Positions 1 through 64,000 of a stretch of 64,000 nt of DNA are shown one piece after another (position 1 is the first letter of the stretch; each line of letters opens with the position of its first letter). This DNA is from Ammonifex degensii KC4 (GTDB taxonomy: Bacteria; Bacillota; Desulfotomaculia; Desulfotomaculales; Ammonificaceae). The notes beneath the pieces are model-generated. The model made no database searches. It was not told the DNA's origin and was given only the letters and a program-made list of their open reading frames with translations. The position numbers and the translations under genes were made by a program. Where the stretch lies: positions 434,001-498,000 of the forward strand of contig NC_013385.1 in the NCBI RefSeq assembly GCF_000024605.1. The letters run 5' to 3'.

Positions 1-173
1 AAGACGATCACTTCTGCGTTCGTTTTCGCCGCCTGTTGACTCAACTCCAAACTGTCGCCGACAAAGTCGGCCACGTCCTGCACCTCGGCCCGCTGGTAGT
101 TATGGGCGAGGATGACGGCGTTTTTTTCAGCCTTCAGCGCTGCGATCCGCTCCTTAAGCTCGTTTATTTCCAC
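1..173 (-). CDS. nadA: Quinolinate synthase NadA, N-terminal part (cut by window edge)
   Basis: NadA condenses iminoaspartate with dihydroxyacetone phosphate to quinolinate in de novo NAD synthesis and carries a 4Fe-4S cluster. Only the first 57 codons are present. The translation contains ILAHNYQ followed by [17 protein letters not shown], the characteristic N-terminal NadA signature. The start is taken as GTG at 173, preceded by GAGAGGG, so it lies 20 bases inside the end of the upstream Rrf2 regulator gene and the two are probably translationally coupled. The rest of the gene, including the cluster cysteines, lies outside the window. Confidence 0.9.
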
Positions 174-618
174 TTTGGATCCCTCTCTTCTTGCTCAAGT
201 GATCCAGTTTTTTTCGCTGCCGCTCCACGAGATCGGCAAGGGTTACCGCAGCCAGCACGTTCCGGAAGGCTTCGTTGGCCTCACGCCATACGTCCCGGAC
301 GGCACAGCAATCAGCCCGCGTACATACCTCCTGATCGTAGAGGCAGTCTACTAGCTTGATAGGTCCACCCAAGATTTCCACAATTTCACTCAGGCGGATC
401 TCCGTGGCTTGCCTGCTCAGCACAAACCCTCCGTGAGCCCCCCGGATGCTCCTGATGAGTCCTGCCCCCTTAAGTAACAGTGCCAGTTGTTCTAAGTACT
501 GCTCCGAGATTCCTTGGCGGCGAGCAACGTCTTTCAAGCTTACTGGCCCTGCCGTTCCGTGTTCGGCGATATCCATCAACGCTCTGACCCCATAGCGAAT
601 CCTTGTCGAGAGCTTCAT
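154..618 (-). CDS. Rrf2/IscR-type transcriptional regulator
   Basis: A 154-residue Rrf2-family DNA-binding protein. The winged-helix N-terminus reads [18 protein letters not shown], then SEQYLEQL and [12 protein letters not shown], all classic for the family. C92, C99, C104 and C105 form a cluster at about the spacing of the three IscR cysteines, so it may bind an Fe-S cluster. The ribosome site GGAGGG precedes ATG at 618. It overlaps the start of nadA, an Fe-S enzyme gene. Inference: it links NAD synthesis to Fe-S or redox status. The ligand and target are not shown by the sequence. Confidence 0.88.
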
Positions 619-712
619 CCCGGGTTTCCCTCCGAAGCGTGAATAAGCGTCCGTTTCCTAGCCTTTTTAGTTGCCAGCAAGGTAATCAGACATTTCTTGG
701 TCGTGGTTAAGC

Positions 713-946
713 TTACTCTGATTTCTGGGCCTTTGAGGTCTCTTTGGGAAGCTTCTGTTCCGGTAATTCCGGACTGTCAGTTAGGATGAGGAAGACAAGC
801 TGCCCGCAACGTGGGCAGATTTCCGCTTCCAGCTGGGAGAAGAAAAGTACCTCTTCTTTGCATCCGGTGCAGAGTTGGAGAAGGGCATCCCCATCAGGTA
901 ACCACCGCCTTTCCTTAAATTTCCTGCTACACGGTTGCCTATTAAT
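713..946 (-). CDS. Small zinc-ribbon protein; start codon and frame unclear
   Basis: This reading frame encodes two CxxC pairs (LCTGC and ICPRCG) about 18 residues apart, a zinc-ribbon signature, then a hydrophobic stretch LVFLILT and a charged tail. No family is recognised. A strong promoter lies just upstream (965-993), but downstream of its expected transcription start the zinc-ribbon frame has no ATG, GTG or TTG. The start given (946, ATT) is only the first possible codon after the -10. The ribosome-site-like AAGGAAAGG leads instead to ATGs in another frame. Either a frameshift or a non-standard start is present. The 95 bases to the Rrf2 gene show no clear terminator. Confidence 0.45.
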   Translation of the reverse strand: MNRQPCSRKFKERRWLPDGDALLQLCTGCKEEVLFFSQLEAEICPRCGQLVFLILTDSPELPEQKLPKETSKAQKSE

Positions 947-970
947 ATTATCATTTTGGTCATGATAATA
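946..970. promoter_or_regulatory. Palindromic operator overlapping the -10 box
   Basis: TATTATCAT at 946-954 and ATGATAATA at 962-970 form a perfect 9-base inverted repeat around a 7-base spacer. It covers the -10 and the expected transcription start of the zinc-ribbon gene, as a repressor site would. The AT-rich GATAAT half-site resembles metal-responsive Fur-family boxes, but the regulator is not identified. Confidence 0.6.
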
Positions 971-993
971 ACGCCAAAAAGCTTTTTTGTCAA
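965..993 (-). promoter_or_regulatory. Sigma-A promoter for the zinc-ribbon gene
   Basis: On the minus strand TTGACA (993-988) is followed by a 17-base spacer and TATTAT (970-965). This is a near-consensus housekeeping promoter with ideal spacing, and the clearest one in this part of the window. Confidence 0.75.
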
Positions 994-1068
994 GAGAGCG
1001 AAAAAGCCCACTTGTACCACCCAACCCGCCGAAAGAACTTAATATCTTGTCCAGGAGGTGGGAGACTG

Positions 1069-1587
1069 TTACAAGCCCCCAGTTTCAGCCGTAGGGTTTA
1101 CGACTTCTACAATATCTCCCACCTCAACCGTACCGCTTTTAATTATCCGGACGAAGACTCCCTCTCGGGGCATAATGCAGTCCCCGACCTGGCGCCTGAT
1201 GGCGCAGGCAGTGTGGCATTCCTTCCCGATTTGGGTTACTTCTCCGAGCGCAGTACCGATTCGCAGGAGGGTGCCTACGGAAAGGCGGGTAAAGTCTAAC
1301 CCTTGGGTGGTAATGTTTTCTGCGAAATCTCCAGGTCCAACCTCCAGCCCCCGGGCGCGCATCTTTTCGATACTTTCTAGGGCGAGGAGGCTTACCTGAC
1401 GATGCCAATCACCTGCATGAGCGTCACCTTCGAGGCCGTGGCCGGCCACCAGCTTACCTTTCCCCACGTTTTCTTTTCGTTCGCCCTTGTTCTTGCTCAG
1501 ACACACAGCTACAACCCGGCCCCGTGTCCCTTCAGTATTTCGCATCTCCGGTGCCTGGTTCAAAAAGCTTGACTGTTTCTCAGTCAA
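1069..1587 (-). CDS. MOSC-domain protein
   Basis: MOSC domains follow the sulfur-carrier domain of molybdenum cofactor sulfurases and also occur alone, as here. Single-domain forms are thought to handle sulfur or molybdopterin. The translation shows LSKNKGERK, GLEGDAHAG, VGPGDFAENI, VGTLLRIG and the conserved-cysteine block GKECHTACAI, ending with PREGVFVRI, a typical order for this family of about 150-160 residues. The annotated start is a weak TTG at 1587 that falls inside a hairpin. ATG at 1545 (MRNTEGTRG) is an alternative with a poor ribosome site. No other molybdenum-cofactor gene is nearby. Confidence 0.82.
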   Translation of the reverse strand: MTEKQSSFLNQAPEMRNTEGTRGRVVAVCLSKNKGERKENVGKGKLVAGHGLEGDAHAGDWHRQVSLLALESIEKMRARGLEVGPGDFAENITTQGLDFTRLSVGTLLRIGTALGEVTQIGKECHTACAIRRQVGDCIMPREGVFVRIIKSGTVEVGDIVEVVNPTAETGGL

Positions 1588-1588
1588 G
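1562..1588 (-). terminator. Hairpin plus T-run, terminator-like (minus strand)
   Basis: CTTGACTG and CAGTCAAG form a perfect 8-base stem with a 5-base loop. On the minus strand the hairpin is followed by CTTTTTG. It would end transcripts coming from the TnpB-related gene and its structured tail. It overlaps the nominal TTG start of the MOSC gene, which argues for a later start of that gene or for an attenuator role. Confidence 0.5.
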
Positions 1589-1629
1589 CCGGCCCCCAGA
1601 CCAGGTGTTCGCCTCCTTTCCGGATATTT

Positions 1630-1866
1630 GATTTGCCCCTGAAGGGGCAGGGCGACAGGGGGCCTCGGTCCGGGAGTCCCACCCGGAGTGCCCGCGGAAG
1701 AGTCCTCTCCTCCCGTACCCCGGACTCGCCTGCACGGACTTCACGGGGTGCTTTTTTACACCCGCAGGTCGGAGTTCGCCGGGATAGGGGTGGCGTCAGT
1801 CCGCCACCGCGGGCACCGTCCTGTTAGGACGCCTACCGGGTTTGTCCGACACCCGGCTAAACGGGG
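1630..1866 (-). ncRNA. Candidate structured RNA (omega/right-end RNA) 3' of the TnpB-related gene
   Basis: This GC-rich stretch directly follows the stop codon of the 560-residue TnpB-related gene. It contains several consecutive perfect stems: 1836-1841 with 1851-1856; 1818-1822 with 1826-1830; 1789-1795 with 1802-1808; a GGGTG/CACCC hairpin with an A-rich loop near 1745-1763, enclosed by CCTGC/GCAGG; and a GCCCC/GGGGC hairpin at 1635-1648. TnpB proteins use RNAs encoded at exactly this position, overlapping the 3' end of the gene and the right end of the element. Assigning it as such an RNA is inference from position and structure. Confidence 0.5.
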
Positions 1867-3549
1867 TCACCGGAAGGCCAGAGCCAGCATTTTAAGCTCG
1901 CGCCAGCAGGAACCGAAGCTTTCCTGCTGCCGGCGGGCAAGCCCGTTGTGCAGGGGAAGCTTCTTTTCCAGCCGGGCAAGCAGGGCCTTGACCTTCCGGG
2001 TCATCCCTCTTCCTTCCCCAGGCAAGGAATCACCGGAAGCGAGCTCCTCTTTGACCCGGAGCACGAACTCCTTAATTTCCCGCGTGATCCTCTCCTTGAA
2101 GCCCATGGCCCGGCGGCCGATCACCAGTGCCGCCGCGCAGTGCACCGGGACCGCGTACCGCCCCGCGTACTTCCAGTACCCGATGGTGGAGGTGTGCCGC
2201 GGCGGTACCAGCTTAAAGGGCACACCTTCCTTGGCCGCCCTCCGGTACACCGCCTCCATCATCTTCGCGTAGGGGAAGTTGGAAGCCATGCGGTTAAACT
2301 TTTTCAGGTCGCCCAGCCGGTCCTTGCCGAAGTCTAAGTCCTCCAGGACTACGGGTTTGCCCAGGAAGAGGGCTATGTCCACCACCACCTTGGCCAGCAC
2401 GCCTATCAGGTAGTCCCGCCGGAAGCCGGAAGCGTAGGCCAGGTCGGGCACCCTGATGTACATGAAGCCCGAGGGGTAGGTTATGACCTGGAACTCCCCT
2501 TCGTACTTGCCCAGGTTGCCCGGGTAGGGGACGCTGAAGCCTTCCGGCCAGGGCTCCGGCTGGCCGTTGGGACCGACGCTGCATAAAGCTACGCCGTCGG
2601 GGTTGGTGTCCAGGGCCAAACAACCTTTAGCGAAGTCAGGCTCCTTGAGCCCGCCCAGGTCGAAGGTCAGGTGGACCAGGTACCGTCCGTCCGGAGTGCG
2701 TATCAGTTCCGCCGTGTAGGGCAGCTTCATGGCCAGCCATATCCTGACCAAGTCCCGGTGCTTCTCTGGCAGCCAGAGCCTGCCCTCCACCCTCGGGGCG
2801 CGGCTCATCTTCGGGCGGCCAAGCTTGTCCTCACCCACCTTCTCCGAGAGGTGGGAGATGGTCGCCGACAGGTAGAACTCCCCGTCCCGGTGGGAGACTT
2901 TGATGTTCGGGTTGCCACCTTTCTCTTCGTCCCCACGGGAGTAGAGGCGGTTTTTGCGGGCGTGCCACCACTCCTCCCGCGTGGCCCGGCCTTTGCAAAC
3001 CCTCTTCCAGAGCTTCCTACCCCCGAAGACCATTCTGGGTACGGTGCCGTTTTCCAAGTGGGAGTTGAGTTCGGCCAGTCTCTCCTCCAGGGAGGCTACA
3101 CGTGAAGCGCGGCCTTTAACTGCCAGGCGCAGCTTTTCCAGCGCGGCAGGGGCGGCGCCCTTCTTTTCGGCCCTGGCCAGCTTCTTCATGGCTAAGCCCA
3201 GCTTCTTCCTGGCCCGGCTCAGCTTCTTTTCCGTCTCCTCTACTTCCTGTGCCAGGAGCTCTTTCTGGGAGTCTATTAGGGCGCGGGCTTTGAGCCTGGC
3301 GTCGTCCACGTACCGGGAGTTGAGCCCGAAAAGCTCCTGGCCGCGCTTCTTGATCTCGTCCCGGGAGACACCTTCTAAGAGCCGGTTGTAGGCCCACCGT
3401 TCGCAGGCGCAGAAGAGCCGCATCTCCGTCTCCAGCGGGTCTTCCTCGCCCCGGGCCCACCTCGCCGACCTGAAGGCGGGGTAGACTTCGGGGAAGAACT
3501 CCCCGCAGACTGTAATACTAAACTTCTCCCTTTTGCGCTTTCTCCGCAC
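1867..3549 (-). CDS. TnpB-related (IS605 OrfB-like) protein with coiled coil, atypical RuvC site
   Basis: A 560-residue protein related to IS605-family OrfB/TnpB. RuvC motif I is visible as LALDTNPDG (D314) and motif II as VVLEDLDFGK (E403). The third region (about 451-483, HTSTIGYWKYAGRY then VHCAAALVIGRR) aligns with the TnpB segment that normally holds the zinc finger and final Asp. Here there is no CxxC pair and no acidic residue in the motif. Residues about 95-165 are a long, charged, coiled-coil-like insert. The start is GTG at 3549 (MRRKRKREKF), inside a small upstream ORF. No TnpA transposase is near. It could be a nuclease-dead derivative or a divergent accessory TnpB. Confidence 0.75.
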   Translation of the reverse strand: MRRKRKREKFSITVCGEFFPEVYPAFRSARWARGEEDPLETEMRLFCACERWAYNRLLEGVSRDEIKKRGQELFGLNSRYVDDARLKARALIDSQKELLAQEVEETEKKLSRARKKLGLAMKKLARAEKKGAAPAALEKLRLAVKGRASRVASLEERLAELNSHLENGTVPRMVFGGRKLWKRVCKGRATREEWWHARKNRLYSRGDEEKGGNPNIKVSHRDGEFYLSATISHLSEKVGEDKLGRPKMSRAPRVEGRLWLPEKHRDLVRIWLAMKLPYTAELIRTPDGRYLVHLTFDLGGLKEPDFAKGCLALDTNPDGVALCSVGPNGQPEPWPEGFSVPYPGNLGKYEGEFQVITYPSGFMYIRVPDLAYASGFRRDYLIGVLAKVVVDIALFLGKPVVLEDLDFGKDRLGDLKKFNRMASNFPYAKMMEAVYRRAAKEGVPFKLVPPRHTSTIGYWKYAGRYAVPVHCAAALVIGRRAMGFKERITREIKEFVLRVKEELASGDSLPGEGRGMTRKVKALLARLEKKLPLHNGLARRQQESFGSCWRELKMLALAFR

Positions 3550-3637
3550 CCTCGATCAGCTCCCGGAAGCCCTGCCGGACTTTCCTGCCGCCCCTGGTGC
3601 CGTACAAACGGGCCGAAAAGGAAGTCACTACCTTCAC
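3518..3637 (-). CDS. Possible 39-residue ORF overlapping the TnpB-related start
   Basis: GTG at 3637 opens a 39-codon frame (KVVTSFSARLYGTRGG at its start, basic overall) that ends 32 bases inside the TnpB-related gene in another frame. It could be a coupled leader ORF or the displaced N-terminus of the same protein. No family is recognised. Upstream, TTGACT near 3645-3655 (minus strand) could be a -35 box. Support is weak. Confidence 0.3.
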   Translation of the reverse strand: MKVVTSFSARLYGTRGGRKVRQGFRELIEGAEKAQKGEV

Positions 3638-3813
3638 GATAGTAAATTAGTCACAAATAGTCAACACAGTTTTTTTTTTTCGTAGCTGCTACGAACCTCC
3701 CGGTTTAAAACAGAAGTTCTCGTTTTTCGTGCAGATCTTTTCCAAGGATTTTGATTTTTTATTGAATCATACCCTGGGAATGGACTAGCGTCAACCGTTC
3801 CTACGCACGTGAT
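3638..3813. other. Non-coding spacer with no recognisable gene
   Basis: AT-richer than its surroundings. It contains a run of 11 Ts starting near 3670, followed by the small palindrome TTCGTAG/CTACGAA. On neither strand is this hairpin followed by a T-run, so it is not a standard terminator. No coding frame is convincing here. Confidence 0.5.
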
Positions 3814-4125
3814 TGTAGAAGGGCCAGAGTTTCGTTCACAGAGGTTTTTGAAGTTGAAGAGCGTATTAAAGAGGGTGGGGATCCCCTCCCTTCTACACTT
3901 CTGGCAAGTGTACCTTAAAGAAAGGAGGAACCCCACCCGATGACATTATACCAGCAACTTAAGAGGAGCGGAAACCCCCACGCAATCGCCCAAACCGTGG
4001 CCTCCCTCCTCACCACCTGTAGCCCTAAAGAGGTAGCCCGCATAATGGGCTGCTCCGTGCTTTCCCGTGGGATTACCCACCCAAAGATGAAAGCCTTGCT
4101 GTGAACGAAACCCTGGCTCAATACA
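3814..4125 (+). mobile_element. 312-bp internally deleted IS481-type element (MITE-like)
   Basis: Both ends match the complete element at 39240-40506. One end begins TGTAGAAGGGCCAGAG and the other, read inward, begins TGTATTGAGCCAGGG, both continuing into TTTCGTTCACAG. The first about 250 bases (terminal repeat, GGGGATCCCC palindrome, AAGGAGG and the first 40 codons) and the last about 70 bases are kept. Roughly 950 bases of transposase are missing, with the junction near 4059. Because both ends survive, a full-length copy could mobilise it in trans. No target duplication is obvious. It sits 8 bases from the stop of the branching-enzyme gene. Confidence 0.85.
3940..4104 (+). pseudogene. Truncated IS481 transposase N-terminus
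   Basis: ATG at 3940 with AAGGAGG upstream starts the same protein as the complete transposase (MTLYQQLKRSGNP) and matches it for 40 residues, through the helix-turn-helix (KEVARIMGCSV). It then joins out of frame to the end of the gene and stops after 54 codons. The DDE catalytic core is absent, so it cannot transpose. The retained N-terminal DNA-binding segment could in principle still bind terminal repeats. Confidence 0.85.
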
Positions 4126-4132
4126 TACGGTT

Positions 4133-5719
4133 TTAAGGATCGGGAGTGGCGTAGATCCGGTAGTCGATATGAGGAAAGATAGGGTGGCGGTACTCCAGCT
4201 CCTCAACAAAGTCTGGCTTAAGGCAGTTTCCGGTGATCTGCCGGTAAAGTTCCAAGAAGTTGTTGAGGTGGGTCTTCACCCGGTAGATGGCGTATTCCAC
4301 CATGGTGCCGGTGGCCATGATGAACGGCCAGTCGCTGGCTTGGGCCAGCAGAAGCTCTCTTGCTGCCTGGTTTAAGGCTCTTCTGAGCCACCCTTCACTT
4401 TCCGGGTAGCGCCGGGCCAGCTCCGTCATGCGGTCGGCGGCCCAGTGTAAGTGCCGGTAGATCCAGTCATTGGCACCGCAAAGCCAGATTTCGTGGTACC
4501 CCTTGTTTCCCCAGCTGGAGGCGCAAGGGGTGGCCACCTGGTTGCAGGGATGGCGCTGAAGGTAATCGGAAGGGGTGACGAGTTCGATTATCTGCTGGTC
4601 GAAAACGATCTTGCGTACCAAGAAGTCAAGCCACTGAGGCCCTTCGAACCACCAGTGCCCGAAAAGCTCGGCGTCGTAAGGGGCCACGATTATGGGTGGG
4701 CGGTCCATGAAGCGGCAGAGGTAGCGGATCTGGTGCTCCCGGTTAAACATGAAGTTGCCGGCGTGTGTATCGGCTTTGGCCGTGGCCCACTCGGGCACGT
4801 AGGGTTCCTTGTGTTCCGTCTTACCGGTTATGCGATAATACTTCAAGCCCGTGGCTACCCTTATCCCGTCGGGATGGATGTAGTCCTTGATGTAGTCGTA
4901 GTCCAGGTCGAACCCTATATCCCGGTAATATTCGCGGTAGTCGAAGTCGCCGGGGTAACCTTCCTTGGCGCTCCAGACCTGCTTAGAGGATTCCACGTCC
5001 CGGCCGAAGGCTGCCACTTCGCTGGGGCAGTAGATGGGGGCAAAAACGCCGAAGCGGGGGCGGTGTGAGGCAAAGAGGACGCCGTGGGTGTCCAGGAAAA
5101 AGTACTTTATACCGTGGGCCTTAAGGTAGGTGTCTATGCCGGGGGAGTAGGCACACTCCGGTAGCCAGAAACCAGAGGGGTTATGACCGAAAATCCGGCG
5201 GTAAAGGTCTACCGCCACGGCGATCTGGGCCTTGGCGGCGGCCGGGTTGACCATGAGTAGGGGAAGGTAGCCGTGGGTGGCTGCGCAGGTTATTATTTCT
5301 AGAATTCCGGCTTCTTTAAAGCGACGAAAGGCCTCGACCAGCTTCCACCGGTAGCTTTCCAGGGTTTGGCGCAGGCGCCCGAAGCGCTCCCGGTACATGG
5401 CCACCACCCGTTCAAAAGGGGTGTTGGCCGTGCGCTCGGTTTCCTTGGCCAAAAGCTCAGAGAGTTTGTCCAGGTGGCGGCGGTACCGCTCCAGCAGGAA
5501 AGGATCGGTGAGCATCGACAGAAGAGTGGGGGAGAGGGAGAGGGTGAGCCTAGCCTTCACCCCGTCCCTAAGAAAACCCTCCAGAACCCAAATGAGGGGA
5601 ACGTAACACTCGGTTATGGCCTCATAAAGCCACCTTTCTTCCAACGACCAGGCATGCTCAGGATGGCGCACGAAGGGGAGGTGGGCGTGCAGTACCAGGG
5701 CCAGGTATCCCTTGGCCAT
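4133..5719 (-). CDS. GH57-family 1,4-alpha-glucan branching enzyme
   Basis: Cytoplasmic enzyme that moves alpha-1,4 chains to alpha-1,6 positions in glycogen. The 528 residues match the Thermus-type GH57 branching enzyme in length and motifs: HAHLPFVRHPE at the N-terminus, FWLPECAYSPGID with the expected nucleophile E188, and APYDAELFGHWWFEG with the acid/base D349. The helical C-terminus (RYPESEGWLRRALNQ onward) fits as well. ATG at 5719 follows directly on the stop of the DUF4912 gene, so the two form an operon. An amylopullulanase-type GH57 is less likely given the length and motifs. Confidence 0.9.
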   Translation of the reverse strand: MAKGYLALVLHAHLPFVRHPEHAWSLEERWLYEAITECYVPLIWVLEGFLRDGVKARLTLSLSPTLLSMLTDPFLLERYRRHLDKLSELLAKETERTANTPFERVVAMYRERFGRLRQTLESYRWKLVEAFRRFKEAGILEIITCAATHGYLPLLMVNPAAAKAQIAVAVDLYRRIFGHNPSGFWLPECAYSPGIDTYLKAHGIKYFFLDTHGVLFASHRPRFGVFAPIYCPSEVAAFGRDVESSKQVWSAKEGYPGDFDYREYYRDIGFDLDYDYIKDYIHPDGIRVATGLKYYRITGKTEHKEPYVPEWATAKADTHAGNFMFNREHQIRYLCRFMDRPPIIVAPYDAELFGHWWFEGPQWLDFLVRKIVFDQQIIELVTPSDYLQRHPCNQVATPCASSWGNKGYHEIWLCGANDWIYRHLHWAADRMTELARRYPESEGWLRRALNQAARELLLAQASDWPFIMATGTMVEYAIYRVKTHLNNFLELYRQITGNCLKPDFVEELEYRHPIFPHIDYRIYATPDP

Positions 5720-6466
5720 CTATTTCCCCCCTTCCATCCAGGGCGCGGGCGAAGCTCCTTCCAGTCCAAGCTTCTCTCTTCCCAGCCGGGCTTTGAGCTC
5801 CTCCAAAATGAGCGGGGAGCCGAGACCGAACTGGTACTTGTAGAGGCTGCGGTAAATCTCCTCCAGCCACAGCCATTCTTCATCCAGGCATTCGGACAGG
5901 GAGGCGCGCGGGGTATGGGCCGGGTTGGAACGAAGTAGGGGAACGAAAGTTCCGGAGGGGAGGATCCGTCCCAGGTCCACACAGAAGGTACGGTTGGGCT
6001 TCCCTACCTCTATGTACCAGTTGTCCGCTTCGTCATTTATGGGGATGTCCACGAAATAGTGGGCATTATAACCCTGGAAGTCTTCTATGCCTGTCACGTC
6101 GTAAAGGCGGAGAACCGGCCGGGAGGCTTTCCAGCTTCCCGATCCGTGGATTTCTTCGAATTTTTCCTGCTTGGTAGCGCTCAATTCCCAGTAGGCAAAA
6201 AGCCAGTAGGGATCGCGGGCCAGAAGCACCAGCCGATCTTCTCCATAGCGCCGAGGTAATTCCGGCGGAGGGGAAGGAGCCGGTATCTTGGCCGGGATAG
6301 GCGGAACTATTTCCGTGCCGATTTCCATGTCGGGTAGCGAAGAGGGGGCGGGCTGGGGGAGCTCCGGAGCCGGTTTTTCTCCCCGGTGTTTCGTAAACCA
6401 CAGCCAGAACCCCAGAGCGAGGATAAGGATGCCGAGGCCGAGCAAGAATAGCCAAAAATAAAACAC
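5720..6466 (-). CDS. DUF4912 protein with N-terminal membrane anchor
   Basis: 248 residues. Residues 1-26 (MFYFWLFLLGLGILILALGF) form one membrane helix, followed by a proline-rich linker to about residue 70. The DUF4912 domain comes next, recognised by DRLVLLARDPYWLFAYWELS, LRLYDVTGI, DNWYIEVG and the end of the domain. This domain often sits beside GH57 enzymes in bacteria, as here, with the branching enzyme starting at the stop codon. The function is unknown. A carbohydrate-binding or scaffold role for alpha-glucan enzymes at the membrane is inference. It is divergent from the GH15 gene. Confidence 0.8.
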   Translation of the reverse strand: MFYFWLFLLGLGILILALGFWLWFTKHRGEKPAPELPQPAPSSLPDMEIGTEIVPPIPAKIPAPSPPPELPRRYGEDRLVLLARDPYWLFAYWELSATKQEKFEEIHGSGSWKASRPVLRLYDVTGIEDFQGYNAHYFVDIPINDEADNWYIEVGKPNRTFCVDLGRILPSGTFVPLLRSNPAHTPRASLSECLDEEWLWLEEIYRSLYKYQFGLGSPLILEELKARLGREKLGLEGASPAPWMEGGK

Positions 6467-6505
6467 GCCTTTCTTCCTCCCACTTCGCTTGGCGGTCTGC
6501 TGTTA

Positions 6506-6534
6506 TTATGACCTTGCCCTTCGGGCTTTATAAT
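6506..6534 (+). promoter_or_regulatory. Possible promoter of the GH15 glucoamylase gene
   Basis: TATAAT at 6529-6534 is a perfect -10 box, with a poor -35 (TTATGA) 17 bases upstream. It lies 30 bases before the GH15 start, in the 97-base divergent gap shared with the DUF4912 gene. Confidence 0.4.
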
Positions 6535-6563
6535 GAGGGGAAAAGGCTCTCCGGAGGTGCAGA

Positions 6564-8516
6564 ATGCCTAGAGAGATAATTTTAGGAAACGGGCGTTTAT
6601 TGGTTAACCTCGATTCCCGGTACCGAGTGCGGGAGCTCTACTACCCCTATGTGGGTAAGGAGAACCACCTGCTGGACGGTATAGGTGAGGTGGGGGTATG
6701 GGTCGAAGGTAATTTTTCCTGGGTAGGGGAGGCAGGCTGGGAGATAGGGAGCCGCTACGAGGAAGAGACGCTGGTGGCGGTGACTGTAGCCTTCAACCCT
6801 GCTTTGCAGCTCTCTTTGCGCTTTATTGAAGCGGTGGACTGGGAGAGAGAAGTATGGGTACGAAAGGTAGAGGTTAAAAATCTGGCTTCTTACTCCAGGG
6901 AAATCCGGGTTTTCTTTTACCACGACTTTAACCTCGGAGGCTATGACCTGGGCGATACGGCCTTTTACGACCCTGCCACGCGAGGGATGGTACACTATAA
7001 ATCTTGCTATTTTTTGCTGTTAAACGGTCATGAGGGAATAGATCGCTACAGCATCCGGAAGCGGGGCGGCGGGGGGAGCCGGGCCGATGCAGAAGACGGA
7101 GAGTTGGCCGGTCCCCCAGCCGATCAGGGGGATATGAACAGCGCGGTGGCTTTTTCTTTTTACTTGGAGGCCGGGGGGGAAAAGACCTTCTTTTTCTGGC
7201 TGGTGGCGGGCAGAAGCTTGGAGGAGGTGCGGGAGAAGGACGGGTGGGTGAAGCACAAGGGGCCGGATGAGATACTGGAGCGTACCCGGCTCTTCTGGCG
7301 GCACTGGCTTAAGCGCACTCGGCGCAAAGACTTCGCCGACCTGCCGGAAGATCTAATTAGGCTTTACCGGCACAGCCTCTTGGTTTTGCGGGCACAGACG
7401 GACCTGCGGGGAGGGGTGCTGGCCGCCTCGGATACGGATATCCTGGCCACCAACCGCGACCATTACGCCTATATCTGGCCGCGCGACGGAGCCCTGGTAG
7501 CCCACGCTTTGGACCGAGCAGGTTACCCGGAGGTAAGCCGTGCCTTTTTCAACTTCGCCGCCTCGGTTTTGCGGCAAGGGGAAGGATTCTTCTGGCATAA
7601 GTACCACCCCGACGGGACCCTGGGTTCTTCCTGGCTGGCCTGGCTGCACGGCGGGGAGGAGAAGCTCCCCATCCAGGAGGACGAGACCGCCCTGGTCCTT
7701 TGGGCCTTGGGGGAGCACCTGCGCCTTTATCCGGAAGCCTCTGGGTATTTAACGGACTGGTTTTCTTCGCTGGTAAAGCCTATGGCCTCTTTTCTGGCAT
7801 GTTACCGCGACGAGAAAACCGGCCTTCCTCTACCTAGTTACGACCTTTGGGAGGAGCGCTACGGCACTTTTACCTTTACCGCCAGTACCGTTTACGCCGC
7901 CTTGCGGGCAGCGGCTTACTTAGCTATTCTGGCGGGGGAGAGGTTATTGGCCCGGACCTGGAAACAGGCGGCGGAAGAGGTCAAGCAGGGGGTGTTGGAG
8001 CACCTTTACGACCGGGAGCGAAACCGCTTCCTACGGGGGCTCGGCCTCACCGCTAGGGGCTTGTCCCCCGACCCTACGCTGGACGCCAGCCTCTGGGGGG
8101 TGTGGCGCTTCGGCCTGCTTCCACCTTCCGACCCGCGGGTGGTAGCCACCATGGAGGCGGTAGAGGAAGGGCTTAAAGTCAAGACGGCGGTAGGGGGGAT
8201 AGCCCGCTACCACGGAGACTATTACTTCCGCCAAACAGAGAACTTCGACACTGTGCCTGGAAATCCGTGGATAATCACCACCCTCTGGCTGGCCGAATAC
8301 CTGACGGTGCGGGCGAACCGTAAAGAGGAGCTGGCCCCGGCTAAAGAGCTTTTGTGCTGGGCGGCCCGGCACAAGAGTTCCACCGGCATGCTGCCCGAGC
8401 AGCTGCACCCTTTCACCGGCACCCCCCTTTCCGTTTGTCCTCTTACCTGGTCGCACGCCGCCTTTATCGAGGCAGTGGAGGCTTACCGGCGAGGCTGGCG
8501 GGCCTTCCCTTCCTGA
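6564..8516 (+). CDS. GH15 glucoamylase-type glycoside hydrolase
   Basis: Releases glucose from the non-reducing ends of alpha-glucans. The 650 residues start with a beta-rich N-terminal domain (ILGNGRLLVNLDSRYRVRELYYP), followed by the alpha/alpha barrel: YIWPRDGALVAHAL, LWEERYG with the expected catalytic E430, NPWIITTLWLAEY, and LPEQLHPFTG with the expected base E612. No signal peptide is present, so it probably acts on intracellular glycogen or malto-oligosaccharides. The ribosome site GGAGGTG precedes ATG. It is divergent from the branching-enzyme operon, which supports a shared role. It could also hydrolyse trehalose or isomaltose, since family members vary. Confidence 0.9.
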   Translation: MPREIILGNGRLLVNLDSRYRVRELYYPYVGKENHLLDGIGEVGVWVEGNFSWVGEAGWEIGSRYEEETLVAVTVAFNPALQLSLRFIEAVDWEREVWVRKVEVKNLASYSREIRVFFYHDFNLGGYDLGDTAFYDPATRGMVHYKSCYFLLLNGHEGIDRYSIRKRGGGGSRADAEDGELAGPPADQGDMNSAVAFSFYLEAGGEKTFFFWLVAGRSLEEVREKDGWVKHKGPDEILERTRLFWRHWLKRTRRKDFADLPEDLIRLYRHSLLVLRAQTDLRGGVLAASDTDILATNRDHYAYIWPRDGALVAHALDRAGYPEVSRAFFNFAASVLRQGEGFFWHKYHPDGTLGSSWLAWLHGGEEKLPIQEDETALVLWALGEHLRLYPEASGYLTDWFSSLVKPMASFLACYRDEKTGLPLPSYDLWEERYGTFTFTASTVYAALRAAAYLAILAGERLLARTWKQAAEEVKQGVLEHLYDRERNRFLRGLGLTARGLSPDPTLDASLWGVWRFGLLPPSDPRVVATMEAVEEGLKVKTAVGGIARYHGDYYFRQTENFDTVPGNPWIITTLWLAEYLTVRANRKEELAPAKELLCWAARHKSSTGMLPEQLHPFTGTPLSVCPLTWSHAAFIEAVEAYRRGWRAFPS

Positions 8517-8587
8517 GTCTTGCCTCCCCCCTGGCCGGAGGATATCATTAACTTGGCACGCAGGTAGGGCATTGAGGGGCACGGGAT

Positions 8588-9046
8588 ATGCATATAGTTT
8601 TGGTGGAGCCGGAAATCCCGGCCAACACCGGAAACATAGCGCGAACTTGTGCTGCCACCGGGGCCACCTTGCACCTGGTGAGGCCCCTGGGATTTTATAC
8701 CGACGACCGGCATCTGCGGCGGGCGGGGCTTGACTACTGGCACCTGGTGAAGATTTACTACCACGACAGCTTTGCTGATCTTTGCCGGGCTTATCCCGAC
8801 GCCTGCTTTTTCCTGACTACCACCCGGGCCGAGCGGTGGTACACTCAAGTACGCTACCCGCCTGGCTCTTTTTTGGTTTTCGGTAAAGAAAGCACGGGCT
8901 TACCTGAGGAGATCTTGCAGGCCTTTCCCGATCGCTGGATTCGCATCCCTATGGTTCCCGGGGCCCGTTCCCTCAACCTGGCCAACGCGGTGGCGATAGT
9001 GCTTTATGAAGCCCTGCGTCAACAAGGCTTTCCGGGCATGAGGTGA
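8588..9046 (+). CDS. trmL: tRNA (cytidine/uridine-34 2'-O)-methyltransferase TrmL
   Basis: A 152-residue SpoU-fold (trefoil-knot) methyltransferase modifying the wobble ribose of certain tRNA-Leu species using S-adenosylmethionine. Family motifs: [17 protein letters not shown] (motif 1), [11 protein letters not shown] (motif 2) and [19 protein letters not shown] (motif 3, the knot). Its length equals that of single-domain TrmL proteins, without an extra RNA-binding domain. It begins the long plus-strand run; the stop is 2 bases before the next start. Confidence 0.93.
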
Positions 9047-9050
9047 AAGA

Positions 9051-9788
9051 TTGGTCATAAGCCTTCCTTTTGCAGGAGTGCATGAAGAGCCGGAAACTTC
9101 CTCCCCGCTGGTCACCCAGGCGCTTCTAGGGGAGCCGGTGCTAGTGCTGGAAAGAAGGAAAAACTGGTGCCGGGTAAGAGTACTCGACGGTTCGGTGGGA
9201 TGGGTGCAGCAGGTGGCACTTACCACCCCCGTCCTTGCCGGAGGGGAGCCGGCGCTGGTGATAAAGCCTAAAGCGAAGCTCGACTCTTTCGCGCTTTATC
9301 TGGGGACGGCAGTCTGGACACGGGAGCGGCGGGAAGGGTGGTGCCGAGTTTTCTCCCCTTCCGGGCACGAAGGCTGGGTGGAGGCGGAGGCCCTCTGGCC
9401 GGTGAGGCAGCTGGGGGAGAGAAGGCGGGGAGAAGTGGTCGTGGCTACGGCCCGCCTTTTCCTGGGTACCCCTTACCTCTGGGGAGGGGTTACTCGGGAA
9501 GGAATAGACTGCTCGGGCCTCACCTACATCGCTTACTTATCCAGCGGTTATCGCCTACCCCGAGACGCAGAGGACCAGTTTGCGGTGGGCTGGGAGGTAG
9601 CGCCCGACGAGCTTTGCCCCGGGGATCTGGTCTTTTTCAGCACCGTGGCACCGGGGGCCAGCCACGTAGGTATCTACTGCGGGGAGGGGAAGTTCATCAA
9701 CGCCCGCTCCCGCCAAGGGGTGTGCGAAAGCTCTTTGGACGATTCTTACTTCTGCTCCTGCTACCTGGGGGCGCGGCGCTATTTTTAA
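9051..9788 (+). CDS. NlpC/P60 peptidoglycan endopeptidase with SH3-like domains
   Basis: 245 residues. Two bacterial SH3-like repeats cover about 8-60 and 65-118. The NlpC/P60 catalytic domain follows (about 125-245), with the Cys in [12 protein letters not shown] (C154), the His in [11 protein letters not shown] (H205) and a probable third residue N217 in FINARS. Such enzymes cut D-glutamyl-diaminopimelate bonds in cell-wall peptides. No signal peptide or membrane segment is seen with the TTG start at 9051, preceded by AGGTGAAAGA, so export is unexplained. A role in cytoplasmic muropeptide recycling is possible. Confidence 0.85.
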
Positions 9789-9815
9789 AGGAGTTTTGGG
9801 TGGGGGGATGAGCTT

Positions 9816-12800
9816 TTGGACTTTGTGCACTTGCACCTGCATACCGAATACAGCCTGCTCGACGGTGCTGCCCGGATAAAGGATGTGGTGAAGCGGGCTA
9901 AGGAGCTAGGGCAGAACGCCTTGGCCATAACCGATCACGGGGTCATGTACGGCGTGGTGGACTTTTACAAAGCCTGCCAGGAAGTGGGAATAAAGCCCAT
10001 CTTGGGGTGCGAAGTTTACGTGGCTCCGCGCGGCATGACCGACCGGACACCCAAGGTGGACGACAATCCCTACCACCTGGTCCTCTTGGCCGAGAACGAA
10101 GAAGGTTACCGCAACCTCATAGAACTAGTTTCGCGCGCATTCTTGGAGGGCTTTTATTATAAGCCGCGGGTGGACAAGTACCTGCTGGCCCAGAAGGCCA
10201 AGGGCCTAATTGCGCTGTCGGCCTGCCTGGCCGGAGAGGTAGCCGCGCACCTACTCGCTGGAGACTTCAAGAAGGCAGAGGAGGCGGCAGGGGAGTACCG
10301 GGACATCTTTGGGAAGGACAACTTTTTCCTAGAGCTCCAGGACCACGGACTGCCCGAACAGAAGCCAGTTAACGAGGGACTGATAAAGCTGGCCTCCCGG
10401 CTCGATATCCCCCTTGTGGCCACTAACGACGTCCACTACGTGGAGAGGGCGGATGCCGAAGTACAAGATTTGCTCCTTTGCATCCAGACCGGGAAGAGCG
10501 TGGGCGATCCCGACCGCCTGCGTTTTGGCTCAGACCAGTTCTACCTCAAATCGGCCTTAGAAATGGCCCGGCTCTTCCCCGATCACCCCGACGCCCTACG
10601 AGCTACGGTGGAGATAGCTTCCCGCTGCGAAGTGAAGCTTTCTTTCGGCGAGTACCACCTGCCCGAGTTTCCCGTACCCGAAGGGCACACCCCGGCTTCC
10701 TACCTGCGGGAGCTCTGCTACGCTGGGGCAAAGAAACGTTACGGCGATCCTTTGCCCCCGGAAGTGGAGGAGAGGCTGGCCTACGAGCTCCAGGTCATAG
10801 AGCGCATGGGCTATCCCCCTTACTTTCTCATCGTCTGGGACGTGATTCACTTCGCCCGGCGCAACGGTATCATGGTGGGGCCGGGCAGGGGGTCGGCGGC
10901 AGGAAGCCTGGTGGCCTACTGCCTGGGCATAACCAATATAGACCCTTTGAAGTACGGGTTGCTCTTCGAGCGCTTCCTCAATCCTGAACGGGTGTCCTTG
11001 CCCGACATCGATACCGACTTCTGCTTCGAGATGCGAGACAAGGTTCTGGAGTACGTGGTGCGGCGCTACGGCGCCGATCGCGTGGCCCAGATAGCTACCT
11101 TCGCCCAGCTATCGGCCCGGGCGGCCATAAGGGATGCCGGCCGGGCGCTGGGAATGTCCTACGCCGAGGTGGACCGCGTGGCCCGCCTGGTGCCGGGAGA
11201 GCCGGGAATGACTGTTGCCCGCGCCCTGGAGGAATCGCCGGAGCTCAAAGAGCTCTACGAGAAGGAGGCCTCGGTAAAGAAGCTGCTGGATGTGGCAGCC
11301 AAGCTAGAGGGGATTCCCCGCCACGCTTCTACCCACGCCGCCGGGGTGGTGATAACCCCTGAACCTTTGATCCGCCTGGTTCCCCTGCACCGGATGCCTG
11401 ATGGCACAGTAGCCACGCAGTTTACCAAAGAGGGAGTAGAAGAGCTCGGGCTTTTGAAGATGGACCTTTTGGGGCTGCGTACCCTCACCGTCATACGCGA
11501 CACCCTGCGGCATGTCAACCGCCGGGGGGTAAAACTTGATCTGGAGAAAATCCCCTTGGACGACCCGGCCACCTTCGAGCTTCTGTGCCGGGGAGACACT
11601 ATCGGTGTTTTTCAGTTGGAGTCGAGCGGCATGCGCGCTCTCTTGCGCTCTCTCCAGCCTTCCTGCTTCGAGGATTTGATTGCTCTGGTGGCCCTTTACC
11701 GCCCTGGTCCCCTGGGAAGTGGAATGGTGGATGACTTCATTAAGCGCAAGCATGGTCTTCTACCGATTGAGTATCCCCATCCCTGGCTGGAGCCCATACT
11801 GCGGGAGACTTACGGGGTCATCGTTTACCAGGAGCAGGTGATGCAGATAGCCAGCCGGCTGGCGGGTTTCAGCCTGGGCGAGGCCGACCTTTTGCGCCGG
11901 GCCATGGGGAAAAAGAAGCCGGAGGAGTTGGCCGCTTTACGCTCGCGCTTCGTGAAAGGTAGCGTAGAGCGGGGGGTGGACGAGCGGCTGGCGGAGGAAA
12001 TTTTCGACCGCATGGAGTACTTCGCCGGCTACGGCTTTAACAAGAGCCACTCGGCTGCCTACGCCCTGGTGGCCTACCAGACTGCCTACCTCAAGGCTAA
12101 CTACCCAGTGGAGTACATGGCGGCGCTTTTGACCTCGGTGCGCGACCGGACGGAGAAAGTTGCCCTCTATGTGGAAGAGTGCCGACGGCTGGGGATAAAG
12201 ATCTTCCCCCCCGACATCAACGAAAGCGAGCGCGATTTCAGCCCCACTCCTGACGGGGGCATAAGGTTCGGGCTGGCGGCGGTAAAGAACGTGGGGGAGG
12301 GTGCGGTGGAAGCCATCCTTCAAGCTCGGAGGGAGGGCGGTCCTTTCCGGGATTTTGCCGACTTCTGTGCCCGGGTGGGTGGTAGGGCTCTGAACCGGAA
12401 GGTGCTGGAAAGTTTGGCCAAGGCGGGAGCTTTTGCCTCCCTGGGGCATACGCGGAAAGAGATTTTGGAAAGCATAGATGAGGGGCTGAAAATCGCCAAC
12501 CGGGCCAAGGCTAAGAAGCAGCAGGGTATTCAGATATGCCTTTTCCAAAATATGGAGGATTTTGGCGGAGGGTACCGGCTGAAGTTCAACCGGCCCAACG
12601 GGGAAGAATTCCCCCGCCGCGAACTTTTGCGCATGGAAAAAGAACTTCTGGGGCTTTACATAAGCGGGCACCCCTTGGCCGAGTACCGCGATCTCCTGCG
12701 CCTCTTGACCGACGTGCAGGTGGCCGACCTGGCGGAGATGGAGGAAGACGCGGAGGTCAAGGTAGGCGGGATGATCGTGGGGATGAAGCGCCTGCGCACG

Positions 12801-13235
12801 CGGCGGGGCGAGCCCATGGCCGCTGTTTACCTAGAGGACCTGACCGGGGTAGTGGAGGCGGTGCTCTTCCCCCGGGTCTATCAGGAGTGCCGCGCCTGTC
12901 TCCGGCCAGAAACGGTGGTGCTGGTGCAGGGGAAAAAAGGAGGAAGTGAAGGGGAGCGGCTACGCTTGGTGGTAGATGAGATGCGCGTGCTCGATCCGGG
13001 AAGTGCGCAGTTGGTCCTGTACCTTCCTCACAAAGAGAGTAGCCTCTTGGGGGAACTGAAGGAGGTGCTGCGGCGTTACCGGGGTTCCTGCCCGGTCTAT
13101 CTACGCCTGCCGGGAGAAAGTGCTTTGCGGCGGGTTCCCCAGGATTACTGGATCAATATCCTTTCGCCGGCTTTAGGTTGCCTGATCTCTCTGGTAGGAG
13201 AAGGGAATATAAAAATTTTGTGGAATAAAAGGTAA
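9816..13235 (+). CDS. dnaE: DNA polymerase III alpha subunit DnaE
   Basis: The 1139-residue replicative polymerase of the DnaE1 type. The N-terminal PHP domain begins [19 protein letters not shown]. Palm and fingers motifs include [16 protein letters not shown] and [20 protein letters not shown], with the catalytic aspartates, and [29 protein letters not shown] is split across the same region. A helix-hairpin-helix segment and an OB-fold ([14 protein letters not shown] onward) are at the C-terminus. The start is TTG at 9816 (LDFVHLH). No intein is present. It precedes mtrB and the acc genes, a common clostridial order. Confidence 0.96.
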
Positions 13236-13300
13236 GCTTGAAGCTTGGCTTGGTCCTGCGCGCATGTTATCATACTTTCCAAAAGGCGGGGGGATTGGGC

Positions 13301-13537
13301 ATGCAGCAGGAAGAGTGGATGTGGGTGCTGGCCGATTACGTGGTGATCCGGGCCCTGGAGAATGGGGTCACCATCATGGGCCTGACGCGCGGTCGAGACA
13401 CTAAATTCCACCATACCGAGAAGCTGGACAAAGGGGAAGTGATGATCGCCCAATTTACCGAGCATACCTCGGCCATAAAGGTGCGGGGGAAGGCCGAAAT
13501 CCTCACCAAGCACGGCCGGGTGCGTACTGATGAATAA
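13301..13537 (+). CDS. mtrB: Tryptophan RNA-binding attenuation protein TRAP (MtrB)
   Basis: TRAP forms an 11-subunit ring that, when loaded with tryptophan, wraps leader RNAs carrying GAG/UAG repeats and causes attenuation. The core is almost identical to Bacillus Mtr[33 protein letters not shown], then [14 protein letters not shown]. With ATG at 13301 (after GGCGGGGGG) the protein has 78 residues, close to the usual 75; an upstream TTG would add 21 unmatched residues. Bacillus mtrB follows the folate gene mtrA, which is absent here. No trp gene or anti-TRAP gene lies in the window, so its targets must be elsewhere. Confidence 0.93.
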
Positions 13538-13563
13538 AGCCAGACGTCGGTGGTGGGGTAGGA

Positions 13564-13752
13564 ATGTGGACGGTGGTTTATCTGGCACCCAACAAGAGGG
13601 AAGCGGAGAGGATAAGGAAGCTTTTGGCTGAGGACGGAGCTCTCCTGGTGAAGTTGCGGCCGGTAGGCGCGGAAGGAGACTGCCAGGCTTATGAGGTGCT
13701 GGTGCCCGAAGCCGAGGTGGAGGAGGCGCTAGAACTCCTGGGGTTGCGCTAA
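13564..13752 (+). CDS. Small conserved protein upstream of accD
   Basis: 62 residues (MWTVVYLAPNKREAERIRKLL), with a beta-alpha-beta pattern resembling DUF2007-type or ferredoxin-like small domains: hydrophobic strand 2-7, helix 10-22, strand 25-32, strand 40-47, helix 49-58. Similar small ORFs precede accD in clostridia and are sometimes mislabelled glutamate decarboxylase. The start is ATG with GGTGGGGTAGGA upstream. The function is unknown. Its position in the operon suggests nothing more specific than co-expression with fatty-acid genes. Confidence 0.65.
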   Translation: MWTVVYLAPNKREAERIRKLLAEDGALLVKLRPVGAEGDCQAYEVLVPEAEVEEALELLGLR

Positions 13753-13776
13753 GCCCGGAGGAAGGGGGTTATACCG

Positions 13777-14607
13777 CTGTTCTTTAAAAAGACCAGATAC
13801 GTCACCCTGCGCCCGGAAGAGAAGCGCGAGCTTCCCGAAGGGTTGTGGGTCAAATGCCCGCAGTGCGGCGAGATCCTCTACCACAAGGATATTGCTAAAA
13901 ACCTGAAAGTATGCCAGAAGTGCAACTACCACTTCCGCCTCACCGCCCAGGAGCGGTTGCAGTTTACCTTGGATGAAGGAAGTTTTAAGGAGTTCGACCG
14001 AGATCTGGTAGCGGACAACCCACTCGACTTCCCCGGCTACGAAGAGAAGCTGGCAGCGACCCGGGAGGCCACCGGGCTTATGGAAGCGATAGTCACCGGG
14101 GAGGGCACCATCGGAGGATACCCGGTGGTGATAGGGGTGCTCGATTCCCGCTTCATAATGGGAAGTATGGGAGCAGCGGTGGGGGAAAAGCTGGCCCGGG
14201 CAGCGGAGGCGGCGTTGGCCCGGCGTCTGCCGCTTCTGGTTTTCGTAGCCTCCGGGGGAGCGCGGATGCAGGAGGGAGTTGTTTCTCTCATGCAGATGGC
14301 CAAGACGGCGGCAGCCCTGGAGGCTCTGGGCCGTGCGGGGATCCCTTATATAAGCGTGCTCACCGACCCCACCACCGGCGGAGTGGCGGCCAGTTTCGGC
14401 ATGCTGGGAGATGTCATTTTGGCCGAACCCGGGGCGCTCATAGGCTTCACCGGCCCCCGGGTTATAGAGCAGACCATAAGGCAAAAGCTTCCGGAAGGCT
14501 TTCAGCGGGCAGAGTTTCTTTTGGAGCGCGGCATGCTCGATATGGTAGTTCACCGCAAGCAAATGCGCTCTGTGCTTACTCGTCTCTTACGCTGGTACAA
14601 ATCTTGA
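13777..14607 (+). CDS. accD: Acetyl-CoA carboxylase carboxyltransferase beta subunit
   Basis: Forms the biotin-dependent carboxyltransferase with AccA, making malonyl-CoA for fatty acids. A zinc ribbon near the N-terminus (CPQCGEILYHKD, then CQKCNYHF) precedes the crotonase-like domain with GGARMQEGVVSLMQMAK and the FTGPRVIEQTIR region. The first ATG/GTG/TTG in frame (13843) would start just before the ribbon. Homology-like sequence (FFKKTRYVTLRPEEKRELPEG) extends upstream, and a GGAGGAAGGGGG ribosome site sits at 13757-13768. The start is therefore placed at an unusual CTG (13777); ATA at 13771 is the alternative. Confidence 0.9.
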   Translation: MFFKKTRYVTLRPEEKRELPEGLWVKCPQCGEILYHKDIAKNLKVCQKCNYHFRLTAQERLQFTLDEGSFKEFDRDLVADNPLDFPGYEEKLAATREATGLMEAIVTGEGTIGGYPVVIGVLDSRFIMGSMGAAVGEKLARAAEAALARRLPLLVFVASGGARMQEGVVSLMQMAKTAAALEALGRAGIPYISVLTDPTTGGVAASFGMLGDVILAEPGALIGFTGPRVIEQTIRQKLPEGFQRAEFLLERGMLDMVVHRKQMRSVLTRLLRWYKS

Positions 14608-14625
14608 GAGGGAGCGGTAAAGGCC

Positions 14626-16556
<1,931 letters not shown>

Positions 16557-16571
16557 GGCTGGTGGATTGAG

Positions 16572-18332
16572 GTGCTACGGCACACCAAGATAGTCTGCAC
16601 CATAGGGCCGTCAAGCTCAAACCCGGCGGTAATCGAGAGCCTGCTCCGGGCGGGCATGGACGTGGCCCGGATAAACATGTCGCACGGCACGCAGGAGGAG
16701 CACCGGCAGAGGATCAGGCTTTTGCGGGAGATAGCCCAGCGGCTGGTAAAGAACCTCGGCATCCTGGTGGACATCCGGGGCCCGCGGATAAGAATAGGCG
16801 AGCTTCAGGGAGGCAAGGTGGAGCTCCGGGAAGGGGAAGAGGTAGAGCTCGTTCCTGGAGACTTTCTGGGCACTTCCTCCCGCCTGCCGGTAAACTACCC
16901 GGGTATCGTAGAGGACCTCAAACCCGGCGATCCGGTACTGCTGGCTGACGGGCTCATCGGCCTGCGGGTAAAGGAGGTTTCTCCTTCCGGGGTCAGGTGC
17001 CGGGTAGAGGCGGGCGGGGAGCTTACTCCTCACAAGGGGGTCAACCTGCCGGGGGTCAAGGTCAATCTGCCCTCCCTCACCGAGAAGGATGTGGAGGATA
17101 TAAAGTTTGCCGTGAGCGAGCGGGTGGATTTCTTAGCCCTCTCCTACGTGCGCCGGGCCGACGACGTGCTGGCGGCCCGGCGCCTCCTGGAGGAGCTGGG
17201 GGCAGGAGATCTCTGGCTCATTGCCAAGATCGAAAACCGCGAGGGTGTGGAGAACCTGCATGCCATTTTAAAGGTGGCCGACGGTGTGATGGTAGCCCGG
17301 GGGGATTTGGGACTGGAGATTCCCCTGGAGGAAGTTCCTTTGGTGCAAAAAGAGATTATTTCCCGCGCCAACGCCGCCGGTAAGCCGGTGATCACGGCTA
17401 CCCAGATGCTGGAGTCCATGATCCAGCACCCGCGCCCCACCCGGGCCGAGGTGGCCGACGTGGCTAACGCCATCCTGGACGGCACCGACGCGGTCATGCT
17501 CTCTGCTGAGACGGCCATCGGGCATTACCCGGCGGAGACGGTGGCTACCATGGCTCGCATCGCGAGCCGAACCGAAGAGGCTTTCTCCTATGAGGATTCG
17601 CTGGAGCGCCGGCGGGAGACACAGGCCAAGCACACCGTAACCGATGCCATAAGTTTCGCCACCTGTGCCGCCGCCCGGGACCTGGGGGCGGCGGCCATAA
17701 TCACCGCTACTCAGACCGGCTACACGGCCCGCATGGTGGCAAAGTACCGGCCACGGGCTCCTATCCTGGCGGCGACGCCGCGGGTGGAAGTGATGCGGCG
17801 CCTAGCCTTGGTCTGGGGGGTATACCCTATCTTAGTGGAGCGTATGGAGAATACCGACCAGATGATAGATGAGGCGGTACGGGCGGCCATGGCCTCCGGC
17901 TACATCAAGTCAGGGGATCTGGTGGTAATAACGGCCGGCGTGCCCGTAGGAGTACACGGTACTACCAATCTTTTGAAGGTGCATACCGTGGGAGATGTGC
18001 TGGCACGAGGGATGGGCATAGGAGCCAAGTCGGTAACGGGAAGGGTAAGAATAGCGAAGACCGCCAAAGAAGCCCTGGAGAAGGTACAGCCGGGGGACAT
18101 TTTGGTGGCCCCGGCCACGGACAAAGAGTATATCCCGGCCATTCGGAAGTGCGCCGGGATCGTCACCGAAGTGGGAGGGGTAACCTCCCACGCGGCCATC
18201 GTGGGCCTGGAGTTCGGCATCCCGGTCATCGTGGGGGTGGAAGGGGCTACGGCCATCCTGCAGGACGGCCAGGAAGTGACCCTGGATGGGCAGAGGGGTA
18301 TCATTTACCGGGGCTCGGCGCGGGTACTCTAG
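16572..18332 (+). CDS. pyk: Pyruvate kinase with extra C-terminal PEP-utiliser domain
   Basis: Transfers phosphate from phosphoenolpyruvate to ADP. The 586 residues cover the barrel (TKIVCTIGPSS, ARINMSHG, IAKIENREGVENL, the metal/K+ region and MVARGDLGLEIP), ITATQMLESMI and the regulatory C-domain. About 100 further residues, containing GIVTEVGGVTSHAAIVG, resemble the phosphohistidine domain of PEP synthase and PTS enzyme I. The same extension is found in Bacillus and related pyruvate kinases. The start is GTG with GATTGAG upstream. It is followed by the DedA gene after a short gap. Confidence 0.96.
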   Translation: MLRHTKIVCTIGPSSSNPAVIESLLRAGMDVARINMSHGTQEEHRQRIRLLREIAQRLVKNLGILVDIRGPRIRIGELQGGKVELREGEEVELVPGDFLGTSSRLPVNYPGIVEDLKPGDPVLLADGLIGLRVKEVSPSGVRCRVEAGGELTPHKGVNLPGVKVNLPSLTEKDVEDIKFAVSERVDFLALSYVRRADDVLAARRLLEELGAGDLWLIAKIENREGVENLHAILKVADGVMVARGDLGLEIPLEEVPLVQKEIISRANAAGKPVITATQMLESMIQHPRPTRAEVADVANAILDGTDAVMLSAETAIGHYPAETVATMARIASRTEEAFSYEDSLERRRETQAKHTVTDAISFATCAAARDLGAAAIITATQTGYTARMVAKYRPRAPILAATPRVEVMRRLALVWGVYPILVERMENTDQMIDEAVRAAMASGYIKSGDLVVITAGVPVGVHGTTNLLKVHTVGDVLARGMGIGAKSVTGRVRIAKTAKEALEKVQPGDILVAPATDKEYIPAIRKCAGIVTEVGGVTSHAAIVGLEFGIPVIVGVEGATAILQDGQEVTLDGQRGIIYRGSARVL

Positions 18333-18346
18333 AAAAGGGGATCTCG

Positions 18347-18940
18347 ATGGGGGAAGCAATTTTAGGAAAACTTTCCGCGCTGGGCCTGGGAGGCTTGGCC
18401 TTGGGAAGTTTCCTGGAGGCACTGGGGATACCCCTTTTCCCCGGCGGAATCATGGTCATCCTGGCTGGCTTTCTGGTGGCAAGGGGGCACTTTCCCTTCC
18501 CCGCCGCCCTCACCGCTACGGTGGCCGGTTTCGCGCTGGGCTCTCTCATCGCTTATCTAGTGGGCAGGAGGGTGGGAGAGGATTTCTTTGATGTTTTGGG
18601 CCACCGGTTTCGCCTCCCTTTATCGCGCCTGGAACAGGCCCGCCTTTACTTGCGCCGCTTTTCTCCAGGTTTCGTCCTTTTTGGCCGCTTCTTGCCGGGA
18701 ATGGGCAATCTTGTGCCTTACTTAGCCGGCATGAGTGGGATAAGCCCTGCCCTTTTCCTGGGTCTCACCCTCGTGTTTGCCCTCGCCTGGGGGACACTTT
18801 ACCTTTCTTTAGGCATGTTTTTCGAGTACGGCTGGCAGCAAGCCGCGCAGAAACTGCAACCTTTTCTGCTCTTGGCAGGGATAGCGGGTCTTTTTGTTTA
18901 CTGGTTCATTTTCCAGTACCGCCCCTGGCGCAGGGCCTGA
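18347..18940 (+). CDS. DedA-family membrane protein
   Basis: 197 residues with about five hydrophobic segments and the VTT/DedA signatures: LEALGIPLFPGGIMVILAG near the N-terminus, a G-rich second loop (FALGSLIAYLVGRRVGE), and FGRFLPGMGNLVPYLAGM with the conserved arginine. DedA proteins are lipid scramblases or flippases, some recycling undecaprenyl phosphate. ATG at 18347 follows GAAAAGGGG. It is the last gene of the run; nrdJ begins only a few bases later but on a poorer ribosome site. Confidence 0.88.
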   Translation: MGEAILGKLSALGLGGLALGSFLEALGIPLFPGGIMVILAGFLVARGHFPFPAALTATVAGFALGSLIAYLVGRRVGEDFFDVLGHRFRLPLSRLEQARLYLRRFSPGFVLFGRFLPGMGNLVPYLAGMSGISPALFLGLTLVFALAWGTLYLSLGMFFEYGWQQAAQKLQPFLLLAGIAGLFVYWFIFQYRPWRRA

Positions 18941-18972
18941 AACAGTTGCTAGCCAAGAGAAGTAGAGCTATC

Positions 18973-21840
18973 ATGTTGGTGAAGTCTTTGGAGCTTTTTA
19001 GCCAAGGCAGGGGAGAGAGTTTGCTTAAACTGGACGCCAACAGCCGTATCATTTTAGAAGGGCGCTATTTAAAGCGGGACGAAGCAGGGAACGTGGTAGA
19101 AACGCCGGAAGAAATGTTCTGGCGGGTGGCCCGGGCGGTGGCTGAGGCCGAAGCCCGCTTCGGGGCCAGCGCGCAGGAGGTAGAGGAGTGGGCCCGGCGC
19201 TTTTTTGAATTGATGGCTTCCTTAGACTTCCTGCCCAACAGTCCTACTTTAATCAATGCGGGGCGGGAGCTGGGACAGCTAGCCGCCTGTTTTGTTTTAC
19301 CCATAGAAGACAGCATCGAGTCCATATTCGAGACCTTGAAATATGCGGCTTTGATTCACAAGAGTGGGGGCGGCACGGGCTTTGATTTTTCCCGCCTGCG
19401 CCCCAAGGGCGACCCGGTGCGCTCTACCGGAGGGGTGGCTTCGGGGCCGGTTAGCTTCATGCGCATCTTCAACGCCGCCACCGAGGAGATCAAGCAGGGA
19501 GGGGTGCGCCGGGGGGCCAATATGGGAATTTTGCGGGCGGACCACCCCGACATAATGGAGTTTGTGGCCTGCAAAGAAGAGGAAGGGGCTTTTAGGAACT
19601 TCAACATATCGGTGGCGGTAACGGATGCCTTTTTCGAGACCTTAGCCCGCTCCGGGGAGTGGGAGCTGGTTTTCCGGGGCAAGGTTTACCGACGCCTGCC
19701 GGCACGCGAGCTCTTCGACTGGATCGTGCAGCACGCGCACGCCAACGGGGAGCCAGGGCTTTTGTTCCTGGACGCTATCAACCGGGCCAACCCCACGCCG
19801 GCGCTAGGAAGGATCGAGGCCACCAATCCCTGCGTTACAGGTGATACTCTGGTATATACCGATCAGGGCTTGGTCCGGGTAAAAGAGCTAGCACAGCAAG
19901 AGAGACCCCCTATGTTGGTGGCCGATAGTCGGGTGAGTTCAGAGCGCTTTGTGCCTGCGTCCGCTGCCTTCGCTACTGGGAAAAAGCAAGTGTTCAAACT
20001 GGTGACGCGGGAAGGATTCGAAGTACGGCTGACGGCTGATCACCTGGTGATGACCGAACGCGGGTGGGTGGCGGCACGCGATTTGGTGAAAGGGGACCGC
20101 ATCTTCGTTTTGGACCGCCCCGGCGGGTTCGGTACCGAGGGGTCGTATGAACTCGGTCTGGTTCTGGGTTGGCTGGTTGGAGACGGCGGCATCAAGGCCG
20201 ACAAAGCAGTTCTTAGTTTCTTCGGCGAAGAAAAAGGAGAACTTGCGCCTGCCTTCGCTGCTGCTGGTGCGGTAGTATGCCCGAGCCTCAATGGGCGCCC
20301 TTACAAAGTGGGTGTGGTAGAGATTCTTGGGCGGAATGAGGCTCGCGTGCAGTCGACGCGTCTGCGGGAGCTGGTTGAGCAGTGGGGGCTTGCCGAAAAG
20401 AAGCTGCAGGTGCCGGAGGTTGTGTTCCGTGGTTCTCGCGATATGCAGGTAGGATTCCTGCGGGCACTGTTCAGTGCTGATGGACGTGTAGAGAAAGGAT
20501 CCGGCTCCCGTTACGCAGTTGTGCTTACGTCAGTCGACCGGGACTTCCTCCGGGACGTGCAGCGGCTTCTCTTAAATTTCGGTATTTACAGCCGGATTTT
20601 CCGGGGTCGTCACAGATCGGAACTCCGGGCCCTACCCAACGGTCGCGGCGGACGGTCCGAGTACCCTTGTCAGGAAGTGTGTGATCTGCGTATTAGTGGC
20701 GAGTCGCTGATAACTTTCTACCAGGAGATAGGTTTCTTGCCCGGCCATAAAGCTGAGCAACTGGCCAAAATTGTCGCCAGCTTTCGGCGTGGTCCGTACC
20801 GAAAGCCCTTTGTAGCCCGTTTTGAAGCTTTGATCCCTGACGGTGAGGAGATGGTATACGACCTGACGGTTCCTGCAGTTCATGCCTTCGTGGCTAACGG
20901 GCTGGTAGTACACAACTGCGGGGAGCAGCCCCTTCTCCCTTATGAGTCTTGCAACCTGGGGTCGATAAACCTGCTCAACATGGTGGACGGTGCTGGGTTT
21001 TCCTGGGAGAAATTGCGTGAGGTAGTTCACCTGGCGGTGCGCTTTCTGGACGACGTGATCGAGGTGAACAACTTCCCTGTGCCGGCTATAGCGGCGGCCA
21101 CCCGGCGTACACGCAAGGTGGGCTTGGGGGTTATGGGCTGGGCCGATGCCCTTTTCAAGCTGGGCATCCCTTACGACTCCGAAGCGGCGCTGGGGCTAGG
21201 AGCAGAAGTCATGCGCTTCATCCGGGAGGAGGCGCGGGCAGCTTCCAGGCAATTGGCCGAAGAACGAGGCACTTTCCCTGCCTGGGAAGATTCTGTTTAC
21301 TATCCCCATCTGCCGCTGCGCAACGCTACCTTAACCACCATAGCTCCCACCGGCTCCATCAGCGCCATTGCCGGCGTCAGTCCGGGTATAGAGCCGGTTT
21401 TTGCCCTGGCCTACACGCGGATGGTGCTCGACGGGAAAAAGCTTTTGGTAGTGGATAAAGTATTTCAGGAATACGTGGAGCAGAATTTCCCTCCCTCGCG
21501 GCGCGAGGAGATAATGGCCGGGGTGAGCCGGACGGGAAACTTGGGGCTTTGTGCCGAAGAGCTGGATCTACCCGAAGATATGCGGCGCCTTTTCAAGACG
21601 GCTCTGGAGATAGCTCCGGAGTGGCACCTGCGCCACCAGGCCACCTTCCAGCAATACACCGACAACGCTGTGAGCAAGACCATCAACCTGCCTTCCGATT
21701 CCTCCCCGGAGGAGGTAGGGCAGATCTTCTGGAAGGCCTTCGAACTAAAGGTAAAGGGCCTCACCGTCTACCGCACCGGCTCACGCCGCGAGCAGCCCTT
21801 GCTCTTGCCTACTACATGCCGCCCCTGCCGCTTGAGATGA
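18973..21840 (+). CDS. nrdJ: B12-dependent ribonucleotide reductase NrdJ, interrupted by an intein
   Basis: Class II reductase making deoxyribonucleotides with adenosylcobalamin. Extein motifs: FLPNSPTLINAGR, LAACFVLPIEDSIESI, KSGGGTGFDFSRLRPKGD, the split active-site TNP//CGEQPLLPYESCNLGS, and APTGSISAIAGVSPGIEP. The C-terminal CRPC pair probably re-reduces the active site. Without the 362-residue intein the mature protein has about 593 residues, a short form lacking the long zinc-binding tail of other NrdJ. The start is ATG at 18973; an upstream TTG (18946) is also possible, and neither has a strong ribosome site. It runs close to murT without a terminator. Confidence 0.93.
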   Translation: MLVKSLELFSQGRGESLLKLDANSRIILEGRYLKRDEAGNVVETPEEMFWRVARAVAEAEARFGASAQEVEEWARRFFELMASLDFLPNSPTLINAGRELGQLAACFVLPIEDSIESIFETLKYAALIHKSGGGTGFDFSRLRPKGDPVRSTGGVASGPVSFMRIFNAATEEIKQGGVRRGANMGILRADHPDIMEFVACKEEEGAFRNFNISVAVTDAFFETLARSGEWELVFRGKVYRRLPARELFDWIVQHAHANGEPGLLFLDAINRANPTPALGRIEATNPCVTGDTLVYTDQGLVRVKELAQQERPPMLVADSRVSSERFVPASAAFATGKKQVFKLVTREGFEVRLTADHLVMTERGWVAARDLVKGDRIFVLDRPGGFGTEGSYELGLVLGWLVGDGGIKADKAVLSFFGEEKGELAPAFAAAGAVVCPSLNGRPYKVGVVEILGRNEARVQSTRLRELVEQWGLAEKKLQVPEVVFRGSRDMQVGFLRALFSADGRVEKGSGSRYAVVLTSVDRDFLRDVQRLLLNFGIYSRIFRGRHRSELRALPNGRGGRSEYPCQEVCDLRISGESLITFYQEIGFLPGHKAEQLAKIVASFRRGPYRKPFVARFEALIPDGEEMVYDLTVPAVHAFVANGLVVHNCGEQPLLPYESCNLGSINLLNMVDGAGFSWEKLREVVHLAVRFLDDVIEVNNFPVPAIAAATRRTRKVGLGVMGWADALFKLGIPYDSEAALGLGAEVMRFIREEARAASRQLAEERGTFPAWEDSVYYPHLPLRNATLTTIAPTGSISAIAGVSPGIEPVFALAYTRMVLDGKKLLVVDKVFQEYVEQNFPPSRREEIMAGVSRTGNLGLCAEELDLPEDMRRLFKTALEIAPEWHLRHQATFQQYTDNAVSKTINLPSDSSPEEVGQIFWKAFELKVKGLTVYRTGSRREQPLLLPTTCRPCRLR
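19831..20916 (+). other. Intein with LAGLIDADG homing endonuclease inside NrdJ
   Basis: A 362-residue intein begins at Cys (CVTGDTLVYT, block A) and ends VVHN before the extein Cys (block G). Block B is VRLTADHLVMT and block F is YDLTVPAVHAFVANG. Two LAGLIDADG-type helices, ELGLVLGWLVGDGGI and MQVGFLRALFSADGRV, mark a DOD endonuclease core that looks intact. All splice residues (Cys1, His-Asn, Cys+1) are present, so splicing and homing activity are both plausible. The +1 extein residue is the radical cysteine of the TNPCGE motif. Confidence 0.95.
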
Positions 21841-21850
21841 TGGAAAAATC

Positions 21851-23242
21851 ATGCAGATAAGAAAGCTTTTTGCCCTGTGGACAGGAAAAATCACAGCCAG
21901 ACTTTCTCGTTTGGCGGGGGGGAAGGGCTCTTCCCTTCCCGGGAAGGTAGTTTTGCGCCTTTTTCCTCAGGCCCTGGAGACTTGGGCGCAAAGGCTTAAC
22001 TCGCGGATAATCGTGGTGACAGGGACCAACGGCAAGACCACCACCAACAACATGCTCGCCTCTATCTTCTCCTCCTTGGGCTACTGGGTAGTGACCAACT
22101 GGGAAGGGGCTAATCTAGCTAGTGGCCTCACTTCTGCTTTTCTTCGTTCCACTTCTTGGAAAGGTGACCTTTCCTGCGATTGGGCCTTGCTGGAAGTAGA
22201 CGAGGCCGCCTTCCCTAAGGTAATTGCCAGCCTTAGGCCAGCGGTAGTGGTGGTTACCAACTTCTTCCGGGACCAGCTTGACCGCTACGGTGAGCTCGAC
22301 CGCACTGTATCCTTGGTTAAAGAAGCGCTTCTGAAGCTGCCTCCGACCAAGCTGGTGCTGAACGCCGACGATCCTCTGGTGGTGAAGCTGGCAGATACTT
22401 CTCACCCGGTGATCTTCTACGGTATCGGCGTTCCCGTACGCGCAGGCAAGGAGGAAGAGCCTTGTCGGGAGGCTAGGTTCTGCCCTTACTGCGGCCGGGA
22501 GCTGCAGTACCAGTATTACCACTACAGCCAGCTGGGAGCCTATCGTTGTCCCGGCTGCGGTTTTGCCCGCCCGACAACCCAGGTAGAAGCCCTGGCGGTA
22601 AAGATACTCGACGGGCATATATCGTGCCGGGTTCGGGTAGGGGATCGGGTGGTGGATTGTGAACTTCCCACTTTAGGCTTTTACAACGTATACAATGCCC
22701 TGGCCGTTTTCGGGGTGGGGATGTGGCTTGGCCTGCCCACGGAAGTGATAGCCCGGGAGCTCGGTCACTACGTGCCGGCTACGGGGAGGTTGCAGCGTTT
22801 CGTCCACCGGGGGCGCCCCGTTTACCTCAACCTGGTCAAGAATCCGGCCGGCTTCAACGAGAGCCTGCGCCTGCTAAGCATGTCCTCCGAGACCAAGGAC
22901 GTGTTTATCGCGCTCAACGACAACGAGGCCGACGGCCGGGACGTCTCTTGGATATGGGACGTGGATTTCGAAAACCTCCTGCCCCAGGGCTCAGTTTTAT
23001 CCTTTGTTTGCTCCGGCAAAAGAGCGGCGGATATGGCCCTGCGGCTGCGCTACGCGGGCGTTCCTCTGCGCAAAATAGAGGTACTTCCCCGGCTTGAGGA
23101 CGGGGTGCGCGCGGCTCTAGCGGGGCAAGGCAAGTCGGTATACTTTATGGCCACTTACACCGCTCTCTGGCCGGTGGAGAAATTGCTCAGGCGCTACGGG
23201 AAGGAAGAGAGGGATGCTGACCGTTTGCCATCTCTATCCTGA
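21851..23242 (+). CDS. murT: Lipid II isoglutaminyl synthase, MurT subunit
   Basis: With GatD it amidates the D-glutamate of lipid II in Gram-positive peptidoglycan. The 463 residues show a Mur-ligase ATP loop (VTGTNGKTTTNN), the EVDEAAFP and VTNFFRDQLDRYGE stretches, and the MurT-specific inserted zinc ribbon with C211/C214 and C233/C236 (CPYC, CPGC). A C-terminal DUF1727 domain contains LNDNEADGRDVSWIWD. ATG at 21851 lies 11 bases after nrdJ. Its end overlaps gatD by 29 bases, as usual for this pair. Confidence 0.94.
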   Translation: MQIRKLFALWTGKITARLSRLAGGKGSSLPGKVVLRLFPQALETWAQRLNSRIIVVTGTNGKTTTNNMLASIFSSLGYWVVTNWEGANLASGLTSAFLRSTSWKGDLSCDWALLEVDEAAFPKVIASLRPAVVVVTNFFRDQLDRYGELDRTVSLVKEALLKLPPTKLVLNADDPLVVKLADTSHPVIFYGIGVPVRAGKEEEPCREARFCPYCGRELQYQYYHYSQLGAYRCPGCGFARPTTQVEALAVKILDGHISCRVRVGDRVVDCELPTLGFYNVYNALAVFGVGMWLGLPTEVIARELGHYVPATGRLQRFVHRGRPVYLNLVKNPAGFNESLRLLSMSSETKDVFIALNDNEADGRDVSWIWDVDFENLLPQGSVLSFVCSGKRAADMALRLRYAGVPLRKIEVLPRLEDGVRAALAGQGKSVYFMATYTALWPVEKLLRRYGKEERDADRLPSLS

Positions 23243-23945
23243 CCTATTGAACCTTTACGGTGATCGGGGTAACGTCACCGTCTTCCTGCGCCGCTGCCAG
23301 TGGCGTGGAATCCCCGTGCGGCTTTGGGAGGTGCGCTTCGGCGAATCGGTGGACTTCACCAAGGTAGACTTTCTTTTCCTGGGCGGGGGTTCGGACCGGG
23401 AGCAGCAGTTGGTGGTTACCGATCTCCTTCCTCGCCTGGCAAACTTGCGTCAGGCGATAGAAGAGGGGCTGGTGGTTCTAGCCGTTTGCGGCGGCTACCA
23501 GCTCCTGGGCCATTACTACCAGACGGCGCAAGGCGAAAAGCTGCCCGGGCTAGGTATTTTAGACCTTTACACCGAGGCAGGCGAGGGGCGACTCATAGGG
23601 GACATAGCGGTGGAAGTGCAGATGGGAGGGCGTAGCCAGATCCTATGCGGCTTTGAGAACCACTCGGGGCGCACTTATCTGGGCCGGGTAAGCCCACTTG
23701 GACGAGTGTTGCGGGGATTCGGGAACAACGGCTGGGATGGGACCGAAGGGGCCAGGTACAAAAATGTCTTCGGCACCTATCTACACGGGCCGCTTCTCCC
23801 CAAAAACCCTGCCTTCGCCGACTACCTCATAAGTCTGGCACTTGGTCGCCGGGGCCTGGAGATAATGCTCCCGCCTTTGCCCGACGTGCTGGAAAGACAG
23901 GCGCGAGAGGTGATCTTACGCCGCCTTCGCTTGCGGGGTAGCTAA
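23214..23945 (+). CDS. gatD: Lipid II isoglutaminyl synthase, GatD glutamine amidotransferase subunit
   Basis: Supplies ammonia from glutamine to MurT. 243 residues of the CobB/CobQ-like class I amidotransferase type: CHLYPDLLNLYGDRGN at the N-terminus, the nucleophile C92 in LAVCGGYQLLG, and H191 in FGTYLHGPLLPKNP. It is missing the third acid of classic triads in the usual place, as known for GatD. ATG at 23214 lies inside murT. The gene ends just before a hairpin shared with the convergent hsp20 gene. Confidence 0.94.
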   Translation: MLTVCHLYPDLLNLYGDRGNVTVFLRRCQWRGIPVRLWEVRFGESVDFTKVDFLFLGGGSDREQQLVVTDLLPRLANLRQAIEEGLVVLAVCGGYQLLGHYYQTAQGEKLPGLGILDLYTEAGEGRLIGDIAVEVQMGGRSQILCGFENHSGRTYLGRVSPLGRVLRGFGNNGWDGTEGARYKNVFGTYLHGPLLPKNPAFADYLISLALGRRGLEIMLPPLPDVLERQAREVILRRLRLRGS

Positions 23946-23946
23946 A

Positions 23947-23972
23947 AGGGGCCGGAAATTTTGCCGGCCCCT
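23947..23972 (-). terminator. Intrinsic terminator between convergent gatD and hsp20
   Basis: AGGGGCCGG (23947-23955) and CCGGCCCCT (23964-23972) make a perfect 9-base, very GC-rich stem. Read on the minus strand it is followed by TTTT, so it best serves hsp20. On the plus strand it could still slow polymerase leaving gatD. Confidence 0.7.
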
Positions 23973-24424
23973 CATTGGATCGGCACCTTTACCCAGCGGC
24001 GCCTGCCAGCCTCGGTTTTGGGCAGACGCACCTCTAAGACACCGTTGCGGTAGGTGGCCTGGGCTTCTTCCGGTTTGACCTCGGCGGGAAGGCTGAAGGT
24101 GCGGCTGAAGCTACCGTAGTAGCGCTCGGCGTGGTAAACGCCTTCCTGGGTGTAGGAGGCGTCGCGCTTTATCTCTCCCCGAAGGGTGATGGTGTCTTCG
24201 GTGACCGTCACTTCTACGTCGTCCTTGGACTCCAGGCCCGGTATCTCAGCGGTGACTATCACTTCGTCTTCGGTCTGATAGATGTCTACGCGGGGGGTGA
24301 AAGCTTCTCCCCAGTTTCCTCCTCGCCAGCCGAAGGCGGGGCGAAGGAAGTCCCACAGGCGGTTCATCTGCTCCCGCAGGCTGGTGATCTCCCTGTAAGG
24401 ATCGTACCTGCTGCGAAGGGCCAT
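23972..24424 (-). CDS. Small heat-shock protein, Hsp20/alpha-crystallin family
   Basis: An ATP-independent holdase that binds unfolding proteins. With ATG at 24424, directly after AGGAGGAGCTATCG, it has 150 residues: an N-terminal arm (REITSLREQMNRLWDFLRP), the alpha-crystallin domain from FTPRVDIYQTEDEV to about residue 140 with AEIPGLESKDDVEV and the A-x-x-x-NGVLEVRLPK signature, and a C-terminal tail. An upstream in-frame extension is not supported by family length. No CIRCE element is seen. A hairpin in the leader next to the ribosome site may regulate it. Confidence 0.93.
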   Translation of the reverse strand: MALRSRYDPYREITSLREQMNRLWDFLRPAFGWRGGNWGEAFTPRVDIYQTEDEVIVTAEIPGLESKDDVEVTVTEDTITLRGEIKRDASYTQEGVYHAERYYGSFSRTFSLPAEVKPEEAQATYRNGVLEVRLPKTEAGRRRWVKVPIQ

Positions 24425-24440
24425 CGATAGCTCCTCCTTC

Positions 24441-24476
24441 TCTCGCGGTTTTTCCGTTTCCACTATGCCCGCGAGA
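24441..24476 (-). promoter_or_regulatory. Leader hairpin just upstream of the hsp20 ribosome site
   Basis: TCTCGCGG (24441-24448 complement side) and its exact complement (24469-24476) form an 8-base stem, extendable by one G-T pair, with a loop of about 20 bases. In the hsp20 transcript it ends a few bases before AAGGAGGAGC. It could be an RNA element controlling access to the ribosome site or a DNA operator. It does not match a CIRCE box. Confidence 0.45.
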
Positions 24477-24556
24477 AGGAGCAGGTATGCGCAGGATTTT
24501 AAAAAAGGGGTAGCGAAAAGCATGGCTTTAAACGAAAGCAAAGGAGTGGTCTGGCC

Positions 24557-25174
24557 TTGACCAAGCAACAGCCCTTACTCAAAGCGCTGACTTTGGCCCG
24601 GGAAGAGTTCGGGCGGCGAGTGCGGAGTACCATGGCCTGGAAAGCCGGCGTGCGCATGGACGAAGAAGGGCGGCTGGTAGTACCCTTCTTCGGCAGGACC
24701 TACCGTGTTCCTCCGCCTCCCGGCCAGGAGATACCGGTAGTTGAAGAAATCCTTCTCCTCCACTACCTCACCCGGGCGGCGGGACTCCTGCCGGCGGGGG
24801 AATGGGTCTCCTTCAAAGAACTACCCAATGGCTTCATTTACCACGTACCTTTCAACCAGCGGGTGGTTCGCCCTTTGCTCAAGGTCTTCGGCTCCGATCC
24901 CCAAGCCCTGCTGGATGCGGGAAGGAAATTGGGAGGCGAAGAATTGTCCCTGGGGGACGCGGCGGTAGCGCTCAGGGCCCTTCCCCGCTTTCCCTTGGCC
25001 TACGTCCTCTGGGCCGGGGACGAGGAGTTTCCTCCTCAGGCTACCGTTCTTTTCGACACTACTGCTCCCGCTTACTTTTCCACCGAGGACTGTGTGTGGC
25101 TGGCTCAGTTGGGCGTGAATTACCTGGCGGCTGCTCAGAAAGGGGTGGGTTTTGAGAATGGAAAAGCTTTATGA
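24557..25174 (+). CDS. DUF3786 protein
   Basis: 205 residues of a family common in anaerobes, of unknown function: ALTLAREEFGRRV at the start, VPFFGRTYRVPPPPG, LLLHYLTRAAG, WVSFKELPNG and, near the end, FDTTAPAYFSTED. Family members are sometimes found near corrinoid or Fe-S proteins, but no such link is visible here. The start is TTG at 24557 with AAAGGAGTGG upstream. Its end overlaps the nudF start by 17 bases. It is divergent from hsp20. Confidence 0.8.
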   Translation: MTKQQPLLKALTLAREEFGRRVRSTMAWKAGVRMDEEGRLVVPFFGRTYRVPPPPGQEIPVVEEILLLHYLTRAAGLLPAGEWVSFKELPNGFIYHVPFNQRVVRPLLKVFGSDPQALLDAGRKLGGEELSLGDAAVALRALPRFPLAYVLWAGDEEFPPQATVLFDTTAPAYFSTEDCVWLAQLGVNYLAAAQKGVGFENGKAL

Positions 25175-25700
25175 GAAGCGGCTCAAGTCGGAGACGGTTT
25201 TCCAGGGGAGAATCTTGCGGGTTAGGGTGGACACCGTTTTGCTGCCCGACGGGTGCACCTCCACCCGGGAGGTGGTGGAGTACTCCGGGGCGGTAGCCAT
25301 CGTTCCTTTAACGGCGGAAGGGGAGGTGGTTATGGTAAGGCAGTACCGCTACCCCGTGGGGCGCGAGCTATTAGAAATCCCGGCGGGCAAGATAGAGGAG
25401 GGCGAAGAGCCGGAAGCCTGCGCCCGGAGGGAGCTAGAGGAAGAAACGGGGTTTATGGCACGTTCCTGGCAACATCTGGGAAGCTTCTACTCCACGCCAG
25501 GCTTCACCAGCGAAAAGATGCACCTTTTCTTGGCGCAAGACCTTTATCCGGGAAAGAAAAACCCCGACCGGGACGAGTTCTTGCGGGTAGAGCGCCTGCC
25601 CCTAGCTCAGGCTTTAGAACTCATAAGAAAGGGCGAGATTGCCGACGCCAAGTCGATCTGTGGCCTACTTTGGGTGAGCCATTTTCTCCTTCAGCGTTGA
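25158..25700 (+). CDS. nudF: NUDIX hydrolase, ADP-ribose pyrophosphatase type
   Basis: Splits ADP-ribose or related nucleoside diphosphate sugars. 180 residues: FQGRILRVRVDTVLLPDG at the N-terminus, VVMVRQYRYPVGRELLEIPAG, and a complete Nudix box G-x5-E-x5-[UA]-x-REx2EExGU visible as ARRELEEETGF after the PAGKIEEGEEP segment. ATG at 25158 overlaps the DUF3786 gene. The final codon and stop (CGT TGA) lie in the inserted TnpB element, which replaced the original ending without truncating the enzyme. Confidence 0.92.
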   Translation: MEKLYEKRLKSETVFQGRILRVRVDTVLLPDGCTSTREVVEYSGAVAIVPLTAEGEVVMVRQYRYPVGRELLEIPAGKIEEGEEPEACARRELEEETGFMARSWQHLGSFYSTPGFTSEKMHLFLAQDLYPGKKNPDRDEFLRVERLPLAQALELIRKGEIADAKSICGLLWVSHFLLQR

Positions 25701-27114
25701 CTCCCTCCCCAGGGTTAAAGCCCGGGGATTCCTTCAGGCGGCTTTAAGCCGCCGTCCGGCTGCCGCTCGCCGCTTTAAGCGTACCAGCGGCAGGTTTGAA
25801 GCGGCCCACCCACCGGTGTCTGTTCCACCGATAGGCAAGCGGCTTCTGGGGCGTGGCCTCCGCCCCGTGCTCCTTCGAGGAGCCCTGGAGGAGTATGTTT
25901 AACGCCGCGTTGGCATCTGCGTGCCAAAGCTTACCGCACTTCTCGCACACCGCTTTATGCCGCACAGGCCGCCTGACAGGATGCCCGCAGACGGCGCACC
26001 GGGAAGAGGTACCGCGCGGCTCCATGGGAACAACTTTTATCCCGGCCCGAGCACAGGCAGCTTCGATAAGGTTCCTTAACATCCTGAAGGCCCAGAAGTT
26101 GTGCACCAGGATGTTTTTCGGCCCGAAGTCCATGTCCTCCCGGATGCCCGTCAGGTCCTCAAGGAAAAGCCTGGTCACCCGGTGCCGCTTGAGAATGCGG
26201 GCAACTTCCGCGGCCAAAGCGACAAAGGCGTGCCTGAGCCTGCGGGCGCGAAGCTGATAAAACCTCCTCAGCTTCCTGGAGGTCTTTCTTCCCGTCCGGT
26301 TGAGCCTTGACTGTTCCTTCGCAATCTGGTTGGTCCAGTAGAGGAAGTCCTTGATGACTTCCCGGGCGGAGAAGAGGAGCTGGCGGCCGAGTCCCTCTAT
26401 GGCCAAGGCGACCAGGACCCTCGCGCCCAGGTCGATGGCGGCGTGTTTTTCGGGCCGGACTTTTCTTACCGGCTCCGGCACCTCCACCACCTGGTGGGCG
26501 TACCAGCGCTTCCTCACAGGGTCGTACTTGAGCTCCAGGGTCTTAGGCCAGCCGTGGAAGCGCAGGACACCCTTAGTGCACAGGACCAGGCGATCTCCAC
26601 GCTTTTCCCGCAGGTCTGTGGGTAAAGTCAGAGAGACCGTCCTGGCGTCCAGGGAGTAGGACCGCGGGGACTTAACCGGGATCAGCCTGACCAGGCGCTT
26701 CCCTGTGCGGCGATCCTTCCAGTACCCGGGCACGCGCGGCGGCCTTGGTATGTCGCCCTTACGGTACAGTCTCAGGCAGGCGAAGTAGGAGTCCCACGCC
26801 TTCCTCGCTTTCTTGATGACCTCCTGCCCTATGTCTGACGGCAGGGCTTTATATGCCGGGTGCTCCTCGAACTCGGAGCATAAGGCGGCGTAGGAAGGCA
26901 CGGGTTCACCCCCGAAGAACGCCTGCCTGCACCTGTACTGGACGGCGTTGTAGAGGGCGGCGCAGCGGTCCCCGATGATTTCCAGGATCTGCTTCTGCTG
27001 TTTGTCCGGAAGAACCCGGACGACGTTGGTGTGCTTCATGCTTCCATTGTAGCACAGTCTGGGGCCGCTTTCCTCCCCAGGCTTAAAAGCCGGGGCCTCC
27101 AGCGGCTAGTTTTT
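25696..27114 (-). mobile_element. IS605-type element with TnpB only, copy 1 (1419 bp)
   Basis: The ends were set by comparison with copy 2 at 43101-44519, which has the same length and nearly the same sequence. Read in tnpB direction it starts AAAAACTAGCCGCTGG, has a subterminal hairpin (CCCCGGCTT/AAGCCTGGGG) and ends GGGAGGGAGTCAAC after two hairpins (GGCGGCTT/AAGCCGCC and GGGCT/AGCCC). No TnpA gene is present. No target duplication, as expected for this family. The flank before the left end is TCACT. Confidence 0.88.
25744..27039 (-). CDS. tnpB: TnpB RNA-guided nuclease (IS605 OrfB), copy 1
   Basis: 431 residues with an intact RuvC site: D203 (AIDLGARVLVAL), E294 (LFLEDLTGI) and D375 (HADANAALNIL). 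The zinc finger is C348/C351 and C365/C368 (CAVCGHP, CEKCGK). TnpB proteins cut DNA matched by an RNA made from the element's right end and support element retention. The C-terminal tail (GSSKEHGAEATPQKPLA) overlaps the expected RNA region. ATG at 27039 lies 7 bases after TACAAT, so the message may be leaderless. It differs from copy 2 at about a dozen residues. Confidence 0.92.
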   Translation of the reverse strand: MKHTNVVRVLPDKQQKQILEIIGDRCAALYNAVQYRCRQAFFGGEPVPSYAALCSEFEEHPAYKALPSDIGQEVIKKARKAWDSYFACLRLYRKGDIPRPPRVPGYWKDRRTGKRLVRLIPVKSPRSYSLDARTVSLTLPTDLREKRGDRLVLCTKGVLRFHGWPKTLELKYDPVRKRWYAHQVVEVPEPVRKVRPEKHAAIDLGARVLVALAIEGLGRQLLFSAREVIKDFLYWTNQIAKEQSRLNRTGRKTSRKLRRFYQLRARRLRHAFVALAAEVARILKRHRVTRLFLEDLTGIREDMDFGPKNILVHNFWAFRMLRNLIEAACARAGIKVVPMEPRGTSSRCAVCGHPVRRPVRHKAVCEKCGKLWHADANAALNILLQGSSKEHGAEATPQKPLAYRWNRHRWVGRFKPAAGTLKAASGSRTAA

Positions 27115-27721
27115 AGTGAGGGAAGAGGGGCTCAAGGAGAATATTTTTTCCCTCCAGCCGGGCCTTCACCATGAGGAGGGGAGAGGGAGGCGGAGGAGCG
27201 GACACCCCGGCTATGCTGAGCCTGACGGGAGCAAAGCGGTAGGCTACAATTACCGCCGAAGGGTTGCCCTCTTTTCCTGCCGCTACTTCCCCTCTGAGGC
27301 TTCCGCAAACTATTACACTGCCTCCGGCTTCCACCCGCGCCCCGGGGTGGACATCTCCCATTATCACCAAGTTCTCGGCGGTGCTGAGGATCTGCCCCGC
27401 CCGCACGTGCGAACGGTGGAGATAAGTGTTAGCTTCGGCCGAAGGGCGAGGCTGCGGTCGGACGGAGAGAGGAGTCACCACCTTTCTGCGCCCCAGGTAG
27501 ACCAGGCCGTACTGGGAAACCAGCTCCACTATTTCTTTCTCCTGCTCGGCCGGCAGCTCCCTGCGGGGATGCAGGAGAAAGCGCGCTCCCTGGAAAAATC
27601 CCCGGGCGCTTTCCAGGTGGCGCTTTAGGTTCTGCTTCCATTCCTCAAAATCGTAGCCGGCGTCGAGAAAGATCACCAAACCTTCCCGCGTTCCCTTTAT
27701 GCTTATGCCAGAACGAGACAT
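27113..27721 (-). CDS. minC: Septum-site protein MinC
   Basis: Inhibits FtsZ ring assembly away from midcell. 202 residues: N-terminal domain beginning ISIKGTREGLVIFLD, then the C-terminal beta-helix domain with HVRAGQILSTAENLVIMGDVHPGARVEAGGSV, GSLRGEVAAG and IVAYRFAPVRLSIAG, the parts that bind MinD. Length is normal. No minD or minE lies beside it, unlike most genomes. Its stop codon TAA is formed at the junction with the TnpB element (T from the flank, AA from the element). Confidence 0.9.
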   Translation of the reverse strand: MSRSGISIKGTREGLVIFLDAGYDFEEWKQNLKRHLESARGFFQGARFLLHPRRELPAEQEKEIVELVSQYGLVYLGRRKVVTPLSVRPQPRPSAEANTYLHRSHVRAGQILSTAENLVIMGDVHPGARVEAGGSVIVCGSLRGEVAAGKEGNPSAVIVAYRFAPVRLSIAGVSAPPPPSPLLMVKARLEGKNILLEPLFPH

Positions 27722-27905
27722 GGTTCCCCCACTTTTCTTCTTTTCGGTCTCTTTTTTTAAGGCTTCGCTTTAAGGGGACTTTTTCCCTTCTTTTCCCCTA
27801 AAGCTCGTACCTTTTTGGCTCGGATCAGGATGTACTGGGAAGAGCTCAGGTCGGGTAAATTAATAATGCTTTCGGCATGATCTCGGGGAAAAGGAGAGAT
27901 GGGCT

Positions 27906-28931
27906 TTGCCGGAATGGCGGAAAGACCCGGTGGTTGACCGGTGGGTAGCGGTGAGCACGGAACGGGCCAAGCGCCCCACCGACTACCGCCCCCCGCTGGA
28001 GCGTAAGAAGCAGGAGCGCTGTCCCTTGTGTGTGGGACACGAGGGGGATACTCCTCCGGAGGTCATGGCCTTCCGTCACCCCGGCTCTTTACCCGATCAT
28101 CCCGGCTGGTGGGTACGCGTGGTGCCCAATAAGTTTCCCGCCTGCCGGGTGGAAGAGGAAGATATCGTTCGACCCCACGGCCCTTACCAGTGGCGTTGCG
28201 GGGTGGGGGCGCATGAGGTCATCGTCGAGACGCCGGAGCACGTGCCCAACCTGGTGAACCAGAGCGAAGGACAGATTGCCGAAGTAATCTGGGCTTGGCG
28301 AGCGCGTTTGCTCGATCTGCGCCGGGATACGCGCTTTAAATACATCCAGATCTTTAAGAACAAGGGTTCGGTGGCAGGAGCCTCGCTGGAGCATACCCAC
28401 TCGCAGCTCATCGCCCTTCCCATGGTGCCCGCTGAGATTCAGGCAGAGCTTACGGGCGTAAAAGTCTACCGCGAAGAGAAGGGTAGCTGCGTTTTCTGCG
28501 ACCTGTGGCGCTACGAGCTGGAGGCGGGGGAGAGGGTGGTGGAGGAAAGCAGTCATTTTTTGTGTTTTGTTCCCTATGCCGCCCGCTTTCCTTTTGAGAT
28601 GTGGCTTGTCCCTAAGAGGCACAAGCCCGACTTCGGAGCTATTGAGGAGGGAGAGGTGTGCGATCTGGCCTGGTTGCTCAAGCGCACCCTGTACCGCCTA
28701 GCGCAGACGGTTTTCGATCCCCCTTTCAACCTGGTGCTGCACACCGCTCCGGTGAACGTGCCTGAGCCCGTGGATTACCACTGGCATATAGAAATACTCC
28801 CCCGTCTTACCATCATGGCCGGGTTCGAGCTGGGCACGGGTTACTATATCAATCCCACTCCGCCAGAGATGGCGGCGGCGGCTTTGCGGGAGCAGGAAGT
28901 AGAAGAAAGGATGGTGAGCCACTTTGTTTGA
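27906..28931 (+). CDS. galT: Galactose-1-phosphate uridylyltransferase family protein
   Basis: HIT-superfamily transferase exchanging UMP between hexose 1-phosphates. 341 residues with the zinc pairs CPLC (residues 39-42) and CVFC, and the nucleophile motif HTHSQ at 163-167 inside GASLEHTHSQLIALP. The second half has FEMWLVPKRHKPDFG and YHWHIEILPR. Located directly before glgA (8-base overlap), so the true substrate may belong to glycogen metabolism; similar clostridial enzymes have been little studied. The start is TTG at 27906 after AAAGGAGAGA. Confidence 0.9.
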   Translation: MPEWRKDPVVDRWVAVSTERAKRPTDYRPPLERKKQERCPLCVGHEGDTPPEVMAFRHPGSLPDHPGWWVRVVPNKFPACRVEEEDIVRPHGPYQWRCGVGAHEVIVETPEHVPNLVNQSEGQIAEVIWAWRARLLDLRRDTRFKYIQIFKNKGSVAGASLEHTHSQLIALPMVPAEIQAELTGVKVYREEKGSCVFCDLWRYELEAGERVVEESSHFLCFVPYAARFPFEMWLVPKRHKPDFGAIEEGEVCDLAWLLKRTLYRLAQTVFDPPFNLVLHTAPVNVPEPVDYHWHIEILPRLTIMAGFELGTGYYINPTPPEMAAAALREQEVEERMVSHFV

Positions 28932-30414
28932 CCGCTCGCTGAAGATTCTCTTCGTGGCCTCGGAGGCGGTGCCCTTCGCCAAGGTGGGGGGCCTGGCCGA
29001 CGTGGCCGGTTCGCTGCCTAAGGCGCTGGCCGTGGGGCCGGATGAGCGACACAACGACGTGCGCCTGGTCATCCCCTACTACAAGAACATCGAAGATACG
29101 AGCTACCTCATGGATTTCCCCGTTCCCTTGGACGGTAGGCTCGAAACCTGCGTTTTGCGGCAGGGCAAGATCGAGGCGCATTACCGGGGTGAGTACCGCT
29201 CCCTGCCCGTCTATTTCATAGGAAATTACCATTACTTCTGGCGGGACGGCATTTACGCCTTTCCCGACGACGCCGAACGCTACGCCTTTTTCTGCTGGGC
29301 GGTACTGGAAATGCTTCCCCGGCTCAACTGGCAGCCAGACATCATCCACTGCAACGACTGGCAGACGGGCCCCATTCCTCTGCTTTTGCATACCCATTAC
29401 CAGGGACACCCATTTTACCAGCGCACCGCCACCGTATTCACCATTCACAACCTGCAATACCAGGGCAACTTTCCGTGGGAAAAAGCCCGGCTTTTTAACC
29501 TGGGGGACGAGTATTATCATCCCGAGGCCCTGGAGTTTTACGGGCAGTTCAGCTTCATGAAGGCGGGGCTTCTTTACGCCGATGTGATAAGCACGGTGAG
29601 CCGCACCTATGCCCGGGAGATCCAGACTCCAGCCTACGGCGAGCGTATGGACGGGGTGCTGCGCCGGCGTTCCCGCGACCTTTACGGTATCGTCAACGGC
29701 ATAAACTACCACGAGTTTAACCCTAAGACCGACCCGCGGCTGCACCGCAACTATGATCTGGACACACTGGAAGACAAGCGGGAGAACAAGTACGCCCTGC
29801 AGCGGGAGATGGGCCTGCCGGTGAAGGATGTACCTGTTTTGGGCATAGTCTCGCGCCTAGTAGCCCAGAAAGGGCTGGACCTGGTGGCGGAAATTGCACC
29901 GGAGCTCATGCACCTGGAGGTGCAGTTAGTGGTTCTGGGTACGGGCGATCCCCGGTACCACCGCCTCTTTGAAGAGCTCAAGCGGCTTTATCCGCAGAAG
30001 GTAGGACTTTACCTGGGGTTTAATCCGGTGCTGGCCCAGCGCATCTACGCCGGCGCCGACATTTTCCTCATGCCATCCCGGTTTGAGCCTTGCGGCCTGG
30101 GGCAGCTCATAGCCATGCGATACGGCACCATACCCGTGGTGCGGGCCACCGGCGGGCTGGCCGACACTGTACAGGAGTTCGACCCTGTAACCCTTTCGGG
30201 CAACGGCTTCGTGTTCAAAGAATATAACGCCAGGGAATTTTACCGGGCCATCGCTCGGGCCCTGAAGCTTTACCGCGACCATCCCGACTCCTGGCGGCGA
30301 CTCATGCGCAACGCCATGTCCTGCGATTTTTCCTGGGCCCGTTCGGCGGTGGAGTACCTGCAGCTTTACCAGGAGGCGCTGAACAGGCGTCTAGCGGCGG
30401 CCCGTATAGCTTAA
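28924..30414 (+). CDS. glgA: Glycogen synthase GlgA
   Basis: GT5 enzyme that extends alpha-1,4-glucan from ADP-glucose. 496 residues: VASEAVPFAKVGGLADVAGSLPKAL at the N-terminus, the donor-site KVGG, FTIHNLQYQG, GIVNGINYHEFNP, and the C-terminal Rossmann domain with SRLVAQKGLDL and SRFEPCGLGQLIAMRYG ending in TGGLADTV. The start is TTG at 28924, inside the end of galT. Its stop TAA overlaps the convergent fapA stop by 4 bases. With the branching enzyme and glucoamylase elsewhere in the window it implies glycogen storage; glgC is not seen. Confidence 0.95.
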   Translation: MFDRSLKILFVASEAVPFAKVGGLADVAGSLPKALAVGPDERHNDVRLVIPYYKNIEDTSYLMDFPVPLDGRLETCVLRQGKIEAHYRGEYRSLPVYFIGNYHYFWRDGIYAFPDDAERYAFFCWAVLEMLPRLNWQPDIIHCNDWQTGPIPLLLHTHYQGHPFYQRTATVFTIHNLQYQGNFPWEKARLFNLGDEYYHPEALEFYGQFSFMKAGLLYADVISTVSRTYAREIQTPAYGERMDGVLRRRSRDLYGIVNGINYHEFNPKTDPRLHRNYDLDTLEDKRENKYALQREMGLPVKDVPVLGIVSRLVAQKGLDLVAEIAPELMHLEVQLVVLGTGDPRYHRLFEELKRLYPQKVGLYLGFNPVLAQRIYAGADIFLMPSRFEPCGLGQLIAMRYGTIPVVRATGGLADTVQEFDPVTLSGNGFVFKEYNAREFYRAIARALKLYRDHPDSWRRLMRNAMSCDFSWARSAVEYLQLYQEALNRRLAAARIA

Positions 30415-32222
30415 ACCGTCTCTTTCTCCGGTGACCAGCTGAGCCCGATGACCTCTAGGCGGCCGGAGGAAGAGGGCTCTACCTTTATCTCCCGCAGGGG
30501 GGAGGTAATTTCCACCATCTGCTTGCCTACCTGAATCACTACCCCGGGGTAGGCCTTTTTCAGCTTGATCTTCTGAGGGGTGGGAGCACTTATGACGGTC
30601 TTCACCCCCAAGTCGGAGCCGGCTACGTTGACCACTATCTCCTCCTGGGCTTCAGCTCTGCCACCGCGCAGTATCCCGTTGATCTCTACTTTGCCGCCGG
30701 CGCGCAAAGTGGAATTGTAGGCTCCCTGACCAATCACCAGGATGTCGCCGGTAGCCTCCAAAAGGCTGTTGAGCGCGTAGCGGGTAACGATACGCGCCTT
30801 GCCTCCGGTGGCCTGCATTTCTAGCTCCTGCTGGGCACTGGCCAGTTTCTTTACCGCTTGCCGCAGTTCTCCCAAGTCTTCCGGGGGAGAGAAGCGGGTC
30901 GCAGCCAGCGCCTGCTGGACCTCTTGCAGGGCGGCAATAAGGCCGGGAGGGAGCTCCGTCTTCTGGCGCACGGCCGGTTCTACCTGCTGGACGATTTCTT
31001 TAAGAAGAAGGAGTAAGCGGGAGTATTTCCGCTCGAGCAGAAGCAGAAAGGCTGTTCCTGCTTTCAAGGGGCGGTTCCGGGAGGCGGCGTGCTTCTGCAG
31101 ATCTTCCGTGACCTGTAAAGCTTCCTGAAAGATGGATAAAAATTCCAACAGGGGAGGATTAAGTTTGGCGTAAAAGGCCATCGGGCCGCCGGCGCGTATA
31201 GTACTGGCGATGACGTTTCCCACTGTAACGTCTCCTTTGGCTTCTATGAGTGCATTGGCTATCTCTCCTTCCACCCACACGCTCCCTCCGGCCCTAATTT
31301 CCATGCCTTCGGCCACGTTTCCCATAACACGAACGCTACCAGCAAACCTAATGTTTCCCGTCTCTAAGTTCACGTCCCCCTGGATTTTCAAAAGCGGTTC
31401 TACGGCGAAGTAGTGGTGGCTTGGCCCGCGTCGGCGGTAAACCGGTCTACCGTCGTTTACGGCTATCACGCTTAAGCCGTCGGGGGCCAGGATGGCGCCG
31501 GGACCTGCTTCTAAGACCACTTCCCGCGGGGGACGCGGAGGTATGGGCTGACCGTCCACACCCCATCCCGGCTCACCTGGTATTCCGGGCTTTTTCACCC
31601 CTAAGATACTGCCAGCAGTTACCGAGGGGAAGCGCTGCAACTCGCGGTAGTCTACTGTTCCGTTTTCCCTGATCACCGGTCTCCCTACTTCTTGGGGGCA
31701 GCACCTGACCTCCACTTCCTCGTCCTGGGGCGGGGAGGGTGGCTGCCCGACGGCGATGACGAACCGTCCCGGCCGGGGGTTCTGATAAAGCTCCTCGATT
31801 ACCTCTTCCTTGATCCCCTTTTTAACTCCCTTTTCTTCCAGCAGCTGGGCTAGGGCCTTTCTGTCCAGAGGGAATAACTCTTCTACTTTCGGTTCCGGCT
31901 TTATTACCAGGGCAGCCTGGGGAGGGGTATCGGGGAGGAAGTAGGAGATGCGCCGGGTGGGTTTGACCTCCAGTAAGGCTTGCAACTTATCCCGCGATAC
32001 GAGAACCTCCACCTTTCCCGGCTCTTCTTCCGGTGGTGGGAGGATGATCTCTACCCGGTCTTCTTCCTTGACCAGAACCGGTTCACTTTTCTCCTCACCG
32101 TTTACCTTGACCTTTACCTTTTCTCCGGGGATGATGAGGGCGGGGGCTCCGCCGGGTGAGCGCACATAGAGGCGCCCTTCCTTGATGTAGGCCTGTCCTC
32201 CCAGTTCCCGTTCGCCAGCCAT
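30411..32222 (-). CDS. FapA family protein (DUF342)
   Basis: 603 residues from ATG at 32222 (after AAGGAGAAGAAAC). N-terminal beta-rich domain (YIKEGRLYVRSPGG), the DUF342 core with REVVLEAGPGAIL, YFAVEPLLKIQGDVNLETGNI and repeated short beta-helix strands (GSVRVMGNVAEGMEI, GSVWVEGEI), a helical insert around residues 375-470, and a final beta-helix turn block. FapA-type proteins of Gram-positives are polymer-forming beta-helices of unclear role, sometimes linked to flagella or cell shape. The upstream in-frame extension lacks a ribosome site. Convergent with glgA. Confidence 0.85.
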   Translation of the reverse strand: MAGERELGGQAYIKEGRLYVRSPGGAPALIIPGEKVKVKVNGEEKSEPVLVKEEDRVEIILPPPEEEPGKVEVLVSRDKLQALLEVKPTRRISYFLPDTPPQAALVIKPEPKVEELFPLDRKALAQLLEEKGVKKGIKEEVIEELYQNPRPGRFVIAVGQPPSPPQDEEVEVRCCPQEVGRPVIRENGTVDYRELQRFPSVTAGSILGVKKPGIPGEPGWGVDGQPIPPRPPREVVLEAGPGAILAPDGLSVIAVNDGRPVYRRRGPSHHYFAVEPLLKIQGDVNLETGNIRFAGSVRVMGNVAEGMEIRAGGSVWVEGEIANALIEAKGDVTVGNVIASTIRAGGPMAFYAKLNPPLLEFLSIFQEALQVTEDLQKHAASRNRPLKAGTAFLLLLERKYSRLLLLLKEIVQQVEPAVRQKTELPPGLIAALQEVQQALAATRFSPPEDLGELRQAVKKLASAQQELEMQATGGKARIVTRYALNSLLEATGDILVIGQGAYNSTLRAGGKVEINGILRGGRAEAQEEIVVNVAGSDLGVKTVISAPTPQKIKLKKAYPGVVIQVGKQMVEITSPLREIKVEPSSSGRLEVIGLSWSPEKETV

Positions 32223-32343
32223 GTTTCTTCTCCTTACAGGGCAGTTTTTGCGAAAATTCGACAAAAGGTGCGATTTTCCTGCTAAGGTTGCTGGCATAGA
32301 GTAGGCGGGCCGGGAATAAGCATGTCTCGGGGGGCTCTGGTAG

Positions 32344-33615
32344 GTGAGGGAAGCGGAGCTGGAAAAGGTGGTACTGGAGCTGGGTCAGCTGGCGCGCGAG
32401 GAAGGCCTGGACTTTTACCCCATGCGCTTTGAACTCTGTCCTTCCTTCGTGCTGCAGACCCTGGGGGCCTACGGGATGCTTACCCGCTTTTCGCACTGGA
32501 GCTTCGGGAAGGCCTATCAGCGGCTCAAGTGGCGCTACGATTTGGGGCTCAACCGCGTCTACGAAATGGTAATCAACACTAACCCCTGCTACACTTTTCT
32601 TTACGCCGGCAACAGTTTGGTGGAGCACAAGCTGGTGGTGGCACATGCCATGGCCCACAGCGACTTTTTCAAGCACAACCTCCACTTCCGCTCTCTGCCC
32701 GGCGACTGGCACGCGCGCATGAGCTGCCACGCCCGCTGCTTTCGCTCTTACGCCGAAAAATACGGGAGTCACCGCCTGGAGGAGTTGCTGGACGCGGCTT
32801 TAGCCTTGCAGGAGCACGTGGACCCTTATTTAGGGGGTGAAGAGGGAAAAGACCTTTTGCTTTTCTTTATGCGCTACGCGCCCGAGTTGGAGGACTGGGA
32901 GAGGGACGTTCTGAGCATGGTGCGGGAGGAGAGCCTCTACTTCTGGCCGCAGTTCACCACCAAGATACTCAACGAGGGATGGGCTACCTACTGGCACGTG
33001 CGCCTGCTGAGGCAGCTGGAGCTGAACTTTAAGGAAGCGGTGGAGTTTGCCCGCTTGCAGGCGAAACTTTTAAGCCCCAGCTCGGCGGGCATCAACCCTT
33101 ACCTTGTGGGGCTTAGGATACTGGAAGACATCGAGCAGCGCTACGGCAGAGACAAACTTTTCGAGGTGCGGCTGCTCGAGGACGATCTCTCCCTGGTCCG
33201 GAACTACTTAACTCCCAAGCTGGTAAAGGAGCTCGGCCTTTCCCTTTACCGGCTGGAGGGCGAGGCGTGGCGGCCGGTTGGTGGTGAGGCGGAGAAGGTC
33301 AAGGAAGCGCTGATTAAAAAACTTACCCACGGCGGCTTTCCTTATCTGGTAGCCAAAGACGGTAATTACGGGGGAAGGGGAGAGCTTTATCTGGTACACG
33401 TCTTCGACGGCCGTGAGCTCGACGTCTATCATCTAGAGCGCACCCTTCCCCACGTTTACCGCCTCTGGCGCCGGCCAGTACACCTAGAAACGGTACTGGA
33501 AGGCAGGCGGGTGCGCTTTACCTACACTGGCTACCGGGTGGTTCGCCAATCACTGACCCGTAAGGCGGAAGGAGGCGCGACGGGCCAGCCAGCGGGCCAG
33601 GAAGTTAAAGAGTAG
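32344..33615 (+). CDS. SpoVR family protein
   Basis: 423 residues. Signatures of the family: LDFYPMRFELCPSFVLQTLGAYG, FSHWSFGKAYQRLKWRYDLG, INTNPCYTFLYAGNSLVEHKLVVAHAMAHSDFFKHN, and INEGWATYWH-like ILNEGWATYWHVRL with conserved His residues suggestive of metal binding. Bacillus SpoVR is needed for spore cortex formation. The usual partners (PrkA kinase, YeaH) are absent here. The start is GTG at 32344. Its last 66 bases overlap the end of convergent pstA, so the C-terminal 22 residues share DNA with pstA. Confidence 0.9.
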   Translation: MREAELEKVVLELGQLAREEGLDFYPMRFELCPSFVLQTLGAYGMLTRFSHWSFGKAYQRLKWRYDLGLNRVYEMVINTNPCYTFLYAGNSLVEHKLVVAHAMAHSDFFKHNLHFRSLPGDWHARMSCHARCFRSYAEKYGSHRLEELLDAALALQEHVDPYLGGEEGKDLLLFFMRYAPELEDWERDVLSMVREESLYFWPQFTTKILNEGWATYWHVRLLRQLELNFKEAVEFARLQAKLLSPSSAGINPYLVGLRILEDIEQRYGRDKLFEVRLLEDDLSLVRNYLTPKLVKELGLSLYRLEGEAWRPVGGEAEKVKEALIKKLTHGGFPYLVAKDGNYGGRGELYLVHVFDGRELDVYHLERTLPHVYRLWRRPVHLETVLEGRRVRFTYTGYRVVRQSLTRKAEGGATGQPAGQEVKE

Positions 33616-34434
33616 CACGATGATCACCAGCACGGCGGAGGAGCCGTCAGCCACCCGCCGGACATCAGGGATAATTGCTTCGGAATTTACCTTCCAGATG
33701 TGCACGGCCAGCGTCTCCCCCGGGCGCAGCGGGTTCCAAGGACAGGTAGGACTGGTGATATCCCACTGGCTGAAGTTTAGCCTGGGGGTGGTAAGACCAG
33801 CGGTGAAGATGAGAGCAGCTGCTTCTCCCAGTATGCGCCCGGAGGCCAGAATGATACCGGTCAGCAGCCCCGGTAAAGCGGTGGGCAGGACCACCTTATA
33901 GATGGTCTGCCATTTGGTGGCTCCTAGGCTCAGGCTGGCCTCCCTCAGATCCTGGGGCACGGTGCGCAAGGCCTCCTCTGTTATCCTCACCATCAGAGGA
34001 AGATTGATGATGGTGAGGGCCAGAGCGCCGGCCAGGAGAGAGTAGCCCAGGCCCAGCGCGGTGACGAAAAGCAAGAGGCCGAAAAGCCCCACCACGATGG
34101 AGGGCAGAGAGGCCAGGGTTTCGATGCTCAGCCGGATGGAGCGGGTAAGGGCATTTTCCTTAGCGTACTCCGAGAGGTATATCCCTGCCAGAACGCCTAG
34201 AGGAACTACTATAATAAGGGACAGGAAGAGCAGATAGAAGGAGTTGAAAATGTTGGGGCCTATTCCGCCGCCGGCTTTTATAGTCTCCGGCTCGCTGGTG
34301 AGGAACTTCCAGTCGATGACCTTAAAACCGTGAAACATGATGTAGCCTAGAAGAAAAGCCAGGACGGCTACTACCACTCCGGCGGCCAGCCAGAAGGCTA
34401 AAGTAGCTAGCCGATCTTTAAAATGGGCAGTCAT
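33550..34434 (-). CDS. pstA: Phosphate ABC transporter permease PstA
   Basis: One of two inner-membrane channel subunits for high-affinity phosphate uptake. 294 residues, about six membrane helices, first helix FWLAAGVVVAVLAFLLGYI. The ABC-interaction loop EEALRTVPQDLREASLSLGATKWQTI is conserved. ATG at 34434 overlaps pstC by 4 bases (ATGA). The ATPase gene pstB, which normally follows, is not here: the next DNA is spoVR on the opposite strand. The operon therefore ends with pstA, or pstB has moved. Confidence 0.93.
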   Translation of the reverse strand: MTAHFKDRLATLAFWLAAGVVVAVLAFLLGYIMFHGFKVIDWKFLTSEPETIKAGGGIGPNIFNSFYLLFLSLIIVVPLGVLAGIYLSEYAKENALTRSIRLSIETLASLPSIVVGLFGLLLFVTALGLGYSLLAGALALTIINLPLMVRITEEALRTVPQDLREASLSLGATKWQTIYKVVLPTALPGLLTGIILASGRILGEAAALIFTAGLTTPRLNFSQWDITSPTCPWNPLRPGETLAVHIWKVNSEAIIPDVRRVADGSSAVLVIIVLLFNFLARWLARRASFRLTGQ

Positions 34435-35336
34435 TTAGCTACCCCCCACTTGCCCACATAGCGCACAAGGATGATGAAGAAGAACGAAGTTATGAGCAGG
34501 ATAAGTCCCATGAACCACAGGGCATCGTTCCACAGGGAACCCTGCACTGTGTTCCCCATGTACATGGTGATACCGCTGGTAAGGGTAATGATGGGAATTA
34601 GGAGTGAAGTAGGGGAGTTGGGAATGTTCCCTATAACCATTTGCACCGCCAGAGCTTCGCCGAAGGCCCGGGCCAGGGCGAGTACCACGCCGGTAAGAAT
34701 GCCGGTACGAGCGGCTGGCAACAGCACCAGCCTGATCATCTGCCAACGGGTGGCTCCTAGGGCGTAGGCCGTCTCCCGCAGGATGTGAGAAAGGGAGCGC
34801 AGGGAGTCAGTGGCCACACTGGCTATGGTAGGCAGGATCATTACTGAGAGAACCAGCACGCCGGCCAGCAGGCTGAAACCGGTGCCCCCCAGGTGGTTGC
34901 GGATGAAGGGAACGAGCACACTCAAGCCTATGTAGCCGTAGACTACCGAAGGTATACCGGCCAGGAGCTCTATAACCGGCTGCAGCACCCGTTGCCCCAC
35001 CTTAGGAGCGATTTCGGAGATAAAGACGGCAACGGCGATACCGAAGGGAGTCGAGATGAGGGTGGCTAAGGTGGAAACGACTATGGAGCCGTAGAGGAAG
35101 TTGAGGATGCCAACCTGCGGGCCGCCCTCTGCTGCTGGGCGCTCTGGGTGCCAGGCGGTGCTGAAGACGTTGCTCAGGGGTACCTTGTGGACGAAGAAGA
35201 GGGATAGCCCCTTCCAGGTTAAAAAGGCTATGATGGCAACGGTGGCCAGTACGGTAAGGACCGCAGCAGGTGCGGTAAGCCCGTACCCCCAAATTTCCCG
35301 TCTTAAACTGGAGCGCAGCCTACCTATCGCCCACAA
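34431..35336 (-). CDS. pstC: Phosphate ABC transporter permease PstC
   Basis: Partner permease to PstA. 301 residues with about six membrane helices, the PstC-specific FNVFSTAWHPE-like periplasmic loop (VFSTAWHPERPAAEGG), and the loop DSLRSLSHILRETAYALGATRWQMIRLVLLP. Lies 95 bases after pstS, separated by a hairpin that should cut read-through so the binding protein is made in excess. The first codon is ATG or close to it (35336); alternatives a few codons downstream cannot be excluded. Confidence 0.93.
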   Translation of the reverse strand: MWAIGRLRSSLRREIWGYGLTAPAAVLTVLATVAIIAFLTWKGLSLFFVHKVPLSNVFSTAWHPERPAAEGGPQVGILNFLYGSIVVSTLATLISTPFGIAVAVFISEIAPKVGQRVLQPVIELLAGIPSVVYGYIGLSVLVPFIRNHLGGTGFSLLAGVLVLSVMILPTIASVATDSLRSLSHILRETAYALGATRWQMIRLVLLPAARTGILTGVVLALARAFGEALAVQMVIGNIPNSPTSLLIPIITLTSGITMYMGNTVQGSLWNDALWFMGLILLITSFFFIILVRYVGKWGVAK

Positions 35337-35361
35337 CCTCCTTCCGTTTGTAAATTTTGCA

Positions 35362-35408
35362 GAAAAATAAGGCGGGGAAGGCCCTTGTATACATGATACC
35401 TCCCCCGC
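35362..35408 (-). terminator. Attenuating hairpin between pstS and pstC
   Basis: On the minus strand GCGGGGGAGG and CCTTCCCCGC pair over 10 bases (one G-T) and are followed by CTTATTTTTC. This is a terminator of moderate strength inside the operon. A second overlapping stem (GGGAAGGC/GCCTTCCC) can compete with it. Leaky termination here is a common way to set PstS above permease levels. Confidence 0.6.
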
Positions 35409-35431
35409 TGCCTTCCCGGAAGGGGATCTTT

Positions 35432-36304
35432 TTAGGGCTTGTACTCCACCTTCATGGAGGTGATGGGGAAGTAGTGCATCTCCTTCACCGGACCCTGCTG
35501 GAACTCGTTGCTCAAGATGTAGTCGATGAAGGCCTTGACCACCGGCTTGGGCTCCCCCTTGGTGTAGAGGTGCCCGTAGGACCAGAAGGGGTACTTGCCC
35601 TCGGAAATGTCTTCCTCGGTGGGGGCGGCGCCGTCGATCTTCAGCGCCTTAACCTTATTATCCAGGTATCCTACGCCCAGGTAACTTATAGCTCCAGGGG
35701 TCTCACTCACCATCTTGTGGATGGTACCGCTGGAATCCGATTCGGCTACACCCTTAATCGGTTCCTTCCCATCCATCACACGCTTGATGAAGGTAGCCCT
35801 GGTTCCCGAACCCTGAGGCCGATTGATAACCGCTATTTTGAGGTCCGGGCCGCCAACTTCTTTCCAGTTGGTGATCTTCCCGGTGAAGATATCTTGAATC
35901 TGCTTCTTGGTGAGGTTGTCCACCCCCTTAACGTCGGGGTTGACCACGAGGGCAAAGGCCTGCACGCAGATCTTGTGGTCTTTGAGGGCTGAAGCGTCAA
36001 TGCCCGACTTTTCCTCCGCGAAGATGTCGGAAGCTCCTATATCGCAGGCTCCCTGGCTTACTTGGCTTAAGCCCGTGCCGCTGCCGCCGCCCTGGACGGT
36101 GATTTGCACGCCGGGATTTTTAGCCATGAAGCGCTTGGCGGCCTCTTCTATCAGCGGTTGCAACGCGGTGGATCCGACCACCGTTATGGCTCCCTTAAGC
36201 TCTGCTGGTGCTGTGCCTGCTCCCGGTTCTTTATTGCCCACGCACCCAGCTACGCTAGCCAGCAAAAGACACACAATTGCCGCTACCGCCCACCATTTTC
36301 TCAT
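35432..36304 (-). CDS. pstS: Phosphate-binding lipoprotein PstS
   Basis: The extracytoplasmic phosphate receptor. 290 residues from ATG at 36304 (AAGGAGGGG upstream). Signal peptide WWAVAAIVCLLLASVAGC with lipobox VAGC, so it is lipid-anchored. Binding motifs: TVVGSTALQPLIEEAAKRF, QGGGSGTGLSQVSQG, GASDIFAEE, and RPQGSGTRATF. The promoter region has four 11-base-spaced Pho repeats. First gene of the pst operon. Confidence 0.95.
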   Translation of the reverse strand: MRKWWAVAAIVCLLLASVAGCVGNKEPGAGTAPAELKGAITVVGSTALQPLIEEAAKRFMAKNPGVQITVQGGGSGTGLSQVSQGACDIGASDIFAEEKSGIDASALKDHKICVQAFALVVNPDVKGVDNLTKKQIQDIFTGKITNWKEVGGPDLKIAVINRPQGSGTRATFIKRVMDGKEPIKGVAESDSSGTIHKMVSETPGAISYLGVGYLDNKVKALKIDGAAPTEEDISEGKYPFWSYGHLYTKGEPKPVVKAFIDYILSNEFQQGPVKEMHYFPITSMKVEYKP

Positions 36305-36416
36305 GGACAATGATTCCCCTCCTTAGCCGATTTTTCGAGCTACCTTTTCGCGAGAAAAACCTTCCTCTCTTCTTCCTTCCCTCCCCCTGCCATGTTTTGT
36401 TTTCTGCTTCACGGGT

Positions 36417-36422
36417 ATTGTA
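36417..36422 (-). promoter_or_regulatory. -10 box of the pstS promoter
   Basis: On the minus strand TACAAT lies 9 bases downstream of the last Pho repeat (TTAACA). There is no good -35 box, as expected where PhoP must recruit polymerase. Confidence 0.55.
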
Positions 36423-36431
36423 CTATGGATG

Positions 36432-36471
36432 TGTTAAGCCCAAGTTAAATTGCCGTTAGTTCAAGGTTAAC
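36432..36471 (-). promoter_or_regulatory. Pho box: four direct repeats at 11-bp spacing
   Basis: The plus strand holds GTTAA starting at 36433, 36444 and 36466, and GTTAG at 36455. On the pstS strand this reads TTAACC, CTAACG, TTAACT, TTAACA with 5-base gaps. This matches the Bacillus PhoP consensus TT(A/C/T)A(C/T)A repeated every 11 bases, and it sits directly above the pstS -10. The two-component system PhoP-PhoR itself is not in the window. Confidence 0.8.
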
Positions 36472-36564
36472 CAGGAAGAGCGGACTTGAGTGCTCAAGTT
36501 TCTCTTTTCCCTTCCCGATTAAAAGGCAAAAAAGCCGAAGAACACGGCGGAGGTCGGGACCGAG

Positions 36565-37719
36565 TTGAAACAAAACGAGCAACTGACCTCATTTCTTAAG
36601 CGTGTACCCCTTTTGAACGTCTTGAGCAACGCTTCTTTATCGACCCTGACCCGGCAGGTCAAGGTGGTGGCCGTAAAAAAAGGGGAAAACCTGCCGGTGG
36701 AAGAAGGAATTGTCGTCCTGCAGGGAAGGGTCATGGTTACCGGCCGGGGCAAGACCGGGGTAGGTGGCCCCGGCACGACTTTGGGGGTTTTAAGCCTTCT
36801 AGGAGTAGAAGAGAATGTTACCGCTCGTGCCTTGGAGGAGGCAATAGTACTGATTATAGGAAAGGATAATTTCCGGGCCTTGCTTCTTTCTCGTCCCGAG
36901 GAAGGGGTAAGCCTGGCCTGTCATCTGGCTGGAGAACTTCAGCGTCAGGGGGTATCCTTTGACCGGATAGTACCCCCACCGGTGGAAGAGAAGGAAGAGG
37001 CTTCCCCGGAGGTTTCGCCGGAAGCTACGTCCGGGAAAGAGGAGCCTTTTTACCACAAGAATTTTACCTGCCCCTTCTGCCGGAGCACTTTCACTTCGGT
37101 GGTTTTGAAGTCCCGCTTTCTGCGGGTGGAAAGGATGGACACCGACTTTTGCCCCCATTATGCCGGGGAACTGAACCCCCTCTTTTACGAAGCGGTGGTC
37201 TGCCCTTACTGCGGCTTTGCTTTTACCGAGGAGGTGGTGGAAGTGCCGGCCCGCTTCCGCCCCCAGGTGGAAAACTGCTTAAAAGGTTTAGGGGACGAGG
37301 AAAAAGATTTTTGGAGGAGGCGCGACTGGGATACGGCCCTAGCTGCCTTTTTGCGCGTAGCCTCTTGCGCTGCGGCGGCTGGAGTAAGAAAGAGCTTGCT
37401 GGGGAAGATCTACCTCAAGATAGCCTGGCTTTACCGCCTGGCTGACAGAAAAGAGGAAAAGGAATACCTGGAAAAGGCGAGGAATTATTTAAAAGCGGCT
37501 TTCGAGGAGGAGCGTCTGGGCGGGCCAGAGGCGGAGCTTAACCTGCTTTATCTCCTGGGGGAGCTGAGCTTTCGCCTGGGAGATCGGGCGGAGGCGGCCC
37601 GGTGGTGGAGCCTGGTCCTTCACCACCCCCAGAAGGAAGCCCAGCCCCGCATCCTGCAGCGCACGCGGGAGCGGTGGTACGAGCTGCGACGAGAGGGGGA
37701 GCGGGAGATTGGCGGATAA
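36565..37719 (+). CDS. DUF2225 protein with N-terminal cyclic-nucleotide-binding-like domain
   Basis: 384 residues. Residues about 8-130 resemble a cNMP-binding/Crp-type beta-roll (FLKRVPLLNVLSNASL, then VLQGRVMVTGRG), though with no obvious phosphate-binding cassette. A linker follows, then DUF2225 (residues about 155-380) with CPFCRSTF and CPYCGFAF zinc pairs and a TPR-like helical tail. DUF2225 proteins occur in clostridia and spirochaetes, of unknown function. The start is TTG at 36565. It overlaps the HD-GYP gene by 11 bases, which suggests a signalling unit. Confidence 0.75.
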   Translation: MKQNEQLTSFLKRVPLLNVLSNASLSTLTRQVKVVAVKKGENLPVEEGIVVLQGRVMVTGRGKTGVGGPGTTLGVLSLLGVEENVTARALEEAIVLIIGKDNFRALLLSRPEEGVSLACHLAGELQRQGVSFDRIVPPPVEEKEEASPEVSPEATSGKEEPFYHKNFTCPFCRSTFTSVVLKSRFLRVERMDTDFCPHYAGELNPLFYEAVVCPYCGFAFTEEVVEVPARFRPQVENCLKGLGDEEKDFWRRRDWDTALAAFLRVASCAAAAGVRKSLLGKIYLKIAWLYRLADRKEEKEYLEKARNYLKAAFEEERLGGPEAELNLLYLLGELSFRLGDRAEAARWWSLVLHHPQKEAQPRILQRTRERWYELRREGEREIGG

Positions 37720-39247
37720 GAGGGTTGAGGGCTGCCTCAAGCTGCTGGAGCTGGCTTCGGCGGGGAAGTTCGACTCCCGCCAGCTGGTCATCTTGCTGGA
37801 AACCCTGGTAGAGTTAAGCGCGGCCGCGGCCGGAAAGGCTGTAAGGGAGGATACCGGAGAAGAGATTTGGGTTGCGCCTTCTCCACCTTCCGGGACCAAG
37901 AAGGAGATCAAGTTTCGCTTGAAACCTCCCGATTCGGGTCCCGCCTGGCAAATCGTCCTCCTCCGCGATGATAACTCTCCTTACCTCAGGGAGGACTTGT
38001 TGGAAGGGATAATCCTTCGCTTCCAGTGGCTCTGGCAGCGGGAGGCCAGGTGCCAGCGGATAGCGTGGCGGGGAGCAGCCTGGCAAAAGCTTTTGGGTGT
38101 CCTCCTTTTGCTGGCCGAGCGCCTGGAAGTGCAGCAGGTACTGAACTATGTGGTGCAGTGGAGCGCCAGGCTTGTCGGGGCCAGGTATGTCCTTTTGCGC
38201 CTTCATGATGCCAGGACGGACAAGCTGAGTTTAGCTGCTGCATGGGGGATAGAAGTTGAAAAGGTTCCGGCAGAAATAAGGGAAGCGCCAGTTGAAGGCA
38301 CGGTGGCCGGGAAAGTGTTTCAGGAAGGGAAACCCGTCATATGGCCGCCAGCAGCTGAACTGGCTTCTTTCTTTCCTCGTTTCTTCAGCGAGGTCAAAAG
38401 CGGGGTAATAGTGCCGGTGAAGTTTAAAAACGAAGTCTTGGGCACCCTTTCTATATACGATGTAAAAGAGCGTACCTGGAGGAAGGAGGAAATAGATCTC
38501 CTTTACACCTTCGGGGTCTGCGCGGGCCTGGCCGTGCGTAACGCGCTGCTGGTGCGGCAGGTGGAGAAGTTTCACCGACATCTACTCGAGGCTTTGAGCT
38601 TTGCCCTCGATATGCGCAACCCCTACACGGCGGGGCATTCCTGGCGGGTGGGGGTCCTGGCGCGGAAAATAGCTGTCCGTATGGGGCTCCCCCGGGAGCT
38701 AGTAGATAAGGCTTACCTCGTAGGCCTGGTGCACGACATAGGGAAGATAGCGGTACGTGATGCGGTGCTGGCCAAGCCCGGCCCGCTTGATCCGGCGGAG
38801 TGGGAGGAGATCAAACGGCACCCGGTGGTAGGGGCCGAAATCCTGGCCAAAGTAGGCATGGATGAAGATACCATCCTGGCTGTGCGGTACCACCATGAAG
38901 ATGTGGCCGGAGGGGGGTACCCGGCGGGGCTGAAGGGGGAGGAGATTCCCCTCTTGGCCCGCATTATCCGGGTGGCCGATGCCTACGATGCCATGACCTC
39001 CCGGCGCTCCTATCGCCGCAGCCTGGAGCACGAGGAAGCCGTCGAAGAACTCCGGCGCTACGCTGGCATCCAGTTCGATCCCAGGGTAGTAGAAGTCTTT
39101 CTTTCTCTGCCCCGGGCGTCTATACAGGAGGTTATTTCCAGTAAGGGGGGGGGGGGGTATAATATCCCTTTTATTGAAGGTTTTGGATTCTATGGTTTTG
39201 AACTCAGGAAAAAGGTTCAGGGAGTAGGGGCCGATAATTTGTATTGA
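37709..39247 (+). CDS. GAF-HD-GYP cyclic-dinucleotide phosphodiesterase
   Basis: Probably degrades c-di-GMP or a related dinucleotide. 512 residues: an N-terminal helical region, a GAF domain (about 140-285, LNYVVQWSARLVGARYVLLRLHD onward), then HD-GYP from about 293: AGHSWRVGVLARKIA, VHDIGKI, HHEDVAGGGYPAGLKGEEIP and ADAYDAMTSRRSY. All metal-ligand motifs are present. After VFLSLPRAS the tail passes a G13 tract and runs 7 bases into the IS481 element, whose insertion changed the last residues. The start is TTG at 37709. Confidence 0.9.
   Translation: MADKRVEGCLKLLELASAGKFDSRQLVILLETLVELSAAAAGKAVREDTGEEIWVAPSPPSGTKKEIKFRLKPPDSGPAWQIVLLRDDNSPYLREDLLEGIILRFQWLWQREARCQRIAWRGAAWQKLLGVLLLLAERLEVQQVLNYVVQWSARLVGARYVLLRLHDARTDKLSLAAAWGIEVEKVPAEIREAPVEGTVAGKVFQEGKPVIWPPAAELASFFPRFFSEVKSGVIVPVKFKNEVLGTLSIYDVKERTWRKEEIDLLYTFGVCAGLAVRNALLVRQVEKFHRHLLEALSFALDMRNPYTAGHSWRVGVLARKIAVRMGLPRELVDKAYLVGLVHDIGKIAVRDAVLAKPGPLDPAEWEEIKRHPVVGAEILAKVGMDEDTILAVRYHHEDVAGGGYPAGLKGEEIPLLARIIRVADAYDAMTSRRSYRRSLEHEEAVEELRRYAGIQFDPRVVEVFLSLPRASIQEVISSKGGGGYNIPFIEGFGFYGFELRKKVQGVGADNLY
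39145..39157. repeat. Homopolymer of 13 G, in coding end and promoter spacer
   Basis: Thirteen consecutive Gs encode four glycines near the end of the HD-GYP gene. Gaining one G would stop translation two codons later; losing one would give a different 20-odd residue tail. The run also forms most of the 17-base spacer between TTTCCA (39135-39140) and a perfect TATAAT (39158-39163). Such tracts change length by slippage. Confidence 0.8.
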
Positions 39248-40380
39248 GCCAGGGTTTCGTTCACAGCGAGGCTTTCATTTTTGGGTGGGTAATCCCACGG
39301 GAGAGTAGAGAGTTTGTAGGCATCGAAGATGTGCGGAGCCAGGTGATCCAGGACTACCACCGGCATAGCCCCTATAGCCGGATGGTAGTGGGAAAGCGAG
39401 GTCGCTATTTCCATAGGAGTTTTCCCGTTCAGTTCCCGGCCCAGATGTGGACGCTGGTAGTTGTAGTAAAGGATCCACCTCTGGGCAGAGATAAGGAAAT
39501 CCTTCTGGCTTCTGATACCTGCCAGGTAGGGGATGTAGAACTCTTCATCGTCGGTGCGGTGTGATCTTTCTACATAGCCGTTGGCTTCTTTTCTGCCTGC
39601 GGGTATGTTAAGCAGCTGGCAGTCAAGGCGAGAGAAGATAAGGGACATGAGTTTACGCTTTCTCGAGTTAGGAGGGCCACCGAACTCCGAGCCATTATCG
39701 GTCTGGATAAAGATTGTTTGATTAAGGCCGAAGGTTTTAAGCCAGTTTGCCAGGAGCACAAGGAAAGCGATTCCGTTGGCGAAAGAGAGGGAGTAGGCGA
39801 AGGCTATGAACCGCACTCTTGTTCGAACATCGATAGCGGTGAATTGGTAACGGGGTAGGCGGTTTTTGAGGATAGAGGAGTAGGCTTGGGCCGGCAGAGC
39901 TGACTTATCGGCTATGTGTTTTACATCGACCTGCCAGAAGGAGAAGGGGGCGAAGGCCTGCACATCGGTCCAGTATTTCCGGGAGCCCGTTTTGCTTTTA
40001 CGTTTGCGGCAGCGGATGTGGTGGCGTTTGAGGATATTTCGTATGGTGTAGGGGGAGAGCTTAATTTTAAGGCTTTGGTACAGGAGGGAGGCGAGGCGTT
40101 TAGGGCCCAGGTTAGTTTCCTGAGCGAGTTTTACGACTAGGGCTTCGAGTTCTTGAGGGGTACGGTTGGGCATTCTTTTTTTGGGGCCGCGAGGGAGGAT
40201 ACAACCGGACAAGTTTCCGCCGGAGTCGTTTAGGCGTTTGCGCAGTTCATAGATCCAGCGGACGGAGCAGCCCATTATGCGGGCTACCTCTTTAGGGCTA
40301 CAGGTGGTGAGGAGGGAGGCCACGGTTTGGGCGATTGCCTGGGGGTTTCCGCTCCTCTTAAGTTGCTGGTATAATGTCAT
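39217..40380 (-). CDS. IS481-type DDE transposase
   Basis: 387 residues. The N-terminal helix-turn-helix (PKEVARIMGCSVRWIYELRKRL) is followed by a second DNA-binding region, and the rve integrase core has D152 (FWQVDVKHIADKS), D228 (IQTDNGSEF) and E271 (GYVERSHRTDDEEFY), completing the DDE triad. ATG at 40380 follows AAGGAGGAACC. The gene has no stop codon within the element: it reads through the end into the duplicated target (KLSAPTP, TGA at 39217-39219). The coding frame appears intact, so the element may be active. Confidence 0.92.
   Translation of the reverse strand: MTLYQQLKRSGNPQAIAQTVASLLTTCSPKEVARIMGCSVRWIYELRKRLNDSGGNLSGCILPRGPKKRMPNRTPQELEALVVKLAQETNLGPKRLASLLYQSLKIKLSPYTIRNILKRHHIRCRKRKSKTGSRKYWTDVQAFAPFSFWQVDVKHIADKSALPAQAYSSILKNRLPRYQFTAIDVRTRVRFIAFAYSLSFANGIAFLVLLANWLKTFGLNQTIFIQTDNGSEFGGPPNSRKRKLMSLIFSRLDCQLLNIPAGRKEANGYVERSHRTDDEEFYIPYLAGIRSQKDFLISAQRWILYYNYQRPHLGRELNGKTPMEIATSLSHYHPAIGAMPVVVLDHLAPHIFDAYKLSTLPWDYPPKNESLAVNETLAQYKLSAPTP
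39224..39239. repeat. 16-bp target duplication, left copy (right copy 40507-40522)
   Basis: GTAGGGGCCGATAATT occurs directly before and directly after the IS481-type element. This is the target-site duplication made by insertion, long but within what is seen for IS481-family elements. By chance the next two bases (TG) also agree. Confidence 0.85.
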
Positions 40381-40506
40381 CGGGTGGGGTTCCTCCTTTC
40401 TTTAAGGTACACTTGCCAGAAGTGTAGAAGGGAGGGGATCCCCACCCTCTTTAATACGCTCTTCAACTTCAAAAACCTCTGTGAACGAAACTCTGGCCCT
40501 TCTACA
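39240..40506 (-). mobile_element. Complete IS481-type insertion sequence (1267 bp)
   Basis: Ends TGTATTGAGCCAGGG and TGTAGAAGGGCCAGAG are imperfect terminal inverted repeats starting with TGTA and converging on TTTCGTTCACAG. It is flanked by a perfect 16-bp direct repeat and encodes one DDE transposase on the minus strand. A palindrome GGGGATCCCC and AAGGAGG precede the gene. It is inserted between the HD-GYP gene and the ylbF-like gene, just upstream of the latter's promoter, and is the likely parent of the 312-bp derivative at 3814. Confidence 0.9.
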
Positions 40507-40526
40507 GTAGGGGCCGATAATTTGGC

Positions 40527-40556
40527 TTGCCAAGGAGCAGCGGCAGCCACTATAAT
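40527..40556 (+). promoter_or_regulatory. Promoter of the ylbF-like gene
   Basis: TTGCCA (40527-40532), 18-base spacer, TATAAT (40551-40556). Five of six and six of six consensus matches. It starts 5 bases after the right target duplication, so the insertion left it intact. Confidence 0.7.
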
Positions 40557-40629
40557 GGGGTAAACTTTAGCTTATCAGGGACCCCGCCGGATCCGAGGCG
40601 GAGAAGGGAAGGGGTCCGGCAGGGGGGAG

Positions 40630-41010
40630 GTGAACCGGGTGTCGTTGGTGCTGGCCAAGGCTTTGGAGCTGGGAGCGGCTCTGAGCAAATGCGAAGAGCT
40701 GCGGGAAGTGAGGGAAGCTGAGCGGGCCATGCTAGAAGACCCGGCGGCACGGGCGCTCATCGAGGAGTTCCAGAACTGCCGCCAGGAGCTAGAGTGGGCC
40801 AGGCTTCAGGGTATGGAACCTACCGCCGAGCAGGAAGAAGCCTTCCGTTCGGTGCGCGAGCGCATGAATGCTAACCCGCACATCATCCGCTTCCTGGAAG
40901 TGCAGGAGCGTTTCGAAAAGGTGCTCCAGCAGGTAAACCAGATCATAAGCCACGCTCTGTACGGCGGCTGCGGGGGCGGTTGTGCCGGCTGCAGCGGCTG
41001 TGAAGAGTAG
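40630..41010 (+). CDS. YlbF/YmcA family protein with cysteine-rich tail
   Basis: 126 residues. The helical body (LAKALELGAALSKCEELREVREAERAML) matches the YlbF/YmcA (DUF964) family. The tail GGCGGGCAGCSGCEE carries four cysteines. In Bacillus, YmcA-YlbF-YaaT bind 4Fe-4S clusters through such cysteines and assist RNase Y-dependent RNA maturation and competence/sporulation. Only one subunit is present here. The start is GTG at 40630 with GGGGGGAG upstream, served by its own strong promoter and followed by a clear terminator, so it is a single-gene unit. Confidence 0.82.
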   Translation: MNRVSLVLAKALELGAALSKCEELREVREAERAMLEDPAARALIEEFQNCRQELEWARLQGMEPTAEQEEAFRSVRERMNANPHIIRFLEVQERFEKVLQQVNQIISHALYGGCGGGCAGCSGCEE

Positions 41011-41030
41011 GCTCCTTCTACCTAAAGAGG

Positions 41031-41066
41031 AAACTCCCGTCTGCCAAGGCGGGAGTTTTTGCTTTT
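41031..41066 (+). terminator. Intrinsic terminator after the ylbF-like gene
   Basis: AAACTCCCG and CGGGAGTTT (41031-41039 with 41050-41058) form a 9-base stem with a 10-base loop, followed by TTTTTGCTTTTT. A strong plus-strand terminator isolating ylbF from the GGDEF gene. Confidence 0.85.
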
Positions 41067-41118
41067 TGCTGGCAGGGTAAATACCTTTTTTGTCGAAATT
41101 TTTCCGTGGTGGGTTGGT

Positions 41119-42831
41119 ATGCGGGGGCGGCGCTGGCTCTTCGTCCTTTACGTCTGGGGGGTTGTGGGTACCGGGGCTTGGCTTTTGGTTCGCACAGCCA
41201 AAAGCCTTAACCAGGACCTGGTGGTAGGGCTTTTCTTTTTACTACTCCTGTGGTTGGCGGCGGAAAGCCTGGGGGTTCCCGTCCCCGGTGGGCGCCTGAC
41301 CGCCACCTGGGCTTTGGCTTTGGCTTCCTTTTTTGCCGGCGGGCTGCCGGCCGTCCTATGGCTGGGCGGGTTGGCCACTCTTCTGGGTCACCGTTTGACC
41401 TGCGGGGAAAGCTGGCGTACCACGCTTTTCAACGCCGGGCAGGTTATCCTCTCTTTCTTCTTGGCCTTCCAGGTCTTCCGGTGGGCGGGGGGTGCCGAAC
41501 GCCCGCTTTTAAGCCTGCACCATTTCCCTGCCGTTTTCCTTTTTACCCTTGCTTACTTTACCTTCAACCACCTCCTTGTAGGGTTTTACTGCCGCTGGGG
41601 ACGCCGTAGTCTTTCCGGTTCCTGGCGGGAAGTGCTTTACTGGGACGCCCTTTCCTACCTCTTCACCCTTCCAGTAGGTTACGTCATGGCGGTGCTCTGG
41701 AGCCGGATAAGCTTCTGGCTGGTTCCGTTGGTGTTCCTGTCCATACTGGCCTTCCAGGTTTTGCTCCGCTGGTGTCTTGCCTGTCAGCAGCAGTACCGGG
41801 AGTTTGTCTTACTGCGCCGGTTGACGGAGGGTTTAAAGGAGAAGCGATCGGCCGAAGAAGCCTGCGCTTACGCCTTAGAGCTTTTGCAGCCGGTCCTTCC
41901 TTTCCGCACTGGAGCGGTATGGGTGCGCTGGCAAGAACACGGCCCTTTTGTCTGGGTGGCCGGGGTGGGACCTTTATGCTCCTTAGCCCAGCCCATAAAG
42001 TTCCGGCCGGGTGAGGGTTTTTTAGGGGAGGCGGTAGCCCTGGGCGAGCCGGTGGCGACAAGCGATGCTCAGAACGACCCGCGCTTGCGCCAGGAGGAAG
42101 ATTTTTTTCGCGCTGAGCGGGTGGCCTTGGGCTTCCCTTTGCAGGCAGGAGGGGAAGCAGTAGGGGTGCTCTTCCTGGGAGGAAGGGACTTATTCCTCCT
42201 CTCTCCTCAGGCCTTTTCGCTTCTAAGCCTGGTGGCCGACCGGCTGGCTTTGACTTTGGCCCAGTTCGTCTGGTGGCAAAGGTGGTACCGCACAGCTAGG
42301 AGTGACTCTATGCTGGAGGAGGTTTTGAACCGCCGCTTCTTTCTCGAGTACTTGCGGGAGGAGTGCCGGCGAGCGGCCGAGGGGAACGAGCCGGCGGCGC
42401 TGTTGCTCATAGATGTAGACTCCTTACGCTCGCTCAACTGCCACTACGGCCCTCTGGTGGGGGACGCCATTTTGCGGGAATTGGGCCGGCTCATACGCCA
42501 GGTGGTGGGATCCGGCAGTGTGGTGGCCCGGTACGGGGGAGACTGTTTCGCTGTGTGGCTTAGGGGGGCGGCGGAGAAGGTGGCTTGGGAGACGGCGGAG
42601 AAAATAAGGCAAGAGGTGGAGAAAAGGCATTTCGCCGTGGAAGGCAGTTTTTCTCCCTTGCGTTTGCGGGTAAGTGGGGCGGTGGCGGTGTTCCCGGCGG
42701 ACGGGGGAGATCTCAATACCCTCCTGCACAAGGCGGAGAAAGCCCTAGCGGAGGCCAAAGCGCGCGGGGGCAACCAGGTGGTGGCAGCCACAGGAATAAG
42801 GGGGGTGAAGTTTTTTTATCGGTGGGAATGA
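41119..42831 (+). CDS. Membrane GAF-GGDEF protein with altered GGDEF motif
   Basis: 570 residues from ATG at 41119. About six to eight N-terminal membrane helices (to about residue 235, starting RRWLFVLYVWGVVGTGAWLL), a GAF domain (about 250-400), and a C-terminal diguanylate-cyclase-type domain: LLIDVDSLRSLN, VARYGGDCFAVWL and LLHKAEKALAEAKARGGNQV. The signature GGDEF is GGDCF, and the upstream RxxD inhibitory site is absent (GSGS). It may have low or altered activity, or act as a c-di-GMP or GTP sensor. The HD-GYP neighbour suggests a shared pathway. Confidence 0.85.
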   Translation: MRGRRWLFVLYVWGVVGTGAWLLVRTAKSLNQDLVVGLFFLLLLWLAAESLGVPVPGGRLTATWALALASFFAGGLPAVLWLGGLATLLGHRLTCGESWRTTLFNAGQVILSFFLAFQVFRWAGGAERPLLSLHHFPAVFLFTLAYFTFNHLLVGFYCRWGRRSLSGSWREVLYWDALSYLFTLPVGYVMAVLWSRISFWLVPLVFLSILAFQVLLRWCLACQQQYREFVLLRRLTEGLKEKRSAEEACAYALELLQPVLPFRTGAVWVRWQEHGPFVWVAGVGPLCSLAQPIKFRPGEGFLGEAVALGEPVATSDAQNDPRLRQEEDFFRAERVALGFPLQAGGEAVGVLFLGGRDLFLLSPQAFSLLSLVADRLALTLAQFVWWQRWYRTARSDSMLEEVLNRRFFLEYLREECRRAAEGNEPAALLLIDVDSLRSLNCHYGPLVGDAILRELGRLIRQVVGSGSVVARYGGDCFAVWLRGAAEKVAWETAEKIRQEVEKRHFAVEGSFSPLRLRVSGAVAVFPADGGDLNTLLHKAEKALAEAKARGGNQVVAATGIRGVKFFYRWE

Positions 42832-42847
42832 ATCCTGGCTCAAGTTT

Positions 42848-43100
42848 TTGGGCCGGGGGCTGCTCGATCTCCTTTTCCCGCCCAAAGGGTGTCTCCTTTG
42901 CGGGAATCGGGAAAAAGAAGGGGCTGTTTGCCACGACTGCCTGTCTTTTTTGGAAACCGCCCGTACCCTTTCCTTTTGCCCCGTCTGTGGGCGCTTTGGG
43001 GAGGGAGGGATTTGCCTTGACTGCCGGATTTACTCCCGCCCTTTTACCCTTTGCCGGGCGGTGGGTCCTTACGAGGGTGCTTTGAAGCAGGCCATTCACC
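42848..43100 (+). pseudogene. comF: comF 5' fragment, broken by TnpB element
   Basis: The N-terminal 84 codons of a ComF-type phosphoribosyltransferase-like competence protein: LLDLLFPPKGCLLCGNREKEG, then CHDCLSF and CPVCGRFGEGGICLDC zinc pairs, ending GPYEGALKQAIH at the element. The frame continues 10 codons into the element before stopping. About 110 codons, including most of the PRPP-binding domain, are missing compared with the usual ~230 residues. The 3' end survives at 44520-44618. Confidence 0.88.
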
Positions 43101-44519
43101 AAAAACTAGCCGCTGGAGGCCCCGGCTTTTAAGCCTGGGGAGGAAAGCGGCCCCAGACTGTGCTACAATGGAAGCATGAAGCACACCAACGTCGTCCGGG
43201 TTCTTCCAGATAAACAGCAGAAGCAGATCCTGGAAATCATCGGGGACCGCTGCGCCGCCCTCTACAACGCCGTCCAGTACAGGTGCAGGCAGGCGTTCTT
43301 CAGGGGTGAACCCGTGCCTTCCTACGCCGCCTTATGCTCCGAGTTCGAGGAGCACCCGGCATATAAAGCCCTGCCGTCAGACATAGGGCAGGAGGTCATC
43401 AAGAAAGCGAGGAAGGCGTGGGACTCCTACTTCGCCTGCCTGAGACTGTACCGTAAGGGCGACATACCAAGGCCGCCGCGCGTGCCCGGGTACTGGAAAG
43501 ACCGCCGCACAGGGAAGCGCCTGGTCAGGCTGATCCCGGTTAAGTCCCCGCGGTCCTACTCCCTGGACGCCAGGACGGTCTCCCTGACTTTACCCACAGA
43601 CCTGCGGGAAAAGCGTGGAGATCGCCTGGTCCTGCGCACAAAGGGTCTCTTACGCTTCCACGGCCGGCCTAAGACCCTGGAGCTCAAGTACGACCCTGTG
43701 AGGAAGCGCTGGTACGCCCACCAGGTGGTGGAGGTGCCGGAGCCGGTAAGAAAAGTCCGGCCCGAAAAACACGCCGCCATCGACCTGGGCGCGAGGGTCC
43801 TGGTCGCCTTGGCCATAGAGGGACTCGGCCGCCAGCTCCTCTTCTCCGCCCGGGAAGTCATCAAGGACTTCCTCTACTGGACCAACCAGATTGCGAAGGA
43901 ACAGTCGAGGCTCAACCGGGCGGGAAGGAAGACCTCCAGGAAGCTGAGGAGGCTTTATCAGCTCCGCGCCCGCAGGCTCAGGCACGCCTTTGTCGCTTTG
44001 GCCGCGGAAGTTGCCCGCATTCTCAAGCGGCACCGGGTGACCACGCTGTTTCTTGAGGACCTGACGGGCATCCGGGAGGACACGGACTTCGGGCCGAAAA
44101 ACGTCCTGGTGCACAACTTCTGGGCCTTCAGGATGTTGAGGAACCTCATCGAGGCCGCCTGTGCCCGGGCCGGGATAAAAGTTGTTCCCATGGAGCCGCG
44201 CGGTACCTCTTCCCGGTGCGCCGTCTGTGGGCATCCCGTCAGGCGGCCTGTGCGGCACAAAGCGGTGTGTGAGAAGTGCGGCCGCGTGTGGCACGCGGAC
44301 GCCAACGCGGCGTTAAACATACTCCTCCAGGGCTCCTCGAAGGAGCACGGGGCGGAGGCCACGCCCCAGAAGCCGCTCGCCTACCGGTGGGACAGGCACC
44401 GGTGGGTGAGCCGCTTCAAACCTGCCGCCGGTACGCTTAAAGCGGCGAGCGGCAGCCGGACGGCGGCTTAAAGCCGCCTGAAGGAATCCCCGGGCTTTAG
44501 CCCTAGGGAGGGAGTCAAC
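43101..44519 (+). mobile_element. IS605-type element with TnpB only, copy 2 (1419 bp)
   Basis: Same length and ends as copy 1 (AAAAACTAGCC at the left, GGGAGGGAGTCAAC at the right), with the same subterminal hairpins. The left flank is TCACC, against TCACT for copy 1. It lies inside comF and is associated with loss of about 330 bp of that gene, so insertion was followed or accompanied by a deletion beside one end. Confidence 0.9.
43176..44471 (+). CDS. tnpB: TnpB RNA-guided nuclease (IS605 OrfB), copy 2
   Basis: 431 residues, nearly identical to the copy at 25744-27039, differing in scattered residues such as FFRGEP for FFGGEP. The RuvC residues D203, E294 and D375 and the zinc-finger CxxC pairs are all retained. 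TACAAT (43164-43169) stands 6 bases before ATG, suggesting a leaderless message. The right-end hairpins that would form its guide RNA scaffold follow at 44462-44519. Both copies look functional, and similarity indicates recent spread. Confidence 0.92.
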   Translation: MKHTNVVRVLPDKQQKQILEIIGDRCAALYNAVQYRCRQAFFRGEPVPSYAALCSEFEEHPAYKALPSDIGQEVIKKARKAWDSYFACLRLYRKGDIPRPPRVPGYWKDRRTGKRLVRLIPVKSPRSYSLDARTVSLTLPTDLREKRGDRLVLRTKGLLRFHGRPKTLELKYDPVRKRWYAHQVVEVPEPVRKVRPEKHAAIDLGARVLVALAIEGLGRQLLFSAREVIKDFLYWTNQIAKEQSRLNRAGRKTSRKLRRLYQLRARRLRHAFVALAAEVARILKRHRVTTLFLEDLTGIREDTDFGPKNVLVHNFWAFRMLRNLIEAACARAGIKVVPMEPRGTSSRCAVCGHPVRRPVRHKAVCEKCGRVWHADANAALNILLQGSSKEHGAEATPQKPLAYRWDRHRWVSRFKPAAGTLKAASGSRTAA

Positions 44520-44618
44520 ACCGGGAGTACCCTCACGGCCGCAGCCGAAGCCCTGCTGGCCGGTGGTGCGGCGGAAGTTCTGGGGCTGGTACTGGCGGCG
44601 GCCAGAATCCTTGCTTGA
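44520..44618 (+). pseudogene. comF: comF 3' fragment
   Basis: Frame reading TGSTLTAAAEALLAGG and ending ALAAARILA-like VLAAARILA, stop TGA at 44616-44618. This is the end of the PRPP loop and the last helix of ComF-type proteins (usual motif TTGSTL). It is adjacent to hpf and secA, the place comF occupies in Bacillus (comFC-yvyD-secA-prfB), which supports the assignment. Confidence 0.85.
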
Positions 44619-44660
44619 GATCTGGGATTTTCAACAGGGAAACTGTTCTGGTTTGCGGAA

Positions 44661-44675
44661 TCCTTTTCAAAAGGA
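44661..44675. promoter_or_regulatory. Perfect palindrome upstream of hpf
   Basis: TCCTTTT-C-AAAAGGA is a 7-1-7 inverted repeat 28 bases before the hpf start. It could be an operator or part of a promoter region. No clear -35/-10 pair is seen around it. Confidence 0.3.
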
Positions 44676-44702
44676 AATTTTAGTGAAAGAGGGTGGAGGA
44701 GA

Positions 44703-45236
44703 GTGCGCATCACTGTAAGAGGGAAAAATATTGAGGTTACCGAGGCCTTGCGGCAGTACGTGGAGAAAAGGCTGGGGAAACTCGAGCGCTTTGCTAATTA
44801 TCTGGGAGAAGCCCAGGTAGTCCTCTCCCTGGAGCGGGAGAACCACAAGGTGGAGGTCACCATAAATATGAACGGGATGATCCTCCGGGGGGAGGAGGCC
44901 ACGCACGACATGTATGCGGCCATCGATCTAGTGGTGGATAAGCTTGAGCGGCAGATCGAGCGCTACAAGGGCAAGTGGCTGCGGCGCCGGGTGGAAGGAT
45001 CGGCTGCACCATCAACTCCTTACCTGGAGCCTGCCGGAAAGGGGGAAGAAGAGGAGTTCAGGGTGGTGAAGGTCAAGCGCTTCGCCTGGAAGCCGATGAG
45101 TATCAAAGAAGCCATCTTGCAAATGAACCTTTTGGGACACAACTTTTTCGTCTTCACCAACGCCGAAACCGAGCAGGTGAACGTGGTTTACCGCCGCAAG
45201 GACGGTAACTATGGTCTCATCGAGCCCGAAGTTTAG
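44703..45236 (+). CDS. hpf: Long-form ribosome hibernation promoting factor
   Basis: 177 residues. The N-terminal domain (ITVRGKNIEVTEALRQYVEKRLGKLERF) binds the ribosome decoding centre; the C-terminal domain (RVVKVKRFAWKPMSIKEAILQMNLLGHNFFVF onward) dimerises two ribosomes into 100S particles. Length is typical of the long form in Firmicutes. The start is GTG at 44703 after GGTGGAGGAGA. Position between comF and secA matches Bacillus. Confidence 0.95.
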   Translation: MRITVRGKNIEVTEALRQYVEKRLGKLERFANYLGEAQVVLSLERENHKVEVTINMNGMILRGEEATHDMYAAIDLVVDKLERQIERYKGKWLRRRVEGSAAPSTPYLEPAGKGEEEEFRVVKVKRFAWKPMSIKEAILQMNLLGHNFFVFTNAETEQVNVVYRRKDGNYGLIEPEV

Positions 45237-45248
45237 CGGAGGCTTGCA

Positions 45249-45902
45249 ATGGCAGGAAAGTTGCCAGCTTCTCAAAGATCTGCCTGCGAAGAGCTCTTGC
45301 GCCAGATACCGGGGGTGATCTGCGTTCAGGTGCTCCTCACGCCGGCGGAAGAGGTAGAGGCCATCCACCTATTGGTGGCTTCGTCGGCCGACCAGGCTGC
45401 GGTGCGGGAGGAGGTACGAAATATTTTAGAAAAGTTTTACGGGGTGACGATAGAGCCGGAGAAGATCAACATCGACTCCCTGCCCGTTCCCGAAACCGGA
45501 GAGAGTTCGCCTTCCTCATCCGAGCGCCGCTTCCTCCTGGCGGGCCTGCAGGTGAGTCTGGAAGGCTACCGCATGGAGGTCCAGGTGAAAATTAAGGAAG
45601 GAGAGAAGATACTGCAGGGCCAAGCCTCAGGCCCGGCTCACGAGCAGAGCCGCCGCCGCTTGGTGGCCCAGGCCGCCCTTTCCGCCCTCCAGCAGACCCT
45701 GCCCCCGGAATACACCCTGCTTCTGGGGGATCTTACTACCGTTTCTTTGGGGGGAAGGCGGGTGGTGCTGGTAGGGGTAATCCTCTCCTCTGCTTGGGGG
45801 GAGGAGTTCTTGGTGGGTAGCGCCCTGGAGGAAGGTAAGGAACTCGAGGGCGTCGTCCGGGCCGTTTTGGACGCGGTCGACCGCCGGCTGGGAGCTTTAT
45901 AA
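45249..45902 (+). CDS. Conserved protein of unknown function between hpf and secA
   Basis: 217 residues; not recognised. The N-terminal 70 residues (IPGVICVQVLLTPAEEVEAIH, then DQAAVREEVRNILEKFYG) have a beta-alpha-beta ACT-like or ferredoxin-like pattern. A low-complexity linker (residues about 80-92, GESSPSSSE) leads to a second alpha/beta domain with two similar strand-helix halves. No membrane segment, signal or conserved cysteines. It starts ATG at 45249 with GGAGG upstream, 12 bases after hpf, so it shares its transcript. Confidence 0.55.
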   Translation: MAGKLPASQRSACEELLRQIPGVICVQVLLTPAEEVEAIHLLVASSADQAAVREEVRNILEKFYGVTIEPEKINIDSLPVPETGESSPSSSERRFLLAGLQVSLEGYRMEVQVKIKEGEKILQGQASGPAHEQSRRRLVAQAALSALQQTLPPEYTLLLGDLTTVSLGGRRVVLVGVILSSAWGEEFLVGSALEEGKELEGVVRAVLDAVDRRLGAL

Positions 45903-45910
45903 AGCCCTGG

Positions 45911-45940
45911 TTGAACATGGCCTTGGGAAAGTGCTAGAAT
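45911..45940 (+). promoter_or_regulatory. Promoter of secA
   Basis: TTGAAC (45911-45916), 18-base spacer, TAGAAT (45935-45940), 43 bases before the secA start. Good match to the housekeeping consensus. secA would be independent of hpf. Confidence 0.6.
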
Positions 45941-45982
45941 GAAAGTCGGTCTTAGAGGCCCAGAGGCCATGGAGGGAAAATC

Positions 45983-48649
<2,667 letters not shown>

Positions 48650-48653
48650 GACA

Positions 48654-49788
48654 ATGGTTACCGAGTTAGAGAGGGAGCTCGAGGTGCTGGCTGAAAGGCT
48701 TAAGTACCTCGAGGACTCCCTTTGACCTTGCCCAGAAAGAAAAGCGTTTGGCTCTTCTGGAAAAGGAAATGGAGGCGCCTGATTTCTGGCGCGATCTCGC
48801 CCGGGCCCAGGCGGTGACGCAGGAGGTAGCCTCCCTGCGCCAGTGCCTCGGTCGTTTCTACCGCTTGCGGGAGGGGCACGAGGAGCTTTCTGTGCTCCTG
48901 GAGCTGGCAGCGGAGGAAGGAGACGCCCAAGTTCTGGCAGAACTGGCCCAGGATGTAAAAAAACTGGCCGGCGAGATCGAAGACTTAGAAGTGGAGCTGC
49001 TCCTTTCCGGGCCTTACGATGCTTCCAACGCCATTGTTTCCCTGCACGCCGGGGCCGGAGGGACCGACGCTCAGGACTGGGTGGCCATGCTCCTGCGCAT
49101 GTACGCCCGCTGGGCCGAGGCGCACGGCTACCGCATACGGACCCTGGATCTCCTGACCGGGGAGGAAGCAGGGATAAAGAGCGTCACTTTTGAGGTTATA
49201 GGTCCCAGAGCCTACGGCTACCTCAAGGCAGAAAGGGGAGTGCACCGGCTGATCCGCATCTCCCCCTTCGACGCCAGCGGCCGACGACACACTTCTTTTG
49301 CCTCGGTGGATGTCTTGCCGGCGGTCAAGGACGACACGGAGATAAAGATAGCGCCGGAGGAGTTGCGGATCGACACCTTCCGGGCCAGCGGTGCCGGCGG
49401 CCAGCACGTGAACAAGACGGAGACGGCGGTCAGGATCACCCACCTGCCGACGGGGATAACGGTTACCTGCCAGAGCGAGCGTTCGCAGTCGGCCAACAAG
49501 GCGGCAGCCATGGAGATCTTGCGCGCCCGCCTTTTGGACCTGAAGATAAAGGAGCGCGAGAAGGAATTGGCAGCCCTGCGGGGGGAAGTGAAGGAAATCG
49601 CGTGGGGTAACCAGATTCGCACCTACGTCCTTCATCCTTACACCTTGGTCAAGGACCACCGTACCGGCGTGGAGCGGCGCGACATCCAGGCGGTGCTCGA
49701 CGGGGACATTGACGATTTCATCCGGGCTTACTTAAAAGTGGAGGCCCGGAAGCAGGCCGAGGCGGCCAAGGCAGCAGGAATGAGATAG
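48654..49788 (+). CDS. prfB: Peptide chain release factor 2, with programmed +1 frameshift
   Basis: RF2 ends translation at UAA and UGA. The first 23 codons (ATG at 48654) end in CTT TGA C; the main frame continues from GAC at 48724 for about 355 residues. The anticodon-like SPF loop (LIRISPFDASGRRHTSFASV) and GGQ (ASGAGGQHVNKTETAVRI) are present. The frameshift makes RF2 regulate its own synthesis. Annotation from a single frame would call only 48748-49788. Four bases separate it from secA. Confidence 0.95.
48720..48726 (+). promoter_or_regulatory. prfB programmed frameshift site CTTTGAC
   Basis: CTT TGA C is the conserved RF2 slippery sequence with the in-frame UGA. A Shine-Dalgarno-like GAGGA lies five bases before CTT and can assist the +1 shift. 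Confidence 0.92.
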
Positions 49789-49800
49789 CGGGGTCGGGCA

Positions 49801-50664
49801 GTGCGGGAGAACTGGAAGGATACCGGCCGGGACATAGTTCTGATCCTTGCAGGTACGGTGGTCATGGCCCTGGGCCTCGATCTTTTCTTGGTTCCCAATA
49901 AGATTGCCGCCGGAGGGGTAAGCGGGTTAGCTACGGTTCTGCACTATACTTTACATCTGCCGGTGGGGGCGGTAATGCTGGCTTTAAACGTCCCCATCTT
50001 TATTTGGGGATTCTGGCGCCTCGGCTGGGGAGTGGGCTTCCGTTCTATTTTGGGAACCATCGTTTTTTCTGCGGCGGTGGACTCGCTGGCGCCGGTTGTT
50101 TCTGCCCTCACCCACGATACCCTCTTGGCCAGCCTCTACGGTGGGGTGGTGCTGGGGCTTGGCCTAGCCCTCGTTTACCGGGGCAGGGGCTCTACTGGCG
50201 GAACGGCTCTAGTGGCTGCCATCCTGCGCAGCTACACCGGGGTCAACGTGGGGCAGCTCCTCTTTTTGGTGGACGGAGCGGTGGTGGCCACGGCGGGGAT
50301 AGCCTTCCGCTCGGCTGAACTAGCCATGTACGCCCTTTTATCACTTTTCATCTCTTCCTGGGTCATCGATCTCATTCAGGAAGGTATGAGCGACGCCAAG
50401 GCTTTCCTTATAATTTCGGATAAGCATGCCGCTATTGCCCAGGCCGTGCTCCAGGATCTTGACCGGGGGGTAACCCTGTGGGAGGGACGGGGAGGCTACA
50501 CGGGCAAAACACGCACCCTGCTTCTGGCGGTAGTCTCCCGTTCGGAGGTGCCGCGCCTCAAAGAGACGGTTTACCGGATAGATCCCAGGGCCTTCATCAT
50601 CTTGGCCGACGTGCACGAGGTAATAGGGGAAGGTTTTAAGGAGCTCGACAAGAAAATCTATTGA
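49801..50664 (+). CDS. YitT family membrane protein (DUF161/DUF2179)
   Basis: 287 residues. Five to six membrane helices in the first 190 residues, with the family signatures [22 protein letters not shown] and [19 protein letters not shown] cytoplasmic DUF2179 domain (about 200-285) contains [15 protein letters not shown], and [19 protein letters not shown] ends the protein. Function unknown; transport or signalling is often suggested. The start is GTG at 49801, 12 bases after prfB. Confidence 0.88.
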
Positions 50665-50680
50665 GAGGGGAAGGGGAGGC

Positions 50681-51502
50681 ATGAACCGGGAGGAACTGAT
50701 TGAGCAACTAAAGGCAAAGGCGAAAGAGATAAGGCGGCACATCATAAGGATGACGGCGGCAGCAGGATCGGGCCATCCAGGGGGTTCCCTTTCGGCCACG
50801 GACATAGTGACCGCCCTTTACTTTGCCGTTTTGCGGCTCAACCCCGGCAACCCTAACGATCCCGACCGCGACCGCTTTATCCTTTCCAAGGGGCACGCTG
50901 CCCCCTTACTTTATGCGGCTTTGGCCGAGCGCGGTTTCTTTCCACTGGCAGAGCTCCTGACCTTGCGCAAGCTGGGGAGCCGGCTGCAGGGGCATCCCGA
51001 CATGCGCAAGTTGCCGGGGGTGGAGATGTCCACCGGTTCGTTAGGTCAGGGCCTGTCGGTCGGGGTGGGGATGGCGCTGGCCGCCCGTCTTGATGGGAGA
51101 GACTACCGGGTCTACGTCCTCTTGGGGGACGGGGAGTGCCAGGAGGGACAGGTCTGGGAGGCGGCCATGGCGGCGGCCCATTACCGGCTGGACAACCTCA
51201 TCGCTTTCCTGGACTACAACGGTCTGCAAATAGACGGGCCGGTGGCGGAAGTGATGAACCTCGAGCCTTTGGCGGAGAAGTGGCGGGCCTTTGGCTGGCA
51301 CGTGCAGGAGATAGACGGGCATAACTTCGCCGAGATTCTGGACGCAGTAGCCCGGGCCCAGGAGGTCAAAGGCAAACCCAACATGATCATCGCCCGAACG
51401 GTCAAGGGCAAAGGGGTCTCCTTTATGGAAAACCAGGTGGACTGGCACGGTGTGGCTCCCAAGCCGGAGCAGGTGGAGATAGCCCTGGCGGAGCTGGAGT
51501 AA
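50681..51502 (+). CDS. Transketolase, N-terminal subunit
   Basis: 273 residues: the thiamine-diphosphate binding half of a split transketolase. [54 protein letters not shown] and the GDG-x25-N motif ([20 protein letters not shown], ending LDYNGLQ) are present. It moves two-carbon units in the non-oxidative pentose phosphate pathway. Starts ATG at 50681 after GGGGAGGC, 16 bases after yitT, and is followed closely by the C-terminal subunit. Confidence 0.94.
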
Positions 51503-51516
51503 GGGGGAGAAAGACA

Positions 51517-52473
51517 GTGGCGGAAAAGATCGCGACGCGGGACGCTTACGGCAAAGCGCTGGTGGAACTGGGTGAGGAGTGGCCAGAGGTAGTGGTTCTG
51601 GATGCCGATCTGGCCAAGTCGACCAAGACCATCCTCTTTAAAAAGCGTTTCCCCGAGCGCTTTTTCGACTTCGGGGTGGCGGAGCAAAACATGTTCGGCG
51701 TGGCCGCGGGCCTGGCGGCGGCCGGCAAAATACCTTTCTGCTCCACCTTTGCCGTTTTTGCGGCGGGGCGGGCTTTCGACCAGATAAGGCAGAGCATTGC
51801 CTATCCCCGGCTTAACGTCAAAATCGGTGCCAGCCACGCCGGGATAACGGTGGGAGAAGACGGGGCTTCCCACCAGGCTATAGAGGACCTGGCTTTAATG
51901 CGGGCCTTGCCGGGGATGACCGTCTTCGTCCCCGCCGACGCGGTGGAGACCTACGGTGCCGTCCGGGCGGCTTTAGAGATCGACGGGCCCGTTTACATCC
52001 GCCTGGGAAGGGCTCCCGTGCCCGTAATTCACGGCCCCGACTTTGTCTTCCGGCCCGGGGAGGCCGTGTGCCTGCGCGAAGGAAAAGATGCCACTATAAT
52101 AGCCACAGGCATCATGGTGGCTCAGGCCCTGGAGGCGGCGCAGGCTTTGGCCGCAGAAGGGATAGAGGTGCGGGTGCTCGACATGCACACTCTCAAACCC
52201 CTCGACGCTGCCGCGGTGGTCCGGGCAGCTCTGGAGACGGGGGCGGTGGTCACGGCGGAGGAGCACAACATCATCGGGGGCCTGGGCAGCGCGGTGGCGG
52301 AGGTCCTGGGCGAGGAGTGCCCCGTCCCCTTGAAGCGAGTGGGCATAAGGGATGTCTTCGGCGAGTCGGGCAAGCCGGAGGAGCTGCTAAAAAAATACGG
52401 TCTCACCCCTGCCCACCTGGTGGAGGCGGTCAAGGAAGTCATCAGCCGTAAGAAAAGCCTTTTCCACCGCTAG
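51517..52473 (+). CDS. Transketolase, C-terminal subunit
   Basis: 318 residues with the pyrimidine-binding domain (DADLAKSTKT, and FDFGVAEQNMFGVAAGLAAAG with the catalytic Glu) and the transketolase C-terminal domain (AEEHNIIGGLGSAVAEVLGEE). Forms a heteromer with the upstream subunit, 14 bases away. The split arrangement is common in archaea and clostridia. The start is GTG at 51517 after AAGGGGGAG. Confidence 0.94.
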   Translation: MAEKIATRDAYGKALVELGEEWPEVVVLDADLAKSTKTILFKKRFPERFFDFGVAEQNMFGVAAGLAAAGKIPFCSTFAVFAAGRAFDQIRQSIAYPRLNVKIGASHAGITVGEDGASHQAIEDLALMRALPGMTVFVPADAVETYGAVRAALEIDGPVYIRLGRAPVPVIHGPDFVFRPGEAVCLREGKDATIIATGIMVAQALEAAQALAAEGIEVRVLDMHTLKPLDAAAVVRAALETGAVVTAEEHNIIGGLGSAVAEVLGEECPVPLKRVGIRDVFGESGKPEELLKKYGLTPAHLVEAVKEVISRKKSLFHR

Positions 52474-52578
52474 CCTATTTTCTTCCGGTTGCAATTTGTT
52501 CGCGTCACTTTAAGAAAGGAGTTGCCTTCCCGATGTCGAATAAAGAGAGAAACCCCCGCGATCGGGGAGGTGGTTCCT

Positions 52579-53268
52579 TTGATAAGATTCTGCAATGTTA
52601 CCAAAATTTACCCCAACGGCGTACGGGCCCTAATCGATGTGAGTTTCAGCATAGAGCGGGGGGAGTTCGTCTTTGTGGTAGGCCCGAGCGGCGCGGGCAA
52701 GACCACTCTGACCAAGCTCATTTGCCGAGAGGAGTTGCCCACGCGCGGACAGGTGCTGGTTAACGGCAAGAACGTGGCGCGCCTGCGCCCGAATGAGGTG
52801 GCCAACCTGCGCCAGCGCATCGGCATGGTCTTTCAGGATTTCCGTCTTTTACCCCGTAAGACGGTTTTCGAAAATGTGGCTCTGGCACTAGAGATAGCTG
52901 GGGCTTCGTGGAGGGAAATCCGCAAAAGGGTACCGGAGGTTTTAGCCAAGGTGGGCCTGGAAGACAAAGCCCGCTGTTTTCCCCACCAACTCTCCGGCGG
53001 CGAGCAGCAGCGGGTGGCCATAGCGCGGGCTCTGGTCAACCGCCCTTTTCTTCTCATGGCCGACGAGCCCACGGGGAACCTGGATCCCCAGACTTCCTGG
53101 GACTTACTTCAGCTCCTTCTCAAAATCAACGAGGAAGGGACTACCGTGCTCATGGTGACCCATGCCTGGGACCTGGTGCAGCTGGTGGGCAAGCGGGTCA
53201 TAAGCCTGCAGGAAGGACGACTGACCGAGGAACTTCCAGCCTGGGGGAATTACCGTTATGGTACTTAG
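52579..53268 (+). CDS. ftsE: Cell-division ABC ATPase FtsE
   Basis: With FtsX it transmits signals across the membrane to peptidoglycan hydrolase activators. 229 residues from TTG at 52579, 5 bases after GGGGAGGTGG; an upstream in-frame extension to 52489 is not family-like. Walker [16 protein letters not shown]-loop [17 protein letters not shown], signature [15 protein letters not shown], Walker [14 protein letters not shown] and switch His (MVTHAWDL). Its end overlaps ftsX by 11 bases. Confidence 0.94.
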
Positions 53269-54148
53269 GTTCCTCTGGCGCTGGGTTAAAGAAGCAGTTG
53301 TCAACCTGACGCGCAACCTCTGGCTGGCCACCTCTGCCGTGGGCATGATAGCGGTGGCGGTTTTCCTCCTGGGTTTCATCGTCCTCCTGGCCCTCAACGC
53401 GGCTCACTTCGCGCGCACGGTGGAGAAAGGTCTGGAAATCGCCGTCTTCCTCAAAGACGGACTCAAGTCAACCGAGCGCGAGGAACTGGCCCAGAAGCTG
53501 GCCCAGATAGAAGGCGTGGCTAAAGTAGAGTTTGTCTCGCGCCAGGAGGCCTTGGAAAAGTTGCGCCGGGAGCTGGGGGAGAATAGCGACCTTTTGCGGG
53601 GTCTGGATAAGAACAACCCTCTGCCCGATTCCTTCCGCCTGTTTCCCCGACAACCCCAGCTCGTGCCCCTCATAGCTAAAGAGGCGGCTGCTCTGCCGGG
53701 AGTAGAAAAGGTCCGTTACGGCGAAGAAGTGGTGGAGAAACTCCTGCGCATCACCAACTGGATACGTTGGGCGGCGGCGGGTTTGGTGCTGCTCTTTGCA
53801 GTAGCGGCCGTTTTCCTCACTGTGACCACCATACGCCTCTCCATCCTCAACCGGGGCGAGGAGATAAGCATCATGAAGCTCTTGGGGGCCACCAACTGGT
53901 TCGTGCGTGGCCCCTTCATGTGCGAAGGGTTGATCATAGGGTTCTTAGGCGCCGGCCTGGCTACCGGTTTCTTGGCCTGGGGTTACTGGTCCTTGCTCTT
54001 GCACCTGGAGGAAACGACCCTACTCTTTTTCCGCCCGGTAAGCGAGGCCAAAACCTTGATCACCTTGTACCTCTCCCTGCTTTCAAGCGGGGTTTTCCTG
54101 GGGGGGCTTTCCTCGTTTATCTCTGTACGCCGCTTCTTGGCAGTCTGA
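53258..54148 (+). CDS. ftsX: Cell-division permease-like protein FtsX
   Basis: 296 residues, four membrane helices: one near residues 25-50 (FLLGFIVLLALNAAHFA), an extracytoplasmic domain of about 120 residues carrying SRQEALEKLRREL and the FRLFPRQP region, then three helices at the C-terminal FtsX domain (LSILNRGEEISIMKLLGATNWFVRGPF). It passes FtsE ATP hydrolysis to hydrolase activators such as the following gene product. ATG at 53258. Confidence 0.94.
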   Translation: MVLRFLWRWVKEAVVNLTRNLWLATSAVGMIAVAVFLLGFIVLLALNAAHFARTVEKGLEIAVFLKDGLKSTEREELAQKLAQIEGVAKVEFVSRQEALEKLRRELGENSDLLRGLDKNNPLPDSFRLFPRQPQLVPLIAKEAAALPGVEKVRYGEEVVEKLLRITNWIRWAAAGLVLLFAVAAVFLTVTTIRLSILNRGEEISIMKLLGATNWFVRGPFMCEGLIIGFLGAGLATGFLAWGYWSLLLHLEETTLLFFRPVSEAKTLITLYLSLLSSGVFLGGLSSFISVRRFLAV

Positions 54149-54160
54149 AGGAGGGAGAGT

Positions 54161-55279
54161 GTGCGGCGCCTTGTCGCTTTTGTGCTTTTAGTGACGGTAA
54201 GTTTAACCTCCTTTTTCTGGTCCACTGCCTGGGGAGAAAGCTTAACCGACCGCCTGCAGCAGACCCGCACTAGGATTCAGGAGAAGCGCCAAGAGGCCAA
54301 TGCCACCAAGATGACCATAGAAAGCCTCAGCGCTCAGCTTTCCTCCCTTAACGCTTCTATCGAGGCCAAGGAGAGGGAGCGGCAGGCGCTGGAGAGAGAA
54401 CTCCAGCAGGTAGAAGAAGAGCTTAAAAAGGCAGAAGAACAGGTGAAGCTGGCCGAGGCGCGCCTGCGGGAAGCGGAAGAGGTTTTTAACATGCGGCTGC
54501 GCGGCCTCTACGAGGAGGGACAGGTAAGCTACCTGGAGGTGCTCTTGGGGGCCAACAGCTTCAGCGATTTCATCACACGGCTGGAACTGCTGCGCCATGT
54601 TTTAGCCTTTGATGCCGAGCTGATCAAAGAAATTAAGGCCCGGCGCGCAGAGCTAGAGGCCCATAAAGCCAGGGTGCAGGCTCAGCACCAGCGCCTGCTG
54701 GCTTTACGCAATCAGCAGGAAGCGGTCATAAGGGCACTGGCTGCCCAGCAAGAGGAGAAAAAGGCTCTGTTGGCTCAGGCTCAGAGCCAGCTGCAGCAGC
54801 TCCAGGCGGAGCTTGACGCCCTGGAGGCGCAGGAAAGGGAGATTCTCCGCCAGATTGCCCTGGCAAGGGCCCGACGAACGAGCCGGGCCGAAGGGGCCTT
54901 GCTTTGGCCGGTTCCTGGCTACTACTCTGTCTCTTCCGGCTTCGGCTACCGCCGTCATCCCATACTGGGGGATGTCCGCTTCCACTCCGGTATCGATATT
55001 CCTGCTCCTACCGGGGCACCGGTGGTGGCCGCGCAGGACGGAACAGTCATCTACGTGGGCACTCTCCGGGGCTACGGGCTGGTGGTGATGGTCGATCATG
55101 GCGGAGGACTTACTACCCTCTATGCTCACCTCTCGGCCACGGCGGTAAGTGAGGGGCAGGAAGTGAAGAAGGGGAAGCCGATAGGTTCGGTAGGGGCCAC
55201 CGGTTTGGCTACCGGCCCACATCTCCATTTTGAGGTGAGAGTAAACGGCGTCCCACAGGATCCCGCCGGCTACGTATAG
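54161..55279 (+). CDS. EnvC/NlpD-like M23 peptidase or hydrolase activator with coiled coil
   Basis: 372 residues: a signal peptide ([22 protein letters not shown]), a coiled coil of about 200 residues (residues about 25-240, rich in E, L, Q and R), then a LytM/M23 domain with [43 protein letters not shown] and GPHLHFEVR. The zinc ligands H, D, H, H appear present, so it may be an active endopeptidase rather than a pure activator. Its position after ftsEX matches known FtsEX-regulated hydrolases. Starts GTG at 54161 after GGAGGGAGA. Confidence 0.9.
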
Positions 55280-55284
55280 AAAGT

Positions 55285-55336
55285 AATACTCGCCCCAAAG
55301 GCTCTTAAAAGGCGGAAGGGGCGAGTATTTTATTTT
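55285..55336 (+). terminator. Intrinsic terminator after the envC-like gene
   Basis: AATACTCGCCCC (55285-55296) and GGGGCGAGTATT (55318-55329) form a perfect 12-base stem followed by TTATTTTG. It separates the ftsEX-envC unit from ctpA. Confidence 0.85.
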
Positions 55337-55367
55337 GATGCAGAAATTTTGACGGGGTAGGAGGTTT

Positions 55368-56555
55368 TTGGTAAAAGTGTACACTTCGAGCAAGCGCTGG
55401 TTTTTAGGCGTTATCCTGGCGTTGGCCCTCTTCCTCCTGGGCCTGGGAGGGGGGCTTTATCTAGGTTTAGGGGTTAATAAAAATGGGCAGCTGGCCAACC
55501 TTTTGGAAGTCATGCGCCTCATCAGCCAAAACTATGTAGAGGAGGTCAGCTGGTCGCGGCTTATAGAAGGGGCAATAAAGGGGGCGGTGGAGTCCCTGCA
55601 CGACCCTTATTCAGCCTACCTCGACCCTTCTACCTTTACCCAGCTGCGGGAGCAGATAAGGGGAAGCTTCGGCGGGGTGGGGCTGGTGGTGGGGCTCAAG
55701 GATCACCAGCTAACCGTCCTGCGCACTTTCCCCGACACTCCGGCAGGCAGGGCGGGGATAGAACCGGGGGATGTCATCACTTCCATAAATGGGCGGCAGA
55801 CCAAGGGGATAGACTTAGAGACGGCGGTGGGCTTGATAAGGGGGCCGGTGGGGACCGAGGTCACCTTGACCCTCTACCGCCCGCAAAAAGGCTCCTTTGA
55901 GCTTACCCTCCGGCGGGAGGAAATTGCCGTGCCTACCGTGGAAGCGAAAATGCTCACCGACAAAATAGGCTATGTGGCCGTAAGCCAGTTCACGGAGCGC
56001 ACACCGGAAGAGCTTGGCCAGGCGCTGAGGGACCTGCAAAAGAAGGGGATGATGGGACTTATCTTGGATCTTCGCGACAACCCCGGTGGGGAACTCGTGG
56101 CGGCGGTGAAGGTGGCGGAGTTCTTCGTGCCGGCGGGACCAGTGGTCTACATCGACTACCGCAACCGGGAAGCCGAAGTCTACCGGGCCAGCGGGCGCCG
56201 TATAGACCTCCCTCTGGTGGTGCTGGTTAACGGCAACAGCGCCAGCGCGGCGGAGATTGTGGCGGCAGCCATCAAAGAGACCGGTTCCGGCGTCTTGGTA
56301 GGCACGCGAACCTTCGGCAAGGGGGTGGTACAGACCGTCTATCCTCTGCGCAACGGCGCTGGGCTCAAGCTCACCACAGCCCGTTACTTGACGCCGCTTA
56401 AGCATGACATCAACAAAATCGGGGTGGAACCCACGGTCCTGGTGGAGCAGCCGCCGGATACCTCCACCGACCTGCAGCTATCCAAGGCGCAGGAAATACT
56501 CCTCCAGAAAATGTCTCAGACTGCCGGGCGAAAGTTCGGACTAAAGGCTAGCTAA
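55368..56555 (+). CDS. C-terminal processing peptidase CtpA/CtpB (S41)
   Basis: 395 residues with an N-terminal membrane anchor (FLGVILALALFLLGLGGGLYLG), a PDZ domain (FGGVGLVVGLKDHQL to about 200), and the S41 serine protease domain with the expected nucleophile S293 (NSASAAEI) and base K318 (FGKGVVQT). Such proteases act outside the membrane; in Bacillus CtpB controls sporulation. No peptidoglycan-binding C-terminal domain. The start is TTG at 55368 (AGGAGG upstream) after the terminator. The following gene is 15 bases away. Confidence 0.93.
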   Translation: MVKVYTSSKRWFLGVILALALFLLGLGGGLYLGLGVNKNGQLANLLEVMRLISQNYVEEVSWSRLIEGAIKGAVESLHDPYSAYLDPSTFTQLREQIRGSFGGVGLVVGLKDHQLTVLRTFPDTPAGRAGIEPGDVITSINGRQTKGIDLETAVGLIRGPVGTEVTLTLYRPQKGSFELTLRREEIAVPTVEAKMLTDKIGYVAVSQFTERTPEELGQALRDLQKKGMMGLILDLRDNPGGELVAAVKVAEFFVPAGPVVYIDYRNREAEVYRASGRRIDLPLVVLVNGNSASAAEIVAAAIKETGSGVLVGTRTFGKGVVQTVYPLRNGAGLKLTTARYLTPLKHDINKIGVEPTVLVEQPPDTSTDLQLSKAQEILLQKMSQTAGRKFGLKAS

Positions 56556-56570
56556 AAGAAGGTAAGAGGC

Positions 56571-57470
56571 ATGAAAAAGGTGGTAAGCGTAAGCTTAGGC
56601 TCATCCCGTCGGGATCATACCGCGGAAGTAGAACTTCTGGGCGAGCGCTTCCTCATAAGCCGGAAGGGAACGGACGGCAGCCTGGAGCGAGCTATAAGCT
56701 TGCTAAAAGAACTTGACGGGAAGGTAGACGCTATCGGTCTGGGAGGCATCGACGTTTACCTGGTGGCGGGGGGGAAAAAGTACCCGGTAAGGGACGGGCT
56801 CAAGCTTTTAAGGGCGGTCAAGCACACCCCGGTGTGCGACGGCTCCGGTCTCAAGCACACGCTGGAGCGGGAGGCGGTCAAATACCTCTTCCGGGAGGGG
56901 ATAATGTACCCCGGGCAGAAGGTTTTGCTAGTAAGCGCGGTAGACCGCTTCGGCATGGCTGAAGCCCTGGTGGAAGAGGGAGCGCGGGTCTGTTTCGGTG
57001 ACCTCATCTTTGCTTTAGGCATCCCCATTCCTCTTTACAGCCTGCGCACGGTGGCTTTTCTGGCTCACTTCATCCTTCCCGTGGTAGGCATACTCCCCTT
57101 CCAATGGATCTATCCCACGGGCAAGAAACAGGAGGCTCCCAAGCCGAAGTATGAGCGCTTCTTCGCCTGGGGGGAGGTCATAGCGGGTGACTTCCACTAC
57201 ATAAGGCGCTACCTCCCACCCCGCCTGGAAGGCAAGATCATCCTTACCAACACCACCACCGTAGAGGACGAAGCTCTTTTGAGAGAGCGGGGTGCCCGGA
57301 TGCTCGTGACCACTACTCCGGTGATAGAGGGGCGTTCTTTCGGCACCAACGTCTTGGAAGCGGTGTTTCTGGCCATCCTAGGCAAGCGCTGGGAGGAGGC
57401 CCGCCCCGAAGAGTACTTGGAACTCATCCGCCGGCTGAACCTGACCCCTACCGTGAGGGTACTGAACTAA
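56571..57470 (+). CDS. Quinate-5-dehydrogenase-like conserved protein, function uncertain
   Basis: 299 residues. Clostridial homologues are often labelled quinate 5-dehydrogenase without proof. The N-terminal third (VSVSLGSSRRDHTAEVELLGE) has an alpha/beta pattern; a possible Rossmann-like segment is KVLLVSAVDRFGMAEALVEEG, followed by one hydrophobic stretch near residues 150-180 (AHFILPVVGILPFQW). TNTTTVEDEALLRERGARML near the end is well ordered. No nucleotide motif is clear enough to assign a reaction. ATG at 56571 with AAGAAGGTAAGAGG upstream. Its stop overlaps the convergent L,D-transpeptidase stop. Confidence 0.6.
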   Translation: MKKVVSVSLGSSRRDHTAEVELLGERFLISRKGTDGSLERAISLLKELDGKVDAIGLGGIDVYLVAGGKKYPVRDGLKLLRAVKHTPVCDGSGLKHTLEREAVKYLFREGIMYPGQKVLLVSAVDRFGMAEALVEEGARVCFGDLIFALGIPIPLYSLRTVAFLAHFILPVVGILPFQWIYPTGKKQEAPKPKYERFFAWGEVIAGDFHYIRRYLPPRLEGKIILTNTTTVEDEALLRERGARMLVTTTPVIEGRSFGTNVLEAVFLAILGKRWEEARPEEYLELIRRLNLTPTVRVLN

Positions 57471-58087
57471 AGCCCCAAAAGCTCGTAAGTTTTTTCGTCC
57501 ACTTCGCCCAGCGAGGGAAGGCGGTGGTGCTGCTGAAAGCGGCGCACCGCTTCCTTTGTCTGGGCATCGAAGCGGCCGCTGATGGGGCCCGAGTAAAAGC
57601 CTTGGCGCCGGAGCACCCGCTGCACTTCCATGACATCACTGCCGCAATCCCCTTCCCGTAAGACGCGCGGTCCCCGCAAAATCTTGCCCACCACTATGAC
57701 CGGCGTTCCCGGCCGCACGCGGGGGTAAAGCTCTTCTATGTCCCGGTTGAACATCCGAATGCATCCCTGGCTTTCGGTTCGCCCTATGCTCCAGGGCTTG
57801 TTGGTGCCGTGCAGGCCGTAAATTCCCCAAGGGACGTCGAGCCCTATCCAGCGGGTGCCGAAGCCGGAGCCCCAGTTCATCGCCTTGCGGGTGACGCTCC
57901 AGTTGCCTACCGGCGTGGGGGTCTCTGCTTTGCCGACGGCTACCGGGTAGACCTTCACCAAGCGGTCTTCGCTGAAGACCAGCAGGCGGCACTGCCAGGT
58001 GTCTACTACCAGGAAGAGAGAAGAATTGGCCTCAGGATTTCCCGTCGGCAGGTAAAGGAGCATCAGGGCCAGTAAAAAGCCTTTCAA
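57467..58087 (-). CDS. L,D-transpeptidase (YkuD) with peptidoglycan-binding domain
   Basis: 206 residues. Signal peptide at 1-20 (MKGFLLALMLLYLPTG); the YkuD domain (about 25-140) carries HGTNKPWSIGRTESQGCIRM with the catalytic His and Cys; a C-terminal peptidoglycan-binding domain (about 150-205, DVMEVQRVLRRQGFYSGPIS). It makes 3-3 cross-links or attaches proteins in the wall. The stop codon shares 3 bases with the stop of the preceding convergent gene. The 170-base gap to the amidase gene presumably holds both divergent promoters, which I could not place. Confidence 0.92.
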   Translation of the reverse strand: MKGFLLALMLLYLPTGNPEANSSLFLVVDTWQCRLLVFSEDRLVKVYPVAVGKAETPTPVGNWSVTRKAMNWGSGFGTRWIGLDVPWGIYGLHGTNKPWSIGRTESQGCIRMFNRDIEELYPRVRPGTPVIVVGKILRGPRVLREGDCGSDVMEVQRVLRRQGFYSGPISGRFDAQTKEAVRRFQQHHRLPSLGEVDEKTYELLGL

Positions 58088-58254
58088 CCCCGGTTCCCTC
58101 CCTCAAACTTCCTCCTGCCCTTTTATTCTCCGGAAGGCGTTCGTCTCTTACCAGGAAAGTTTTGTCTTCGAGGGGGAAGGGTTTTGTCGAGCGGTGCCGA
58201 ATAACAGATTACGAAACTTTACCGCTCAGGGAGAAAGGGGGGTGGAACACCGGC

Positions 58255-59388
58255 ATGGGACCGCGGCTTGGAAAGCGGCTCCTCTTCTGGGTTCCCCTGT
58301 TCCTTCTCTTCTTACTTGCTCTTCCTCTGGCGGCTCACGCTGCTACCCAGGTAGAGGTTACTGGTTTGGTGGTCAATTTGCGGGCGGGTCCGGGGACGGA
58401 CTATCCGGTAGTCGGGCAGGTGAGCCGGGGCACGCGGTTGGTGGTGGTAGGGGAGGCACGAGGCTGGTACAATGTGGCTTTGCCCGATGGTCGTCGGGCC
58501 TTCATTGCAGGCTGGCTGGCTCGCCCGCTGGAGGAAGCCGTTCCTAGCCGGGGGATCACGGCCAGGGAGGACAAGCCGGTTTCTTCCCCAGCAGCTCCTC
58601 CGAACTCGGTAGAGGTTACTGGTTCGGTGGTCAATTTGCGGGCGGGTCCGGGGACGGACTATCCGGTAGTCGGGCAGGTGAGCCGGGGCACGCGGTTGGT
58701 GGTGGTAGGGGAGGCACGGGGCTGGTACAACGTGGTTTTGCCCGATGGTCGCCGGGCCTTCATTGCAGGCTGGCTGGCCCGCCCGCGGGAGGAAGCCATT
58801 TCTAGCCGGGGAGGGGAAGAGCGCCTTATCCCTTCGGCACTGGCAGGGAAAAAGATAGCCCTCGACCCGGGCCATGGAGGTTCTGATCCCGGCGCCATCG
58901 GCCCCACCGGGTACCAGGAGAAGGGGTTTACCCTGGCAGTAGCCCGGTTGCTGGCCGCAGAACTCAGAAGCCGGGGAGCGCAGGTGCTCCTCACCCGGGA
59001 CAGGGATGTGGACGTGGGGCTTTACGCCCGAGCCGCGATGGCCAACGACTGGGGAGCCGACGTCTTCCTCTCCATTCATGCCGATGCCAGTTTCAACTCC
59101 TCGGCCAGGGGCATAAGCACCTGGTACCGGCGAGAGGGTGCTACCGCGGAAGACCGACGTCTGGCTCAGTGTTTGCAGGAAGCGCTGGTGAAGGAACTAG
59201 GACTTGCTGACAGGGGCCTTTTTACCGCCAACTTCGTTGTGCTCCGGGAGTCTTCTATGCCAGCGGCTCTGGTGGAGATAGGGTTTATTTCCAATTCTGA
59301 TGAAGAGGCATTGCTGCGAACCCCTGAATTTCAAGCGAGGGCGGCCAAGGCTCTGGTGGACGGTTTGGAGCGGTACTTTTCTTCCTAG
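58255..59388 (+). CDS. N-acetylmuramoyl-L-alanine amidase with two SH3b domains
   Basis: Cuts the bond between MurNAc and L-alanine. 377 residues from ATG at 58255 (GAAAGGGGGG upstream). Signal peptide (RLLFWVPLFLLFLLALPLAA), two nearly identical SH3b domains (about 32-95 and 118-180), and an amidase_3 domain from about 200: ALDPGHGGSDPGAIG, QEKGFTLAVARLLAAELR, SIHADASFN, and the catalytic Glu in LVEIGFISN. The SH3b pair results from a recent 258-bp duplication. Secreted and wall-bound. Confidence 0.94.
   Translation: MGPRLGKRLLFWVPLFLLFLLALPLAAHAATQVEVTGLVVNLRAGPGTDYPVVGQVSRGTRLVVVGEARGWYNVALPDGRRAFIAGWLARPLEEAVPSRGITAREDKPVSSPAAPPNSVEVTGSVVNLRAGPGTDYPVVGQVSRGTRLVVVGEARGWYNVVLPDGRRAFIAGWLARPREEAISSRGGEERLIPSALAGKKIALDPGHGGSDPGAIGPTGYQEKGFTLAVARLLAAELRSRGAQVLLTRDRDVDVGLYARAAMANDWGADVFLSIHADASFNSSARGISTWYRREGATAEDRRLAQCLQEALVKELGLADRGLFTANFVVLRESSMPAALVEIGFISNSDEEALLRTPEFQARAAKALVDGLERYFSS
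58351..58812 (+). repeat. Two direct repeats of about 204 bp, 258-bp period, in the amidase gene
   Basis: 58351-58554 and 58609-58812 are about 95 percent identical by eye, with nine or so differences, several silent. Each encodes one SH3b domain plus part of the linker. The 258-bp period is 86 codons, so the frame is kept. Confidence 0.9.
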
Positions 59389-59415
59389 TCTCGAGCAAGG
59401 AGGTCTTTAGCATCT

Positions 59416-61083
59416 TTGACGGTCAAAATATTCCTTCCTTCGGAGGGAAAGTTGGAGGAGAGGCTAGTTAATTTCCTCGTTCGAGAGTTCGGAGCATGTT
59501 TAAAGGAAGACTGGGAAGAAGCTGATCTAGTAATCCTAGGTCGGGATAGGGCAGAGGAGGGAGGATGGCAGCTCTGCCGGGAGATCAAGCAGAAAACGCG
59601 GGCTCTGGTGGCGGTAGTGGAGAAAAATGCCGTCTCCCCTCCCCCGGCGGTAGAAGAAGTGGATGACTTTCTCCCTCCCCAACCGGAGGAGATTAAGCTA
59701 CGGGTGGCTAATCTTTTGCGGGTAGCGGCCGTTCGGAAGCAGGCCTATACGGGAGAACCGGGCGACGTTGCCCCTTTCTTTTCTTCTTCCGGTCTGGTTG
59801 CTCCCCTCCGGGTGGATCTTCCTAAGGGGCTGGGTACGGAGGCTTTAGACAGGCTTCTGAGTCTGGTTAAGGAGTCTCTGGGTACGATGGTTGTTCTCCT
59901 TCTGCCCCATGATTTCTCGGAGTTTCGCCCAGAAGCCGAGTGGGAATATGCCGACAGCCCTTACTGCCGGGCCTTGCTGGCAACCGCTGGGGACCGAGGC
60001 TTTTCTCACTGCCGCTACGCCCACTGGCTTGCCGGAATAAGGGCGGTAGGAGAGAGACGCACCATTTACCTCCCTTGCCCCGGCGGGCTCTTGCTAGGAG
60101 CGGTGCCTATTTTTTTGGAGTTCTTCGGGGCCAAGTACCCCGTAGGGGTGTTGGTGGCGGGACTGGGCGAGGCTCCCTTGGGTGCCACATTAAAAGAAGT
60201 GAGCCAGCGTTTTAAATTCAGTTATCTACGGCTCCGTCAGGTGGCCGGCCTAGCACGCCGCAAGGCTTCCCGGCAGGACGAGTTAGCTGGTAGGCATATA
60301 CTGGAAGCAGTAGGGGATTACCTCCAGCAGGAGATCTCGCGAGCCTATCTGCGGGCTTACAGCCTGGTGGGGAGGCGAGCGGAGTATGCTTCTTCTCCTC
60401 TGGACACCGGTGATTCCGCCATGGGGAAGCTGGCCACGGCCCTTTTTCACGAGGTCCGCAACCCCTTAACTTCTATCAAGGGGGTGCTGCAGCTTCTTTA
60501 CGAGAAGCGGGACGATCAGGATCCGGAAAGGCGCTACCTAGAGGTGGTGCTGGGGGAGCTTGACCGGACGGTGAGGATAATCCGCAACTTTCTCTACTTT
60601 GCCCGCCCCAAAGATTGCCATCCAGTACCGACTGACCTCGATGCTTTGCTGAGGGACATTCTTCTTATGGTAGAACTCCAAGCTTCAGCAGCGCGTGTCG
60701 AGGTAAGCTACGATCCTCACCCTGGCACCCCTGTGATTCTGGTCGATCCAGACCTTATCAAGCAGGCAGTTTTGAACCTGGCCCAGAACGCGCTGCAGGC
60801 CATGCCTCAAGGTGGTAAACTGTTCTTTCGGCTTTATCCCCAGGGGAGTGAATGGGTGATAATCGAGGTGGAAGACACAGGGACGGGTATTCCGCCGGAG
60901 CACTTTCCACGTCTTGGGGAAGCCTTTTTCACCACCCGGCGAGGGGGTACAGGACTGGGCTTAGCCGTAAGCTACCAGATAGCGAAAATGCACGGCGGGC
61001 GTATAGAGGTGGAGAGCGAAGAAGGAAAGGGAAGTAAGTTCAGGATAAAGATTCCCCAGAGGGTGCCCCAAGAAGAAGCCTAA
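59416..61083 (+). CDS. Soluble sensor histidine kinase with PocR domain
   Basis: 555 residues. Residues 1-105 look like a receiver-like alpha/beta domain (VKIFLPSEGKLEERL) without clear phosphoacceptor motifs. A PocR ligand-sensing domain follows (about 140-250) with the conserved cysteines C184, C199 and C221 (SPYCRALL, FSHCRYA, YLPCPGGLLLGAVPIF). The kinase core has the phosphoacceptor H345 (LFHEVRNPLTSIKGVLQLL), N-box NLAQNALQAM, and G-boxes (DTGTGIP, GGTGLGLAVS). No membrane segment. The start is TTG at 59416 after AAGGAGG. No response regulator is adjacent. Confidence 0.88.
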   Translation: MTVKIFLPSEGKLEERLVNFLVREFGACLKEDWEEADLVILGRDRAEEGGWQLCREIKQKTRALVAVVEKNAVSPPPAVEEVDDFLPPQPEEIKLRVANLLRVAAVRKQAYTGEPGDVAPFFSSSGLVAPLRVDLPKGLGTEALDRLLSLVKESLGTMVVLLLPHDFSEFRPEAEWEYADSPYCRALLATAGDRGFSHCRYAHWLAGIRAVGERRTIYLPCPGGLLLGAVPIFLEFFGAKYPVGVLVAGLGEAPLGATLKEVSQRFKFSYLRLRQVAGLARRKASRQDELAGRHILEAVGDYLQQEISRAYLRAYSLVGRRAEYASSPLDTGDSAMGKLATALFHEVRNPLTSIKGVLQLLYEKRDDQDPERRYLEVVLGELDRTVRIIRNFLYFARPKDCHPVPTDLDALLRDILLMVELQASAARVEVSYDPHPGTPVILVDPDLIKQAVLNLAQNALQAMPQGGKLFFRLYPQGSEWVIIEVEDTGTGIPPEHFPRLGEAFFTTRRGGTGLGLAVSYQIAKMHGGRIEVESEEGKGSKFRIKIPQRVPQEEA

Positions 61084-61150
61084 GCTTCCCAAAGCAGCTC
61101 CGCTATATAATAGTAGCCTGGGGGCTTTATTTTTTTGGGAGGCTTGATCG

Positions 61151-61948
61151 ATGGCTGATGCGCGGCCTATAGGACTTTTCGACTCAGGTGTAGGGGGACT
61201 TACCGTGCTGGCGCAGATAGTTCGTCTGCTGCCGCACGAGTCGATCGTCTACTTTGCCGATACCCTGAACTTACCTTACGGCGACAAAACCCCGGCGGAG
61301 TTGATCGCGTTGGGGGACCGAATAATCCGCTTTCTCCTAGCTCAAGGGGTAAAGTGTGTCGTGTTCGCCTGCAATACCAGCTCCTCCATATCGCTAGAGG
61401 TGTTACAGCAGCGCTATCCCGTTCCCATGCTGGGGCTTTTACAGGCGGGGGCCCGTCTGGCCTTAAAGTCCTCCCGCCGAGGGCGCATAGGTATCTTGGC
61501 CACCGCGGCCACGGTTAAGAGTGGAGCTTACGAAAAGGCCATAAAAGATCTTTGCCCCCAAGCGCAGGTCTTTTCCCAGGCGGCCCCCCGGCTGGTTCCT
61601 TTAATCGAGAGCGGGGAGATCGATACGCCGGAGGCCGAAGCGGCCTTGCGGGAGTACCTGACTCCCCTGAAGGAGGCGGGCATCGACACCCTGATCTTCG
61701 GCTGCACCCACTACCCTTTCCTGGCCCCGCTAATAAGTTCCTTTATGGGACCGGGGGTAGCCCTGGTAGACCCGGCAGTGGCCGTGGTCGAAGAACTGAA
61801 GGAGTTACTCAGTCAGAAGGGGCTTCTGGCCAACAGTACTCCTTTTCACCGCATTTTTGTCAGTGGTGACCCGGAAAGTTTCGATCGCCTGGCGCGCAGA
61901 CTTTATCCTGATCCCTTGCCTCCCGCCGTCAGAGTGGATCCTGCGTGA
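61151..61948 (+). CDS. murI: Glutamate racemase
   Basis: Converts L-glutamate to D-glutamate for peptidoglycan. 265 residues: FDSGVGGLTVLAQI, YFADTLNLPYGDKT, the catalytic Cys in FACNTSSS, LGLLQAGARLAL, and the second Cys in FGCTHYPFL. ATG at 61151 has GGGAGG upstream. A TATAAT lies 40 bases above the start but its -35 is weak. The next start is 10 bases after its stop. Confidence 0.95.
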   Translation: MADARPIGLFDSGVGGLTVLAQIVRLLPHESIVYFADTLNLPYGDKTPAELIALGDRIIRFLLAQGVKCVVFACNTSSSISLEVLQQRYPVPMLGLLQAGARLALKSSRRGRIGILATAATVKSGAYEKAIKDLCPQAQVFSQAAPRLVPLIESGEIDTPEAEAALREYLTPLKEAGIDTLIFGCTHYPFLAPLISSFMGPGVALVDPAVAVVEELKELLSQKGLLANSTPFHRIFVSGDPESFDRLARRLYPDPLPPAVRVDPA

Positions 61949-61958
61949 GGTGGCGAGG

Positions 61959-62939
61959 ATGAAGGTAGGGCTTACTACCACCATCCCCGTGGAAGTTCTA
62001 GTGGCGGCCGGGAAAACGCCGGTGGATCTGAATAACGTCTTTATCACCTCGCCGGACCCCAACGCTTTTCTGGAGGTGGCGGAGAGGGCTGGCTACCCTA
62101 GGAGTGTTTGTGCTTGGATCAAGGGCATATACGGCGTGGTCGTGCAAAGCCCGGACATAAATACGGTAATAGCGGTGACCCAGGGAGACTGCAGCAACAC
62201 CCATGCCCTCATGGAGACGCTGGAGCTGGAGGGGATCGAGGTTATCCCCTTTGCCTACCCCTACGACCGTCACCGCGGACTTTTGAAGCTACAGATCGAG
62301 CAACTGATGGAGCGCTTTGGCGTGAGCTGGCCGGAGGTAAAAGAAGCCAAAAAGGAACTCGACTGCATAAGAGAAAAAGTGTGGCTTATAGACGAGCTTA
62401 CCTACACCACCGGCCAGGTCACTGGGGAAGAAAACCATCTCTATCAGGTTTCTTGCAGCGACTTCATGGGCGATCCCTGGAGCTTCGCTGAGAAGGTGGA
62501 GGAATTCTTGCAGGAAGCAAAAGAGCGTCCTCCTGCCAAGATAGGGGTCAGGTTGGGCTTTATCGGCGTCCCCCCCATATTCACCGATCTTTACTCCTAC
62601 CTGGAGGAAAGGGGTGCCCGGGTAGTCTTTAACGAAGTCCAGCGCCAGTTTACTATGCCTTTCCAGACCGACGACCTGGTAGAGCAGTACCTGCTCTACA
62701 CCTATCCTTATGGGATCTTTCCCCGGCTAGAGGACATAAAGCGAGAGATCGAGCGGCGCAGGATACAGGGGCTCATCCACTACACCCAGAGCTTCTGCTT
62801 CCGGCAGATAGAAGATCTTATCGTACGCCGGTGCCTAAAAATTCCCATTCTTTCTCTGGAAGGGGATAGACCGGGGCCGCTGGACGCCCGCACCCGCATA
62901 CGCCTGGACGCCTTCCTGGAGATGCTCTCTTCCGCCTAG
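61959..62939 (+). CDS. 2-hydroxyacyl-CoA dehydratase-like (HgdB/HgdC family) protein
   Basis: 326 residues from ATG at 61959 (GTGAGGTGGCGAGG upstream). Belongs to the superfamily of 2-hydroxyacyl-CoA dehydratase subunits/activases: LTTTIPVEVLVAAGKTPVDLNN at the N-terminus, cysteines in SVCAWIKG, GDCSNTHAL and YTQSFCFRQIEDL, and LSLEGDRPGPLDARTRIRLDAF near the C-terminus. Such proteins hold a 4Fe-4S cluster by cysteines. There is only one subunit and no activator or CoA-transferase beside it, so the substrate cannot be named. Confidence 0.78.
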   Translation: MKVGLTTTIPVEVLVAAGKTPVDLNNVFITSPDPNAFLEVAERAGYPRSVCAWIKGIYGVVVQSPDINTVIAVTQGDCSNTHALMETLELEGIEVIPFAYPYDRHRGLLKLQIEQLMERFGVSWPEVKEAKKELDCIREKVWLIDELTYTTGQVTGEENHLYQVSCSDFMGDPWSFAEKVEEFLQEAKERPPAKIGVRLGFIGVPPIFTDLYSYLEERGARVVFNEVQRQFTMPFQTDDLVEQYLLYTYPYGIFPRLEDIKREIERRRIQGLIHYTQSFCFRQIEDLIVRRCLKIPILSLEGDRPGPLDARTRIRLDAFLEMLSSA

Positions 62940-63016
62940 ATCTTGACACAGACCTAACACGGTTAGTGTAAAGTTACTGTAGGAGTCTTGCAGGAGCCGA
63001 GGAGGAGAAAACGAAG

Positions 63017-63084
63017 AGAGACCTCACCGTCCTTCGAAGGGACGAGCAGTTGACAATCCAACCACTCAGGAGGGTGAGGTCTCT
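63017..63084 (+). promoter_or_regulatory. Leader helix burying the ribosome site of the ISLre2 transposase
   Basis: AGAGACCTCACC (63017-63028) and GGTGAGGTCTCT (63073-63084) pair over 12 bases. After one G-G mismatch TCCT (63030-63033) pairs with AGGA (63068-63071). The Shine-Dalgarno AGGAGGGT (63068-63075) and the spacer to the ATG are thus in a 17-position helix. A smaller CCTTCGAAGG palindrome lies in the loop. Confidence 0.75.
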
Positions 63085-64000
63085 ATGCAGATTATAAAGC
63101 AGATTTGGGAGAAGTTCCAGAGGGTAGCGGAGCTAACGTTAAAGATTCTGGAGGAAGGGATCGACCTTTTAAGCTTCGAGGAGAAGCTCTGGCAGGAGCT
63201 TAAAAGCTTAGGAAAAGAGATCCTGAGGGAAGTTTTGGAGGCAAAAGACGCTTATTTACGGGAGCACCGGGAAAAGCGGCCTGGCTGGGAAGTTGTGCGG
63301 AGGAATGATCCCAAGGAAGTGCTCACCCTTTTCGGTCTGGTCAGCTACAAGCGGACCTATTACCGGCACAAAGAGACTGGGGAGCGGGCATACTTAATAG
63401 ACCGTTTGGTGGGCTACGGGCCGCATACGCGGGTTGACCCTCTGGTCAAGGCACAAGTTTTAGAAGAAGCAGTAGAGCTTTCTTACTGGAAAAGTGGGGA
63501 AAGGGCAGGAAAAGGCAACCCGGAGGTTGTGCTGAGTGGTGAGGCTGTGAAAAAGGTAGTTCACAACTTCACCCCTGCAGAACTGCCCGAACCACCCAAA
63601 GAGAAGCGCCGGGTGAAGGTCCTTTACGTAGAAGCGGACGAAGACCACGTAGCTGGCCAGGACAAGAAGAGCCACCTACCTCGTCTTGTTTACATACACG
63701 AAGGGAAAGAAGAGGTGGGGAAAGGGCGGTTTAAGCTTAAGCGGCCTTACTACCTAGGAGGGCTTTATCCGGACACGGATGAACTGTGGCTGGACGTTCT
63801 AACTTACATTGAGGAGCATTATGAGCTACATGATATTGAGCGGATCTATCTTTGTGGAGACGGGGACAGGTGGATAAAGAGGGGTCTGGAGTTTTTACCG
63901 AAGAGCGTATTTGTTCTGGACCTTTTCCACCTGGATAAATACCTTGTGGCCGCTTTAGGAAAGGACAAAGAGGCATATGGAGAGATTTGGGCAGCCTTGA
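63085..64000 (+). CDS. ISLre2-family (UPF0236) transposase, N-terminal part
   Basis: Runs off the window after 305 codons without a stop. The sequence FGLVSYKRTYYRHKETGERAYLIDRLVGYGPHTRVDPLVKAQVLE, read in parts, and KVLYVEADEDHVAGQDKK, then IYLCGDGDRWIKRGLEFLP and FVLDLFHLDKYL, are characteristic of the UPF0236/ISLre2 transposases of clostridia. D in VEADEDH and in GDGDRW are probable catalytic acids. ATG at 63085. The left end of the element probably lies in 62940-63016, where no inverted terminus could be identified because the right end is outside the window. Confidence 0.92.
   Translation, partial: MQIIKQIWEKFQRVAELTLKILEEGIDLLSFEEKLWQELKSLGKEILREVLEAKDAYLREHREKRPGWEVVRRNDPKEVLTLFGLVSYKRTYYRHKETGERAYLIDRLVGYGPHTRVDPLVKAQVLEEAVELSYWKSGERAGKGNPEVVLSGEAVKKVVHNFTPAELPEPPKEKRRVKVLYVEADEDHVAGQDKKSHLPRLVYIHEGKEEVGKGRFKLKRPYYLGGLYPDTDELWLDVLTYIEEHYELHDIERIYLCGDGDRWIKRGLEFLPKSVFVLDLFHLDKYLVAALGKDKEAYGEIWAAL

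Follow-up and report, generated by a model that had tools for sequence, protein, structure and literature searches.

The PhoP sites (Pho boxes) of Bacillus subtilis consist of TTAACA-like repeats. The orthologous family in Escherichia coli binds the PhoB box, made of 11-bp direct repeats with CTGTCAT-type cores, and the unit of the PHO box of Streptomyces coelicolor is of the GTTCACC type, differing from the TTAAC seen in Ammonifex. The hallmark of activation by PhoP or PhoB is an array on a single helix face, placed just ahead of a -10 hexamer in a promoter with no -35 hexamer. Phosphate-dependent transcription of pst genes in Clostridium acetobutylicum was reportedly described by Fischer in 2006, a study cited in PMC13170248. 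According to an excerpt of PMC5253667 that cites Eder 1999, the centres of the B. subtilis sites fall between -17 and -66. The portion of PMC7866108 consulted gives 18 nt for the E. coli PhoB box and describes the PHO boxes of S. coelicolor, located upstream of pstS, as direct repeats of 11-nt units, with at most four core units.

We analysed a stretch of 64,000 nucleotides from Ammonifex degensii KC4, called the window below. The first-pass annotation had claimed four cores above pstS, and they are indeed present on the plus strand as GTTAA at 36433, GTTAA at 36444, GTTAG at 36455 and GTTAA at 36466, with a spacing of exactly 11 bp. It had left the strand unstated; both the box and pstS lie on the minus strand, consistent with its coordinates. 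Read along this coding strand of pstS, the array is TTAACcttgaaCTAACggcaatTTAACttgggcTTAAC, then acatccatag, then TACAAT (36422 down to 36417), that is TTAAC-N6-CTAAC-N6-TTAAC-N6-TTAAC, 10 nt, TACAAT. The predicted Pho box (36433..36470, minus strand) thus has the at least four TTAAC-like direct repeats with an 11 bp period found in Bacillus-type Pho boxes, and on the coding strand its repeats immediately precede a -10. The TACAAT hexamer, also proposed in the first-pass annotation, was located at 36417..36422 on the minus strand, downstream of the array.

We consider it very probable, judging from the sequence, that this array is a Bacillus-type Pho box at which phosphorylated PhoP activates pstSCA under phosphate limitation. 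The Pho control predicted by the first-pass annotation is supported by the pstSCA genes downstream, the phoP/phoR/pstB/phoU cluster, the orientation of the repeats, the promoter geometry and the conservation. The array, its uniqueness, its geometry, the genes and the conservation were observed directly; binding by PhoP, activation and low phosphate as the signal are what we infer.

The array stands upstream of phosphate-acquisition genes, all on the minus strand: pstS (35432..36310), encoding a phosphate-binding lipoprotein (TIGR02136, 285.8 bits versus a cut-off of 206.6), the permease gene pstC (34431..35336; TIGR02138, 274.5 bits versus 196.45) and a further permease gene, pstA (33550..34434; TIGR00974, 296 bits versus 193.45), which is the last gene of the operon. 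Translation of pstS could start at TTG 36310 or ATG 36304, each preceded by GGAGGGG. Neither pstB nor phoU was found in the pstSCA operon. On the other side of the array a divergent gene (36565-37719; cNMP-like and DUF2225) starts 95 bp away. The end of pstA is overlapped tail to tail, by 66 bp (33550-33615), by a SpoVR-like gene on the plus strand (32344-33615), and the same overlap is present in Ammonifex thiophilus (L084:6689-6754).

The window also carries traces of mobile elements. A transposase gene with an integrase core (PF13683; 39217-40380) lies between an HD-GYP gene and the next ORF, two genes which in A. thiophilus are adjacent, with no transposase. Another transposase gene, of the TnpB/OrfB type (43176-44471), stands directly behind a short ORF (42848-43132) which we take to resemble the start of comF; this comF-like ORF may be interrupted.

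The promoter of pstS appears to be of the activator-dependent type, lacking a good -35. TACAAT was the sole plausible -10 spotted beside the array, the hexamer 17 nt upstream of it, at the -35 spacing, is ACTTGG, and a search for sigma-70 type -35/-10 pairs gave none on either strand within 36250-36700. Since the promoter has a -10 and no -35, transcription of pstSCA would be PhoP-dependent. We infer a transcription start at about 36410, which would put the cores at about -60 to -23. Rfam gave no matches over the window, so a known leader RNA does not account for the leader of ~100 nt. Upstream of the box, between it and the divergent gene, we noticed a perfect inverted repeat, ACTTGAG-TG-CTCAAGT (36484-36499; one exact copy in the window). 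As a candidate second operator it was rejected, being absent in A. thiophilus.

The remaining Pho genes are found elsewhere on the chromosome, in the order laccase-like gene, phoP, phoR, pstB, phoU and two genes that we presume to be yggS-like and proC-like; the PhoR kinase gene is near 1,028 kb. PstB and PhoU of this cluster score above their cut-offs. The best match of the cluster PhoP is PhoB (262.5 bits, below the cut-off of 296.2) and that of the PhoR kinase is PnpS (398, below the cut-off of 400); because both score under the cut-off, the genome's PhoP and PhoR owe their names to best match and neighbourhood. Ahead of the laccase-like gene, with which the phoPR-pstB-phoU operon begins, there are two TTAAC cores 11 bp apart (L012:4438-4459; G000:C1 near 1,026,440), with TATAAT 11 nt downstream, a distance of ~21 nt in A. 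thiophilus. This two-core element is possibly a weak autoregulatory site. In neither Ammonifex species is phoP preceded by a three-core chain (L164, L165).

A genome scan, which the first-pass annotation had suggested as a check, found only one four-core array, at pstS. Over 2,157,067 bases the GTTAR form gave one exact match and the TTAAC form one match at three or fewer mismatches, with none for the reversed control in either case. Three-core matches near 1,612,682, 1,636,136 and 1,957,221 were rejected as Pho sites, as the control also gives two such matches at two mismatches; none of the three sites has a four-core array at three or fewer mismatches, and they were left uncounted. The match at 1,636,136, nearly identical on both strands, is located just downstream of an ORF that presumably resembles lysS.

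The nearest named record was A. thiophilus strain SR, with PstS at 93%. Its cores 3 and 4 (the proximal ones) and TACAAT are identical to those of our genome and all distances are kept, while cores 1 and 2 both read TTAAT, differing by C/T changes. The pair of pstS and the divergent gene is kept as well.

The array is also conserved at pstS of more distant relatives. PstS was found in 109 of the 113 genomes of the order, and 30 pstS loci from that search, the window's own included, made up the order set (460 nt of upstream sequence each; 203 nt for L043). In 20 of the 30 upstream regions the best four-core array was reached by none of 200 shuffles; the other ten, which did not pass, were reached by one shuffle (1 locus), three (1 locus) or at least 14 (8 loci). 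The named set comprised 80 loci, 79 of which were scored (L129 was too short). In 51 of these, among them loci of Desulfofundulus, Desulfovirgula, Heyndrickxia, Listeria, Enterococcus and Brevibacillus, no more than one of 100 shuffles attained the array; the other 28 did not pass. The two sets are not independent: they share genomes and hold several identical contigs (e.g. L084 = L017). At two loci, L035 (G094:C1) and L038 (G090:C233), pstS has no array of its own and immediately follows a second gene for a PhoP-like regulator; given this position, the promoter of pstS may be elsewhere.

Phasing and promoter distance are conserved along with the cores. TTAAC pairs 5-50 nt apart fall at 11, 22, 33 or 44 bp in 54 of 59 cases in the order, and at multiples of 11 in 39 of 56 cases in the named loci. 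We defined a chain as at least three cores with 4/5 letters each, one skipped period being permitted; 23 of the 30 order loci and 55 of the 79 named loci qualified. The offset from the last core to the start of a TAnnnT hexamer is exactly 10 nt in 20 of the 23 order chains (next commonest offset, n=2) and in 41 of the 55 named ones (next commonest, n=7). This offset is not a consequence of the 11 bp repeat, in which a further core would be expected at 6. The array, the phasing and the 10 nt distance are likewise present upstream of pstS in Bacilli, where the cores are frequently TTTAC.

Arrays were seen near phoP and in larger numbers in some relatives. In three genomes a four-core array follows phoP, ~1.3 kb beyond the end of the gene, with a -10 at 10 nt in G003 and G004, both of the same family as our genome, and with no -10 match in G005; in G004 it is followed by pstS, at 4243 on the same contig. 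Among 30 stretches examined at phoP, 24 gave no three-core chain; the chains were in L166, L167, L169, L171, L193 and L189, in the last on the opposite strand only. Over the 113 genomes, three-core matches at one or no mismatch numbered 412 versus 76 for the control, and 318 versus 76 when G080-G083 were left out. G080, G081 and G083, of one genus of the order, each hold between 23 and 34 three-core matches, whereas the control gives 0; many of the matches form chains of 4-7 cores, and the Pho regulon of these genomes is apparently much enlarged. The genes behind these arrays include those for a pst-type permease, a PHA synthase subunit (PF09712), an S-layer-domain protein and a PHP-domain-like protein, the PHP match being slightly below cut-off.

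Could the array have another explanation? That the repeats are a functionless chance pattern has a negligible probability. AT-rich DNA yields TTAA-rich stretches by chance, yet the window has ~59% G+C; it contains one four-core match at three or fewer mismatches versus none in each of 100 dinucleotide shuffles, and about 2e-5 such arrays would be expected per genome at one or no mismatch, as estimated from the base composition of the window. The conserved phasing and the conserved distance to the -10 refute a chance origin in any case. It is unlikely that the box controls the divergent gene too, or controls it in place of pstS. That gene starts a mere 95 bp away from the array, and A. thiophilus has the same gene pair, but the repeats and the -10 are oriented toward pstS, it is on the pstS side that the 10 nt distance is conserved, and no sigma-70 type promoter toward the divergent gene was found in 36250-36700.

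A further alternative is binding of the array by an OmpR-family regulator other than PhoP, e.g. a WalR-like one. Members of the family typically bind direct repeats ~11 bp apart; a WalR-like site has two TGT-A-type repeats 11 bp apart. HP1043 is an example of such binding to ~11 bp repeats mentioned in the consulted part of PMC5253667. Four OmpR/PhoB-type proteins were found in the genome, PhoP included, which leaves three further candidates. Against them, the array precedes pstS in many genomes, and in a same-family genome it lies downstream of phoP, beside pst genes. Also, the cluster PhoP is 46% identical to E. coli PhoB, versus 41-42% for the other three, and it alone among the four has RTVDVH-x-R in the recognition stretch as in PhoB, parts of which the others lack. 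We thus regard a different regulator of this family as very improbable.

With PhoP as the regulator, control of pstSCA would probably proceed as follows. Under phosphate scarcity the PhoR kinase would phosphorylate PhoP, dimers of which would bind head-to-tail on the four TTAAC repeats, along one helix face, and cover positions of about -60 to -23 of the pstS strand. Positioned beside the -10, PhoP would substitute for the -35 contact and recruit RNA polymerase, and PstB and PhoU supplied by the phoPR cluster would complete the transporter and its off-switch. One could further speculate that the strongly boxed Pho regulon of Ammonifex is a single promoter, that of pstSCA, with pstB and phoU in the phoPR operon behind a two-core half box, and that starvation shifts the PstSCA : PstB/PhoU ratio and hence signalling, rather than raising the whole complex; we hold this to be possible and rather doubtful.

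The site is of a well-known, widely conserved kind and leaves the picture of Pho control unchanged. What it offers is a firm, directly testable regulatory prediction for a thermophilic anaerobe. This Bacillota order and Bacilli have in common the box, its 11 bp phasing and a constant spacing of 10 nt before the -10, so this mode of activation is probably old. Searches of the open-licence literature, which leaves subscription journals mostly uncovered, yielded no study of the Pho regulon of this lineage; this is weak evidence for the first-pass annotation's description of the group as little studied.

Among known systems, transcription of the pst operon is reportedly phosphate-dependent in the clostridium C. 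acetobutylicum, a distant relative. The recognition stretch of E. coli PhoB is largely kept in the Ammonifex PhoP; the Ammonifex box, with four TTAAC cores, is unlike the E. coli PhoB box, for which the portion of PMC7866108 consulted gives 18 nt. With the PHO boxes of S. coelicolor, as described in the same portion (PMC7866108), Ammonifex shares direct repeat units of 11 nt in front of pstS. In contrast to B. subtilis, the Ammonifex operon is pstSCA alone, pstB and phoU are in the phoPR cluster and the genome has a single strong site. Like the PhoP sites of B. subtilis, however, the array consists of TTAAC-type 11 bp direct repeats that closely precede a -10 on the coding strand, and its cores, at about -23 to -60 with the start placed at 36410, compare with centres between -17 and -66 in B. 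subtilis, as given in the excerpt of PMC5253667.
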